Part shown: positions 1 to 64,000 of the stretch, one piece after another | Layout: every line of letters begins with the position of its first letter | How positions within the stretch are numbered: the first letter of the stretch is position 1 | Assembly (NCBI GenBank): GCA_963924555.1 | Contig: OZ004582.1 | Location: 6,014,001 to 6,078,000, forward strand | DNA length: 64,000 nt | Direction: 5' to 3' | Source of the DNA: Crambe crambe | Lineage: Eukaryota; Porifera; Demospongiae; Poecilosclerida; Crambeidae | Made by a program: the position numbers and the translations under genes | The notes under the pieces: model-generated | Told to the model about the DNA's origin: nothing | What the model saw: the letters and a program-made list of their open reading frames with translations, nothing else | Database searches by the model: none

Positions 1-3000
1 TAGAAATCAAGAAGAGGGATGGAGTTACAGCTGTCAGTGCTTTGGTTAGTGAAAGCCAACTCTTAAACAGTATCACTGAGGAGACTTTGATCGAATCCTT
101 CTCAGAGAACTGGAATGAGAACGAGAAGAAAGCTGAATTGAAATACCCAAGGGATGAGTTCGGTACTTTTAGATCTCTCTTTGAAGTGGTCCTCAATGGG
201 ATTTATTACATGCTGGCAGTCTTTCAGGTGTGGAAAATGGTAGGCTTCAATATGATCGCACCTTATGCTTGCCTCCGTACAACATTCAGATGCTATTACT
301 CTGGAAGTTGGTTTGAGGCCATGCTACTCAATGGTATGGGAATGGCATCCCTTATTGTGAGCGCCGAATCCAAGGGATTAATGTTTGTTTTCGTAATCGC
401 ACGAAAACTCAAGAAACTCGCTCTTAACTTCGGTTTGAAGTCCGACGAGCAAGTGGTTCCCTTTTCCAAACAAAACTGTTCCATCATTATTTTTGTGACA
501 AATGATCTATTGTACCTATCATCAGCATTCATTCAAGGTTTGCTCTATCATGACATCCCCACGCACGTCGTCATAGTCGAATCTTCGCTGAAGAAATCAA
601 CTGTTTCTAAAGAAATCAAAGATCTTTTCGACTATTCTTTGCTGAGACATCACTTGTCTGTACAGGAAGTGAAGGAAAAGATGAATCTGATGACACTTCA
701 CATGTATAATGCTGCAGAGTTTGGAGGTCATGTGAGGAAAATGAAGACCAGTTCAGCTATTGTTTTTAGTGCTGGCACCACGGAGTGTTCAATGAGAAGT
801 ATCATGAAGCACTTCACCAAGGTACTTTTTTATGTACTTGAAGTGGTTCACACTGAGTATAATGAGGATACAGACGGTTAGCAATATAATATTATGGTGT
901 GGACCACACTTAGACCAATGAATGAAAACTAGACCAGTGCTGGAAACAGACAGACACATTTTCCTGCCATCCGGTCAATTTCTGGTCAAATTCCTATCAT
1001 TTATAGTTATAGGGTGGAGACCACTGTATTGGTTTCAAGAATTTCCTTTACCTTGATCATTCCAGCTTATACGATTGGAAATTAAAACTAGCTAAGCTAT
1101 CTATGATACCTTTTGTACTTTGTTGCTCTTCTCTATGCTTTAGTTGGCACTTTGTAGCAAGAAACTAGCTTCTCTCTGACTCTTGTTCAAAACCCTGCCT
1201 CTTGCATGGCATAGTATCTTTTTATGGTTCTAAAATGCCTATCATTTTTCTACTTGGTATGTGGTTCCCCTCAAAAAACAACAAAAAAAAACAAACAACA
1301 ACAACAACAACAAAAAAACAACAAAAAAACAACAACAAAAAAAACAAAAACAACTCCATTAAATTTCAGTGACTGACTTTCCATCTGAGGTGTTCATTAT
1401 TTGGAGTTTATAGTAATATGCTGGGTGATTGCGTGTAGGTGGTATCTGTCTCCTTGGCCCCCAGTGCTGCCGAGTTCTCCATTCCATTCCCCATCATGAT
1501 GAACGCGGGTGACCCTCTCAGGAATAACACGCCTGCTGTTGAAATCACCCCACTGACTCAGCAGGTATGTGTTGGTACAATGGTAATTAGCACATTATTC
1601 CAGGATGGTTGTCCTAAGGAGTAACTTGAAAGGACCACAAATTAGAAACCTGATGTTGATTTGTAGTTATTCCCCAAACCTTCTGAAAACCCACCAGTTC
1701 TGTACAGTGGATTGCAGTAATCCTGCAACATGAAATTCAGAACACCAAACAACAAAATTTACATAGCTTCCTTTCAAAGGACTTAATTGTGGCTTTAGAG
1801 TTGGGCTACTTCAAAGGAAGCTATGTAAATTTTGGTGTAGTGTTCTGTTGCAAGATCACTGCAATCCACTGTACCATAGCTATTGCTATACTGTTTCTCT
1901 ATTCTTGACCACCAGCAGAGAGTTGATTAGACCACTCTCAATGAGCTTCTTTTCTAGAACACTAACGCCAATTTGGAGTCACCTACAGGGACTGGAAAGA
2001 CACTGTGTCTGCTGTGTGCCACATTTAGAAATTTAAAATTAATCTTGGTTAAGAATTGAGAAAGTTATATACGTAGGTACATTTTCAGTATCCAGATTGC
2101 ATGTACAATGTATGTAATATCCGTAGGTGGGGGATTCCCTCCTTTCCTCAATAGATTTGCAGATTTCCAAAGAAGTATTTTTCTTTTGTTGTTTGTTTGT
2201 TTGTTTGTTTGTTTGTTTACAGACTCCACCGGAATATTTACGGCTAGTAGCAGCTCTCATTTCCTCCTCAGGAAAAACTCCTGTTCTGACTCCGCCCACT
2301 CCCCTTACTACCTGTGGTCTGCATGTGCTACTAAGTCACTGGACACTTGCAGTCTCACTGACCAGCGTATACCGAGGAAATATCTCCCCGGTCAAAGTGG
2401 ACAATATCTTGAAGGACGCAGGTTACTCTAAGGGACCGTTTCAAACAATGAATGAGGTATTCCCTATAGACATCAGTAACTGTTTGAACTTTGAACTACT
2501 AGCTAAAATGATAGGTGTGTTCACTGTGCATCTAGCTGCTTAACCTCATCCCCAAGGCCCCTCCCATGAAGAAGGGAGAGGGCCTGGTACAGACTGTTTG
2601 CACATGCTCTATTTTCCCAGAAAATCTGGGAATCTGTATATCTTTGTAAACCACTCAGCATATCTAAGCTGTAAACTTGTAATGTTGCGAACGTCAAACG
2701 GATAAGCTTAACCTTTGACCTTTCTTTGCCACTTGATTTGATATGTGGTTTCCCAGCTATCACGCGGCAAGCCGTATTTTGTGGTCCATAATATTTCTCC
2801 ATTTTGAATCCATGTAGATTAAACAATGTGCTGAGAAATTTACTGAAATATTTACGGAAAAGTTAGCGCATGCGCAAACAGTCTGTACCAGGCCCTCTCC
2901 CTTCTTTGTGGGAGGGGCCTGGGGACGAGGCTACTAGCTGCTATGACTGAGATAATGTATTTCTTTCTTATTCGTAGTATGGGAAGATATACTTTCGACA

Positions 3001-3634
3001 GCTACCTGGTAGTACAAGGATCGGAGGCCTGCTTCTAAAGCGAGTGAAGGAATACTGCGAAACTGGAATCATCTCAGTGTCGGGTAAAAAATTGTACTTG
3101 CTCCTCTCCAACGAACAGATTGCAAATATTTTCACTATAAATATTGTATTGACATCTCTCTATGCTTCCAAGCAAGCTACCGGGCTGAGTGAAGCGGCCC
3201 TTGATTATCTATGCATATCTGGTCTTGTCGGTTTCCCTCCAACTGAAGCCGGACCTCTGAATTTCATCACACGTCTCAGCAAAGAAAACATGAAGAGCAT
3301 ATTTGAGCTTAGCCAAACAGTAATGCCACATCTGTCTGATATCAGTGGGACAAATATTATCAAGAGTTCTCAGTTGGAGCAGTATGTATCTGACTTGTTT
3401 GTTCAAGACACGACCTCAGAAGATGGTGGACGTCCAGGCAAAGATTTGTTGGAAATATTCCAGGCTCAGAGAGCTGAACTTATTCTGTTGAATCAGAAGG
3501 AGTTGAAAGTTGTGGGAGAGTGTCGTGGTGTTCAAAATAGAGAAATATTCGTATTTCCTACACTAATTATTTTCTTTCTTATCTTGGCATTTTGGTTTTT
3601 TGTTTTCATCCTTTATTTCTTCTTTTTTTCATAA
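1..3634 (+). CDS. HADHA-like (trifunctional enzyme alpha) degenerate homolog, 5' partial
   Basis: Four exons are supported: from the left edge to 821, then 1439-1564, 2223-2456 and 2978-3634. All junctions are GT-AG and phase 0, giving about 611 codons without a start. Gene order by eye follows the 3-hydroxyacyl-CoA dehydrogenase part of mitochondrial HADHA: the AESKGLM stretch matches the TKESKALM region before the NAD domain; exon 3 ends GYSKGPFQTMNE like the FGFPxGPxxLxDE end of the dehydrogenase fold; exon 4 carries GFPPTEAGPLNF like the GFPPCLGGPFRF region. The NAD-binding GxGxxG is absent (FVTNDLLYLS at the aligned place). The catalytic SNTS and H-x-F-x-P segments read SAGTT and SLAPS. 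I infer a non-catalytic paralog. The last ~27 residues are very hydrophobic, either a tail anchor or read-through of a missed intron. Family assignment is by eye only. Confidence 0.6.
1263..1356. repeat. A/C-rich low-complexity tract (CAA-type)
   Basis: Irregular CAA and CAAAAA repeats lie inside the first visible intron of the HADHA-like gene, about 80 bases before the next exon. Confidence 0.8.
1699..1875. repeat. Short foldback (inverted repeat) in intron
   Basis: The left arm (tgtacagtggattgcagt, then catagcttcctttcaaagg) is mirrored by the right arm (aaaggaagctatg, then cactgcaatccactgtac). The spacer is about 25 bases. Probably a small MITE. Confidence 0.75.
2541..2933. mobile_element. 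MULE-like MITE with 9-bp target duplication
   Basis: Termini are TAACCTCATCCCC and the complement of TAGCCTCGTCCCC, and the arms stay near-identical for about 60 bases. CTAGCTGCT is repeated exactly at 2532-2540 and 2934-2942. It sits in the third visible intron of the HADHA-like gene. A 9-bp duplication and long terminal repeats fit Mutator-like elements. It has no coding capacity. Its ends resemble those of the larger element at 26174-26916. Confidence 0.85.
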
Positions 3635-3714
3635 TTATTATTTTTTTCGGACATTAATTTTTATGAATGATGAGATGCCCTTTTTGTGGGGGAATATATT
3701 GACTGCACTACTAT

Positions 3715-4051
3715 AATTGGCGAGCGAAGCGAGCCACTCTCTGGTCATGTCAACGGGAGCTCGAGATATATATATACGTACGTCAATAGCTAGCGGGCAT
3801 AATTAATAATACGCATGCGCACGTTCGTTTGACCTTTGACCCCACAAATGAAACATGCCCATAGCACTTAGAACAAACAGCTTGAGCTTATTGTTTTCTA
3901 CAGGATTTTGTCATAGAGGTGCTAAGTGGATTGTAGGCGCTTGGCTTTAAGTGCTTGTGGTAAGCATTATACAGCCTCCTATGTATGCAGCTGCAATATC
4001 TTAGTAAGTCAAAGTACAAATGACTTTCACCAACTGCTTCGCTCGCCGATT
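3715..4051. repeat. Inverted-repeat element between genes
   Basis: AATTGGCGAGCGAAGC near 3715 is matched in reverse complement by GCTTCGCTCGCCGATT ending at 4051. The terminal match is about 16 bases with one mismatch and no clear target duplication. It fills most of the gap between the HADHA-like gene and the first dioxygenase gene. The rest of 3635-4246 shows only a (CGTA)n run near 4112-4126. Confidence 0.5.
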
Positions 4052-4246
4052 GAATATGTTACACGAACATATCCTAGTATTATAGTTAATTTATGAGTCA
4101 TTGAGCTCAACGTACGTACGTACGTAAGGGGTAGCGGCGACCCTTACCAACCCAGCATAAAAAAAGTTCATTATCACTGATCTCTCGTACGCATGCGCAC
4201 ATTATTTTGCACGAAATTGCCCGCCAGCAGAGCGATTTTTCGTACT

Positions 4247-7200
4247 ATGGAGCAGGAGGTGGACTATTTCGACTCCATTGCAAGCACTCTAAAGACAGTG
4301 AAAAGGCCTGGATATTATGTCACAGGTGGTGTGTGTTCGATGCCTCTACCTAGTCTGTCAATCAACAGCCTTCCAGATATCATCTTGGGCCTACCTCTTG
4401 CTGACAGCCATGCAAAATCTATCATCGAATCCTCAACTCAAGATCCATTTGGAAGAGGAGAGAAAACCATTGTCGATACTTCTGTGCGCCGTACTTGGCA
4501 GTTAAATCCCTCGCAATTCTTTATCAATAATTCTGAATGGGAAAAGAAGCTAAAAGTACTGTTGGAGAGAGTAAAGGCAGATCTAGGGTGTGAAGGCATG
4601 CAAGTCTCCTGTGAGCTGTACAAACTCCTTCTCTATGAGCAGGGAGGATTTTTCAAAGTAAGCTACATGTACTCTGATAGGTTATCAGCTCTCTGTTAGC
4701 TACAAGCTAGCTGTGTGTTCTGAACTAGTCTCACGAGCCAGACGTATTGCAGAAGAAGGGAAAGGGGGGAGGAGAAATATGTCTGGTGAAAGACACAAGG
4801 TTTTTATATCCAAATGGAATGTTGATTAGCTACATCATTTTCCACGTGACTTTGACTGCAAATTTAAATTCCATGGGAGCGATAGACCACGTGGCAATTG
4901 AGGTTCATGATTGCCTTGGATGATGTTGAAGTTCTAATCTCCCTCCCTCCTAGTTCTTGGTCTGGCTCCAGACCATGGCCTAGTTAAGTTGTGCACTTGC
5001 TTTAGACAGCGCTGCATCAACTTTCACATCCAAGGTCATTACATTATAAAAATAGTGCGCAAAACTAATTCTGGCATGATGATGTCATGCACATGTGATT
5101 TAGCGTGTGACAATTTGTAAATTGATGATCTGATTAACATTCTGGCAAAGGTTTTCTTTCACCATTTTCTCCTTCCCCCTCCACAATACGTCTGGCTCGT
5201 GAGACTAGTCCTGAACTAAAGTAGCTATTTGGATCCACTTGATCCCTTGATCTGATCATGCATTTACTATAATTTTCTGCTCAATATTCTTGACCAAAAT
5301 ATCACATTATGAGAGCTGGTCACCCTGACCAACTAATTTGAGAAAGTTATAGCATAGCAGTAATAATGAAGCATTGTCTAGATTGTTTTTCTCATAAAAA
5401 ATTGGTGTTAGCTATGCATGATCTGATGTCAGTTATCAACCTCCATTACATTGAAATTAACAATTTTTTTGGTTTTGCTCTATGGGCCTTGAAACTTATT
5501 TATAGCTGTACCTAGTCATCATAACACATAAGCTTACCCTTACATGTCATAAATGCTCCACAAATGTATACTTCTCAGACATAGTCTGCATTTCATATCC
5601 ATTATAACTAACTGCAAAGTAAGTGATCTTCCAGTGCCAATGGGGATGGGTAAACTCATGCAGTTGCTGCTGTTTCAGTCCCAAGGTCATTCAATGCTAG
5701 CACTTTTCATTGGGCATTACTAGCTAGCTAGAAGATAGGCATGTTGTGGACTGGGATGCCATACAGTTAGTTAAATTGTAATAGAGAAGTTCAAGATTGG
5801 CTGGAAACTGTCAGGAGGGCTAGAAGAAACAGTGGAATAGTGGAATTGAAGAAAATAGTAAAAGCCAAGAAGGCCAAGCTGGTAGCAATACTTAATTGGG
5901 GCGAGCCTGAGTGAGCCCCACACTAGCGAGTTGGCTCTAGACTTCACATCATATATTATATGTATCTTGTACGTCCTAATAATAGTGGTTTTTCTCTGCG
6001 ACAATCATCTGGTAACATTACATCACAGTACAGTGCTAGATTGCGCATGTAAACATGTGTATTATCATTAAAAAAAATTGTTGTAGTTGGTGTCAGGGAG
6101 AATTTGCTATTTGTCAGAAGAAATTGTAGTTCTTTCTGACACTTTGCTGGGAAATATTTGTTTCTTATAGTGAGCCCTGTTGTTGGCCAGTATTACTGAA
6201 AATAATTATAATCGCAGTGGGGAGCTCTCTAAATGAAGATAGGGATATTCAAAAAAATTTGTTATTAAAAATATGTAGATCTGCCCTACTTAGTCTCATG
6301 CAAAAAAAGAAAAAAGAAAAAAAAACATACCAAGACTTAGTAGAAATAAATTGCAACTTATCATGTTACCCTTACACTTGCTTTTGTATAGAGTGGGTAA
6401 TTACACAACACATAACTGCATAATTATAGTGTTGTGAGTTAAAGTAGACATGTTAGTTTCTTATGTGGTTGGCCCTTAAAACAAACAAAACAATTAATTA
6501 TTATTCCATGACTCAAGATAATTATGATTTCAAAATTAATTATCCTATACACAGCGTCATCAAGATACTGAAAAATCTGAAGGAATGTTTGGAACTTTAG
6601 TCATTCAACTGCCATCAAACTACAAAGGTGGCCAGCTCACTATTTATCATCAATCCAAGAAGACCGATTTCAATTTCAGTGGTCCAGCTGGTTATGAAAA
6701 TTTTCATTATGTTGCTTTTTATGCTGATTGCAAGCACGAAATTAAACCAGTTACTGATGGCTATCGTCTTTGTCTTATCTATAATCTAATTTATCAAGGA
6801 TCTGGTGATGATCCTGTGCCAGAAAATAATCAGGAAATTGTTTCTTCTATTGTTTCCTCAATGAAAGAATGGAATGAAGATCATTCAGAAAGTCAGCCTC
6901 AAATGATGACTTACTTCCTTGAGCATCAATATTGTGAAGCTAGTCTCTCTTTTCAAATGCTAAAGAATGTCGACAGAGCTGTAACATATATTCTTTCCCA
7001 AGCAAAAAAGAATATAGATTTTGATTTTTACCTGGCTCAAGTGAATGTCTCAGAGCATTGGTCACATGAGTTATATTATTATGATGAAAATGAACAATCA
7101 ATAGACGTTGAGGTTGTAGCTAAAAATCTGAGGTCAGAGGAGGGCCAGTGCATCTCTAATATTCGTCTCGAAGGGGAGTACTTTGTGCCTGAGGATTTCT

Positions 7201-8204
7201 TTGATAATCGTGATCCTGATATAGAAGAAGCTGAAAGATATACATTCTATAAGCATTACAATTGGGCAGCTGTGCTTATTTGGCCTTCTCGAAAGCGTAT
7301 TGCAAATCTTGGCATCTCGAATATGGTCAGTTTATTTGGTAAAGATCTGCTTCACTATGCGACACACAGTCCAGCCCAGAAAGCCAAGTTAGAAGATGCT
7401 GCTAAAGATCTCATGAGCTCACTTGCACATGTGGGCCACAATCGGGACAATTTTATATTGTTTCTTCAGAGTCTCCAAATCATAGGTAAGGTGGAGTTAA
7501 TTTCAGAGTTTTTAGGGATGATTGGTTCTTCCGAATCTGTTCATTACGGATTAATTACTGAACCTTCTTTCCATAAAGAGATTTTGAATATAGGCAGTAA
7601 ATATGGTTGGGAAATTCTTAAATCATCTCTCCAAGCCATTTTCGATAACTTACCATTACCTCCATCATCTCTATATGTATATGATATTGAGAAAATAATT
7701 AAAAAATACTGCCAGTTCCTACATGAAATTTCACATCATTATTCATCAGAAACTCAAAAGGTTTTATGCCAATCCCTTGCTCGTACTATTGTGAGTAAAT
7801 TAGCAAATGAGAGTGAATTATCATCAAGGATTCGAGCTAAATGTGATTTTCCTGAAGTTAAGAAGTTTATTAGTGTTCTCTTAAGGTGTCTCCTGAACCT
7901 TGATTGTAACGAGCAACTTTCATGCTTTATACAGGATCTCTGTTCTAAACCCAAGTGTTATCCAGTCATCGATGTACTGGTACCAGTTTGTGAAGAATTA
8001 TATGATCCACTGAAAGAAAACAAGGAGGGAAAAGAAACACTTGATCGAATTATAGCTCACTGTATCTCTTCTCTGCAAGAGTCTTCTCATCCAGAATGCA
8101 AGGAAATAGAATATATGCTTAAAGCTCTAAGTGGAACATGCAAAGAATTGTCAGCACCAGACAGACCATCAACGAAACGAATAAAAGTGACAGAAAAGCA
8201 GTAG
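4247..8204 (+). CDS. Fe(II)/2-oxoglutarate-dependent dioxygenase, copy 1
   Basis: Two exons, 4247-4657 and 6555-8204, join at a phase-0 GT-AG intron into a 686-residue protein. The junction reads GGFFK/RHQDTEKSEGMFG and builds the metal-binding H-x-D (H139, D141). The distal His is H198 in KHEIKPVTDGYR, and R208 is the expected 2-oxoglutarate-binding Arg, so the facial triad is complete. The fold is that of prolyl-4-hydroxylase-type 2OG-Fe(II) oxygenases; the substrate cannot be read. The C-terminal ~480 residues are alpha-helical-looking and shared only with the neighbour copies. The start at 4247 is preferred over an in-frame upstream ATG at 4193 because all three copies begin M-E-x-x-x-x-F. 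An ACGCATGCGCAC sequence just upstream resembles an NRF1 site. Confidence 0.88.
4726..5207. mobile_element. MULE-like MITE in dioxygenase intron
   Basis: The ends are TAGTCTCACGAGCCAGACGT and its exact reverse complement. GTTCTGAAC (4717-4725) and GTCCTGAAC (5208-5216) form a 9-bp target duplication with one difference. It is non-coding, inside the intron of dioxygenase copy 1. Copy 2's shorter intron lacks it, so it inserted after the duplication or was lost there. The remaining intron, 5217-6554, shows nothing recognisable. Confidence 0.85.
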
Positions 8205-9255
8205 TCAGATCTTCCGTACATGCATAGCTAGCTAGCTAAGCAAATTATTTTGATTAAAATTATTATATTATGGTTAATTATTAATACATTTTCCCTCATT
8301 AGTTCCCCATGCAATTAAATGGAGTTTATCTGTGGCTTATCTAAGTGCAGTTGGCTGAGTGGGCGCTAGGTGTTTTGACAGGTTCACATACATACAATTT
8401 GTGTATAATTAATTGCTGCACTCGGCTCCGCCCAGCCAATTTCTCATACCCAACTATAATGGTTAGGTGTCAACCCCTTATAAATCTGGTCTATTTTACC
8501 CCTCTCAATCATTGGTCTGGCAGCATATTCAGCACTGATTTCTTTTCATGAGAAAAAAAATTACCTTCAACTCCATTTACACATACCCAGGCAGCTACAC
8601 AACAGCTGAAGAATTGATACATTGTTCATGCAATGGAAAACACTAGCTATTAGCAGGTGGTTTGGGTCACCAGTCAATGGCATAGCTAAATTTTACATTT
8701 GGGGATGGGGTCCCAGATGAGGTAATTCAATTTTGAAGATGTGATATTCATATCAGCATAGATTTGGGGATGGGAGCAACCGCTTTCTTGGCTATGTACA
8801 TGAGACTATCCAGAGCTAGCTACAACCTCCTAATCAGGATAGTATCCCATCCCAAATATATGCTGATGTGGATATGTATATAATTTACATATAGATAGGC
8901 CCTTCTGTAAATATGGGGACCCACTCAGTTATTGTTATATTGTGCTGTTATGGGTGTCAGATCATTTAATCTACAGATATTATTGGAGGTTGTAAATCTA
9001 TTAAAGTTTTTTTAATGTTGATTTTTGCTGAAAGTGTGATAGAGGAATCTGACCTATTATTATTAGCTATTCATTATGAAACTAATAGTAGTAGTTGTAG
9101 TAATCATGCTGATAGATATAAAGCGCGCAAGGACTGGGGGTATGAGGCCATTTTTAGGGACGGGGTGGGGGGGGCCCTAGAACTAGGGGTTCCCCAAAAC
9201 TTTTATAATTTTGACGCCGGGCGCGGGCCAGTAGAACCATTCATACGTCACAATA
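8205..9255. other. Intergenic, dioxygenase copies 1 and 2
   Basis: No gene was recognised. A weak inverted similarity (ATATCAGCAT near 8752 against ATGCTGATGTGGATAT near 8860) suggests an old foldback. The open frame at 9015-9359 is incidental. Confidence 0.6.
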
Positions 9256-10237
9256 ATGGAGCAGGAGACCTTTTTCAACTCGATTGCGAACACTCTAAAG
9301 AAAGTGAAAAGGCCTGGGTTTTATGTCACAGGTGGTGTGTGTTCGGTGCCTCTACCTAGTCTGTCAATCAACAGCCTTCCAGGTGTGATCTTGGGCCTAC
9401 CTCTTGCTGACAGCCATGCAAAATCCATCATCGAATCTTCAACTCAAGCTCCATTCGGAAGAGGGGAGGAAACCATCGTTGATACTTCTGTGCGTTGTAC
9501 TTGGCAGTTAAATCCCTCGCAATTTGTTATCAATAATCCTGAATGGGAAAAGAAGCTGGAAATACTGTTGGAGAGAGTAAAGGCAGATCTAGGGTGTGAA
9601 GGCATGCAAGTCTCCTGTGAGCTGTACAAACTCCTTCTCTATGAGCAGGGAGGATTTTTCAAAGTAAGCTGCTGTACTGAGCTGTACTGTTAATAGTCTT
9701 GAGCAGCTGTAACTAGCATGCAGTGTTCTGAACTACTGTCTACCCTTTACCCTTTTCAGTGACTATTACATCCACTCATATAGTACTTTTCTAGCCATTG
9801 TAGAGTCCAGTTCCACTGACAGTTATTAAACTCTGAAGTAAAGATTATCAGGTTGTGTGTATGGAAGTGCAGGAAAACAAAATTATCCTTGAACAGAATT
9901 TGAAGAGATTAGAATAAAGCTAGCTAATCAGCCATGAATACTTTATTCAGTAACTGTGAGTCGGTAATAATTAGTAGGCTTATAATGATTATGCTTGGAA
10001 ACATTAATAAGCTGTATCTATACCTCCTTTGACTCCCGAGGAACAGCTCCAAGTAGCTAGTATTGCAATTTTAGAGAAAGAGCAACGTGAACATTATTTC
10101 TAGTCGTGCTTGTGGATTACTGTGGGAAAGTCAGTGGGCAGGGTTTCGCTATCTGGAGCTTTGATATTCAACATAGCTTTTGGGTTTTCCAAACATGTGT
10201 ATTAAGCATGCTCTAGCCTTGTAGGTTGTTAGCCATA

Positions 10238-10286
<49 letters not shown>

Positions 10287-12221
10287 GTGATTTAAATTTT
10301 ATCATCCTGTACACAGCGTCATCAAGATACCGAGAAGTCTAAAGGAATGTTTGGAACTTTAGTCATTCAACTGCCATCAAACTACAAAGGTGGTCAGCTC
10401 ACTATTTATCATCAATCCATGAAGACAGATTTCAATTTCAGTGGTCCAGCTGGTTATGACAATTTCCATTATGTTGCTTTTTATGCCGATTGCCAACACG
10501 AAATTAAACCGGTTACTGATGGCTATCGTCTTTGTCTTGTCTATAATTTAATTTATCAAGGATCTGGTGATTGTCCTGTGCCAGAAAATAATCAGGAAAT
10601 TGTTTCTTCTATTGTTTCCTCAATGAAAGAATGGAATGAAGATGATTCAGTAGAACAGCCTCCAATGATGACTTACTTACTTGAGCATCAATATAGTGAA
10701 GCAAGTCTCTCTTTTCAATTGCTGAAGAACGTCGATAGAGCTGTAGCAGATATTCTTACCGAAGCGAAAAAGAGTATAGATTTTGATTTATACCTGGCTC
10801 AAGTGAATGTCTCTGAGTATTGGTCAGCTGAATTTGAATATGGTTGTGTGTATGGTGTTGGTGCATATGAAGCCGATGAATTAATGGACGAAGAGGTTGT
10901 AGCTAAAAACCTGAAGTCACAGGAAGGCCAGTGCATCTCTAGTATTCATCTCGATAGGAAGTACTTTGTACCCAAGGAATTCTTTAATAATCGTGATCCT
11001 GATAGAGAAGAAACTGAAGGATATACTGGGAATGAAGGAGCCACAATTGATAAGCATTACAAATGGGCAGCTCTGCTCATTTGGCCTTCTCGAAAGCGTA
11101 TTGCAAATCTCGGCATTTCAAATATGATCAGTTTATTTGGTAAAGATCTGCTTCACTATGCGACACACAGTCCATCCCAGAAAGCCAAGTTAGAAGAAGC
11201 TGCTAAAGATCTCATGAGCTCACTTGCACATGTGGGCCACAATCGGGACAATTTTATATTGTTTCTTCAGAGTCTCCAAATCATAGGTAAGGTGGAGCTA
11301 ATTTCAGAGTTTTTAGGGATCATTGGTTCTTCCATACCTGTTCATAGCAGCTTGATCCGAAGTTCTTCTTTCCACAAAGAGGTTGTGAATATAGGCAGTA
11401 AATATGGCTGGAGAATCCTCGACTCATCCCTTCAAGCCATTTTTGATAATTTACCGTCATCTATGTATGAAATTGAAGCATATTGCCAGTTTCTACATGA
11501 AATTTCACATCATTATTCATCAGAAACTCAAAAGGCTTCATGCCAATGCCTGGCTCGTACTATTGTGAAGAAGTTATCAAATGTGGATGATGCTAAATCT
11601 GCACGAATTGATTTTTCGAAAGTTAAGAAGATTGTTAGTGTTCTCTTAAGGTGTCTTGTATATCTCAAGTGTAACAAGCAACTTCCACACTTTGTACAAG
11701 TTCTCTGTTCGAAACCCAACTGCTATCCAGTCATCGATGTACTTGCACCAGTTTGTGAAAAATTATATGATTCACTGAAGAAAAAAAAGAAGGGAAAAGA
11801 AACACTTGATCAACTCATCGCCTACTGTGTTTCATTTTTGCAAGAGTCTTCTCGTACACCTCCTTCTCCCACTGATTGGTCTGAGCATGTCACATTTTCA
11901 TGTTCCCAAAAAGAGTGTGTTGAGCTGGTAGGCTTTCTTGGACATCCAACTGAGACAGTGCACAAGTTCAAGGCTTGTGCAGACATACGTGATCATCTTG
12001 AGTCCCACCTACATAATGCCAAATGTTCAGTCACTTGTTCCACAGAGCGTGTTGGTTCTCCTCACACTCTTGTTGTGAAAAAGAACAGAGCAGGATATGA
12101 TAGAAAGATCAAGGCATGCAAGAAAATGAATGCTATAATAGTACGACTTCAAGCTCTAAGTGGAGCTAGTGAACTGTCAGAACCATTAACGAAACGAAGA
12201 AAAGTGACTGAAAAGCAGTAG
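9256..12221 (+). CDS. Fe(II)/2-oxoglutarate-dependent dioxygenase, copy 2
   Basis: Two exons, 9256-9663 and 10317-12221, give 770 residues with the same phase-0 intron position as copy 1. The triad is complete: H138 and D140 in RHQDTEKSKG, H197 in QHEIKP, and R207. It is about 84 residues longer than copy 1 because of a C-terminal insert (about codons 11868-12150). The insert holds several Cys and His (FSCSQKECVEL, CADIRDHLESHLHN, CSVTCS) and could be a zinc-binding module; copy 1 joins directly across that place. Both copies end in a basic K-R-x-K-V-T-E-K-Q tail that could be a nuclear localisation signal. Substrate unknown. Confidence 0.88.
10238..10284. repeat. (TAA)n microsatellite
   Basis: About 15 uninterrupted AAT/TAA units lie just before exon 2 of dioxygenase copy 2. 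Confidence 0.95.
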
Positions 12222-12420
12222 TTAGCCTATCAGACTATTATTATATAGCCATCTATTTGTTGCATGGCCAGTGATCAGTTATTAACTATCCTATACTAGC
12301 TATGGAAAGTGACTTTTTACCTTTTTTTTTCCATGCATGATTGCACATGCACCTTGAGCATCCTCTGCAGTGCTCATGCGCAAACTTTTCCCGCGCAAAT
12401 CCCGCATGACAGCAACTACC

Positions 12421-15185
12421 ATGGAAAGTAGTCCATACTTCAACTCTATCGTGAGTGCTCTAAAGCGAGTCAAGAGGCCTGGCTTGTATGCCTCGGGTGG
12501 CCTGTGTTCTCTGCCTCTACCATGTCTTTCGATCAACAGCCTTCCCGATGTTGTTCTGGGTCTGCCTCTTGCTGACAGCCATGCAAAGTCCATCATCGAA
12601 TTTTCAACCCAAGCTCCATTTGGAAGAGGAGGTTGATACCTCTGTGCGTCGTACTTGGCAGCTAAGCCCGACACAGTTTTCCATTGGCAACGCCAAGTGG
12701 GAGAAGAAGCTGGGAACATTACTGGAGAAGGTCAAGGAGGACTTGGGATATGATACTACCTAATATTTTAATAATGAATCCATCTAGCCAGCCAACCCTT
12801 TACCATATTTCTCAATGTGATCGTGAAGATACACAACCTTTCAGCCATCAGGATTAGTTGTGGGATCGCATGTGCAATGTCAAGCATGATTGCTCTATCG
12901 AGAGGTACACCATTTTGCACATGATAGAGTTACTCACTGTTAATCTTGTGGTTTTGCTGGCAAGGGGAAGTAATGGTTTGGGTAAAGGGTTGACATAGGA
13001 TGTCGTTTCAGGGGTGGGGTCACATTATCTATAGCTAGTTTCTACTTTTGATTCACACACCTGACTTGGTTACCTAGCTGACAGTACAGAATCAATCCGG
13101 TATAGGATTTTTTCCCTTGCCCACGGACCAGACGGGGGCTGGCTACACAAGACTAATGATGGTTATGGTGGTTATGGTATGTATAGTGAAATCCTTTTGA
13201 GTAGAGCTGAGAAGTTGTAATGGCATAAAGTGTCTGTACCAATGGCTTATAGAACCCCTACCACCAATTTCTGACATCAGCTGCAATGTGGGAACCTTTC
13301 TGCCATCCCTTATCCTTTTTTGCTAGCTAAATAATTGAAATGAACTAGCTAGTTCTAGCTCTCTGTAGCCTTATACACATGCTGGTGCTCCTACATGGCC
13401 CCTCATGTGGCACATGTACTAGCTTCAAAATGTGTTTTGCATGCTATAGCACTGATTTTTTGTCAAAATAACAGTGTTACATATGTACTGCACCTTGGCA
13501 TTGGTGCCGAGGCAAAAATGTGCCCAAACAAAATACAGTGGTCCCTGCATGGAACAAGTGAGCAAAAAAATTTTTATTACTGTGATTAGCTAGCTATAGG
13601 CAGTGCTAGCTATGGAAATAATTATGAGTGTGTATCTGGCAATTAAATATTGTAGCAAATGAAGATATTAAAAGCAAGATATCTGAGATCTTCACTGAAA
13701 ACAGTTCTTTCTAAATGGAGCATACTTAACCAGATTTTGTCACCTTGATTATCTGTCTTTGATCATGATTCATGGCTATCCATATTATTATATAGATAGC
13801 TGACCTTTGAGTCACTTAGCTTTGCTAGTGATTGCTTGAACACAAATAAGTATTTGTGAGGATGTAATTGCAGTCACTATGGAAAGTGGAAAGTTCCTTC
13901 TTGTTTTTTCATGATTGTCGATCGTCAACTGGCCATAACCCTACCTATTCTAGATTCATAGCAGCGAAGGATGAGCCAAACACTACAGGCCATCCTACTT
14001 CACTCCCCATTGAGTGCTCTCATGGGGAGTAAAGAGTAGTCAAGTGCTGAAGTAGTGATAAAGTAGTGGTGTGGTTTAGGAGCAAAGGATGAGCCATACT
14101 CGTATTCACTATGCTGATTTTTCTTGCTGCTCTAACTATAGTAAGGCTTTCATATTACATAAGTTCCATTTCTGCTTTTTCTAGCTTATTTTCATCTTCT
14201 TACTGATTAATAAACTTACCAAAATTAATGTTTGAAATTGCTTCTTTACAACTCTAAATAATTCCCACCAAAAAAATGAGTGCATGTGAGCTAGTGACAC
14301 AAAAATTTCATGATTTTTTCCCATGAATATTCGTGAAATCTTTGATTCCATCTCTAACAGTATAATGAAAATCTTCTATGATGTAATTATTACAGCGTCA
14401 TCGAGATACGGAAAAAATCTGAAGGAATGTTTGGAACCTTAGTCATTCAACTGCCATCCAACTACAATGGTGGTCAGCTCAAGGTTTATCATCAATCTAA
14501 GAGCATGGAATTCGATTTTAGTGGTCCAATAGCATGTAGCAACTTCCATTTTGCTGCGTTTTATGCTGACTGCCAACATGAAATTGAACCAGTTACCAAA
14601 GGCTATCGTCTTTGCCTTATTTACAATTTAGTGTATCAAGGATGTGGTAACTGCCCTTCTCCTGCAAATAATCGGGAGATAGTTTCAAGTATTGTTTCTT
14701 CAATGAAAGAATGGGTTGAGGATGACCCTCCAATGATGACTTACTTACTGGAACATCAATATTGTGAAGCAAGTCTCTCTTTTCAGCGGCTAAAGAATAC
14801 TGATCGAGTTGTAGCAGATGTTCTCGCACAAGCAAAGAATGAAGTCAATTTTGATCTTTATCTGGCTCAGGTGAGAGTAGTGGAAAATTGGTCCGCTACT
14901 AACTATGGCGGTTATCATTATGAAGATATCAGAGAAGAAGATCTCATTGAAGAAAGTGCTACGGCTTGTAACCTGATATCGCTTAATGGCCAGCGAATTT
15001 CTGAAATTAATCTCGATAAAAAGTACTTTGTACCTGAAGATTTCTTTGAAGATCGTGATCCTGATGAAGAAGAGCGTGAGGAAGCAACTGGTGATGATGC
15101 CCACATGATGTTGTGCTTTTTTCATTGTATAGTTGCTGTTAAACTCCATTACAGTATTGATCACCCTATTGTAAATATCTTATGA
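12421..15185 (+). pseudogene. Dioxygenase copy 3, frameshifted and truncated
   Basis: Exon 1 starts at 12421 (MESSPYFNSIVSALK). Compared with copies 1 and 2 it has lost 11 bases near 12630, just after FGRG, so the frame breaks; the remainder (EVDTSVRRTWQL) continues in another frame to a stop at 12763, before the LYKLLLYEQGGFFK end of the exon. Exon 2 is recognisable from 14396, where one extra A in GAAAAAA shifts the frame before MFG. The frame from 14427 keeps the distal H and R but stops at 15185, after an unrelated tail in place of the last ~350 residues. H-x-D reads H-R-D. The breaks are against intact paralogs in the same window, so decay is well supported. Confidence 0.88.
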
Positions 15186-15605
15186 TAATGACTTGGTACA
15201 ATTAATTTTCATGATTAAGCTATATAAGTTTAATACCTGTAATTTAAAGTGTCCTTGACCATGATAATAATAGCTGTATTGTATAGCTATTCATGAATCC
15301 AATACATATAATTATATAGGTCAAGACCATGGTGGAAATATTAGAGCTATAGTTTGAGTTAGACTGCTGCTGACACAAAACGGAGGATACTTTAGGCTCT
15401 AACCACAAAGGGCTTAATAAATAAGTGCCAATTGATCTTGTATCTTGCAGCTTGGAGCATTAGCTATGTATTATGTATAGCTATAGGAAGAGATTTGGCA
15501 CAACAACATGACATTGCCAAGTGAAATAAGATTTCATAGTGGCCATGGCCTATTGTAGAATTATTACTACCATGTTGGAATACAAGGTATAGTAGTTTAT
15601 TAACA
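15186..15605. other. Intergenic
   Basis: No gene, repeat or site recognised. Confidence 0.6.
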
Positions 15606-15961
15606 TAGGCGCCGGAATAGGGTGGGCAGGGGCAGCTATGGCCTCCCCACTTTTGAGCAAATGTGATATTCAAAGTAATGCACATGTTGGTAATGGTCGT
15701 CATAATCATTAGCACCTTTTAGGTGTAGACCGCATGCGCATGGCAGCCAAATCAATCAAGCAAGTTTACTTTTCCAAGAGCAAAAAGGTAAATATTCACA
15801 ATTTACACGATTCACAATAGGAAATGAATTTGTGCATGGCTCAGTACATCGTCTAGAAACTGATAATTGAAGTAGAGAATTATCGCAGAAATTGTAGGAA
15901 ATAATTATAGGTTATCACTAAATGGAAGGCCTCCCCACTTAAAAACTCCTTCCGGCGCCTA
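15606..15961. mobile_element. Short inverted-repeat element (TAGGCGCCGGAA ends)
   Basis: It begins TAGGCGCCGGAA and ends TTCCGGCGCCTA. A second inner motif, GGCCTCCCCACTT, occurs near both ends but in the same orientation. No convincing target duplication. Non-coding. Confidence 0.65.
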
Positions 15962-16590
15962 CGAGTAGCTATAATTAAGTTAGTACATACTTCAAGAGGC
16001 TTCTGCTGCTTATTTGAGCTAGACCTCCCATGCACTAAGGACGCCAGCAGCTAGTTTGTATTGACATCTAGGTAGCTAAGATGCTAAAAAGGACCTATTT
16101 CTTACAGTTGTAATTTGGTTTTATCAAAATTAATAATACTATAGCTATTATAATCTCATGGTTAGTATTTGCTAGGGAGAAAACGAGTAAAAAACCCACG
16201 GCCCACTATAGAACCGTGTGACTATTTTTATATACTGCCCTATAATATACAAATCATTATGCAATGGACAAAGTGCCAATTTTTGTCGATTTTGGAAAAT
16301 ATTTGCTGCAAAAAAATCTGACTTGGCATTAGCTAGCTACCATTAATACGTAAAGATACGCAAAAATCACCTGCAGCCTGCATGGCTTAGAGAAAGTGTC
16401 TACACCACCCCCACCCCAGATATATAAGCACATGCACATGTACATCAAAGACTAATTTTTTTTAACCTTTAAGATACTTTACTCACTAGCTACATATTAT
16501 AGGGCCAATCTAACATATCCCAAATGTGGTTGCCCTGGCAGTATGGGCAATCTGACATCAGTGCATGCCTACGTACATTAAATTCCCTAT
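15962..16590. other. Intergenic
   Basis: No gene or repeat recognised. Confidence 0.6.
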
Positions 16591-17655
16591 CAGTCTACGC
16601 TAAGACCACGGTATTGGGCTGACCACTTCCGGTTGAGATGCAGCAGGCTACAAGGCGGGAAAATGGAGGCAAAACTGAGGCAATTTGTATTTTGATATTT
16701 TTGACAGTTATAGATCGTTAGAGTTCATATAATTTATCAACCATAGAGAGTAATAAACAAAGTCTCTTTTACAATAAATCAATCTAGTCTAGTGCCAACT
16801 TGAGGGCAGGAGAGATCTCGGATATACAGGTCACAATTCCTGTACTCGATGACTTCAGTTGACTGCACAGCAAGGAGCCAACTGTAGCCAGGGCTCCATC
16901 TCTTGACAGGTGATAGTAGGAAGGTTCTTGAACACAATATCAGATATTCAAACCACTGGTTCCTTGAGAGTCCAGGATAGATGGCATCAAAAAATGGCTA
17001 AATCGGTCGTCTTTGAACTAGATATTGTGGACCACACAGACTACTCTAGCTAACTAGGACTTATCAATAGTTACTTTCACATTAACTCTACTAAGCACAC
17101 AGTTTTCACCTTTACTAATCAAACGCTAGGTAAAATATAGCCTGTTCTATTGAAGAGACTCTATCGACCACCTCGATTTCAGTAGACTGCACAAGTAGGA
17201 GCCAAGGGTCGTTGCACGAAGAAACTGGCTCCACAGGCTAATTGGAGGCCTGACCTAAGTCTAAATGACCTTTTTCAACCAGTAGACCATTACCCGATGA
17301 AAATATAGACATGAGAAAACTAAAATTATATTATAATGAAACATTAGGTGAACTTTGGTCAAGTTGCGTGGGTGTTGGGCAATATTTTGGCGACCGCAAA
17401 CATGAATAATGGTTCGATTGCAATGACCTAATCAAGTGGGATGATACCACAGAACTTCAGGAGCAGGATGATTCAGAATATGAAGATAGCTGGAACCCTC
17501 AGAGGCTTCAGACATCTCTGCTGTACTTTGGCTTGTTCGCATATGTGATACAATAATCTAACGTGTGAATTATTAGTAATGATATTCATGCTTGTTGATT
17601 GCTGTTAATAGTACATTCCACAATCACTACAATACCGTGGTCTTAGTGTAGACTG
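16591..17655. mobile_element. 1,065-bp DNA transposon derivative, CAGTC ends, CTAT target duplication
   Basis: Terminal inverted repeats of 26 bases start CAGTCTACRCTAAGACCACG and differ at one position. CTAT directly flanks both ends (16587-16590, 17656-17659). The interior has a 48-codon acidic open stretch (about 17410-17556, including IKWDDTTELQEQDDSEYE) but no recognisable transposase. A 4-bp duplication with these ends would fit a Chapaev-type or unclassified cut-and-paste family. Non-autonomous. Confidence 0.85.
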
Positions 17656-17938
17656 CTATTGCAATTCCCCATGGATGGTCTCAGGTTTCACTGAAGCATT
17701 ATAGTAACTAAATTAAATGCATCACAACGTCACATTGCTTGCAATTAGCTATAATACGTAGCTATCTCATTTCTGGTTGCTATGGTAATGACTCCACATT
17801 ATACAGCTATAGTACCTATATTAATTTGAATGTTCTTACATAACTAACTACCACTACTGCTAACTGGCTACACTATTATATGCATATGAATTAGCAAAGT
17901 CTGCAACCGTTCTATCACTACAGTATGTACATACGTGC
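17656..17938. other. Intergenic
   Basis: No gene or repeat recognised. Confidence 0.5.
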
Positions 17939-19823
17939 CTATTCTTGTGAAAAAATACCATATTGATTAGCATTCTGACAAAGAAGAGTGGATCTCTGAG
18001 AAGTATCACGTGAGTCGAAAGATGTAGATCTTCGAGTGGAACGTGAATTCGATTCTAGTGATGAATAATATCTGACACACTGATTATTGTCAAATCCATA
18101 CTCGTTAATTTCTTGATTTTGACTTGTCAATGATGAAATATTGCAGCATTTCGTATCATTAGGAATTCTAGTATAACATATCTTCTTATAACATATATAC
18201 TGACAACTACAGTAGGAATTCCTGACAATATGCATGTTAAGATTTTTGTATACATATCATTCGAGGCAACCATAATTGCTATCATTCAAAAAAGTATTAA
18301 CACTAAGCCATCGACCGTATTCATCCAGTTTTTCTTGTAGGGCTTTACCACAAGGTAAAAACAACCCAAACTGATGTGGAAGACTGAAGGAACACTTAAT
18401 ACTAGAGTATTATACAGTGTATCATATGAATAGATGAAGACTAAGATACATTCACTGGCATAAATAAGCCTTAAGATCATGTATAGAGCTGATAGTGCTC
18501 TGTAGTCTCGAGTATCATTAGTGCCATCTTTATACCATCCTTGGAAGACATCCATGATTATGGCTAAGGCATGCCACCTCTTAAAGCCACACTTTTCGAG
18601 GCAGCGTTTGAAACACTTTGTTGGGTATAAGAGGAGAAGGGATGGAGGGAGGATAATGAAAATAAGGATAATGCTAAGAGAGAGACACACATATGGGGCA
18701 TGGCTACGTCCAAAGTACTTCAGTGATGAATCAAAGTACAGAATTGGAGAATCTTTTATTTCCTTTTCATCATTAGTGTGTAGCTAACTTTACTCCATAC
18801 AGTTGGTTCATAGAAGTGAAAAGTATTTTGGAATAGGAAAGAAGGAAAAATGTAGCTAATGTGTTCAGAATCGACTTCATTGGATTCCATTGATGTGCAT
18901 CCTTGCAGCGTGCAAACAGTTGATAAAATGGCTTACAGACATAAGTCACTAGTCGAAAATCCATACTGTAAAGTTTTATACATAAATACACCATTAGAGT
19001 TAAGATTAATGGATAGAAAGCAATGATATACTCGAATAAAAGAGTGTGAACGTTGGACATCAATGGAGATACGCACACTGGAGGTAGTAAGTAGCGAAAG
19101 AAATCCAAATTCCAAAAAGAATACAAGGTAAGGAAAATGTCCACGACAGGAAATAATATCATATTTTGTATACACATGATCTGTGAATGGATCTGCGAAC
19201 TGTCTAACATTGCATTGACAATTACTTGATGAAAATAAGCCAGAACAGTCACAGGACTGGAGGTGCCTCGACATTTGCACAAGAGGATAAATAAGAATAA
19301 AATGGTGACCATTAAAAGCTGCAGCAATAGATAAAATATCCAAACGTAGTTATATTCATGACACTTGGCACAAGGTATGCTTGCTCCATTGAAAAATGGT
19401 GCAGGACCAAATCCATCAATACACTTCTTGCAATGTGTCCCTTGTCGGTTGAATTTTGAACAGACGAAATAACTCAGGTTGGAACTGGACACATTAGCTG
19501 GAATGCTATAATACAAATTGTTGAAATCTTTTGGGACTTTTGGTGGGAAGTATGGACAATCTCCGATCACTGCCTTGCCGATAGTTTCATCCCAAGTGAT
19601 ACATTTCCCCAAAATAACATCAACTTCTCTATTTCCTCTGCACTTGAAGAGGTCATGTGAAAATTCCTTGCAGTAGCAACTGCCATTTCCATGATCCAAC
19701 CAGGGAGGACGAGATATTTTCAATTTGAAAATTTTCAAATGATCCGGTAAGCAATCCAACAGTCAAATTATCACAAACTGTAAGAGAAATACAACATGCT
19801 ATCATCAGTAGTAGAAGATGCAT
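17939..19823 (-). pseudogene. Multi-pass membrane protein family, broken copy A
   Basis: Reading the minus strand from the ATG at 19823, the signal peptide (MHLLLLMIACC) is as in the intact copies. A 2-base loss near 19715, before PPWLDHG, breaks the frame. The body resumes to 18773, where extra bases after GVKL (about +4) break it again. The next part runs into an in-frame TGA at 18288, where paralogs have the Gly of LLGM. A C-terminal tail (17939-18235) resembles the long tail of the copy at 42167. All three breaks are judged against intact single-exon paralogs at 20409, 23691 and 42167. Confidence 0.85.
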
Positions 19824-20408
19824 GACAAATAGCTTGTACGTAGCTAGCTAGATCAATTTCTCTTCAATCCAAATAGTTATAGATTGATATGTGATTCAGT
19901 GCCCTTTTAAAGGCTACATTGGAAAGCCATAAATGCCATAGTTGTGGATTAGTGACCTTTTATACAGGTTTCTAATGCAGCATGAAAGGGATCAAGTTTC
20001 TTTTGGTTTCCATTTCTCGTTTATTGTTGAAAAACTCAAATTGCTGCAGCATGCTTATGCATGACCCAATTTCCCATCCTGTAAAACCCAGCTATAATAC
20101 GTACTGCATGCTAATTCAGTGGGTACAGGATGGGAAACTAATACTTGGAGTGGCAGTATAATACTATATTATAGTTTTAAAGTATATGGATAAGGAACAG
20201 ACAAGTTATAATTCTGGCAATTAGCATTATTACAGCTATTGATCTATTATTTTCTAAAAATAATGGGTCTTAATATTTATACTGCTATTATAGAGCTATA
20301 CAATCATTATAATTTTTACTAACAATGAAAATAAGTTGATCTTGAATAAAATGGTTATTAACAATAATTAGTAAGGATGTGGACAGATCATGGAAGAATA
20401 CTAAGATG
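19824..20408. other. Intergenic with family upstream motif
   Basis: Contains the cluster's distal motif (TCTAATGCAG, then AGGGATCAAGTTTC, about 19968-20002) and an inverted pair, TTTCCCATCCTGTA near 20069 and TACAGGATGGGAAA near 20125. Confidence 0.6.
19894..19914 (-). promoter_or_regulatory. Conserved TATA-like box upstream of copy A
   Basis: The motif GCCTTTTAAAAGGGCAC-like (plus strand gtgcccttttaaaggc) lies about 75 bases upstream of the ATG. The same block recurs at the same distance upstream of the other cluster members. It is probably a TTTAAA-type core promoter. Confidence 0.55.
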
Positions 20409-22184
20409 TTAACAGCTGAGCAATGGTTTGCGCTCTCCATTATCAGAGAAATATCCAGCTCGAGATTCGTCTATCTCTTCATAGCAATCATCCACTTGAG
20501 AGTCTTTATGGTGTTTTAACTTTCTATTGAAGCATTTGCTTATTCTAAATGTAAGAATTGTCACAGTAGGTATCACAGAAAGTAGTAGCGCTGAAACGAT
20601 GTCGTGTGAATTATGCATAATTGTAAAACACAAAGTCATAATCATTCCAAGAAGAATCAGCACTAAACCATCAACTGTATTCATCCAGCTCTTCTTGTAT
20701 GGTTTTACCACGAGAAAAAAACACCCCAAGCCAACATAAACTATTAAAGGAAGGTTCCACTCGAGGGAATCTAACCTACTCTCATATTGAAACATTTTGA
20801 AAATAAGATCACCTGCAACAACACATATCCTTAAGATCATATACAGAGCTGATAGTGCTCTATAATCTCGAGTACCATTAGTGCCATCTTTATACCATCC
20901 TTGGAAGACATCCATGATTATGGCTAAGGCATGCCGCCTCTTAAAGCCACACTTTTCAAGAATGAGTTTGAAACACTTAGTTGGGTACAAGAGGAGAATG
21001 GATGGAGGGATGATATTGAAAATTAGGATAATGCTAAGAGAGAGGCACACATATGGGGCATGGCTACGTCCAAAGTACTTCAGTGATGAATCGTAGAGCA
21101 AAATAGGAGAATCATTTACTTCCTTTTGTACATTATCGTACAATTTAACTCCACTCAAAATGTTTGCCGAAGTAAAGAGTATCTTAGAATAGGAAAGAAG
21201 GAAAAATGTAGCAAATGTGTTCAAAAGGGACTTCATTGGATTCCACTGACATGTATCCTTGCAACGTGTGAACAAGTAATAGAATGGTTTCCAAACATAA
21301 ATCACCAGTCGAAAATCCATGTTGTAAAGTCGTATGAAGAAATAGGATATTAGAGTTAAGAATATAGGGTAAAAGGCAATGATATACTCGAACAAAAGAG
21401 TGTGGACATTAGACATTGAAGAAGACACACAAACTGGAGGTAGTGAGTAACGAAAGAAGTCTAAGTTCCAGAAACCATATGTGGTGAGGATTATATAAAT
21501 GATTGTGGCTACAGGTTTAACTTGATATACGATCTTTGAATAAAGAACTGGATGTGTTAAGATGTTATTCACCAGTATTTGATGGAAGAAAGCTAAAACA
21601 CTCACTGGACTGGAAGTGCCTTGAATTTCGCATAATAGGACAGAAAAAAATAGAATAGTGACCATTAAGAATTGAAGCAATAGATAAAATATCCAAATGT
21701 AGTTGCGCTCATGACACTTGGCACAGGGTATATTCGCTCCATTGAGAAAAGGCGCAGGACCATATCCATCAATGCATTCCTTGCAATGTGTACCTTGTCG
21801 GTTGAATTTCGAACAGACGAAATAAGTCAGGTTCGAACTAGATACATTAGCTGGAATGCTATGATACGAATAATTGAGATTTCTTGGGACTTCTTGCAGG
21901 AAGTACGGACAATTCCCAATTACTGCCCTACCAGTAGTTTCATCCCAAGTAAGACAAATTCCTGGAAAAAGAAGAACTTCTCTATTTTCTGTGCACTCAA
22001 AGAGGTCAAGATCGTGTAAAAATTCCCCACAGAAGCAACTGCCATTTCCATGATCCAACCAGGGGGGGCAAGAGGTATTTTCACTTTGAGAGTTTTCAAA
22101 CGATCCAGAAGGTAAACTTACTGTTAAATTATCGCAAACTGTAAGAGAAACACAACATGCTATCATCAGTAGTAAAAGAATCAT
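20409..22184 (-). CDS. Multi-pass membrane protein with Cys-rich ectodomain (copy B)
   Basis: A single exon of 591 residues. Residues 1-17 are a signal peptide. Residues about 18-160 form a Cys-rich ectodomain with N-glycosylation sites, a PPWLDHGNGSC motif, CSKFNRQGTHCKECIDGYGP (an EGF/laminin-like spacing) and CAKC just before the first membrane segment (about 162-183). About nine to ten hydrophobic segments follow. Conserved inner blocks include FWNLDFFRYSLPPVC, FATFFLLSYSKILF, DVFQGWYKDGTNGTRDYRAL and FLVVKPYKKSWMN. The C-terminus ERKPLLSC contains an acidic dileucine sorting signal (E-x-x-x-L-L), suggesting endolysosomal routing. The PYK and YKDG features recall a large invertebrate receptor-like family of unknown function. 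Ligand unknown. Confidence 0.88.
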   Translation of the reverse strand: MILLLLMIACCVSLTVCDNLTVSLPSGSFENSQSENTSCPPWLDHGNGSCFCGEFLHDLDLFECTENREVLLFPGICLTWDETTGRAVIGNCPYFLQEVPRNLNYSYHSIPANVSSSNLTYFVCSKFNRQGTHCKECIDGYGPAPFLNGANIPCAKCHERNYIWIFYLLLQFLMVTILFFSVLLCEIQGTSSPVSVLAFFHQILVNNILTHPVLYSKIVYQVKPVATIIYIILTTYGFWNLDFFRYSLPPVCVSSSMSNVHTLLFEYIIAFYPIFLTLISYFFIRLYNMDFRLVIYVWKPFYYLFTRCKDTCQWNPMKSLLNTFATFFLLSYSKILFTSANILSGVKLYDNVQKEVNDSPILLYDSSLKYFGRSHAPYVCLSLSIILIFNIIPPSILLLYPTKCFKLILEKCGFKRRHALAIIMDVFQGWYKDGTNGTRDYRALSALYMILRICVVAGDLIFKMFQYESRLDSLEWNLPLIVYVGLGCFFLVVKPYKKSWMNTVDGLVLILLGMIMTLCFTIMHNSHDIVSALLLSVIPTVTILTFRISKCFNRKLKHHKDSQVDDCYEEIDESRAGYFSDNGERKPLLSC

Positions 22185-22239
22185 GATGAATAGCTTATAG
22201 CTAGATTACTCTTCACCAAATTAGTATAGATGGATTGTG

Positions 22240-22260
22240 ATTTAGTGCCCTTTTAAAGGC
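22240..22260 (-). promoter_or_regulatory. Conserved TATA-like box upstream of copy B
   Basis: gtgcccttttaaaggc at about 65 bases upstream of the start codon, conserved across the cluster. The distal motif (CATGTATGGATTCTAATGCA, then AGGGATCAAGTTTC) follows at about 22354-22394. Confidence 0.55.
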
Positions 22261-22659
22261 AGCATTAGAAAGCCATATAATGGAGCACTGTTGCTAACTA
22301 ACTGTAGTTTAAGGTCTTGGTATGATCATGTTACAGCATGGTTATGTTTTACACATGTATGGATTCTAATGCAGGATGAAAGGGATCAAGTTTCCTTAAT
22401 TTGGTTGTTACTTGTTCCTTGTAACACTGTAACTATGGCAGCATACCCATCCAGAATAATAAATTCATGACTCACTCAGTTGCCTCAAGTATTGCAATGC
22501 ATCATGGCAATGCACCCCCAAACTGTGGGAAGTGGAACCTTTCTTCACTGGTTAATAATGTTGTCTTTGGGTATCTTTTTTGTTGTGGTAATTAAAGTCC
22601 AAGAAGAGCAGTTGATGGCTTACTTCTGATTCTTTCTAATATTGCTGATTACCAAAAAA

Positions 22660-22800
22660 TTGTATGCTGGGAATAGTGTCATACTGAAACATGAGACTAC
22701 AAACTGTGAATTCTTAAAATCATGTAAAAAGCTGATAGCTACAGTGCACTGTACCATTAGTGCCATCTTTAAAGCATACTTAAGCTTGGATGGCATTCGC
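22660..22800 (-). pseudogene. Relic fragment of the membrane-protein family
   Basis: Plus-strand text such as ACCATTAGTGCCATCTTTA after GCTGATAG matches the region encoding YKDGTNGTRDYRAL in the intact copies, with heavy decay. A second relic, in the duplicated block, lies at about 28990-29120. Confidence 0.6.
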
Positions 22801-22912
22801 TGAAATAATATAATATTATGTCCATCTCAGTACTTACGACTAGCCAAACACAGTCATTGCTCAGCAAACACTGGTATTTAGTGAGGCCAGCAGAATAAAC
22901 ATCATATTGTAA

Positions 22913-23275
22913 TTAGATGTCAATATCATTACCCAAAGGTAAAATTATAGTGTCCACCCATAACACCCAGCGCGCCATGGTTTTGGTGCAGTTCCCTCGC
23001 TGCACTGCCACTGATAGTCCTATCAGGTATCCTTGACAAGTTTGTTGCCAAAGATGGTCAGCTTCCAGACCATGGTGACTAACAAAGAACTCTGTTTCCC
23101 AGCGAATCGAATATTTTGAACTATCTTCTGATAATATGAAAAGGGAAATATTCCCAGAGCAAGATAGAAAATAGAAGACATCAACATTGAAGCTATGTTG
23201 GAGGGGACACTTCGGCATGCAGATGTTACATGAGTGTGGTGAAAACCAAGGGCTTTGAAAACTACAGCGGAGCAA
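22913..23275 (-). other. Unidentified 120-codon open frame
   Basis: No ATG start; the frame opens after a stop. It encodes a Cys/Trp-containing sequence (SPHSCNICMPKCPLQHS, WETEFFVSHHGLE, LWQQTCQGYLIGLSVAVQ) that looks like a real folded-domain fragment rather than noise. I do not recognise the family. A second copy at about 29280-30290 is interrupted by three insertions. It could be an exon of an unplaced gene or a retrocopy. Confidence 0.35.
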
Positions 23276-23690
23276 TCACACGATATGCTAAACTACAGAG
23301 AGAGAAATAGTATGTCTCCAACAAGATCCTCAAACAAGTCAGCACAAAGGCTCCTGTAAAGTAGTAGCTAGCACTGTATCAGATAAGTAGAAATGATAGG
23401 TGAAACAGATCAAGAAGGAGAGGAAGCATTTCCTGAAATGTCACTGAAAAATGGGGTAAATGTATTAGTGGGCATGCATGGCTGAATATGTTAAGTAACT
23501 GTCACTGTAACTTGCAGAGAATTACAAAAATAAGTCAATTAATATGCTTTTTTTATAATTATGAACGAAATCATTAATAACAGTAAGGATGTAGCTAATA
23601 CAAATTGTGGACAGTCAGATCATAAAAGAATTAATGCTAGGATGTTATCAGCTAATTAATGGTTTGCATTCTCCATTATCAGAGAAATTG
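23276..23690. other. Intergenic, part of the 7-kb duplicated block
   Basis: Nearly identical to 30290-30687. No gene. It includes the decayed former C-terminal coding tail of copy D just downstream of its stop. Confidence 0.6.
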
Positions 23691-25397
23691 CTAGCTCGAG
23701 ATGTGTCTCTCTTCATGGCAATTGAGAATCTTTATGGTACACTTTCTATTAAAGCATCTGCTAATTCCGAATATGAGAATTGTCACGATAGGTATCGAAG
23801 AAAGTATCAGTGATGAAGTAATGTCGTGTGAATGTCTCACAAGTTCATAACTCAAAATCATGATCACACCAAGATTAATCAGCACTAAACCATCAACTGT
23901 GTTCATCCAGCTCTTCTTGTAGGGTTTTATCACAAGGAAAAAACACCCCAACCCAACATAAACTAGTGAAGGAAGACTCCACTCAAGGGAATTGTACTTA
24001 GTGTCGTACTGAAACATATGAAACACATTGAGACTACTAGCAGCACACATTCTTAAAATCATGTATAGAGCTGATAGTGCTCTGTAGTCTCGAGTATCGT
24101 TAGTGCCATCTTTATACCATCCTTGGAAGACATCCATGATTATGGCTAAGGCATGCCATCTCCTAAAGCCACACTTTTCGAGGCAGCATTTAAAACACTT
24201 TGTTGGGTATAAAATGAGAAGGGATGGAGGGAGAATAATGAAAATTATGATAATGCTAAGAGAGAGGCACACATATGGGGCATGGTTATGTCCAAAGTAC
24301 TTCAGTGATGAATCGTAGAGTAAAATAGGAGAATCGTTTACTTCCTTTTGTTCATTATCGTACAATTTAACTCCACTCAAAATGTTTGCCGAAGTAAAGA
24401 GTATCTTAGAATAAGAAAGAAGGAAAAACGTAGCAAAAGTGTTCAAAACAGACTTCATTGGATTCCACTGATATGTACCCTTGCAGCATGCAAACAAGTG
24501 GTAGAATGGTTTCGAGGCATAAATCACTGGTCGAAAATCCATGTAGTAAAGTCGTATGAAAAAATAGGATATTAGAGTTAAGAATATAGGGTAAAAGGCA
24601 ATGATATACTCGAACAGAAGAGTATGAATGTTAGACATAGAAGGAGACACACAAACCGGAGGTAGTGAATAACGAAAGAAGTCTAAGTTCCAGAAAGCAT
24701 GTGAGGTGAGGATTATATAAAAGACAATGGTTATAGGCTTATCTTGACCTAAGATCTTTGAATTAAGTCTTGAATCTGTCAACAAATTATTCACCAGTAT
24801 TTGATAGAAGAAAGCTAAAACACTCACTGGACTGGAAGTACCTCGTATTTCAATTATCAGGAAAGAAAAGAATAAAATGGTGACCATTAAGAGCTGAAAC
24901 AATAGATAGAATATCCAAATGTAGTTGTGTTTGTGACACTTGGCACAAGGTATATTCGCTCCATTGAGAAAAGGTGCAGGACCATATCCATCAATGCATT
25001 CCTTGCAATGTGTCCCTTGTCGATTGAATTTCGAGCAGACGAAATAACTCAGGTTTGAACTGGTTACATTAGCTGAGATTTTGTAATACACATGATCGAG
25101 AGTGGATGAAATTATCATGAAGTATGGACAATTTCCAATCACTGCCTTGCCAAAAGTTTTATCCCAAGTAAGACATATTCCAGGAGAAAGAATAATCTCT
25201 CTATTTTCACTGCACTCGAAGAGTTCATGTGAAAATTCCTTGCAGTAGCAGCTGCCATTTCCATGATCCAACCATGGAGGGCAAGAGGTATTTTCGCTTT
25301 GAGAGTTTTCAAATGATCCAGAAGGTAAACCTACTGTTAAATTATCACAAACTGTAAGAGAAATACAACATGCTATCATCAGTAGTAGGAGATGCAT
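23691..25397 (-). CDS. Multi-pass membrane protein with Cys-rich ectodomain (copy D)
   Basis: A single exon of 568 residues with the same architecture as copy B: signal peptide MHLLLLMIACCISLTVC, Cys-rich ectodomain with CKECIDGYGPAPF and CAKC, then nine to ten membrane segments and the YKDGTNDTRDYRAL and KPYKKSWMN blocks. The tail differs: after RCFNRK a frame change gives CTIKILNCHEERHISS and an early stop, about 22 residues shorter than copy B. The dileucine motif of copy B survives only as out-of-frame DNA downstream. It is near-identical to the copy at 30688. Confidence 0.87.
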   Translation of the reverse strand: MHLLLLMIACCISLTVCDNLTVGLPSGSFENSQSENTSCPPWLDHGNGSCYCKEFSHELFECSENREIILSPGICLTWDKTFGKAVIGNCPYFMIISSTLDHVYYKISANVTSSNLSYFVCSKFNRQGTHCKECIDGYGPAPFLNGANIPCAKCHKHNYIWIFYLLFQLLMVTILFFSFLIIEIRGTSSPVSVLAFFYQILVNNLLTDSRLNSKILGQDKPITIVFYIILTSHAFWNLDFFRYSLPPVCVSPSMSNIHTLLFEYIIAFYPIFLTLISYFFIRLYYMDFRPVIYASKPFYHLFACCKGTYQWNPMKSVLNTFATFFLLSYSKILFTSANILSGVKLYDNEQKEVNDSPILLYDSSLKYFGHNHAPYVCLSLSIIIIFIILPPSLLILYPTKCFKCCLEKCGFRRWHALAIIMDVFQGWYKDGTNDTRDYRALSALYMILRMCAASSLNVFHMFQYDTKYNSLEWSLPSLVYVGLGCFFLVIKPYKKSWMNTVDGLVLINLGVIMILSYELVRHSHDITSSLILSSIPIVTILIFGISRCFNRKCTIKILNCHEERHISS

Positions 25398-25463
25398 GAC
25401 GAATAGTGTAGCTAGATTGCTCTTCGATCCAAATACCTATAGACAGTATATAGATTGCTATGT

Positions 25464-25486
25464 AATTCAGTACCCTTTTAAAGGCT
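25464..25486 (-). promoter_or_regulatory. Conserved TATA-like box upstream of copy D
   Basis: gtacccttttaaaggc at about 75 bases upstream of the ATG at 25397. The distal motif (CATGCATGGATTCTAATG, then GGGATCAAGTTTC) lies at about 25561-25602. Confidence 0.55.
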
Positions 25487-25779
25487 GCCAGTAATTACGC
25501 AGTAGCTATAGTACTCTTAACAAAATTAATGATTGTGGGGTGATTGCATAATTATTACACATGCATGGATTCTAATGTATAGCATGGAGGGATCAAGTTT
25601 CTAATTCCCAATTTATATATCTCATTTCTTGTATGGAAGACCCAAACAATAATGATATCATGGCTGTAACTATAGTTACACTGAGTGTATCTGGAAAGAA
25701 ATGTATGACTCAGTTTCCTATGGCTAGCTAGATCATCTGCATAAAATGTAGACTGCAGCATAATTATGTACATCTTTTT

Positions 25780-26160
25780 GATAACCTGACAACCAGTTAG
25801 CTGTGCCCAGCATAAGGATATGCTGGGATCATTAAAAAATGTCCCGAATATAGAGGTTTCCTGAATAATGAAGGTTCAGGTCCTGATTATGGAGGTTTCC
25901 TTATTATGGAGGTCCTGGTAACGGAGGTTCCATCGTAGCTATATCTTTTTTTAATAAGTCCAGCTGTGCCCAGCATACATATGAGCACTATGAGCATCTT
26001 TTTGATGTGTAACAACTATGATCTATCCTGACAACCATGGCTGCTGTGTCTAGCATAATAATGTAAATATTTAGATCTACCCTGACAACCAGCAAAGTAT
26101 GCATCTTTTTGGGACGTGTAATTATCCTGATACTGTGTCCAGCTAAATATTTTTGATGTG
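25780..26160. repeat. Degenerate tandem repeat (CTGACAACCAGCTGTGTCCAGC type)
   Basis: Irregular units of about 50-70 bases share TGATCTACCCTGACAACC, TGTGTCCAGCATAA and ATCTTTTTGATGTG. The array continues on the far side of the MULE-like element (26917-27125) and in the duplicated block (33130-33530). Confidence 0.75.
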
Positions 26161-26173
26161 TAGTTATTATGAT

Positions 26174-26916
26174 TAGCCTCGTTCCCAGGCTCTCAGTGAA
26201 ACGGGAAATGTGGGGGCGGAAAGGAGAGCCTGGTTTCTACTGCACGCATGCACGGGCGTGTAAATTTTGACCACATAATAATAACATAACACGATTGATG
26301 ATGTAATTATTAAGTAAACGTCACAATTATAGTACAAACGCGCGTAGTACGAAATTGCATGTCGCTTGTGTGAGCAGAGTGTAGCCATTGCCTTGTTCAG
26401 CAGTTCTGGATTATCATAGAAGTGGGCTTTTAGGATCAACAAACTCCTGGATGTCCCTGAGCTAGCTCCAGATGACCCCTTCCCATCACACATCTGTTAA
26501 GCTTGCAAGAGGAGAATAGTTTCCTTGGAGAAGGCAACTGCAAACATTACTAGCTTCAAAGAGCTGGCCAGATCTTCTTTGCGGAGATCCCTTGAGAGCA
26601 GGGGCACGAACATATCCTTGCCATCAAATACAGCTCGGATAGCCAGCTTCTGCTCTTCCTTCAGCAACAGTTCGGGTAAACCAAGCATTGACAGGGCATG
26701 AGAAAGCACTTGCGGATAGTGGGAACTTGAATCGCTTGAAGAAACGCTAGAAGGAACACTCTCAGAAACGAACTCGCCATCTTGCACAAAAAAACGCTGA
26801 TTAGACAAAAAGTACGGAGGGAATCCAAATCCCCCGGAATGTGAGGGATCCGGTCTGCAGGCTCTCCTTTCCACCCCCACATTTCCCGTTTCACTGAGAG
26901 CCTGGGAACGAGGCTA
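26174..26916. mobile_element. Pack-MULE-like element carrying a gene fragment
   Basis: Terminal inverted repeats of about 57 bases begin TAGCCTCGTTCCCAGGCTCT and differ at about one position. A perfect 10-bp target duplication, TTATTATGAT, lies at 26164-26173 and 26917-26926. It inserted into the satellite array. The interior is coding-like on the minus strand and contains a helicase-like fragment. Long terminal repeats, a 9-11 bp duplication and captured host sequence define Pack-MULEs; no transposase is present. Confidence 0.85.
26387..26880 (-). pseudogene. Captured gene fragment, RecQ-type helicase Q-motif
   Basis: Minus-strand frame inside the MULE-like element. After a Ser-rich stretch it reads LPELLLKEEQKLAIRAVFDG then KDMFV, which resembles the start of RecQ-type helicases (L-x-x-x-Q-xx-A-I then G-K-D-V-F-V). 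The Walker A motif (G-x-G-K-S) that should follow is missing; the text jumps to PLLSRDLRKED. A stop lies at 26497, and the frame continues (MCDGKGSSGASSGTSRSLL) to about 26387. It is most likely a non-functional, spliced or deleted capture. Confidence 0.55.
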
Positions 26917-27125
26917 TTATTATGATCTACCCTGACAACCAGCTTAAGTATGCATCTTTTTGATATGTGTAATTATCCTGACAACCATGGCCACTGTGTC
27001 CAGCATAAATATTTTTGATGTGTAGCTAGTTATTATGATCTACCCTGACAACCAGCATAAGTATGCATCTTTTTGATTTGTGTAATAATTATGATCTATG
27101 TATTCTGACAACACATTACGTAGGT
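26917..27125. repeat. Satellite array, continued
   Basis: Units with CTGACAACCAGC and GTATGCATCTTTTTGAT, as at 25780-26160. Beyond it, 27126-27300 shows nothing. Confidence 0.7.
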
Positions 27126-27304
27126 TATTTAGATAACCTTCCCCCACTTTTGGCCACTTCATATGCATAATAGCTCTCCATAACTCATAGAGCTGATGAT
27201 GTGGTGTGAAGATGATTTAATAATTCAATAAAGCATTTTGATATTTAGACTGCTTTAAGAATGACAGGAATGTTAGTTTCTACCTGGGGTATTATATTCT
27301 ACTG

Positions 27305-27432
27305 ACCTCATTCCCAGGTCTTCCTTCCTCTCTCACTGGTAGTCTCTCTCATCTTATCGAAGAAAAAGGTAACATTGCCTTTCCTTCGATAAGATGAGAT
27401 AGACTACCAGTGAGAGGAAGGAGGTTAATATT
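27305..27432. repeat. Foldback MITE, about 130 bases
   Basis: The left arm CCTCTCTCACTGGTAGTCTC continues to TCTTATCGAAG and is mirrored by CTTCGATAAGATGAGATAGA then CTACCAGTGAGAGGAAGG, with a short loop. A deleted relative lies at 33662-33752. Confidence 0.85.
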
Positions 27433-27620
27433 CTACATAGCTTCATCATTACTAAAACAATAGCACAGAAAAATAAAGACAAGCTTTCTTTAAATAATTA
27501 TTATGATCACTGTATTCAATCAGTAAAATTGATCCTTTGTTACAAAATTTAATGTGGACAGATGTATCATGCAAGAATAAAAATACAACAATACTGATTG
27601 ATGATTTGCACTCTATATGT

Positions 27621-27726
27621 ATAGGTTATTCCACAACCATGAAGGCTATATGGTTTAGCTATTGCTTGAGCCCAAGGGCGAGAGCAATGTAAACCATACA
27701 GCCTGAGTGGTTGTGGTATAACCTAT
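27621..27726. repeat. Foldback, about 106 bases
   Basis: ATAGGTTATTCCACAACCAT at the left is mirrored by GTGGTTGTGGTATAACCTAT (imperfect) at the right, with a second arm block ATATGGTTTA/TAAACCATAC. Confidence 0.8.
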
Positions 27727-27879
27727 TTATAGCCTTATTTGGGCATTGTTATCATAAAACAGGGTGATATTGCTGACCAACTTCCTGGGTGGTATCAATA
27801 TCACTATTTGTACTAGAATTACAACCAAGTAGCAGTGCTTTGATCTTAACCACAAGTAGGCTATAAATTACTAGAGAAA

Positions 27880-28530
27880 TTGCTAACACGAGATATATCA
27901 ATCTGTTCATAGCATTCATTCAATTGAGAGTCTTTACAGAATTTCAATCAGATGCAAAAGTCAATATTGAGATCATTCCAAGAAGAATCAGCACTAAACC
28001 ATCAACTGTATTCATCCAGCTCTTCTTGTAGGGTTTTACCACGAGAAAAAAATACCCCAAGCCAACATAAACCAGTGAAGGAAGACTCCACTCAAGGAAA
28101 TTGTCATACTGAAACATATTATGAACCACATTGAAATTGCACATTCTTAAAATCATGAACAGAGCTGACAGTGCTCTGTAGTCTCGAGTATCATTAGTAC
28201 CATCTTTATACCATCCTTGGAAGACATCTATGATTATGGCTAAAGCATGCCACCTTTTAAAGCCACACTTTTCAAGAATGACTCAGAAATTGAACACTTT
28301 GTTGGGTATAAGAGGAGAAGGGACAGAGGGAGGATAATGAAAATGGATAATGCTAAGAGAGAGGCACACATATGGGGCATGGCTACGTCCAAAGTACTTC
28401 AGTGATGAATCGTAGAGCAAAATAAGAGAATCTTTCATCTTTTTCGTCATTATCGTACAATTTAACTCCACTCAAAAGGTTTGCTGAAGTAAAAAGTATC
28501 TTAACAAAAGAGTATGAACATTAGACATAG
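27880..28530 (-). pseudogene. Membrane-protein family, deleted copy of B
   Basis: Retains only the C-terminal half in pieces: ILLYDSSLKYFGRSHAPYVC (28283-28471), a frame break at PPSVPSPL, a decayed YKDG block, and GLGYFFLVVKPYKKSWMN (27944-28156). At about 28500 it is joined abruptly to sequence matching the 5' flank of copy B, so the ectodomain and first membrane segments are deleted. It occupies the place of copy B in the duplicated block. Confidence 0.8.
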
Positions 28531-28586
28531 AATAGCTAGCTTGTAGCTAGATTACTCGTCACCAAATTAGTATAGATGGATTATGA

Positions 28587-28607
28587 TTTAGTGCCCTTTT
28601 AAAGGCA
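28587..28607 (-). promoter_or_regulatory. TATA-like box retained by deleted copy
   Basis: gtgcccttttaaaggc as upstream of copy B, now without an intact gene. Confidence 0.5.
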
Positions 28608-29279
28608 GCATTAGAAAGCCATATAATGGAGCACTGTTGCTAACTAACTGTAATTAAGGTCTTGGTATGATTATGTTACTGCATGGTTATGTTTTACACA
28701 TGTATGGATTCTAATGCAGGTTGGAAGGGATCAAGTTTCCTTAATTCGGTCGTTACTTGTTAACCTAAAATTGATATAGTAACACTGTAACTATGGTAGC
28801 ATACCCATCCAGAATAAAAAATTCATGAGTTGCCTCGAGTATGGCAATGTGTTATGAAAATGTGGGAAGTGGAACCTTTCTTCACTGGTTAATAATGTTG
28901 TCTTTGGGTATTTTTTTTCTCATGGTAATTGAAGTCTAAGAAGAGCAGTTAATGGCTTACTTCTGATTCTTTCTCAATATAGGTGATTGCCAAAAATTGT
29001 ATGCTGGGAATAGTATCATACTGAAACATGAGACTATGAACTGTGAATTATGTAAAGAGCTGATAGCTAGTGCGCTGTAGTCTAGAGTACCATTAGTGCC
29101 ATCTTTAAAGTAATAAGCTTGGATGGCATTCGCTGAATAATAATTATCATAATATCATGCCCATCTCAGTACTTACGACTAGCCAAACATCTGTTTCTCA
29201 GCCATTGCTCAGCAAACACTGGTATTTTAGTGAGGCCAGCAGAATAAACACCATATTGTAATTAGATATCAATATCATT
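28608..29279. other. Duplicated intergenic block with gene relic
   Basis: Matches 22261-22912 with small indels, including the distal upstream motif (about 28698-28738) and a family relic at 28990-29120. No gene. Confidence 0.65.
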
Positions 29280-30290
29280 ACCCAGATTATAGTGTCCACC
29301 CAGAACACCCATGATTGTGGTGCAGTTCCCTCGCTGCACTGCCACTGATAGTCTCTGTATTATATGGTACTCACGAGATCTTGTTCTGTTTTTTTAAACT
29401 GCCCATGAAAAAACAAGAAATAAAAGCAAAAACAAGACAAAACAACAACAAACAAACAAATGAACGAACAAACAAACAAGCAAACAAAAAATTAGCAGGT
29501 TGATGGCATGAAAACAGTACTATCAGATATCCTTGACAAGTTTGTTGCCAAAGATTTTCAGCTTCCAGACCATGGTACCACATAACAGAGCAGCTGCATT
29601 CTCTGCCATGTTCCTTTATTGGCAACCAAATCAAAAAACAGCATATACAGCACTCAATGGCTTCAGGGTCTGATACAGAGAGGGGTCATGACTCCCTCCT
29701 TTTTCAAATTAGTGCTTTGTCAGTACCCAGGGACACATTCCTCTCTTTTACTATGGCCATAGAACAGGTCACATAATAGGACACATTCCTTTCGAATATG
29801 CTAGCTAAATCTGCCCCTGGCTCTTGAAGTATTTGGTAGATCAGTCTTACTATCAAAAATTAATTCTACAGCATGTGGTAGCTTCAGTCTTCAGTTTAAT
29901 GGCACTTGTCAATGATGTGAGCATCATGACTGACAAAGAACTCTGTTTCCCAGTGAATTAAATATTTTGAACTAGCATGAATAATTTGAAAAGGGAATGT
30001 GGCACATATGTCATTTATGGCCTTAAATTAATAATAGAAATACAGAGAGCTAACTTCTGAAATATACAAAAATCAGAGCATGGTTCGCACTCTCACATGC
30101 ATCCCTCTATTATATCATCAATAATACGTCACTAGCTATAGGAAATATTCCCAGAGCAAGATAGAAAACAGAGGATATCAACATTGAAGCTATGTTGGAG
30201 GGGACACTTCGGCATGCAGATGTTACATGAGTGTGGTGAAAACCAAGGGCTTTGAAAACTACAGCAGAGCAATCACACGATATGCTAAAC
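29280..30290 (-). pseudogene. Second copy of the unidentified open frame, interrupted
   Basis: Segments match 22913-23275 but are separated by three insertions, at about 29351-29515, 29577-29935 and 30000-30140. The first, read on the minus strand, starts GTACTG and ends ACAG and restores the exact codon spacing of the other copy when removed (CTGATA/AGACTATCA against CTGATAGGACTATCA), so it could be an intron. The other two do not have GT-AG borders and look like insertions. Confidence 0.45.
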
Positions 30291-30687
30291 TACAGAGAGA
30301 GAAATAGTATGTCTCCAACAAGATCCTCAAACAAGTCAGCACAAAGGCTCCTGTAAAGTAGTAGCTAGCACTGTATCAGATAAGTAGAAATGAAAGGTGA
30401 AACAGATCAAGAAGGAGAGGAAGCATTTCCTGAAATGTCACTGAAAAATGGGGTATATGTATTAGTGGGCATGCATGGCTGAATATGTTAAGTAACTGTC
30501 ACTGTAACTTGCAGAGAATTACAAAAATAAGTCAATTAATATGCTTTTTTTATAATTATGAACGAAATCATTAATAACAGTAAGGATGTAGCTAATACAA
30601 ATTGTGGACAGTCAGATCATAAAAGAATTAATGCTAGGATGTTATCAGCTAATTAATGGTTTGCATTCTCCATTATCAGAGAAATTG

Positions 30688-32400
30688 CTAGCTCGAGATG
30701 TGTCTCTCTTCATGGCAATTGAGAATCTTTATGGTACACTTTCTATTAAAGCATCTGCTAATTCCGAATATGAGAATTGTCACGATAGGTATCGAAGAAA
30801 GTATCAGTGATGAAGTAATGTCGTGTGAATGTCTCACAAGTTCATAACTCAAAATCATGATCACACCAAGATTAATCAGCACTAAACCATCAACTGTGTT
30901 CATCCAGCTCTTCTTGTAGGGTTTTATCACGAGGAAAAAACACCCCAACCCAACATAAACTAGTGAAGGAAGACTCCACTCAAGGGAATTGTACTTAGTG
31001 TCATACTGAAACATATGAAACACATTGAGACTACTAGCAGCGCACATTCTTAAAATCATGTATAGAGCTGATAGTGCTCTGTAGTCTCGAGTACCATTAG
31101 TACCATCTTTATACCATCCTTGGAAGACATCCATGATTATGGCTAAGGCATGCCACCTCTTAAAGCCACACTTTTCAAGGCAACGTTTGAAACACTTTGT
31201 TGGGTATAAGAGGAGAAGGGATGGAGGGAGAATAATGAAAATTATGATAATGCTAAGAGAGAGGCACACATATGGGGCATGGTTATGTCCAAAGTACTTC
31301 AGTGATGAATCGTAGAGCAAAATAGGAGAATCGTTTACTTCCTTTTGTTCATTATCGTACAATTTAACTCCACTCAAAATGTTTGCCGAAGTAAAGAGTA
31401 TCTTAGAATAAGAAAGAAGGAAAAACGTAGCAAAAGTGTTCAAAACAGACTCCATTGGATTCCACTGACGTGCACGTGCACCCTTGCAGCATGCAAACAA
31501 GTGGTAGAATGATTTCGAGGCATAAATCACTGGTCGAAAATCCATGTTGTAAAGTCGTATGAAAGAATAGGATATTAGAGTTAAGAATATAGGGTAAAAG
31601 GCAATGATATACTCGAACAGAAGAGTATGAATGTTAGACATTGATGGAGACACACAAACTGGAGGTAGTGAGTAACGAAAGAAGTCTAAGTTCCAGAAAG
31701 CATGTGAGGTTAGGATTATATAAATGACTATGGTTACAGGCTTATCTTGAGCTAAGATCTTCGAATTAAGTCTTGAATCTGTCAACAAATTATTTATCAG
31801 TATTTGATAGAAGAAAGCTAAAACACTCACTGGACTGGAAGTACCTCGTATTTCAATTATCAGGAAAGAAAAGAATAAAATGGTGACCATTAAGAGCTGA
31901 AACAATAGATAGAATATCCAAATGTAGTTGTGTTTGTGACACTTGGCACAAGGTATGTTCGCTCCATTGAGAAAAGGTGCAGGACCATATCCATCAATGC
32001 ACTCCTTGCAATGTGTCCCTTGTCGATTGAATTTCGAGCAGACGAAATAACTCAGGTTTGAACTGGATACATTAGCTGGGATGTTGTAATACTTATGATC
32101 GATACCCCTAGAAATTATCATGAAGTATGGACAATTTCCAATCACTGCCTTGCCAATAGTTCCATCCCAAGTAAGACATATTCCAGGAGAAAGAATAATA
32201 TCTCTATTTTCACTGCACTCGAAGAGTTCATGTGAAAATTCCTTGCAGTAGCAGCTGCCATTTCCATGATCCAACCATGGAGGGCAAGAGGTATTTTCGC
32301 TTTGAGAGTTTTCAAATGATCCAGAAGGTAAACCTACTGTTAAATTATCACAAACTGTAAGAGAAATACAACATGCTATCATCAGTAGTAGGAGATGCAT
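30688..32400 (-). CDS. Multi-pass membrane protein with Cys-rich ectodomain (copy E)
   Basis: A single exon of 570 residues, a near-identical duplicate of the copy at 23691, including the shortened tail CTIKILNCHEERHISS. Clear differences are a small insertion (CCKGARARQWNPMESV where copy D has CCKGTYQWNPMKSV), YFMIISRGIDHKYYNIPANV in place of YFMIISSTLDHVYYKISANV, and a few substitutions in the second membrane region. The ectodomain Cys pattern and membrane blocks are intact, so the protein should be functional if copy D is. Confidence 0.87.
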   Translation of the reverse strand: MHLLLLMIACCISLTVCDNLTVGLPSGSFENSQSENTSCPPWLDHGNGSCYCKEFSHELFECSENRDIILSPGICLTWDGTIGKAVIGNCPYFMIISRGIDHKYYNIPANVSSSNLSYFVCSKFNRQGTHCKECIDGYGPAPFLNGANIPCAKCHKHNYIWIFYLLFQLLMVTILFFSFLIIEIRGTSSPVSVLAFFYQILINNLLTDSRLNSKILAQDKPVTIVIYIILTSHAFWNLDFFRYSLPPVCVSPSMSNIHTLLFEYIIAFYPIFLTLISYSFIRLYNMDFRPVIYASKSFYHLFACCKGARARQWNPMESVLNTFATFFLLSYSKILFTSANILSGVKLYDNEQKEVNDSPILLYDSSLKYFGHNHAPYVCLSLSIIIIFIILPPSLLLLYPTKCFKRCLEKCGFKRWHALAIIMDVFQGWYKDGTNGTRDYRALSALYMILRMCAASSLNVFHMFQYDTKYNSLEWSLPSLVYVGLGCFFLVIKPYKKSWMNTVDGLVLINLGVIMILSYELVRHSHDITSSLILSSIPIVTILIFGISRCFNRKCTIKILNCHEERHISS

Positions 32401-32467
32401 GACGAATAGTGTAGCTAGATTGCTCTTCGATCCAAATACCTATAGACAGTATATAGATTGCTATGTA

Positions 32468-32489
32468 ATTCAGTACCCTTTTAAAGGCT
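32468..32489 (-). promoter_or_regulatory. Conserved TATA-like box upstream of copy E
   Basis: gtacccttttaaaggc about 75 bases upstream of the ATG at 32400, as in copy D. Confidence 0.55.
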
Positions 32490-32511
32490 GCCAGTAATTA
32501 CGCAGTAGCTA

Positions 32512-32835
32512 TAGTACTCTTAACAAAATTAATGATTGTGGGGTGATTGCATATTACACATGCATGGATTCTAATGTATATAGCATGGAGGGATCAAGTT
32601 TCTAATTCCCAATTTATATATCTCATTTCTTGTATGGAAGACCCAAAAAATAATGATATCATGGCTGTAACTATAGTACTCTTAACAAAATTAATGATTG
32701 TGGGGTGATTGCATATTACACATGCATGGATTCTAATGTATAGCATGGAGGGATCAAGTTTCTAATTCCCAATTTATATATCTCATTTCTTGTATGGAAG
32801 ACCCAAACAATAATGATATCATGGCTGTAACTATA
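32512..32835. repeat. 162-base tandem duplication containing the distal motif
   Basis: The segment from TAGTACTCTTAACAAAATTA through the CATGCATGGATTCTAATG motif to ATGGCTGTAACTATAG occurs twice with a 162-base offset. Copy D's flank has it once, so the duplication arose after the 7-kb duplication. Confidence 0.85.
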
Positions 32836-33129
32836 GTTACACTGAGTGTATCTGGAAAGAAATGTATGACTCAATTTCCTATGGCTAGCTAGATCATCTG
32901 CATAAAATGTAGACTGCAGCTGTGCCCAGTACTGACAACCAGCTAGCTGTGCCCAGCATAATAGTGGACATGTTGGGACCATTAAAAAATGTCCTGAATA
33001 TTGAATATGGAGGTGGATTTGCACAAGGAGTACTAGATTTGGATCAAATTCTGTGTCCTGAATATGGAGGTTTCCTTATTATGGAGGTCCTGATTATGTT
33101 ATTATGAAGGTCTCTAAGGTTCCACTGTA

Positions 33130-33530
33130 CATCTTTTTAGTAATAATATTATGATCTACCCTGACAACCTGCTGTGCCCATAGCTAACTATGATCTATCC
33201 TGACAACCATGGCTGCTGTGTCCAGCATAATTGTGTACATATTTTTGATGAGTGTATGGAATTATTACGATCTACCCTGACAACCAGCTGTGTCCAGCAT
33301 ACATAATTATGGCTACATAGCTAATTATGTGCATCTTTTTGATATGTGTAATAACTATGATCTATCCTGACAATTATGTAATATTTTAGATGTGTAATTA
33401 TTATGATCTATCCTGATGACCAGCTGTGTCCAGCATAAATATATATGTATGTGTAATATATGATCTATCCTGACAACCATGGCTGTTGTGCCCAGCATAA
33501 GTATGCTATGATCCATCCTGACAACACATT
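33130..33530. repeat. Satellite array, second block
   Basis: The same degenerate CTGACAACCAGC / GTGTCCAGCATAA units as at 25780-27125. Lies in the second half of the duplicated block. Confidence 0.7.
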
Positions 33531-33661
33531 AGGTTATTTAGATACATGTGATTGAAAGAAAGCAATCTATCCAGCTGCTGCCATTTAATGGTAACATCTT
33601 GTGCATTCCATGGTCAGTACTGTAGATCATGCATGCCTGGAATCATGATTAACACTGGCAG

Positions 33662-33752
33662 GTCTTCCTCTCTCTCTCATCTCATTAAAGAAAAAGGTAG
33701 CATTTTTTTTTTGGTTAAGATGAGAGAGACTACCAGTGAGAGGAAGGAGGTT
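33662..33752. repeat. Deleted foldback MITE
   Basis: Relative of 27305-27432: the left arm is shortened, and the right arm GATGAGAGAGACTACCAGTG is intact. 33753-34000 shows no gene. Confidence 0.7.
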
Positions 33753-33999
33753 AATATTCTACATAGCTTCATCATTATGAAACCTACGTAGCTCTCCTCG
33801 CATAATAATATTTGTTACTATAAAACAATAGCACAGAAATTAAAGACATGAATAAGCTTTCTTTATGTGACATAGTATTACGTATGATCATTATACTCAA
33901 TTAAATTACAAAATTTAGTGTGGACAGATGGATCATGCAAGAATAAAAATACAACAATAGCTACTGTACTGATTAATGATTTGCACTCTATATATTACT

Positions 34000-35243
34000 A
34001 GAGAAATTGCTAACATGAGATATATCAATCTGTTCATAGTATTCATTCAATTGAGAGTAGAATTTCAACTATTGAAGCATCTGCTTATTCTGAATATAAA
34101 AGTTATCACAGTAGGTATCATGGAAAGCAGTAGCACTAAAAATTAACGATGTCATGTGAATCAGACGCAAAAGTCAATATTGAGATCATTCCAAGAAGAA
34201 TCAGCACTAAACCATTAACTGTATTCATCCAGCTCTTCTTGTAGGGTTTTACCATGAGGAAAAATACCCCAAGCCAACATAAACCAGTGAAGGAAGACTC
34301 CACTCAGGGAAATCCTTGATATCGTGCTGAAATAATTATATTATGAACCACATTGAATTGCAGGCAGTGCACATTCTTAAAATCATGAACAGAGCTGATA
34401 GTGCTCTGTAGTCTCGAGTACCATTAGTACCATCCTTGGAAGACATCCATGGTTATGGCTAAGGCATGCCACCTCTTAAAGCTACATTTTTCAAGAATGA
34501 GATTGAAACACTTTGTTGGGTATAAGAAAAGAGTATGAACATTAGACAGAAGGAGACACACAAACTGGAGGTATTGAGTAACAAAAAAAGAGTCTAATTT
34601 CCAGAAAGCATACAAGGTGAAGATTATATATGATTGAGGCTACAGGTTTAACTTGACCTAAGATCTGTGAATGCTGTCAAGAAATCATTCACCAGTATTT
34701 GACGGAAGAAAGCTAAAACACTCACTGGACTCGAATTTCACACAATAGGATAAAAAAGAATAAAATTGTTACCATTAAAAGCTGAAACATTTAATAGATA
34801 AAATATCCAAATGTAGTTGTGTTTATGATACTTGGCACAAGGTATGTTTGCTCCATTGAGAAAAGGTGCAGGACCATATCCATCAATGCACTCCTTGCAA
34901 TGTGTACCTTGTCGATTGAATTTTGAGCAGATGAAATAACTCAGGTTTACATTGGCTGGAATGCTGTAATATAAATAATTTCTTGTGACTTCTGGTGGGA
35001 AGTATGGACAATTCCCAATTACTGCCTTGCCAATAGTTTCATCCCAAGTAAGACACATCAACCTCTCTATCTTCTCTGCAATTAAAGATGTTGTGTGAAA
35101 ATTCCTTGCAGTAGCAGCTGCCATTATTTCCATGATCCAACCAGGGGGGCAAGAGGTATTTTTGCTTTAAGAAGGTAAACCTACTGTAAGTGTTAAATCA
35201 TCACAAACTGTGAGAGAAATACATGCAGTAGAAGCATGGCAAA
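34000..35243 (-). pseudogene. Membrane-protein family, decayed copy F
   Basis: Recognisable from the signal-peptide region (about 35200-35243) through PAFLNG-like, CKECIDGYGPAPFLNGANIP (34738-35133) and SVLAFF-like remnants to VVKPYKKSWMN near 34210. It has many frameshifts and internal deletions; for instance the TM blocks between HTLF and the PTKCF segment are fused at about 34525. Judged against the intact copies, it is clearly dead. Confidence 0.85.
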
Positions 35244-35394
35244 TAGCTTGTAGCTATATAGCTAGCTAGATTGCTCTTCAATCTAAAATAAATATGAAAT
35301 TCATTGTCTTTTTAAAGGAGTGCCTGAGGGTTGGTTGCTATACAATTCGTAGTAAGCTTACAGTATATGCATGGATTCTAATTCAATATGAAAA

Positions 35395-35715
35395 GATCAA
35401 GTTCATATGCATGGATTTGAAAGGATCAAGCACATGCATGGATTCTAATGCATGAAGAGATCAAGCACATGCATGGATTCTAATGCATGAAGAGATCAAG
35501 CACATGCATGGATTCTAATGCATGAAGAGATCAAGCACATGCATGGATTCTAATGCATGAAGAGATCAAGCACATGTATGGATTCTAATGCATGAAGAGA
35601 TCAAGCACATGTATGGATTCTAATGCATGAAGAGATCAAGCACATGTATGGATTCTAATGCATGAAGAGATCAAGCACATGCATGGATTCTAATGCATGG
35701 AAGGATCAAGCACAT
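35395..35715. repeat. 35-bp minisatellite made of the family upstream motif
   Basis: About nine copies of a 35-base unit (CATGCATGGATTCTAATGCA then TGAAGAGATCAAGCA), phase exact at 35466, 35501, 35536 and onwards. The unit is the distal motif found upstream of copies A, B, D and E. There are no spacers, so it is not a CRISPR array. Confidence 0.92.
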
Positions 35716-37463
35716 ATCAATTCATATTCAATTTATCTCTTTGCATTTCCTATAAAAAATTCCATGTCACAACCATAATTATATTCATAATGTGGACTGC
35801 AGCTGGGTAGTTTTCTATCCTGATGACCTATGTAGCTATACACTACAGGCAGAAAAGGCTATATGGTTCATACAAGCCATGCAGTGTACCTATTTATTAT
35901 GGACAAGCATCTAGAAATTTGATACCATGACTATATAATACCATGCAGGAATAAGTGGTAGGACAGGTTATCACTATAGCAACTACATGTATGCATGCCA
36001 CAGCTTCAAGTTTTCCTTCGTGGGGATGATTTCATAATTTTAATTAAATTTTGGTTTAGCTGAATGATAGGGTTTCTGCTTATACTATGACCTGTGACAC
36101 TAAAATCAGTGGTTGCCAGGGTAGCTAAATACAAGATTTAGCAATTAACTTTGAAGCATAATTATTACTGACCCATTTTTTAAATTCCACTAATAAAGAG
36201 CACCTGTTGTATAGTACAATGAGAGGCAATCCAATGCATGGTCAATATAGCTAAGTCATGCAGGCCTTTGTTTCAGCTGCATAGCTACTGTAATAGCTAT
36301 ATAGCTAATATACAATATAGCTAATGTATGGAGTCATAGGTGTTCTTATGGCAGCATCATGCAAAACATGTTCAACCAACATTTCTGACATGCCTTGCTA
36401 CCCTACTTTATATGAGTAATCTACATTGGGGTGCTTCAACTTTTTGCATTTTCGAGCAGAATTGAAAGGTTGTGACGAAGATTGTATACAACCAGAGCCA
36501 TTGCTTTTACCAGACAATATTTCCATTATGTCCTCTGGATCTACAATGGTACACATAAACCAAAGGTAAGGCGGGGCAATAATGAGGGTGGGGCAATTCC
36601 AACACTTTTAAAAAAAATTCCAGTCAGCCTATAGTCAGAGAAACAAAGATTATCAAAAATGACAGAATTACCCCACCCTTCGTAATTGTCCTGCCTTACC
36701 TTATCCCCAACACACCACCAGTGAGTCAAACAATTACAGGAATAAGTGGAAACTTGAATGTAATGTGTAATGCTTGGGTACTTACTTGTATAATGCATGC
36801 TTGCGAGCACACTCCCTCCAAATTGTTTTTGTTTTTTTATATGTGTGTGATAGTTCCAGGTAGAAATCAAATATTATCTCATTTCCAATTAGCTTAGTTG
36901 AATGGGAAATTTCTTTGATAAAATTGACCCAAAATTCAGTTGTGTGTTCTATGATGATTGAACTATCTCTATAGCAAATTTCAAGACCTATATATATAGG
37001 CCACTAGTAGTCATGAGTTACGGACAGCTAAAGTATGGAAAAGTGGCCAGGAATCAATACGTCTAATATTTGAGTTCTACCTGTATAGCTACATATGTCC
37101 CATCATAATTTTCCCAGTGGTTTCATTTTAGTGCTGTGCTGAGTGCAGATAGCTACATGCACTACCTCAAGAAAATCCATAAAAGTGTACCAAGTGACAC
37201 TAAACAAACAACATTCTTAGCCAGGTCATTGTCTTAATGAAGGTCAACATAAGGCTGTTTCAGCACTTTTGGCTGGAAAAATCAATTATAGCAATGTACT
37301 AAATCATAGCCTTGGAATGGTATTTACATCAACTATGATGCCAGGAGGTTCGATTTTATCCCCATTTAGTGCTAAATGAAATGCATGGTTGTAGCTATAC
37401 CATCAACTTCTTTGCTACATCTGCACCACCACAACCACAACCTAATGTTGAAGCTGAATTAGT
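35716..37463. other. Long intergenic stretch
   Basis: No gene recognised. It contains one foldback (36566-36704). The remainder is AT-rich non-coding sequence with many AGCTATATAGCTA-type short palindromes (for example about 36290-36325). Confidence 0.6.
36566..36704. repeat. Foldback, about 140 bases
   Basis: GGTAAGGCGGGGCAATAATG at the left is mirrored by CGTAATTGTCCTGCCTTACC at the right, with inner arms GGGTGGGGCAATTC/GAATTACCCCACCC. Confidence 0.85.
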
Positions 37464-37560
37464 TATCAGAGAGTGCGGTAGCACTCTCTATGTAGGGTTA
37501 GCACAGAATGGGCGTGGCTTCTCTCATTAGAACAATACAAACTAGACTCTCTGTATCTCT
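37464..37560 (+). mobile_element. 97-bp hairpin-ended mini-element
   Basis: Starts TATCAGAGAGTGC, loop GGTA, GCACTCTCT, then ATGTAGGG, the same start as the composite elements, and ends CTGTATCTCT. A copy of the same 97-base length lies inverted at 46909-47005, inside a pseudogene, which shows it moves as a unit. Confidence 0.75.
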
Positions 37561-38893
37561 TCTATTCTTGGTACAGGCTCAACTAAACTTCTTACATCTG
37601 GAAAACAAAGAAGATGATAATATGACCGCTCAAACTCCTCCAGAACAGCGTCAACGATCGGCACCAGCCCCCGCCTAAATCTAAAATTTTTGTGATTCGT
37701 CTGGCGGCGGGCGCCCAAGAAAAAGGAGGTAAAGGGTCGACGCCGCCAGACTATCATTCATCATCATCATCATCATCATCTTCTTTGACGGCTGTAACTC
37801 CATGATCCTTTCACATGTGCTTTTGCCATTGTCAGCTTCCCTTCAAAATAATCACTCATATCGAACGACTTTTCATGTCTGCCATTTTCATTTGTTATGC
37901 GCGCGCGTCTGTCACTATCACGTGCACATAATTATGCGCGTACCAACGTTCAACATAGATATAAGAGGTTTTACGGGATTGGAAACGCCCAATGAACTGC
38001 ACAACCGTGGCGCGTTGACAGATGCGCACGCGCATGCAGCATTAATTATATTAATCGTTGTGAAAAGAGATCAATATTCACTCCTTTCAAGGCAGTTAAA
38101 GTGATATTCTGCCCCTACAGCTCACAGAATAGTACAAGTAAGCTAAGGGGACGGTATTGAAGAAGTGAAGAGTCAGAGAGTTGAAGCTGAGGAAGGAAGT
38201 TATTAATTATTCATAACTTTTTTCCTTGTAATTATAACTATGAGTACCTATCATTGCTCATTATACATTAATTGTATGTGATTGATTTGAAAGAAAGGCC
38301 AGAATGACTTTTGGTATTAAAATTAGACATAAATTCATTATTATTATAGCTAGATAATTTTGCCCCAAAGTTATCCACCAGTTTCTGCTCAGTTCTCCCT
38401 CATCAACATTATTGCAATACTTCCAGCTTTTGGCTGTTGGGTTTTGACACCATCCACCTCAAGAATTCAGCTCAGTCAGCTGTCCTGTGGACCCTATGGA
38501 TATTAGGGGGGAAATATAGTAAGCTTGCCATCTCCATCGGATGACTATTGTATAGAAAACGAATGCACCAATTCCATTTACTGTTCTATCCTTTCCCTGA
38601 AATAACTAATACAGTTTCAATATTGTTAATCTATTTCTTGGGAGAGGGATTACAGTTTTAACACCACTTGCAAATGCTAGAGACAATATATGTCAGCTAA
38701 TACAAAAACCAACATTACTATTCCATGTAGCTAAAGTTTACATGCCTTTTGATCAGAAAATGGGCAACAGCAATTGATTCCATCAAGCGTGAGAGGGATT
38801 ACAGTCCCATTAACCACTACAGTAGTATTTGTAGGAATAAACTTGAAAATCTGAGCTGAAATATATTTCATACAGTAAATCTATGCCCTAGTG
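37561..38893. other. Intergenic
   Basis: No gene recognised. A (CAT)n run lies at about 37755-37782. The segment 37956-38030 (TAGATATAAGAGGTTTTACG, GGGATTGGAAAC, GGCGCGTTGACAG) recurs in inverse orientation at about 40890-40985. Confidence 0.6.
37698..37752. repeat. Foldback with GTCTGGCGGCG ends
   Basis: GTCTGGCGGCGGGCG at the left is mirrored by CGACGCCGCCAGAC at the right. A relative with GTCTGGCGTCG ends lies at 58612-58694. Confidence 0.75.
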
Positions 38894-39133
38894 TATCAGA
38901 GAGTGCGGTAGCACTCTCTATGTAGGGATGACTCGGACGGCCGCGCGCGCCGCCTATAGACTAATACTAAAGTGAAATTCTAGTTCTCCCACTTAGACCT
39001 AACAAAAGCTACTGTGAATGATTATCCAGCCTACTAGAGCCTACTACAATGTGCAGACCAAGTTTCAGGACCAGGGAGCTTACCGTTTCAGAAATACGGC
39101 AAGCAGGTAAATCGCTATATTCTTCTTCTTCTC

Positions 39134-39137
<4 letters not shown>

Positions 39138-39171
<34 letters not shown>
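39138..39171. repeat. (ATT)n microsatellite
   Basis: About 11 ATT units. Such triplet runs recur at every junction between modules of the composite elements. Confidence 0.95.
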
Positions 39172-39174
<3 letters not shown>

Positions 39175-39670
39175 TTCTTCTTAGACAACCATATCTCTCG
39201 AACCACTCAAGCTACAGCCATGATTTCTGGACAAATCCACTCCAAATTCTACCAACTACGATCTTTTCTACTCGTTGATCCTCGAAAGAGTCGATGAAAA
39301 AGGAGACACTATGGAGCACAGCACTCGACTAATTCAATTAGGAAGCCATCTTTTCTATAATACGCATGCGCATGTATTTGAATATCCAATTATTCGAAAT
39401 CATAATATTACTCAGCTGTCTCTAGCTAGCTAGCTAGCTAGCTCTAGCTGATGATAGACTACTGTATCGATTCGGGGATTTAGATTCACCACGGTAGACT
39501 CTATTTCAGCATCTTCGACCTCCAAGTATGGCTCAACAACACAACACCTTGACTCGATAAATGATTGGGCTGGTATGCTATTGGAGAACTTCTTTCATCT
39601 GTCCCTGCATACACAGAAGAATGAACTCTAATCATAGCTAAAACCATAAAAGAGAGGAAAAAAGACCAGG

Positions 39671-39985
39671 AACAAGTAAGGGAAAAAGCATTTCGTGAAA
39701 TGAAAAAAAGATGTAGGGATGACCACTGCTCAAAAAAGTAAGGAAACAAGAAGGATGGAAATGGGATCAATCTTTGTTCTGTATATCCAGCCAACAATCC
39801 CTACATATACGTCAGGTAACTTCAGATTATAGTGTAGTAATGTGTGTATATGTAGGGATTGTTGGCTGGATATACAGAACAAAGATTGATCCCATTTCCA
39901 TCCTTCTTGTTTCCTTACTTTTTTGAGCAGTGGTCATCCCTACATCTTTTTTTCATTTCACGAAATGCTTTTTCCCTTACTTGTT
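39671..39985. repeat. Foldback P1, perfect 139-nt arms
   Basis: Arms 39671-39809 and 39847-39985 are perfect reverse complements over 139 bases, with a 37-base loop. Ends are AACAAGTAAGG; GTAGGGAT and ATCCCTAC occur at the same relative places as in the other foldbacks. Confidence 0.95.
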
Positions 39986-40508
39986 ATTATTATTATTATT
40001 ATTATTCTTCTTAGACAACCATATCTCTCGAACCACTCAAGCTACAGCCATGATTTCTGGACAAATCCACTCCAAATTCTACCAACTACGATCTTTTCTA
40101 CTCTTTGATCCTCGAAAGAGTCGATGAAAAAGGAGACACTATGGAGCACAGCATGCACTCGACTAATTCAATTAGGAAGCCATCTTTTCTATAATACGCA
40201 TGCGCATGTATTTGAATATCCAATTATTCGAAATCATAATATTACTCAGCTGTCTCTAGCTAGCTAGCTAGCTCTAGCTCTGGATAATGATGATGATAGA
40301 CTACTGTATCGATTCGGGGATTTAGATTCACCACGGTAGACTCTATTTCAGCATCTTCGACCTCCAAGTATGGCTCAACAACACAACACCTTGACTCGAT
40401 AATGATTGGGCTGGTATTGGAGAACTTCTTTCATCTGTCCCTGCATACACATAGAAGAATGAACTCTAATCATTGCTAAAACCATAAAAGAGAGGAAAAA
40501 AGACCAGG

Positions 40509-40817
40509 AACAAGTAAGGGAAAAAGCATTTCGTGAAATGAAAAAAAGATGTAGGGATGACCACTGCTCAAAAAAGTAAGGAAACAAGAAGGATGGAAAT
40601 GGGATCAATCTTTGTTCTGTATATCCAGCCAACAATCCCTACATATACGGCGGGTAACTTCAGATTATAGTGTAGTAATGTACGTATATGTAGGGATTGT
40701 TGGCTGGATATACAGAACAAAGATTGATCCCATTTCCATCCTTCTTGTTTCCTTACTTTTTTGAGCAGTGGTCATCCCTACATCTTTTTTTCATTTCACG
40801 AAATGCTTTTTCCCTTA
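40509..40817. repeat. Foldback P2
   Basis: Duplicate of P1 with the same arms. The right arm stops short by about 8 bases (ends TTTTTCCCTTA), which removes the terminal ACTTGTT. Confidence 0.93.
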
Positions 40818-41039
40818 TTATAGTATCATTGGCATAAGTCTTACCTCACGGATCTTGTCAGAACAGCAACTTTGACAAAAGTGCTATGTCATTCAGCTGT
40901 CAACGCGCCTCGGTTGTTAGTTGCTAACGAGAGCACATGATCCGTTTCCAATCCCGTAAACATCTTATATCTATGGTGCCAACCAGCTATTAATTAATTT
41001 TTACTTGAAAATATCAAAGGTCATACAAAAAGTAAACAA

Positions 41040-41328
41040 ACAAGTGAAAGGAAAAAAATGTAGGGTTTATAGCCTGTACTTTAACAGTTTCTGTCAACAA
41101 AAATCAAAATAATGCTGCCTTCAATAATAATCCCTACATCACTGCCTAAACCAAGCAGAACACTTTTATACTGACATGAACAATTAAACCAGCTTAGTGG
41201 GAGGCAGTGATGTAGGGATTATTATTGAAGGCAGCATTATTTTGATTTTTGTTGACAGAAACTGTTAAAGTACAGGCTAACCCTACATGGCCTTCTTATT
41301 TAGCATAATTTTTTTTCCTTTCACTTGT
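41040..41328. repeat. Foldback P3
   Basis: Ends ACAAGTGAAAGG. The long inner arms (AGCCTGTACTTTAACAGTTT to ATCCCTACATCACTGCCT) are perfect. The left arm lacks about 20 bases present in the right arm (TTATGCTAAATAAGAAGGCC). The loop is about 55 bases. Confidence 0.92.
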
Positions 41329-42166
41329 GACTATTATAGTATATACATATTATGTATCACAAACAAAAAAAAATTTTCAAAACTTACTTAGCTATTAGCT
41401 GTATCTATAGTCATATCTTTTTTTCATTACATTACTCTAATAAAACTTTATTATCATAGCCAAGGGAATTAAAGAGGACTTCATTATTTAGCCAAGGGGG
41501 ATGATTTATGCCAGTTAAGGGTGCAGGCACACTCCGCCCACACATGGTTGCTAGGAAAAATTAACTTAAAAACTATTCATGATAGAAATTTCTAACTTGC
41601 ACCACATTATTAAGTATCAGAATAGTACTACATACACAAAAAATGAAGGAGGACCAATCAAAATGACTGATGTTATGACTGATTCCATTCTCAAGGTAAA
41701 CTGTGTTACATCTCAATGACCACTTGGAATCAATGGCTGATTTTTGATATACAGCTTCTTATATTTATTGCCATAAAAATTACATTTAGTTTTTGTCAAT
41801 TCACATTCTACTTTTCAATTTATCCATATAGGATCTAGTGTCCTGCACATTCTGTACTAGCTATAAACTAAAGCAAAATGTAACTTTTTAGACCTTATTA
41901 AGTAGTTGCCATATGCAAAATATTGGCCCATTCCCATGCATAGTTCCTGAGTTGCAATGACTTGTTCATTATTCATGCTAGCATGGATTTTATGTGCCAA
42001 AGTAGCAGCTGCTATTGTGTTTACTATCTGTTATTTTAGCACGGTAGTATTTGTGGTTAATTAGTGCTAGTACTAGCTCATGCCTTGGTTACTATGTGCC
42101 TGCACCCTTAAAGGCATATTATGTCAATACTAAATAGCTAGCTGTAATACTACTATTGAAATGACT
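41329..42166. other. Intergenic
   Basis: No gene or repeat recognised downstream of the membrane-protein gene at 42167. Confidence 0.55.
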
Positions 42167-44092
42167 CTATGAGAAAGTACCATATGGACTTGAATTTGAA
42201 ATTGACTTTCCAGACTTCATTTCTTGAAAAACAGGAGGTGTAGATCTGTGCACCATAGCAGAATGTGAATGCTGCTGATTAGGACTACATGTAAGCAATG
42301 GAGAATTCCTGTAGCCATCACTTGCAGAAGAGTCAAACCTTCTGGCAGCGTTCATCTGTTCCAAAAATTCTACGCTCTCAGTTGATGAAGTATCACAGCA
42401 TCTCAAATGTCTACATATCAACTGATAGCATTTTTTTGTTCCATAACAAACGGCTACAACAGTAGGAATCATTACCAATACACCCACTAGAGCTAGAGTG
42501 TACATGTCCTGTATCGTAACCATTATTGTTGACATTCCAAGAAGAATCAACACAAGACCATCAATTGTGCTCATCCAGGTCTTCTTGTAGGGTTTGACTG
42601 TGAGGAAGAAGCACCCCAAGCCAATATGAATCAATGAAGGGAGACTCCACTCAAATGAATTATACCTCGTCTGGTACTGAAACATAAGAACAAGAATAAA
42701 CTCACTGGCAAAGCCTATTCTTAAGATCATGTACAGAGCTGATAGTGCTCTGTAGTCTCGAGTACCGTTAGTGCCATCTTTATACCATCCTTGGAAGACA
42801 TCCATGACTATGGCTAAAGCATGCCACCTCTTAAAACCACATTTTTCGAGGCAGAGTTTGAAACACTTTGTTGGATATAAGAGGAGAAGGGATGGAGGGA
42901 TGATAATGAAAATAAGGATAATGACAAGAGAGAGGCACACATATGGGGTGTGGCTACGTCCAAAGTACTTCAGTGATGAATCATAGAGCAAAATTGGAGA
43001 ATCTTTCACTTCCTTTTCGTCATTATCATACAACTTTACTCCATACAGAAGGTTCACAGAAGTGAAGAGTATCTTTGAATAAGAAAGAAGAAGAAAGTTA
43101 GCAAAAGTACTCAAAACTGACTTCATTGGATTCCATTGGTGTGTACCCTTGCAGCTTGTAAATAGGTAATGGAATGGCTTCCAGGCATAAATCACTAGTC
43201 GAAACCCTCTACCATGAAGTTTTATGCAAAAAAAGGATACCAGAGTTAAGAAGATAGGGTAAAAAGCAATGATATACTCAAACAAAAGAGCATGAATGTT
43301 AGACATCGAAGGAGACACACATACTGATGGTAGTGAATAGCGAAAAAAATCTAAATTCCAGAAAGCACCGACAGTCAAAAGGACTGTTAAGGCAGGAAGT
43401 TTCATTTCACACATAACACTTGCATATAGTGTTCCATTGGACGAAATAGAATTTATAACTATCTGATAGAAATAAGAGAAAACATTGAAAGGACTTGAAG
43501 TTCCTTGGTATTCACTCAGTAGGAAAGAGAAAAATATAATTGTAACCATTAAGAGCTGAAGCAATAAATAAAATATCCAAATGTAGTTGCGCTCGTAACA
43601 CTGGGCACAGGGTATATTCGCTCCATTGAGAAAAGGGGCAGGACCATGTCCATGAATGCATTCCTTGCAATGTCTCCCTTGTCGATTGAATTTCGAACAG
43701 ACAAAATTACTCAGGTTTGAATTGGATACATTAGCAGGGATGATGTATTGAAAGGACTTGCAAACTTTTGGAATATCCCTAGAAAAATAAGGACAGTCAC
43801 CAATCACTGCCTTGTTTATACCTTCATCCCAAGTAAGACATTCTCCAAGAAGAACAGAGACATCTCCATTTCCTTCACACGCAAAAAGATCATGATTAAA
43901 TTTCTTGCACTCACAATTACCCTCTCCATGATCCAACCAAGGAGGGCAGGTCGTGTTGAGAATGTGAGAATCGTCAGCTGATATTTCATTAGGCAATCCA
44001 AGAGAATGTGAAGTTGCATACACAGACAGAGAGATACAACTAACTATCAGTAGATTCATCACTAATAAATAATCTTTGCAACAAAAACTCAT
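42167..44092 (-). CDS. Multi-pass membrane protein with Cys-rich ectodomain (copy G)
   Basis: A single exon of 641 residues, the longest and most divergent intact copy. It has a signal peptide after MSFCCKDYLLVMNLLIVSC (a downstream Met at residue 12 is the alternative start), ectodomain motifs PPWLDHGEGNC, CSKFNRQGRHCKECIHGHGP and CAQC, then nine to ten membrane segments with FWNLDFFRYSLPSVC, LLLSYSKILF, YKDGTNGTRDYRAL and VKPYKKTWMSTIDGL. The ~90-residue cytoplasmic tail is Ser-rich and ends SPYGTFS, like the tail of broken copy A. The dileucine of copy B is replaced by NSPLL. The TATA-like box of the other copies is not visible upstream. Confidence 0.88.
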   Translation of the reverse strand: MSFCCKDYLLVMNLLIVSCISLSVYATSHSLGLPNEISADDSHILNTTCPPWLDHGEGNCECKKFNHDLFACEGNGDVSVLLGECLTWDEGINKAVIGDCPYFSRDIPKVCKSFQYIIPANVSNSNLSNFVCSKFNRQGRHCKECIHGHGPAPFLNGANIPCAQCYERNYIWIFYLLLQLLMVTIIFFSFLLSEYQGTSSPFNVFSYFYQIVINSISSNGTLYASVMCEMKLPALTVLLTVGAFWNLDFFRYSLPSVCVSPSMSNIHALLFEYIIAFYPIFLTLVSFFCIKLHGRGFRLVIYAWKPFHYLFTSCKGTHQWNPMKSVLSTFANFLLLSYSKILFTSVNLLYGVKLYDNDEKEVKDSPILLYDSSLKYFGRSHTPYVCLSLVIILIFIIIPPSLLLLYPTKCFKLCLEKCGFKRWHALAIVMDVFQGWYKDGTNGTRDYRALSALYMILRIGFASEFILVLMFQYQTRYNSFEWSLPSLIHIGLGCFFLTVKPYKKTWMSTIDGLVLILLGMSTIMVTIQDMYTLALVGVLVMIPTVVAVCYGTKKCYQLICRHLRCCDTSSTESVEFLEQMNAARRFDSSASDGYRNSPLLTCSPNQQHSHSAMVHRSTPPVFQEMKSGKSISNSSPYGTFS

Positions 44093-44195
44093 AGAATATG
44101 TCCCTAGTCAGTAGCTAGCCAACTGGTATGATCAGAATACGTAGAAGCATTATATTTTGGAAAATTTCTTTGTTTTTGTAAAAACAAACAACCTA

Positions 44196-44244
44196 TTTTT
44201 AGGTTATCTGAGTTGTAAATCAGAACTCAGATAACCTAAAAAAA
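44196..44244. repeat. Short hairpin
   Basis: TTTTAGGTTATCTGAGTT is mirrored by AACTCAGATAACCTAAAA with a short loop, about 100 bases upstream of copy G. Confidence 0.8.
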
Positions 44245-45411
44245 AACAATATTTCTTTAAGGGCATCAACAAACACTCCAAAGTGAAACCATAGCACTTA
44301 TCATAGATTATTCTCTTCTGTTATCATAGTACAGTACCATGGTTACTGCATGTACATGTACAATTATACTTGTACATACGTATATATACTCCATACATAT
44401 AATGATCTATGATTTTTTTGTTCTGTTTTTTTTATTGTTGTTGTATTTTTATGGATTTATTTAACTAAAAGATACAATAGCTAGCTGCAACCTCTCTGAG
44501 AAGAGGAGGACAACCTTCCAAGGTTCATAAGCTTTCCCATATACACTGTAAAGATGAAAATGTTTACTGCACACCATACACACACCACACATGAAGGTGT
44601 TTACTACACACCATTTTGTCCCAATGCACACACTGTTTTTATTTTTCGAGTGTGTGTTTGGACAGTTTAGTGTACAGTACACACTTTCATTTTTACAGTT
44701 ATAATAGTATTATCCATAGAGGGCAACCTCAGTACAAGGGATTAAAGTATGGTAAGTGAGTAAACACAAATCAAAGACATCATCAAACAGACACCTTTAG
44801 AAAACATACATAGCCAATTGGGGGGCTTAATTCTTCAAACTGCGCTGTCAATAAATGACCACTAGCTTTATTGGCTGTGATGGGAAAGTGAACATTAATT
44901 TTGGGACCTTGACCTAACCTAGTAGAGTCATGTATTTCTGGTGTCCCTTACCACTTAGTCTTGCACAGCCAGAGGGAAAGGGTCTGGTAAACTTCACACA
45001 GCAGATCAGTTCGATGGTTCTCTATTTATTCACAAGTGGTAGTATAATGACATTCATAACCATGTGGCTTAACACTTGGTTACTAAGCAAGAACCACTCA
45101 ATATGTAATTATTCATCTGTTATAGCTACTGTTGTATATAGTCATGCTATAACTGTCACCTCAATTTCATTCTTAAAATGTTACTAGGGAAAGCAAAACA
45201 TTCTGGAAGCTTTAGGGAAATGATATCACTACATTGCAAAGGACAGTATGGAACCAGAAGAATGTCATATGATATATAGTGCCCTCTCATTCAACTCTCT
45301 AGTGGCTCACTTCACTTGCAATGATAATGTTAATTATCTGTGTCACTAGCATGTATGAAAATTGTTAACATGAAATTAACACTGAACACAAAATAAGAGC
45401 AAATTCCGGTA
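44245..45411. other. Intergenic
   Basis: No gene recognised. The GTGTGTGCATTGGGAC-type sequence around 44560-44680 is related, in the opposite orientation, to an insert at about 46445-46525 in the neighbouring pseudogene, suggesting a small interspersed repeat. Confidence 0.5.
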
Positions 45412-45565
45412 TAATAGCAAATAGCAATCCAACCAAATAGCAATCTAATTAAAGCCAACCAAATAGCAATCTAATTAAAGCCAACCAAATAGCAATCTAA
45501 TTAAAGCCAACCAAATAGCAATCTAATTAAAGCCAACCAAATAGCAATCTAATCAAAGCCTACAT
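45412..45565. repeat. 26-bp minisatellite
   Basis: About five and a half copies of CCAAATAGCAATCTAATTAA then AGCCAA. Confidence 0.92.
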
Positions 45566-45865
45566 ACTGTTTAACATGAAAGTACATTGAACATAGGTCA
45601 GAAAACTATGATGTGAATGAGTACTTTTGATGTTAGCTATAGTAACTTCACCTTCCAGATTAAAAAATAGCTGAATCTTGAAGAATATGAAGTGTAGCCA
45701 ATTAGCTAATTAATGGTTTATGCTCTTCATAAAGAGCAAAATCCTCAGATCGAGATACATCAATCTCTTCATGCCATTCTTTTAAGAGAATGTTTATCAC
45801 TTTCAGCTTTCCAATTCCATTAAAGCATCTTATTATACTATGTAAATGCAAGGGTTATCACAGTA

Positions 45866-46238
45866 CCGTAGATTTTCTAATTAACGCGCCAGAAAAAATC
45901 AATTTTCAATTGGCGCGCTATTGGAGTTTGAAATTAATCTCGATGGTATTTTGGTGCCATTATTAGAGTGGCGCCTTGTTGGATGCAGCTGCGGTTGACC
46001 AACAACTGGACGTTTCCATACTGATTACAGGCTTGGAATTAGGCATATTCAAGTTTCCTGGATGACAGTTGCTGGATGGACAGTTGTGTGCGTGCTGCTG
46101 GTGGGCCGTGCAATTTCATTCTAATTATCGAAACCCCAGAAAAAATATTGCAATATTGATTTTGGCGCTATATTCGAAAAATTAAAGTGCGATTTTGGCG
46201 CTTATTTAAGAATGACGTGCTAATTAGAAAGTCTGCGG
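45866..46238. mobile_element. TA-target MITE (mariner-like)
   Basis: Ends CCGTAGATTTTCTAATTAAC and the imperfect complement CCGCAGACTTTCTAATTAGC, flanked by TA on both sides. Removing it restores the family sequence ATCACAGTAGGTAT. The interior carries GGCGC-rich short palindromes and no coding region. Confidence 0.82.
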
Positions 46239-46908
46239 TAGGTATTGTAGAGAGCACTATCATTAAGATAATATTGTAGATGCTTGAATCACCCACAAAG
46301 ATCAATATTGTGATCATTCCAAGAAGAATCAGCACTAAGCCATCAACTGTACTCATCCAGCTCTTCTCGTAGGGTTTTACCGCAAGGAAAAAACACCCCA
46401 AGCCAACATAAACCAACAAATTAAGGCTCCACTCAACATTGTAGAAATGAAAGTCAATACACACACTAAAAACAAAACAGTGTGTGCATTGGGAAAAATG
46501 GTGTGCAGTAAACACTTTTACAGTGAAATGAGTCATGCTTAATGTCATACTGAAACATACGTATGAATCAAAATATAGCCATATTCACAAGCTATGCATA
46601 TCCTTAATATCATGTACAGAGCTGATAGTGCTCTGTAGTGTTGAGTACCATTAATAGTGCCATCTTTATACCTTGGAAGACATCCATGACTATGGTTAAG
46701 GCATGCCACCTCTTAAAGCTGCACTTTTCGAGGCAGTGTTTGAAACACTTTGTTGGGTATAAGAGGAGAAGGGATGGAGGGAGAATAATGAAAATTACGA
46801 TAATGCTAAGAGAGGGGGGCATGGCTACATACGTCCAAATTACTTCAGTGATGAATCATAGAGCAAAATAGGAGAATCTTTCACTTTCATTTCATCATTA
46901 TTGTACAA

Positions 46909-47005
46909 AGAGATACAAAGAGTCTAGTTTGTATTGTTCTAATGAGAGAAGCCACGCCCATTCCGTGCTAACCCTACATAGAGAGTGCTACCGCACTCTC
47001 TGATA
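46909..47005 (-). mobile_element. 97-bp hairpin-ended mini-element, inverted copy
   Basis: Reverse complement of the element at 37464-37560, with the same length and both ends the same. It is inserted in broken copy H. Confidence 0.8.
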
Positions 47006-47481
47006 TAGAGTATCTTAGAATAAGAAAGAAGGAGAAATGTAGCAAAAGTATTCAAAATAGACTTCATTGGATTCCACTGATGTACCCTTGCAATGTGTAA
47101 ACAAGTGGTAGAATGGTTTCCAGGCATAAATCACTGGTCGAAAATCCAGGTACGTTTAAAGTCATATGAAAGAATAGGATATTAGCTAGAGTTACAAATA
47201 TAGTTATTGTAAAAGGCAACGATATACTTGAACTAAAGAGCATGGATGTTACAGATATAGAAGGAGACACACAAACTGGAGGTAGTGAGTAATGAAAAAA
47301 AATCTAAGTTCTACCATTGTTAGCTGTAACGATAAATAATATCCAAATAAAGTTAAGTTTGTGGCATTTGCAATAGAGTATGTTGGCTCCATTGAGAAAC
47401 GCCACTGCAGCATGTCCTTCAAGACACTCCTTGCAATGTGCACTTTGTCTGTTGAATATTGAACAGACAAAATAACTCGGG

Positions 47482-48180
47482 TATCAGAGAGTGCGGTAGC
47501 ACTCTCTAAGTAGGGATGGCAGGTCAAAGTCCATAGGACAGTATAAACTAAAAACTCTTCTTTCTCTTCTACCCTTACTCTACAGGTTCTCAGAAGGCTA
47601 CAGTGAATTATTATATCTACAAAGAAGAGAGGAGAATGTTCAAAAGCCAAAAATTCATTCGCCAACATAAGAAAAAAACGAGTTCTAAAATTGACTTTTC
47701 GTTCTTTTTCTTTATCAGAGAGTGCGCTAGCACTCTCTAAGTAGGGATGGCGGGTCAAAGGTCATAAGACTGTATGAACTAAAAACTCTTCTTTCTCTTC
47801 TACCCTTGCTCTACAGGTTCTCAGAAGGCTACAGTGAATTATTACATCTACAAAGAAGAGAGGAGAATGTTCCAAAACCAAAAATTCATTCGCTAACATA
47901 AAAAAAAACGATGTCTAAAATTGACTTTTGTTCTTTTTCTTTATCAGAGAGTGCGCTAGCACTCTCTAAGTAGGGATGGCGGGTCAAAGGTCATAAGACT
48001 GTATAAACTAAAAACTCTTCTTTCTCTTCTACCCTTACTCTACAGGTTCTCAGAAGGCTATAGTGAATTATTGCATCTACCAAGAAGAGAGGAGAATGTT
48101 CAAAAACCGAAAATTCATTCGCTAACATAAGAAAAAAACGATGTCTAAAATTGACTTTTGTTCAATTTCTTTATAATAAT
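47482..48180 (+). repeat. Unit I, three tandem copies
   Basis: Units of about 230 bases start at 47482, 47713 and 47942. Each begins with the hairpin AGAGAGTGC, loop GGTA or GCTA, GCACTCTCT, then AAGTAGGGATGGC. A (TAA)n run follows the last. Confidence 0.93.
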
Positions 48181-48742
48181 AATAATAATAATAATAATAA
48201 GGATAATAAGATCGACGTACCGACTTACTGGCTATAGTCATCAAAATTCTGCTTTGGCCATCTGTTAGAGCGGCACCTAGAGGCTGATCTTTTGCTATTA
48301 GTTTTGACTAAGGCTCTACTTCACTATTCGAGCACTCGGAACACTAGCTAATCTTTCGACGCCATTTTGAAGCGCACGTCGCTAGGGGGCGGGGCTTATG
48401 GGCGGGGCCACGTATAAGTGCACGTGTGGCTACAGTACAGCCTCGCCTCTAACTAAGCTTAGCTAGGTCTTCATTTAGCTAGCTATTTATTCTTATCATC
48501 TGATGATGTTCCTGACACTCCTTGCTGCATTGCAGTATAGATGCTCATCCTATAGTACTATTATAATTCTTGGCTGTAGTGTAGTCAGCTCACTTCACTA
48601 TGTCATGTACATGTCATTTACATTGCTGTTGTTGTAAAGTTTTATATTTAAATAATAGACAAAACTTAAATAATTAAATAAATTCTTCCAGAGACTGTAT
48701 GTACCTTACTTTCAACTTCAAACACAAAGAAAAAGAATAGAA

Positions 48743-49003
48743 ACAAGTGAGCGCAAAAAATTCCTTCTGAATAAAAAGGTTAAGTAGGGATGGCCTAAAA
48801 TCTAGTTGGGCTGTATAATGTACTGCAGCCTCATATGAAAACAATCCCTACTTTTACAACGGCCCATAGCTAGCTATAGGTAGTGGATGTAAATGTAGGG
48901 ATTGTTTTCATATGAGGCTGCAGTACATTATACAGCCCAACTAGATTTTAGGCCATCCCTACTTAACCTTTTTATTCAGAAGGAATTTTTTGCGCTCACT
49001 TGT
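48743..49003. repeat. Foldback P4, perfect 109-nt arms
   Basis: Arms 48743-48851 and 48895-49003 are perfect reverse complements, with a 43-base loop. Ends ACAAGTGAGCGC. Arm-specific bases include GGGATGGCC, CTAGTTGGGCTGTATAATG and CCTCATATG. Confidence 0.96.
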
Positions 49004-49006
49004 AAT

Positions 49007-49448
49007 AATCAGAGAGTGCGCTAGCACTCTCTAAGTAGGGATGGCGGGTCAAAGGTCATAAGACTGTATGAACTAAAAACTCTTCTTTCTCTTCTACCCT
49101 TGCTCTACAGGTTCTCAGAAGGCTACAGTGAATTATTACATCTACAAAGAAGAGAGGAGAATGTTCCAAAACCAAAAATTCATTCGCTAACATAAGAAAA
49201 AAACGATGTCTAAAATTGACTTTTGTTCTTTTTCTTTATAAAGTAGGGATGGCGGGTCAAAGGTCATAAGACTGTATAAACTAAAAACTCTTCTTTCTCT
49301 TCTACCATTGCTCTACAGGTTCTCAGAAGGCTACAGTGAGATACTACTTCTACAAAGAAGAGAGGAGAGTATTCAAAAACCAAAAATTCATTCGCTAACA
49401 TAAGAAAAAAACGAGTTCTAAAATTGACTTTTGTTCATTTTCTTTATA
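49007..49448 (+). repeat. Unit I, one full copy and one lacking the hairpin
   Basis: The full copy runs from 49008. The second starts directly at AAGTAGGGATGGCGG (49241), so the hairpin is absent. Confidence 0.92.
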
Positions 49449-50098
49449 ATAATAATAATAATAATAATAAGGATAATAAATATAAGATCGACGCCCCGAC
49501 TTACTGGCTATAGTCATCAAAATTCTGCTTTGGCTATCTGTTAGAGCGGCACCTAGAGGCTGATCTTTTGCTCTTAGTTTTGACTAAGGCTCTACTTCAC
49601 TATTCGATAGCACTCGGCACTAGCTAATCTTTCTACGCCATTTTGAAGCGCACGTCGTTAGGGGGCGGGGCTTATGGGCGGAGCCACGTAAGCTTCTTAA
49701 GCTAGCTAAGCTCGCTATAGGTCTTCAGTTTAATCGCTATTTATTCTTATCTGATGATGTTACAGTCACTCCTTGCTGAATTACAGTACAGATGCTCATC
49801 TTATAGTAGTGTTTATAGCCAGTACTTGGCTGTAGTGTAGTCAGCTCACTTCACCATGCCATGCACATGTCATTTACATTGCTGTTGCTGTAAAGTAAAT
49901 AATAGACAAAACTTAAATAGCTAAACAAATTCTTCAACCATGCAGAGACTGTGTATGTACCTACAAAAGAAAGAGATACTCATGTCACATTAATAATCAC
50001 TGCATACTCTCAGTTGAAGTGACAGTCAATACTGCCACTCAATTCTTTACATACACAAACTTATATTCAACTTCAAGCACTATGAAAAAAGGATAGAA

Positions 50099-50364
50099 AC
50101 AAGTAAGCGCAAAAAATTTCTTCTAAATAAAAAGGTTAAGTAGGGATAGCTTAAAATCTAGCTGGGCTATAATATAATGTACTGCAGCCTTGTATGAAAA
50201 TAATCCCTACTTTTACAACTGCCATAGCTAGCTATAGGTAGTGGATATAAATGTAGGGATTATTTTCATACAAGGCTGCAGTACATTATATTATAGCCCA
50301 GCTAGATTTTAAGCTATCCCTACTTAACCTTTTTATTTAGAAGAAATTTTTTGCGCTTACTTGT
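50099..50364. repeat. Foldback P5, perfect arms of about 112 nt
   Basis: Ends ACAAGTAAGCGC and its complement. Arm-specific bases GGGATAGCTTAAAATC, GCTATAATATAATG, CCTTGTATG and AAATAATCC are each mirrored in the other arm. Confidence 0.96.
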
Positions 50365-50369
50365 AATAA

Positions 50370-50575
50370 TAAGTAGGGATGGCGGGTCAAAGGTCATAAG
50401 ACTGTATAAACTAAAAACTCTTCTTTCTCTTCTACCCTTACTCTACAGGTTCTCAGAAGGCTACAGTGAATTATTACATCTACAAAGAAGAGAGGAGAAT
50501 GTTCAAAGACCAAAAATTCATTCGCTAACATGAGAAAAAAACGATGTCTAAAATTGACTTTTGTTCTTTTTCTTT
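50370..50575 (+). repeat. Unit I, single copy lacking the hairpin
   Basis: Starts at AAGTAGGGATGGCGG directly after P5 and ends TTCTTTATAATAATCAGG. Confidence 0.9.
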
Positions 50576-50975
50576 ATAATAATCAGGATAATAATAATAA
50601 TAATAATAATAAGATCGACGTACCGGCTTACTGGCTATAGTCATCAAAATTCTGCTTTGGCCATCTGTTAGAGCGGCACCTAGAGGCTGATCTTTTGCTA
50701 TTAGTTTTGACTAAGGCTCTACTTCACTATTCGAGCACTCGGAACACTAGCTAAATCTTTCGACGCCATTTTGAAGCGCATGTTGGTATGGGGCGGGGTT
50801 ATGGGCGGAGCCACGTAAGCTTCTTAAGGTCTTCAGTTTAATCGTTTAGCTAGCTATTTATTCTTATCTGATGATGTTCCAGTCACTCCTTGCTGAATTA
50901 CAGTGCTCACCCTCAATTCTTTTATACATACACAAACTAATATTCAACTTCAAGAACTAAGAAAAAAGGATAGAA

Positions 50976-51308
50976 ACAAGTGAGTGCAAAAAATTTCTTC
51001 TAAATAAAAAGGTTAAGTAGGGATAGCCTAAAATCTAGCTGGGCTATATAACGTACTGCAGCCTCGTATGAATACAATCCCTACTTTTACAACTGCTAGC
51101 TATAGCTAGCTATAGGTAGTGGATGTAAATGTAGGGATTGTATTCATACGAGGCTGCAGTACGTTATATAGCCCCTAGCTATAGCTAGCAGTTGTAAAAG
51201 TAGGGATTGTATTCATACGAGGCTGCAGTACGTTATATAGCCCAGCTAGATTTTAGGCTATCCCTACTTAACCTTTTTATTTAGAAGAAATTTTTTGCAC
51301 TCACTTGT
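50976..51308. repeat. Foldback P6 with an extra right arm
   Basis: The left arm and the final right arm pair perfectly (ends ACAAGTGAGTGC). Between them is an extra partial right arm (about 51131-51173) followed by CTAGCTATAGCTAGCAGTTG, which copies the inner loop in reverse complement. Confidence 0.93.
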
Positions 51309-51762
51309 AATAATAATAATAAGGATAATAAATATAAGATCGACGTACCGGCTTACTGGCTATAGTCATCAAAATTCTGCTTTGGCCATCTGTTAGAGCG
51401 GCACCTAGAGGCTGATCTTTTGCTATTAGTTTTGACTAAGGCTCTACTTCACTATTCGAGCACTCGGAACACTAGCCAATCTTTCGACGCCATTTTGAAG
51501 CGCACGTCGGTAGGGGGCGGGGCTTATGGGCGGAGCCACGTAAGCTTCTCAGTTTAATCGTTTAGGTAGCTAATTTTATTCTTATCTGATGATGTTCCAG
51601 TCACTCCTTGCTGAATTACAGTACAGATGCTCATCTTATAGTAGTATTATAGCCAGTACTTGGCTGTAGTGTCTCAGTTGAAGTGACGGTCACTACTGCC
51701 ATTCAATTCTTTACATACACAAACTTACATTCAACTTCAAGCAATAAGAAAAAAGGATGGAA

Positions 51763-52024
51763 ACAAGTGAGCGTAAAAAATTTCTTCTAAATAAAAAGGT
51801 TAAGTAGGGATAGCCTAAAATCTAGCTGGGCTATAATAATGTACTGCAGCCTCATATGAAAACAATCCCTACTTTTACAACTGCCATAGCTAGCTATAGG
51901 TAGTGGATGTAGATGTAGGGATTGTTTTCATATGAGGCTGCAGTACATTATTATAGCCCAGCTAGATTTTAGGCTATCCCTACTTAACCTTTTTATTTAG
52001 AAGAAATTTTTTACGCTCACTTGT
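51763..52024. repeat. Foldback P7, perfect arms of about 110 nt
   Basis: Ends ACAAGTGAGCGTAAAAAATT and its exact complement. Inner arm variant GCTATAATAATGTACTG is mirrored. Confidence 0.96.
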
Positions 52025-52581
52025 AATAATAAGGATAATAATAATAATAAGATCGACGTACCGACTTACTGGCTATAGTCATCAAAATTCTGCTTTGGCC
52101 ATCTGTTAGAGCGGCACCTAGAGGCTGATCTTTTGCTATTAGTTTTGACTAAGGCTCTACTTCACTATTCGATAGCACTCGGAACACAGCTGCTAATCTT
52201 TCTACGCCATTTTGAAGGGGGCGGGGCTTATGGGCGGAGCCACGTAAGCTTAAGTTTAGCTATAGCCAAGGTCTTCATTCATTATCTGATGATGTTCCAG
52301 TCACTCCTTGCTGAATTACAGTACAGATGCTCATCCTATAGTAGCATTATAGCCAGTACTTGGCTGTAGTGTAGTCAGCTCACTTCACCATGCCGTGTAC
52401 ATGTCATTTACATTGCTGTTGCTGTAAAGTTTTATATCAACAAAACTTAAATAGCTAAACAAATTCTTCAACCAGAGACACTGTATGTACCTACAAAAGA
52501 GGTTTATGTAGAGCTGGCTTTGTATAGTACTGTACTGTAGCCTCCCTCATTCAACTTCAAGCACTAACAAAAAGGATAGAA

Positions 52582-52675
52582 ACAAGTGAGCGTAAAAAAT
52601 AAAAAGGTTAAGTAGGGATAGCCTAAAATCTAGCTGGGCTATCTATAATGTGCTGCAGCCTCGTATGAAAAAAAT
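52582..52675. repeat. Half foldback P8 (left arm only)
   Basis: Starts ACAAGTGAGCGTAAAAAATA, lacks the TTTCTTCTA segment and breaks after CAGCCTCGTATGAAAAAAAT. No complementary arm follows. The same break occurs in the duplicate at 60459-60552. Confidence 0.85.
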
Positions 52676-53058
52676 CTTCGCGATATTACCTCATAAAAGG
52701 GGTGGGGCAATTAATAGCAGTTCTCCTCATATAACACCTGCACAGGATGTGGCCATTTGATGGCATCCACTATTATGATCACTACACCAAATGCATAAAC
52801 TCCCCATACTCCTCCCTCAAGCAAGACATACGTACCATCTCAATAATTATTTCAGTGATCACATATGTAACAATTAGCTAATGCTGTTCACTTTTTAAAA
52901 TGTTCACTCCTTTCAGTACTCCATTACACTGCAGATGATCATCCTTCAAACTCTCCTCCCTGAACAGAATGAAATACTGATCATTAAATAAATTTAGTTC
53001 AATCAAGGAAGCCTTTAGTGTCTATCAATTTTCATAATCACAAAGAAAAAGAATGCAA

Positions 53059-53507
53059 ACAAGTGAATGCAAAAAATTTCTTCGAAATAAAAATGTGAAG
53101 TAGGGATGCTATTATAACTGCAGCTTCATTATGAAAACCAAGTACTGCAGCATCGAAGCAGTATGGCCCAAAAATCGAGCTGGAATATGTATTATAACTG
53201 CATGCAAGAGAGTGAACTTAGTGAAGTGACCCTTACCCATCATCAAGTACAAGATACTATTCCTACTTCACTCCCATGATCAAGGGCCAAGGGAGTGAAG
53301 TAGGAATAGTATCTCGTACTTGATGATGGGTAAGGGTCACTTCACTAAGTTCACTCTCTTGCATGCAGTTATAATACATATTCCAGCTCGATTTTTGGGC
53401 CATACTGCTTCGATGCTGCAGTACTTGGTTTTCATAATGAAGCTGCAGTTATAATAGCATCCCTACTTCACATTTTTATTTCGAAGAAATTTTTTGCATT
53501 CACTTGT
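53059..53507. repeat. Foldback P9, arms of about 217 nt
   Basis: Ends ACAAGTGAATGC. Arms pair along about 217 bases with a loop of about 15 bases (ATGATCAAGGGCCAA). One mismatch was noticed (CAAGTACAAG against CTCGTACTTG). Confidence 0.95.
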
Positions 53508-53508
53508 A

Positions 53509-53815
53509 CCCATAGGAATAGTATAACAAAAAAATTCACAAATATTTGGCCTATCCAGAGAGCAATATGGACAATTCACTACCACTGCCTTGCCAATAGT
53601 TTCATCCCAAGGAGGATATCAACTTCTCCATTTTCTCCACACTTTACAGTCAAGTCATAATAGTGATTAAAGTCTTTGCAGTGGCAATTGCCACTTCCAT
53701 GATCCAAATGAGGACAAGAGGAGTTTTTAGATGGATAAAACTAGTCCAGATAACAATTCAGCAGCCTCGGAAGATGAGCTCTCATGAAGACACAACACAG
53801 TACATGTTATAACTA
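53509..53815 (-). pseudogene. Membrane-protein family, broken copy H (5' part)
   Basis: Encodes the N-terminal ectodomain remnant: SCPHLDHGSGNCHCKDFNH, then ENGEVDILLG, a frame break, WDETIGKAVVVNCPY. Sequence directly left of it (ATAGGAATAGTATAAC) continues the family pattern that stops at 47481, apart from about 24 missing bases, so the two parts were one gene. Confidence 0.78.
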
Positions 53816-53872
53816 GCTTAAGTAGACATGACTGAATTTTTTTTCTAAAGAACTAAATATACAGCATGTATA

Positions 53873-54412
53873 TAGGAGTAGGTGTCCCTGATAGGAGTAA
53901 ATGTCCTAATAAGAGTACAATTCCAAACATAGGAGTAAATGTCCCTAAATGTGCCTATAATAGGAGTACAACTCCAAACATAGGAGTAAATGTCCCTAAG
54001 TGTCACTAATAGGAGTACAATTCCAAATATAGGAGTAAATGTCCCTAATAGGAGTAAATGTCCCAATAGGAGTGCAATTCCAAACATAGGAGTAAATGTC
54101 CTTAATAGGAGTAAATATCCCTAATAGGAGTAAGTGTCACTAATAGGAGTACAATTCCAAACATAGGAGTAAATGTCCCTAATAGGAGAAATGTCCCTAA
54201 TAGGAGTAAGTGTCCCTAATAGGAGTAAGTGTCCCTAATAGGAGTACAATTCCAAATATAGGAGTAAATGTCCCTAATAGGAGTAAATGTCACTAATAGG
54301 AGCAAGTGTCCCTAATAGGAGTAAATTTCACTAATAGGAATAAATGTGAGTAAATGCCCCTAATAGGAGTACAATTCCAAACATAGGAGTAAATGTCCCT
54401 AATAGGGAGGTT
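53873..54412. repeat. Composite minisatellite (GGAGTAAATGTCCCTAATA)
   Basis: About 25 irregular units of 19-20 bases, GGAGTAAATGTCCCTAATA, alternate with GGAGTACAATTCCAAACATA. From 54413 to 54806 nothing is recognised. Confidence 0.93.
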
Positions 54413-54806
54413 TTTTTATACTGAGTATAGAGAGCAGCAGAACATGCAGCTGCAGGTGGTGGAGCAGAAATAATTAATACAGATATAGTAGTCGGGAGCT
54501 TCAAACGGAGGGAGCTGTGATTTTTCTGTCAGTTGGGGGTGCAGGAGTGGTGTGTGTTCCTTCCAAGGAGAAAAAACAAAAACAAATAACAGCAGATGCA
54601 TTATGTGATCCCAATTGGTATCTTATATAATAGTCATGACGCTTCACAGTTATGTTAAAACAATTATCAGTTTCATTATAATTATGTATAAAAGTTAGGT
54701 TGTAATTAGAATCAAGCAAGTCTGTATTGCAATTAGAATCACGTCCATAGAGAAGCATACAAACGTCATATATCATCAAGTGAAATACAGCTATGTATAT
54801 GCAAAC

Positions 54807-56432
54807 ATGGCACTAGCTTGTAAATCATCTGTACTGAACAACAAGGGGGTAAGCCTGGTGCTCTTATGGAGCTTGACATCATTGCTCGCATGGAATAGCA
54901 GACTCTCTTCTGCCTTTGACAGCAAAGCTCACTTGGCATCACAAAAGCTCTACCTTAAAGATTTTTATTTGGGGGTAGTAGGTGTGATAATGCTACTTTG
55001 CCCAGCACTAGGATGGATAGCTGACACCTACTGGGGAAGATACAAGATGGTACGACAAAGCTTGTTCATCATGTGGCTAACTACAATAGGATTGAACCTG
55101 GTCTCCGTCATACCAGAGTATCTTCCACATGCCACCGTAATCAAAGAAGTATCACATAATCTTTTCTTTGTGTGTTTATTCGTCAGTTTGGGAGCACTAC
55201 AAGTTAATATTGTTCAGTTTGGAATTGATCAACTTCCTGGTGCTTCCTCATCCGATATCGTGTCTTTTTCCAACTGGTATGTTTGGGCATGGTACCTTTG
55301 CAGTGTCATAGTGACCTTTTCCCAGCAATGTGTCTGTCCCAAGTATACTGCAGTGGCTGAACTACTGCTCCCCACTTGCCTGACTCTAGCACTGTGTCTG
55401 GACTATAACTTCAATCACTGGCTCATAAAAGAACCAGTATCAGAGAATTCGCTTAAGCTGATATACAGGGTCATGCACTATGCCTGGAAGAATAAGTATC
55501 CTCGTCAGAGGAGTGCCTTCACTTATAGCGATGATAAGCGATACTCCAGAATCGATTTTGCTAAACTGAAATTTGGTGGACCCTTCACTGTAGAACAAGT
55601 GGAGGATGTGAAAACTTTTTGGCAGATATTATTATTCTTCATCATAACATCTCTTTGTATAGGCTTTAGCATTAATCTGCAATCAGTAGCTGTATACATG
55701 AGGTATCATTTAAGAGATTTGAGCTTCAAAAAAGTGAGTTTAACCTCAGCTAATGATTGCTATCAGAGAGAATCTGTTTATGGCATTGGAAATATGATAG
55801 TAATCCTAGTTATTCCACTGTACGAACTTGTACTGCATCAAGTAATTGCAAGGCCATCAATTTTTACAAATCTCAATATTGGACTGTTCTTAGCCTTCAT
55901 CAGCATGATCGGATTTTTGTGCATTGAGGTTACTGGTCATACCAAAGTGGAACTGGATGGAAATGAAACAAATATAACATGTCTGCTAGAAGTTGAGGCA
56001 AGTCTTTACAGTGTGACAAACTCTCTTCCTCTTGATTACAAGTGGATAGCATTCCCTGAGTGTTTTCGTATCTTGAGCACGTTCTTTATGCTCTCTGCAG
56101 TCATACAGTTTGTTTCTGCTCAGTCGCCTTACTCCATGAAAGGATTAGTTTTTGGGCTTGCGTATGGATTTTTTGGACTTTCCTTTCTGGTTACTTATGT
56201 CATAATGTTGCCTATCACTTATACAGTGCATAAGTGGCCTGCTAACAGGTACGGGTGTGGGACATGGTACCTACTAGCAGCAAGTATTGTGCTTCTGCTT
56301 ATGTTCATATCAGCATGCATCCTGAGTTGGAGGTACAAGAAGAGGCAGAGAGGAGACACATTGCCCAATGAACACATCTTTGCTATTGACTACTACTCCC
56401 GTTACACGATGCACAATACAGCAGAGGCCTAA
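54807..56432 (+). CDS. POT/PTR-family (SLC15-like) transporter, paralog 1
   Basis: A single exon of 541 residues from the first ATG, which aligns with the start of the second paralog; the frame is open upstream but only with a GTG. About 12 hydrophobic segments. GWIADTYWGRYK (69-80) is the major-facilitator loop typical of POT transporters. SDDKRYSRIDFAKLKFGGPF then VEDVKTFWQIL marks the central loop and the entry to the second half. The TM1 ExxER motif used for proton coupling in canonical peptide transporters is absent (LWSLTSLLAWNSRL instead), so substrate and coupling are uncertain. The tail ends YYSRYTMHNTAEA, shared with the other paralog. Confidence 0.85.
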   Translation: MALACKSSVLNNKGVSLVLLWSLTSLLAWNSRLSSAFDSKAHLASQKLYLKDFYLGVVGVIMLLCPALGWIADTYWGRYKMVRQSLFIMWLTTIGLNLVSVIPEYLPHATVIKEVSHNLFFVCLFVSLGALQVNIVQFGIDQLPGASSSDIVSFSNWYVWAWYLCSVIVTFSQQCVCPKYTAVAELLLPTCLTLALCLDYNFNHWLIKEPVSENSLKLIYRVMHYAWKNKYPRQRSAFTYSDDKRYSRIDFAKLKFGGPFTVEQVEDVKTFWQILLFFIITSLCIGFSINLQSVAVYMRYHLRDLSFKKVSLTSANDCYQRESVYGIGNMIVILVIPLYELVLHQVIARPSIFTNLNIGLFLAFISMIGFLCIEVTGHTKVELDGNETNITCLLEVEASLYSVTNSLPLDYKWIAFPECFRILSTFFMLSAVIQFVSAQSPYSMKGLVFGLAYGFFGLSFLVTYVIMLPITYTVHKWPANRYGCGTWYLLAASIVLLLMFISACILSWRYKKRQRGDTLPNEHIFAIDYYSRYTMHNTAEA

Positions 56433-57034
56433 GATGATGCTCAAATATTGGAAGTGTTACTAACTATATATAATCTAAACTATGGCTAGTTTTCATCATA
56501 AATATCCTCATTCTCTTTCCTACATACACTATATAAACATTCCTATAAGAGAGCATCATAGATTATAGTTGTCTTACTCAAAGAACACTATACTACAGTA
56601 TCATAACAGTGCCTGTCATCTTACTCAAAGAATACTAAACATACTTTATTATAGAGTCTGTTGCCTTACTCAAAGAACATTATACTATTAATTATTCTTT
56701 ATTTATTAAAGCAAACTGATAGGTAAACTGTTGTTTGTTACCACTTGGACTTTCTTAACACATGCTTACATGTAGCTACCATGCAGTTTCATAACAGTTT
56801 CTCTGCAACAATGTATGCATCTTGCTTACACAAGACATAGCTAGCTATTGATGCATACGTAAGACACCATATTGCTGATACACCATCTTGCTTATACACC
56901 TGCAGGACATTATCGTATGCTTGTACAGTACAATGATTCTCTGCATACCTAAGATGTCATTTCGCTTACATAATAATTATACGTACACTACATAGGACAT
57001 AGTCAGTTTCATAATGATTCTCTGCATATATATA
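56433..57034. other. Intergenic
   Basis: Three spaced copies of CTTACTCAAAGAACA-CTATACTA (about 56573-56690) and repeated GCTTACA-like segments (56760-56960). A (TA)n run ends at the composite element. No gene. Confidence 0.6.
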
Positions 57035-58463
57035 TATCAGAGAGTGCGGTAGCACTCTCTAAGTAGGGATGGCAGGTCAAAGTCCATAGGACAGTATAAA
57101 CTAAAAACTCTTCTTTCTCTTCTACCCTTACTCTACAGGTTCTCAGAAGGCTACAGTGAATTATTATATCTACAAAGAAGAGAGGAGAATGTTCAAAAGC
57201 CAAAAATTCATTCGCTAACATAAGAAAAAAACGAGTTCTAAAATTGACCTTTCGTTCTTTTTCTTTATTATAATAATAATCAGAGAGTGCGGTAGCACTC
57301 TCTAAGTAGGGATGGCAGGTCAAAGTCCATAGGACAGTATAAACTAAAAACTCTTCTTTCTCTTCTACCCTTACTCTACAGGTTCTCAGAAGGCTACAGT
57401 GAATTATTATATCTACAAAGAAGAGAGGAGAATGTTCAAAAGCCAAAAATTCATTCGCCAACATAAGAAAAAAACGAGTTCTAAAATTGACTTTTCGTTC
57501 TTTTTCTTTATAATAATAATAATAATAATCAGAGAGTGCGCTAGCACTCTCTAAGTAGGGATGGCGGGTCAAAGGTCATAAGACTGTATAAACTAAAAAC
57601 TCTTCTTTCTCTTCTACCCTTACTCTACAGGTTCTCAGAAGGCTACAGTGAATTATTACATCTACAAAGAAGAGAGGAGAATGTTCAAAGACCAAAAATT
57701 CATTCGCTAACATGAGAAAAAAACGATGTCTAAAATTGACTTTTGTTCTTTTTCTTTATAATCAGAGAGTGCGGTAGCACTCTCTAAGTAGGGATGGCAG
57801 GTCAAAGTCCATAGGACAGTATAAACTAAAAACTCTTCTTTCTCTTCTACCCTTACTCTACAGGTTCTCAGAAGGCTACAGTGAATTATTATATCTACAA
57901 AGAAGAGAGGAGAATGTTCAAAAGCCAAAAATTCATTCGCCAACATAAGAAAAAAACGAGTTCTAAAATTGACTTTTCGTTCTTTTTCTTTATAATCAGA
58001 GAGTGCGGTAGCACTCTCTAAGTAGGGATGGCAGGTCAAAGTCCATAGGACAGTATAAACTAAAAACTCTTCTTTCTCTTCTACCCTTACTCTACAGGTT
58101 CTCAGAAGGCTACAGTGAATTATTATATCTACAAAGAAGAGAGGAGAATGTTCAAAAGCCAAAAATTCATTCGCCAACATAAGAAAAAAACGAGTTCTAA
58201 AATTGACTTTTCGTTCTTTTTCTTTATAATCAGAGAGTGCGGTAGCACTCTCTAAGTAGGGATGGCAGGTCAAAGTCCATAGGACAGTATAAACTAAAAA
58301 CTCTTCTTTCTCTTCTACCCTTACTCTACAGGTTCTCAGAAGGCTACAGTGAATTATTATATCTACAAAGAAGAGAGGAGAATGTTCAAAAGCCAAAAAT
58401 TCATTCGCCAACATAAGAAAAAAACGAGTTCTAAAATTGACTTTTCGTTCTTTTTCTTTATAA
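57035..58463 (+). repeat. Unit I, six tandem copies
   Basis: Starts at about 57036, 57282, 57529, 57761, 57995 and 58229; the last are exactly 234 bases apart. The first three are followed by TAATAATAAT runs of different length. Because 234 is divisible by three and no stop occurs on the minus strand, a long repeated frame (VNFRTRFFLMLANEFLAFEH) spans the array; I treat it as incidental. Confidence 0.94.
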
Positions 58464-58611
58464 TAATAATAAGGCCATGCAAACTAGATTCACTGTTTAT
58501 CGTCACCGCCCGCATCAAAAAAATTTTTATCTTAAAAAAATTCAGAGTTCAGAGTTCACGTTTTAATGCAGCACGTGCAGGCACCTAGTACCTAGTACCT
58601 GCAATTGCACT

Positions 58612-58694
58612 AGTCTGGCGTCGCCAGCCCAGCTTTTCTTCCCAAAAAAAAAAAAAAAGAAAAGAAGAAAAGCTGGGCTGGCGACGCCAGACTA
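58612..58694. repeat. Foldback with GTCTGGCGTCG ends
   Basis: GTCTGGCGTCGCCAGCCCAG, then CTTTTCTTC, is mirrored around an A-rich loop. A relative with similar ends is at 37698-37752. Confidence 0.88.
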
Positions 58695-58741
58695 CAATTG
58701 CACAGCTGATCAGAGAGTCAGGCTCAACGCTTGCTAGTTTT

Positions 58742-59321
58742 ATGGCGGAGAAACAGTTAGTATCAGTTTCTGTGGTGAGCAACAACCGTTGTCTTGTTCC
58801 TTGGTCAGTTATTTTGGTCGACCCAAGAGACAGTTTCGAAGATCTACTAAACGCAATGAGAGCTGGCAAGTATGGGACAATTCCTACAGAACCATTGCTT
58901 GACCGTGCTGACAGTATTGAAACTGTTTTTGTCGGTAACATCAAACCATCAGTCTTTGTCCATTGTAGGCAAGGACATGAACGTCGTTCAGGTATGTCGT
59001 ACCTTCGGTTTCTTCATAAAAATTTCAGTTGCACAACCAGAACCACCTAGACAAAATGCTTTTGATATTTTGATGGCCAATCAACGAAAATTAAGCAGGC
59101 CTGCACTTCCCGAGTATATTGAAGAGCGAACTGTGAAGTTATTGGAAGGAATGGGAAAGAAATGGTGCAGTGGAGAAGTGCAGTCTGGAAAGTCTTTTCT
59201 AAGCACTTTAGCTAATGTGATTTTGTATATAGATGGACATCATGAGAGCATTGAGATCCAAGCTTGTGGAGTACCAGAGCTTTTTATACTGTGTATACAC
59301 TGTGGAGGCACTGAATTTTGA
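58742..59321 (+). pseudogene. Unidentified gene inside the Harbinger-like element, frameshifted
   Basis: From ATG at 58742 the frame reads MAEKQLVSVSVVSNNRCLVP and continues WSVILVDPRDSFEDLLNAM, RADSIETVFVGNIKPSVFVH, CRQGHE. Near 58985 the sensible reading passes to another frame (VCRTFGFFIKISVAQPEPPR then QNAFDILMANQRKLSRPALP), ending at 59321. No GT-AG intron fits, so a one-base frameshift is likely. The composition is that of a real protein, about 190 residues. Family not recognised; it could be transposon cargo or an accessory transposition protein. Confidence 0.5.
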
Positions 59322-59400
59322 ACATGGTGTTTATCTGATTGTACATGTATATATGAGAGAATATTACTATAATTGCTTTACTTTTTTGTGTTTACATTTA

Positions 59401-59769
59401 GGCCACATCAAATTAATTACTTGTTTATCATCCTAATTTCTTCAAAAATTAGGAGAGGGGGGGAGGCTTTTATTTTTATTTTTTATTGGTTTCCATGGCA
59501 CCTGTTTAAAAAGCTATCATTATGAAAACATACAAAAAGCTGAAGTTCCACAAAAAAGTCATAAAAACAAGTAGCTGCACACTTTACTTGAAGAATAATA
59601 AACACCATAATTTAATAGCCACCAAAATTGAAATTACACTGAAAATCACGCCTAAAATTTCAAGTAAAGTACACCATGCACATGCTCAGTAGAAATAAAA
59701 TTAAAAATCCAGAAGAGCAAAAATTGGAGAGGGAGGGGATGATAAACAAGTAATTAAGTTGATGTGGCC
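59401..59769. mobile_element. Nested Harbinger-like MITE
   Basis: Inverted ends of 33 bases start GGCCACATCAAMTTAATTAC with one mismatch. TTA flanks both sides. The ends share GGCCA and TTTATCRTC with the host element at 58473-59900. Non-coding. Confidence 0.85.
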
Positions 59770-59900
59770 TTAGCCAGCCATAGCTAGCTAGTGTCTTGTT
59801 ATTTGATCATAATTATATTGAATATTGAATATTGACCTCCCTCCCTCATGCAAATTTAGAAATCTTGTGACGATAAACAGTGAATTTAGTTTGCATGGCC

Positions 59901-61368
59901 TAATAAGGATAATAATAATAATAATAAGATCGACGTACCGACTTACTGGCTATAGTCATCAAAATTCTGCTTTGGCCATCTGTTAGAGCGGCACCTAGAG
60001 GCTGATCTTTTGCTATTAGTTTTGACTAAGGCTCTACTTCACTATTCGATAGCACTCGGAACACAGCTGCTAATCTTTCTACGCCATTTTGAAGGGGGCG
60101 GGGCTTATGGGCGGAGCCACGTAAGCTTAAGTTTAGCTATAGCCAAGGTCTTCATTCATTATCTGATGATGTTCCAGTCACTCCTTGCTGAATTACAGTA
60201 CAGATGCTCATCCTATAGTAGCATTATAGCCAGTACTTGGCTGTAGTGTAGTCAGCTCACTTCACCATGCCGTGTACATGTCATTTACATTGCTGTTGCT
60301 GTAAAGTTTTATATCAACAAAACTTAAATAGCTAAACAAATTCTTCAACCAGAGACACTGTATGTACCTACAAAAGAGGTTTATGTAGAGCTGGCTTTGT
60401 ATAGTACTGTACTGTAGCTTCCCTCATTCAACTTCAAGCACTAAGAAAAAGGATAGAAACAAGTGAGCGTAAAAAATAAAAAGGTTAAGTAGGGATAGCC
60501 TAAAATCTAGCTGGGCTATCTATAATGTGCTGCAGCCTCGTATGAAAAAAATCTTCGCGATATTACCTCATAAAAGGGGTGGGGCAATTAATAACAGTTC
60601 TCCTCATATAACACCTGCACAGGATGTGGCCATTTGATGGCATCCACTATTATGATCACTACACCAAATGCATAAACTCCCCATACTCCTCCCTCAAGCA
60701 AGACATACGTACCATCTCAATAATTATTTCAGTGATCACATATGTAACAATTAGCTAATGCTGTTCACTTTTTAAAATGTTCACTCCTTTCAGTACTCCA
60801 TTACACTGCAGATGATCATCCTTCAAACTCTCCTCCCTGAACAGAATGAAATACTGATCATTAAATAAATTTAGTTCAATCAAGGAAGCCTTTAGTGTCT
60901 ATCAATTTTCATAATCACAAAGAAAAAGAATGCAAACAAGTGAATGCAAAAAATTTCTTCGAAATAAAAATGTGAAGTAGGGATGCTATTATAACTGCAG
61001 CTTCATTATGAAAACCAAGTACTGCAGCATCGAAGCAGTATGGCCCAAAAATCTAGCTGGAATATGTATTATAACTGCATGCAAGAGAGTGAACTTAGTG
61101 AAGTGACCCTTACCCATCATCAAGTACAAGTTCACTCCCATGATCAAGGGCCAAGGGAGTGAAGTAGGAATAGTATCTTGTACTTGATGATGGGTAAGGG
61201 TCACTTCACTAAGTTCACTCTCTTGCATGCAGTTATAATACATATTCCAGCTAGATTTTTGGGCCATACTGCTTCGATGCTGCAGTACTTGGTTTTCATA
61301 ATGAAGCTGCAGTTATAATAGCATCCCTACTTCACATTTTTATTTCGAAGAAATTTTTTGCATTCACT

Positions 61369-61371
<3 letters not shown>
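59901..61371. repeat. Duplicate of 52025-53507
   Basis: Unit II, half foldback P8' (60459-60552), spacer and P10, nearly identical to the end of composite 1. The 78-codon frame at 60010-60246 is an artefact shared with 52133-52369. Confidence 0.93.
60936..61371. repeat. Foldback P10
   Basis: Homologous to P9. The left arm lost about 13 bases near the loop (ATACTATTCCTAC). The substitution ATCTAGCTGG (P9: ATCGAGCTGG) is mirrored in its right arm as CCAGCTAGAT. Confidence 0.95.

Positions 61372-61421
<50 letters not shown>
61371..61421. repeat. (TA)n microsatellite
   Basis: About 25 TA units directly at the right end of composite 2. 61422-61864 holds no recognised gene. Confidence 0.97.
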
Positions 61422-61422
<1 letters not shown>

Positions 61423-61864
61423 GCTGTCTTGCTTACACATAGGATATCATAGTCATTCATAATGATTCTCTGTAAGTATACATAACTTGTGTCTTGACTA
61501 TAATGTACAGTTTCATGATGATTCTCTGTATACATAACTTGTGTCTTGATTATATAATATTATGTATGGACATAATTACATAGGCAGTGGAACAGGTTAG
61601 ACCGGTCAGGCCCAATATTTTGGGTTAGCTATTGTTAACAAAATGTATAAGTCTCCAAGTCTTATTTTTGTTCTAAATTAATGGTGTACAGTACCTTTTC
61701 CTTATGTGGGCTGGGGTTTTCAGTTTCCAGAAATAAACACATGCAGTCATCAATTTGATGACACAACATGATTGTTTAATTTTCATAGTGAAAGCCACTA
61801 AACCAAAAGTGAATGTAACTAGCTAATATAGCTTAGTGGCATAGAGAACCAATACGTTGCTGGC

Positions 61865-63520
61865 ATGGCATTTGCTAATTGTTTCCCTTCCTATAAATCA
61901 ACTCTGCTTCACAAGAAGGGAATTATTCTCGTACAGTTCTGGAACTTATCGGCATTATTTATGTACAGTTTTGCTGTTTCTATTCTATTTGATGGAAATT
62001 TGAATGGAAATATCGATGAACACTACCTCAAGAAAGTCCGTTATGGTGTAGTGTTAGCAATTCTAACGTGTCCACTATATGGGTGGATAGCTGATATCTA
62101 CTGGGGGAGATACAAATTAATTCGGAGAAGCTTATTCATCATGTGGCTAACATCTATTGCACTCTGCTTCATTCCTCTCATACCAGATGATCTCCCACAT
62201 GCTGCCACTTTCAAAGAAGCATCAAATATTGTTCTCTTTGTGGTTTTATTCCTCAGCTTTGGTGGAGTACAAGTTAACATTGTTCAATTTGGAGTTGATC
62301 AAATGCCTGATGCTTCTTCAGCCGATATAACAGCATTTGCCAACTGGTATGTCTGGATGGGGCTATTTAGTTTTATTTTGGTGATTTTTTCCAGTAACTG
62401 TGTCTGTACAAAGTATACTGCAGTGGCTAAACTATTGCTCCCAGCCTGTACAACCCTAGCACTGTGTTTGGACTATAACTTCAATCACTGGCTCATCAAA
62501 GAACCAGTATCAGAGAATCCACTTAAGCTGATATACAGGGTCATGTGCTATGCCTGGAAGAATAAGTATCCTCGTCAGAGAAGTGCCTTCACCTATTGGG
62601 ATGATAAGCCCTATTCCAGAATTGACCTTGCTAAAAGCAAATTTGGTGGACCGTTCACTACGGAAAGGGTTGAGGACGTGAAGACATTTTGGCGCATCCT
62701 TCTCTACTTACTTGTAGTATCTTTTAACACCGCCTTCATCACAAATGTCCAGTCAGTAGCCAAAAACATGAGATACCACTTACAAAATTCGAATTTTGGA
62801 AAAGAGAGCATCACTTCTTGCTCTGCAGAGTACATTGGCAATTGTTTCCAAAGAGAAGCAGTCTATACTGCTGGCTATCCCATCGCTATAATACTAATTC
62901 CTCTATATGACTTTATGCAGAGGAAAAGAATAATCAAAAGATATTCGAGCATTGTTAATTTTAATATAGGGTTGTTTTTAGCACTCATGAGCATGGCTGG
63001 ATATTTTTCTCTGGAACTTGCTGGTCATATTAAACTTGATGTTGGTGCTGACAGTACAAATATAACGTGTCTTCTTGAAGTTAAACACAGTGTGTACAGC
63101 ACATGGAATTCAATTCCTTTGGATTACGAATGGATAGCTTTTCCTGAGTGTTTGCGAACTCTCAGTTATTTCTTTCTGATCACAGGAATGATACAGTTCA
63201 TTTGTGCTCAGTCGCCTTATTCTATGAAAGGACTGATTTTCGGACTAGCTTATGCAATTTTCGGATTTTCAGTCGTCATTACATATCTTATGATGTTGCC
63301 CATTTCATACACTGTGCATAAATGGCCAGCTACTCCTTATGGGTGTGGGACATGGTATTTGCTATCAGTGACTATTGTTCACCTTCTGGTGTTAGTGGTG
63401 GCATGTACTCTGAGTTGGAAGTATAAGAAGAGAGAAAGAGAAGAAACGCTACCTAATGAGCAAATGTTTGCTACTGATTACTATTCTCGCTACACAATGG
63501 AGAATGCAGTAGAGTCCTAG
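61865..63520 (+). CDS. POT/PTR-family (SLC15-like) transporter, paralog 2
   Basis: A single exon of 551 residues. About 12 hydrophobic segments. GWIADIYWGRYK (73-84) is the major-facilitator loop, and the WDDKPYSRIDLAKSKFGGPF then VEDVKTFWRILLYL block is typical of POT central loops. Most of the sequence aligns with the paralog at 54807, including NFNHWLIKEPVSEN, YAWKNKYPRQRSAF, FICAQSPYSMKGL and the YYSRYTMENAVES tail. TM1 (VQFWNLSALFMYSFAVSILF) lacks ExxER. The intervening 5.4 kb is largely composite element 2, so the pair was closer before that insertion. Confidence 0.86.
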   Translation: MAFANCFPSYKSTLLHKKGIILVQFWNLSALFMYSFAVSILFDGNLNGNIDEHYLKKVRYGVVLAILTCPLYGWIADIYWGRYKLIRRSLFIMWLTSIALCFIPLIPDDLPHAATFKEASNIVLFVVLFLSFGGVQVNIVQFGVDQMPDASSADITAFANWYVWMGLFSFILVIFSSNCVCTKYTAVAKLLLPACTTLALCLDYNFNHWLIKEPVSENPLKLIYRVMCYAWKNKYPRQRSAFTYWDDKPYSRIDLAKSKFGGPFTTERVEDVKTFWRILLYLLVVSFNTAFITNVQSVAKNMRYHLQNSNFGKESITSCSAEYIGNCFQREAVYTAGYPIAIILIPLYDFMQRKRIIKRYSSIVNFNIGLFLALMSMAGYFSLELAGHIKLDVGADSTNITCLLEVKHSVYSTWNSIPLDYEWIAFPECLRTLSYFFLITGMIQFICAQSPYSMKGLIFGLAYAIFGFSVVITYLMMLPISYTVHKWPATPYGCGTWYLLSVTIVHLLVLVVACTLSWKYKKREREETLPNEQMFATDYYSRYTMENAVES

Positions 63521-64000
63521 ATTTAAAAAATACAATTATACTACTCAAAATTACCCTGATCACCCTAATTAACCACACCCCATTATGGAGTGGGGGCATA
63601 CACGCTTGTGATGGATTGGTGGTTAGTTTGTGTTCGTTAATTAATTAGCTAATTACTTTTGTGCAATGTGCTGTGTGTGTTAGACTCATTGACAGTTTGT
63701 ATGTGTGTAAGTTAAAATTATTATTCTGTAGTGTGGTTTAATTAGTTGTGCATGTCTAAACCTGTTCTGTATTCTGCTGTCCTGTCATCTGTGTGGTTGT
63801 AAGTTGTGTGCGAGATTTTTCCTATTTTACTTGGTTGTGCATGTTTTTTCTTGTTTTAGTCCTTTTTGTATAAAGAGGAGCTTAGTTGAACTGGATAGTT
63901 AGTTGAGAATTTGTGGAATTTGTGCTCTATAGTCAGTGTCGATATCAATTAAAATTTAATACTTACAAACTCCCACTCCGGGTCCTCTACAACGCTACCC
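63521..64000. other. 3' flank, possible LTR-like sequence
   Basis: T/G-rich sequence with a TATAAAGAGGAG box (about 63870) and an abrupt change to CTCCCACTCCGGGTCCTCTA at the window end. This could be the edge of an LTR retroelement, but the second copy or primer-binding site would lie outside the window. Confidence 0.25.

Follow-up and report, generated by a model that had tools for sequence, protein, structure and literature searches.

Two large insertions in the window, a stretch of 64,000 nucleotides from the sponge Crambe crambe, are arrays of repeated units, and they raise the question of whether each is a single mobile element or many, and of what moves them. Judged from sequence comparison, the arrays are very probably non-autonomous Helitron2-type rolling-circle transposons nested in each other's (TAA)n tracts, with Rep presumably supplied by relatives. 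The initial annotation had given the two insertions common left and right ends, and these hold up well: both open with TCAGAGAGTGC-GGTA-GCACTCTCT-AAGTAGGGATGGC (at 47484 and 57037) and close on ...TTCACTTG/T (at 53506 and 61370; a slash marks a junction throughout), with foldbacks of 447 bp and 434 bp, respectively. The two composites share 99.1% identity in the outer unit I and 98.7% in the last II-III module.

The minimal element consists of unit I, a (TAA)n tract, unit II and foldback III; units I, II and III are together a full element, ~0.9-1.7 kb long, which also occurs alone. Its ends are A/TCAG...ACTTG/T, and target duplication is absent at two empty sites. The left end is preceded by A in 30 of 30 cases, T follows ACTTG in all 100 nested right ends listed (of 101), and the left and right end types are matched in 15 of 16 innermost pairs (Fisher p 0.0014). 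The genome-wide search proposed earlier yielded, in 143 Mb, 906 exact copies of the left end (reversed control 0) and 1,438 copies of the right-end arm (control 0). The 5' hairpin has a folding energy of -9.6 kcal/mol, equalled by 0 of 200 shuffles, and such a terminal hairpin is present in the two families tested, with 0/200 shuffles as stable in each. The 5' inverted repeat (11-14 bp) lies behind the hairpin, not within it, starting 24 bp from the 5' end, and the outer edge of the 3' inverted repeat lies ~38 bp inside the 3' end. Five 3' ends were folded: a short hairpin behind the 3' repeat was equalled by 5 and 3 of 200 shuffles in two of them and by 75 and 138 of 200 in two others, while the best fold of the fifth was another structure (15/200 shuffles as good). 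The right-end palindrome spans ~230-450 bp, or ~770 bp in family A. The window gave no matches in an Rfam scan (gathering scores) or in a tRNA scan.

In composite 1, several a-type elements are nested in the TAA tract of an outer b-type element, and the features of the composite and its left flank are as follows:

46895..47003, minus strand: short fragment of a c-type element, 5' end only; a second insertion in the membrane-protein pseudogene.
47484..53506, plus strand: composite 1, delimited by its A/TCAG and ACTTG/T junctions and by unit order; its outer b-type element has a left end with a GGTA loop and a right end of type IIIb.
47484..47507, plus strand: 5' end of composite 1, TCAG and a hairpin with a 9-bp stem.
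47508-47520, plus strand: inverted-repeat motif AAGTAGGGATGGC behind this hairpin.
47715..48172, plus strand: two more unit I copies with a GCTA loop, both opening at CTTTA/TCAG.
48173..48209, plus strand: (TAA)n tract, spacer between units I and II and self-target, insertion being seen in the homologous tract.
48744..49002, plus strand: foldback IIIa with loop orientation F, forming the right end of a nested a-type element.
49009..49240, plus strand: unit I (GCTA loop), opening in TAATAA/TCAG right after the previous right end.
49241..49446, plus strand: unit I without hairpin, a local deletion.
50100..50363, plus strand: foldback IIIa.
50371..50576, plus strand: unit I without hairpin, a local deletion.
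50977..51307, plus strand: foldback IIIa carrying a 69-bp duplication.
51764..52023, plus strand: foldback IIIa.
53060..53506, plus strand: foldback IIIb, the outer right end of composite 1, loop orientation F.

The hairpin-less copies of unit I had escaped the initial annotation; the pattern of their junctions (49241, 50371) matches nowhere else in the genome, and the junction of the 69-bp duplication in the third IIIa occurs once. Since both the hairpin-less junctions and this loop duplication are confined to the window, composite 1 was rejected as a still-moving unit. The segment 49241-50365 is 100% identical to part of a complete element at C1. Composite 1 was also said to be fixed as an insertion by its position between the halves of a membrane-protein pseudogene. 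A broken membrane-protein gene does surround it, but around this site the window's paralogues match at only 67-68%. Of the five alignments, four are gapped close to the junction, and the nearest gap of the remaining one starts ~5 bases to its right.

The second composite and the stretch once described as a third (38894-41328) comprise the following:

57037..61370, plus strand: composite 2, a b-type element within a (TA)n stretch.
about 58473..59900, no strand assigned: unrelated terminal-inverted-repeat element with 35-bp ends, in the TAA tract of composite 2.
60937..61370, plus strand: foldback IIIb, right end of composite 2.
37466..41327, plus strand: outer element of c type, bearing motif ATGTAGGGTTAGC at each end.
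about 41041-41327, plus strand: foldback of the c-type element, read by eye.
38896 to about 40817, plus strand: inner element with motif ATGTAGGGATGAC and a TTA tract, lying within the c-type one.

Composite 2 holds six unit I copies, five with GGTA and one with GCTA; its inverted-repeat element is likewise an addition to what had been annotated. The supposed third composite proved to be the inner element inside the outer c-type element. The inner element has two II-III modules, 96.7% identical, and its final bases (CTTG) are missing, and L057 is a copy of the outer c-type sequence without the inner insertion.

The composites are nested insertions into the elements' own (TAA)n tract, together with local duplication of unit I. 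One b-type element has a whole Rep-encoding element in its TAA tract, and the empty counterpart, the un-nested L025, is identical to the nested locus at 259 of 270 positions, only the TAA count differing at the junction. The alignment of empty with filled sites was also clean for L022 against L055, which has no gaps at the junction, but a second empty site for L022 is gapped there. Among the best 40 of 796 candidates scored, the search of 7 joined sites gave two spanning matches for L022 alone, one match extending 15 bases beyond the junction at 38896, and none that clearly spanned the other five. Some matches of L039, one of these five, run 7-23 bases beyond the junction and are read as neighbouring repeat.

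The initial annotation had regarded each array as one composite element, unless empty sites should reveal independent insertion of the modules; as an empty site does reveal this, whole elements having inserted one into another, that claim is not supported. A related explanation, that the composites are rolling-circle concatemers or a single mobile unit, would fit the shared orientation of the nested copies and the several 5' and 3' ends per array, but it is improbable, given that the junctions lie at A-T steps within the TAA tract, flanked on either side by host sequence, that left and right end types correspond, and that the private marks of composite 1 are confined to the window. Palindromes and tandem units are difficult to assemble, and yet an assembly artefact is very improbable in view of hundreds of copies across many contigs, the private marks and the clean empty sites. 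Two observations bear on nesting itself. Many unit I copies lack a matching II-III, and nesting alone is therefore insufficient for the arrays. In addition, most nested insertions run in the same direction as the element that hosts them (101 vs 8 junctions, by patterns that are not strictly matched), 5 of the 8 opposite ones being at the TAA tract; random insertion does not predict this rarity, which counts against the favoured reading of the arrays as nested Helitron2-type insertions.

The rolling-circle mechanism suggested earlier is supported: elements that encode a Rep/helicase share the end architecture, at constant spacing. The search for such relatives was successful: the same genome has 67 Rep-domain matches, of which 21 lie in open frames 2,002-2,498 aa long, and elements of 10.1 kb carry ends of the array type at fixed distances. 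Among the best 40 of 606 and the best 40 of 400 candidates scored for these ends, the left end lies 3,460-3,483 bp upstream of Rep in 11 of the 12 Rep matches having a found left end, and 7 left-right pairs are 10,035-10,113 bp apart. A second Rep family, in C1, has a unit I and a foldback of the window type. Because the same ends and fixed spacing recur in Rep-encoding copies, the arrays are very probably non-autonomous elements of Helitron2 type and not endonuclease-bearing Helentrons; a MITE or cut-and-paste foldback element was rejected, as target duplication is absent and the ends are common to Rep-encoding partners. Rep is absent within 8 kb of 28 of 41 left-end matches, as expected if the copies are non-autonomous, although this does not prove action in trans.

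A Pfam scan of one full frame of the Rep protein gave Helitron_like_N, PIF1 and two OTU stretches, and no endonuclease domain. In a tree of 40 proteins, a 100/100 branch separates the Rep proteins from six endonuclease-bearing relatives. The nearest species-named Rep relatives belong to the sponge Ephydatia muelleri. A related helicase is found in the Helraiser structure (7lcc_A, E 8.4e-33), and viral contigs scanned for Rep relatives gave no confirmed match.

In the proposed mechanism, the Rep/helicase of the 10-11 kb relatives would act on the arrays in trans, recognising the 5' end by its TCAG, hairpin and GTAGGGAT repeat, and the 3' end by the same repeat inverted, followed by ...ACTTG. 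One strand would be peeled off, presumably as a single-stranded intermediate, and joined between A and T without duplication of the target. As the (TAA)n tract present in every copy offers many A-T steps, fresh copies would land in the tracts of older ones and build nested arrays, to which local duplication would add further unit I repeats. An abundant protein-less repeat of an animal genome is thereby connected with its likely enzyme, and the hundreds of copies of the repeat constitute a natural system for studying how Helitron2 elements end replication.

The right end is a long palindrome, and in the short type its two arms evolve together. In 18 right ends, mostly short, 140 of 151 copy-level deviations are mirrored between the arms, and a copy's own two arms are sisters in 13 of the 18. 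With foldbacks sorted by length, the 21 copies of IIIa have a mirror change in 81/82 cells of shared changes and in 12/16 cells of private ones. The loops of IIIb occur both ways round, 9 in one orientation and 4 in the other (the long copy L077, of ambiguous orientation, being excluded). One loop pair is an exact reverse complement over 233 bases with an identical inner flank. Some process would seem to remake the arms, and two candidates are considered.

Parvovirus ends are palindromic, have a loop in both orientations and are served by an HUH-type Rep. A similar rolling hairpin, in which the palindrome folds in a single-stranded intermediate and pairs, through its 3' end, with the inner arm, so that copying and end nicking remake the arm and can invert the loop, could account for the mirrored changes, the reverse-complement pair and the IIIb loops, but is doubtful. 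Family A autonomous copies (loop ~445 bp) are in the reference orientation in 9/9 examined; the IIIa loops lie one way in 17 of 17 classed copies, with one reversed copy besides; 8 of 13 copies of IIIb still differ in one arm at a shared column close to the loop; and private changes in IIIb are one-armed in 9/12 cells, 5 from a single stretch of one copy. Inverted repeats commonly mediate inversion of the DNA between them, and recombination or gene conversion between the arms after insertion, unlinked to transposition, is the main rival of a self-templating hairpin step. With roughly even chances of being right, it would homogenise the arms and invert the loop, and thus accounts for the same arm and loop data, including the private mirrored changes of IIIa; it sits less well with the diverged arms of some copies (L021 0.88, L040 0.935, C1 0.963) and with private changes being mirrored less often than shared ones, in a small sample. 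The fuller proposal, that the palindrome is self-primed or self-templated in each cycle, keeping the arms alike and flipping the loop, and that new copies enter a relative's single strand while it is exposed during movement, is unlikely, even though such entry would explain the shared orientation of nested copies. If true, a rolling-hairpin right end would unite two styles of Rep replication, those of Helitrons and of parvoviruses. The arms would be a record of single-strand intermediates if every transposition remakes the foldback. Co-oriented nesting poses a directly testable question of strand-specific targeting.

Among known systems, the likeness to parvoviruses lies in an HUH-type Rep and, judged from the sequence footprint, in a palindromic end with a loop both ways round; unlike in parvoviruses, the palindrome is at one end only and virus genes are absent. 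Helitron1 (Helraiser) shares the TC start and the A/T target without duplication, as PMC5148889 describes them, and a related helicase (7lcc). However, Helitron1 has a 3' CTRR with a subterminal hairpin and lacks a hairpin at the 5' end, whereas the elements here have an ACTTG end, a 5' hairpin and inverted repeats at both ends. According to PMC4067079, Helentron/DINE-1/HINE elements resemble them in subterminal inverted repeats, a hairpin end, an OTU domain, and non-autonomous copies with a microsatellite and repeated units. Helentrons have an endonuclease fused to RepHel and insert within TT, whereas the present elements insert at A/T (30/30 left ends, two empty sites), have their hairpin at the end upstream of Rep and encode a protein on a separate branch. 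The label 'Helentron-like' given earlier is thus apt for its rolling-circle part; a strict Helentron was rejected, and Helitron2 fits better, because the scanned frame has no endonuclease domain and the proteins fall across the 100/100 branch.

As described in PMC3627910 (Bao and Jurka 2013) and PMC5148889, Helitron2 shares a RepHel (Helitron_like_N and PIF1) without endonuclease, a 5' end that opens with T and has a hairpin, short asymmetric inverted repeats of which the 3' one lies tens of bases inside, and insertion usually without target duplication; the 5' ends of FoHeli1 and FoHeli2 of Fusarium even open with TCAG (PMC5148889). As described there, the 5' inverted repeat of Helitron2 lies 0-2 bp from the end, in the hairpin, and the 3' one upstream of a hairpin, whereas the 5' repeat here lies just behind the hairpin. 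The palindromic right end (~230-450 bp; ~770 bp in family A), the nested self-insertion arrays and the two OTU stretches in the protein also differ from those accounts. The open literature as available, including PMC5148889, PMC4067079, PMC3627910 and PMC6431247, with Repbase and subscription papers outside its scope, yielded no account of a Helitron2 whose right end is a long palindrome or whose loop is flipped. The palindromic right end with its two-way loop, and the co-oriented nesting, go beyond the Helitron2 anatomy found described in these sources.

Both large arrays described in the initial annotation, composite 1 (window 47484..53506) and composite 2 (57037..61370), are real: they start with TCAGAGAGTGC-loop-GCACTCTCT and then AAGTAGGGATGGC, and finish with a long foldback whose terminal bases are ACTTG, with T as the next base. 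The simple element from which they are built consists of unit I, a (TAA)n tract, unit II and the palindromic foldback III. The window occupies positions 6014001-6078000 of contig C3. Across the genome (143 Mb, 119 contigs), exact matches to the left-end motif number 906 (465 on the forward and 441 on the reverse strand; none for the reversed control) and those to the right-end arm 1,438 (722 and 716 by strand; control 0). Among the first 100 left ends listed of the 906, 39 stand in arrays of 2-5, and the 24 adjacent pairs closer than 600 bp are all on the same strand, 22 of them spaced 222-242 bp. To the right of composite 1 lies a tandem repeat of TAGGAGTAAATGTCCC-like units (53870-54406).

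The inverted repeats of the left and right ends, read by eye, covary by family as follows.

End repeats by family (read by eye)
a-type (GCTA hairpin loop, short foldback IIIa): AAGTAGGGATGGC
Family of the Rep/helicase-encoding element on contig C1: ATGTAGGGATGGC
Family of the Rep-encoding element on contig C9, and the element at window 38896: ATGTAGGGATGAC
c-type: ATGTAGGGTTAGC

The end types also match, GCTA loop with short IIIa and GGTA loop with long IIIb (b-type): of the 16 innermost pairs on C1, 15 are matched in this way (Fisher p 0.0014). The count draws on 29 foldbacks in the right-arm listing whose arms are both exact and on 65 of the 85 left ends listed on C1, namely those inside the stretch spanned by the right-arm listing. 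In 14 left-right end pairs, which include some outer-left/inner-right combinations and the false third composite discussed below, A is the last base of the left flank in every case and T follows ACTTG in 13, the exception (L039) having an altered end; AT directly precedes CAG in all 30 retrieved left ends. The sequence flanking L039 on the right belongs to a repeat of which many near-identical copies exist. An empty counterpart of the filled locus L022, L055, matches its joined flanks at 169/180 with an ungapped junction, the 9 gap letters starting 17 bases right of it; a second, L056, matches at 85% with gaps at the junction. Given the A and T flanks and the ungapped L055 site, insertion takes place between A and T without duplication, the shared T being assignable to either end.

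The tract is itself a site of insertion. On C1, a Rep element lies inside a b-type element, starting at CTTTA/TCAG and ending at ACTTG/TAATAATAA (slash, boundary), and the joined sides of this site match the un-nested locus L025 at 259/270, with a junction differing solely in TAA number. In the window, both composites have b-type outer ends that are consistent with such nesting. A pattern search found 335 I-tract-I junctions genome-wide; a spacer is absent from 56 of the 100 listed, where the A belongs to the pattern, and present in 44. Among these 44, A stands before TCAG in 43, and the remaining one is a neighbouring match read a second time. Right ends within the tract before unit II number 101, with T after ACTTG in all 100 listed. 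Contig C7 supplies 10 of the 100 listed junctions and 6 of the 100 listed right ends, which are not independent because C7 appears to consist of 40-kb tandem units that carry the element; its junction motifs recur about every 39.95 kb (1733, 41689, 81641; minus strand 24443, 64399, 104348). Since some unit I copies lack their own II-III, local duplication must act too; in composite 2, three unit I copies share the junction CTTTATAA/TCAG. An inverted-repeat element (58473-59900) with 35-bp ends, what looks like a gene fragment and a short foldback of its own also sits in the TAA tract of that composite.

The third composite (38894-41328), previously taken as a single unit, proved false as such. 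At a C9 site (8663700), the sequence that flanks 38896 on the left occurs with no insertion and, read by eye, runs on into what lies right of ~40817 in the window; therefore 38896-40817, which has lost its last bases, is nested in a c-type element at 37466-41327. A c-type fragment with the 5' end only (46895-47003, minus strand) is a second insertion in the pseudogene that hosts composite 1, and several long frames in a run without Pfam match (20409-44092, minus strand) are related to that broken gene.

Nested copies show a strong bias towards co-orientation, 101 vs 8, in patterns of unequal length whose counts are not independent events; 5 of the 8 reverse arrangements, in which the right end faces the unit I side, look like tract insertions. 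Simple sequence preference is not an obvious cause, because TAA/T occurs in 9, and TTA/T in 6, of the 30 retrieved left ends, nested ones among them. Two elements of other types, L047 and L059, lie inside a TTA tract before CTTCT(T)AGACAAC, which in the 38896 element comes after its own TTA tract; both share the orientation of that element.

The Helitron_like_N domain has 67 genomic matches, of which 21 fall in open frames 2,002-2,498 aa long. The surroundings of two, on C1 and C9, were retrieved for inspection, and the C9 element runs from a hairpin with ATGTAGGGATGAC through a 2,397-codon open frame to a foldback bearing the same repeat. Searches with the two ends of the C9 element gave 41 left-end matches (best 40 of 606 candidates scored) and 40 right-end matches (best 40 of 400). 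Compared with these, 12 of the 67 Rep matches have a same-strand upstream left end (11 at 3,460-3,483 bp), 24 have one or other arm of a right end downstream and 10 have both; in seven left-right pairs the two ends share a strand and lie 10,035-10,113 bp apart. No Rep was found within 8 kb of 28 of the 41 left ends. At the junction in L062 (G000:C9:6242026-6262175), two 10-kb Rep-encoding copies stand head to tail, 10 bases apart. A domain scan of the C1 protein found PIF1, Helitron_like_N, two OTU stretches and DUF6570, and no endonuclease domain; both proteins carry HUH-like and two-tyrosine motifs. In a tree of 40 proteins (these two and 38 of 120 listed relatives), they group beside Ephydatia muelleri proteins, and a 100/100 branch separates them from six endonuclease-bearing relatives and two others, one of which (P0112) has a long branch and was flagged by the tree program.

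In an arm-by-arm comparison of 18 distinct right ends (45 hits minus inner arms and duplicates), 140 of the 151 departures from the majority sequence are shared by the two arms, and a copy's own arms are each other's closest relatives in 13. In 21 short foldbacks, a set overlapping the 18, mirroring is seen in 81 of 82 cells for shared changes and in 12 of 16 for private ones. The picture is weaker in 13 long foldbacks, where 4 shared changes are mirrored and 8 one-armed, the 8 all falling in the same column near the loop, and 3 private changes are mirrored and 9 one-armed, five of the nine lying together in one stretch of the foldback of composite 2. The sampling is not random, as most copies come from the window and C1. 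Loops of IIIb occur in both orientations (9 vs 4; the C1 copy ending at 14709 likewise reads reversed). All 17 classed IIIa loops point one way; one further copy is reversed, and across 233 bases it is the exact reverse complement of its sister L082, with an identical inner flank. In the autonomous family A, the nine loops examined (~445 bp) all share one orientation, two of them with a loop similarity of only 88%. Arm likeness and loop flips can be produced by copying of the palindromic right end as a hairpin or by recombination between arms, and we regard hairpin-coupled copying as a rather doubtful cause of them.

The homology of the Rep protein and the anatomy of the ends are direct observations, from which we infer transposition of the family. 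It is of Helitron2 type; its 5' repeat occupies a non-standard position, its right end is a large palindrome and its copies nest in one another. One of the details that define Helitron2 is a 5' repeat forming part of the hairpin. In this family the repeat lies outside the hairpin, and we therefore speak of a Helitron2-type family rather than of strict membership.
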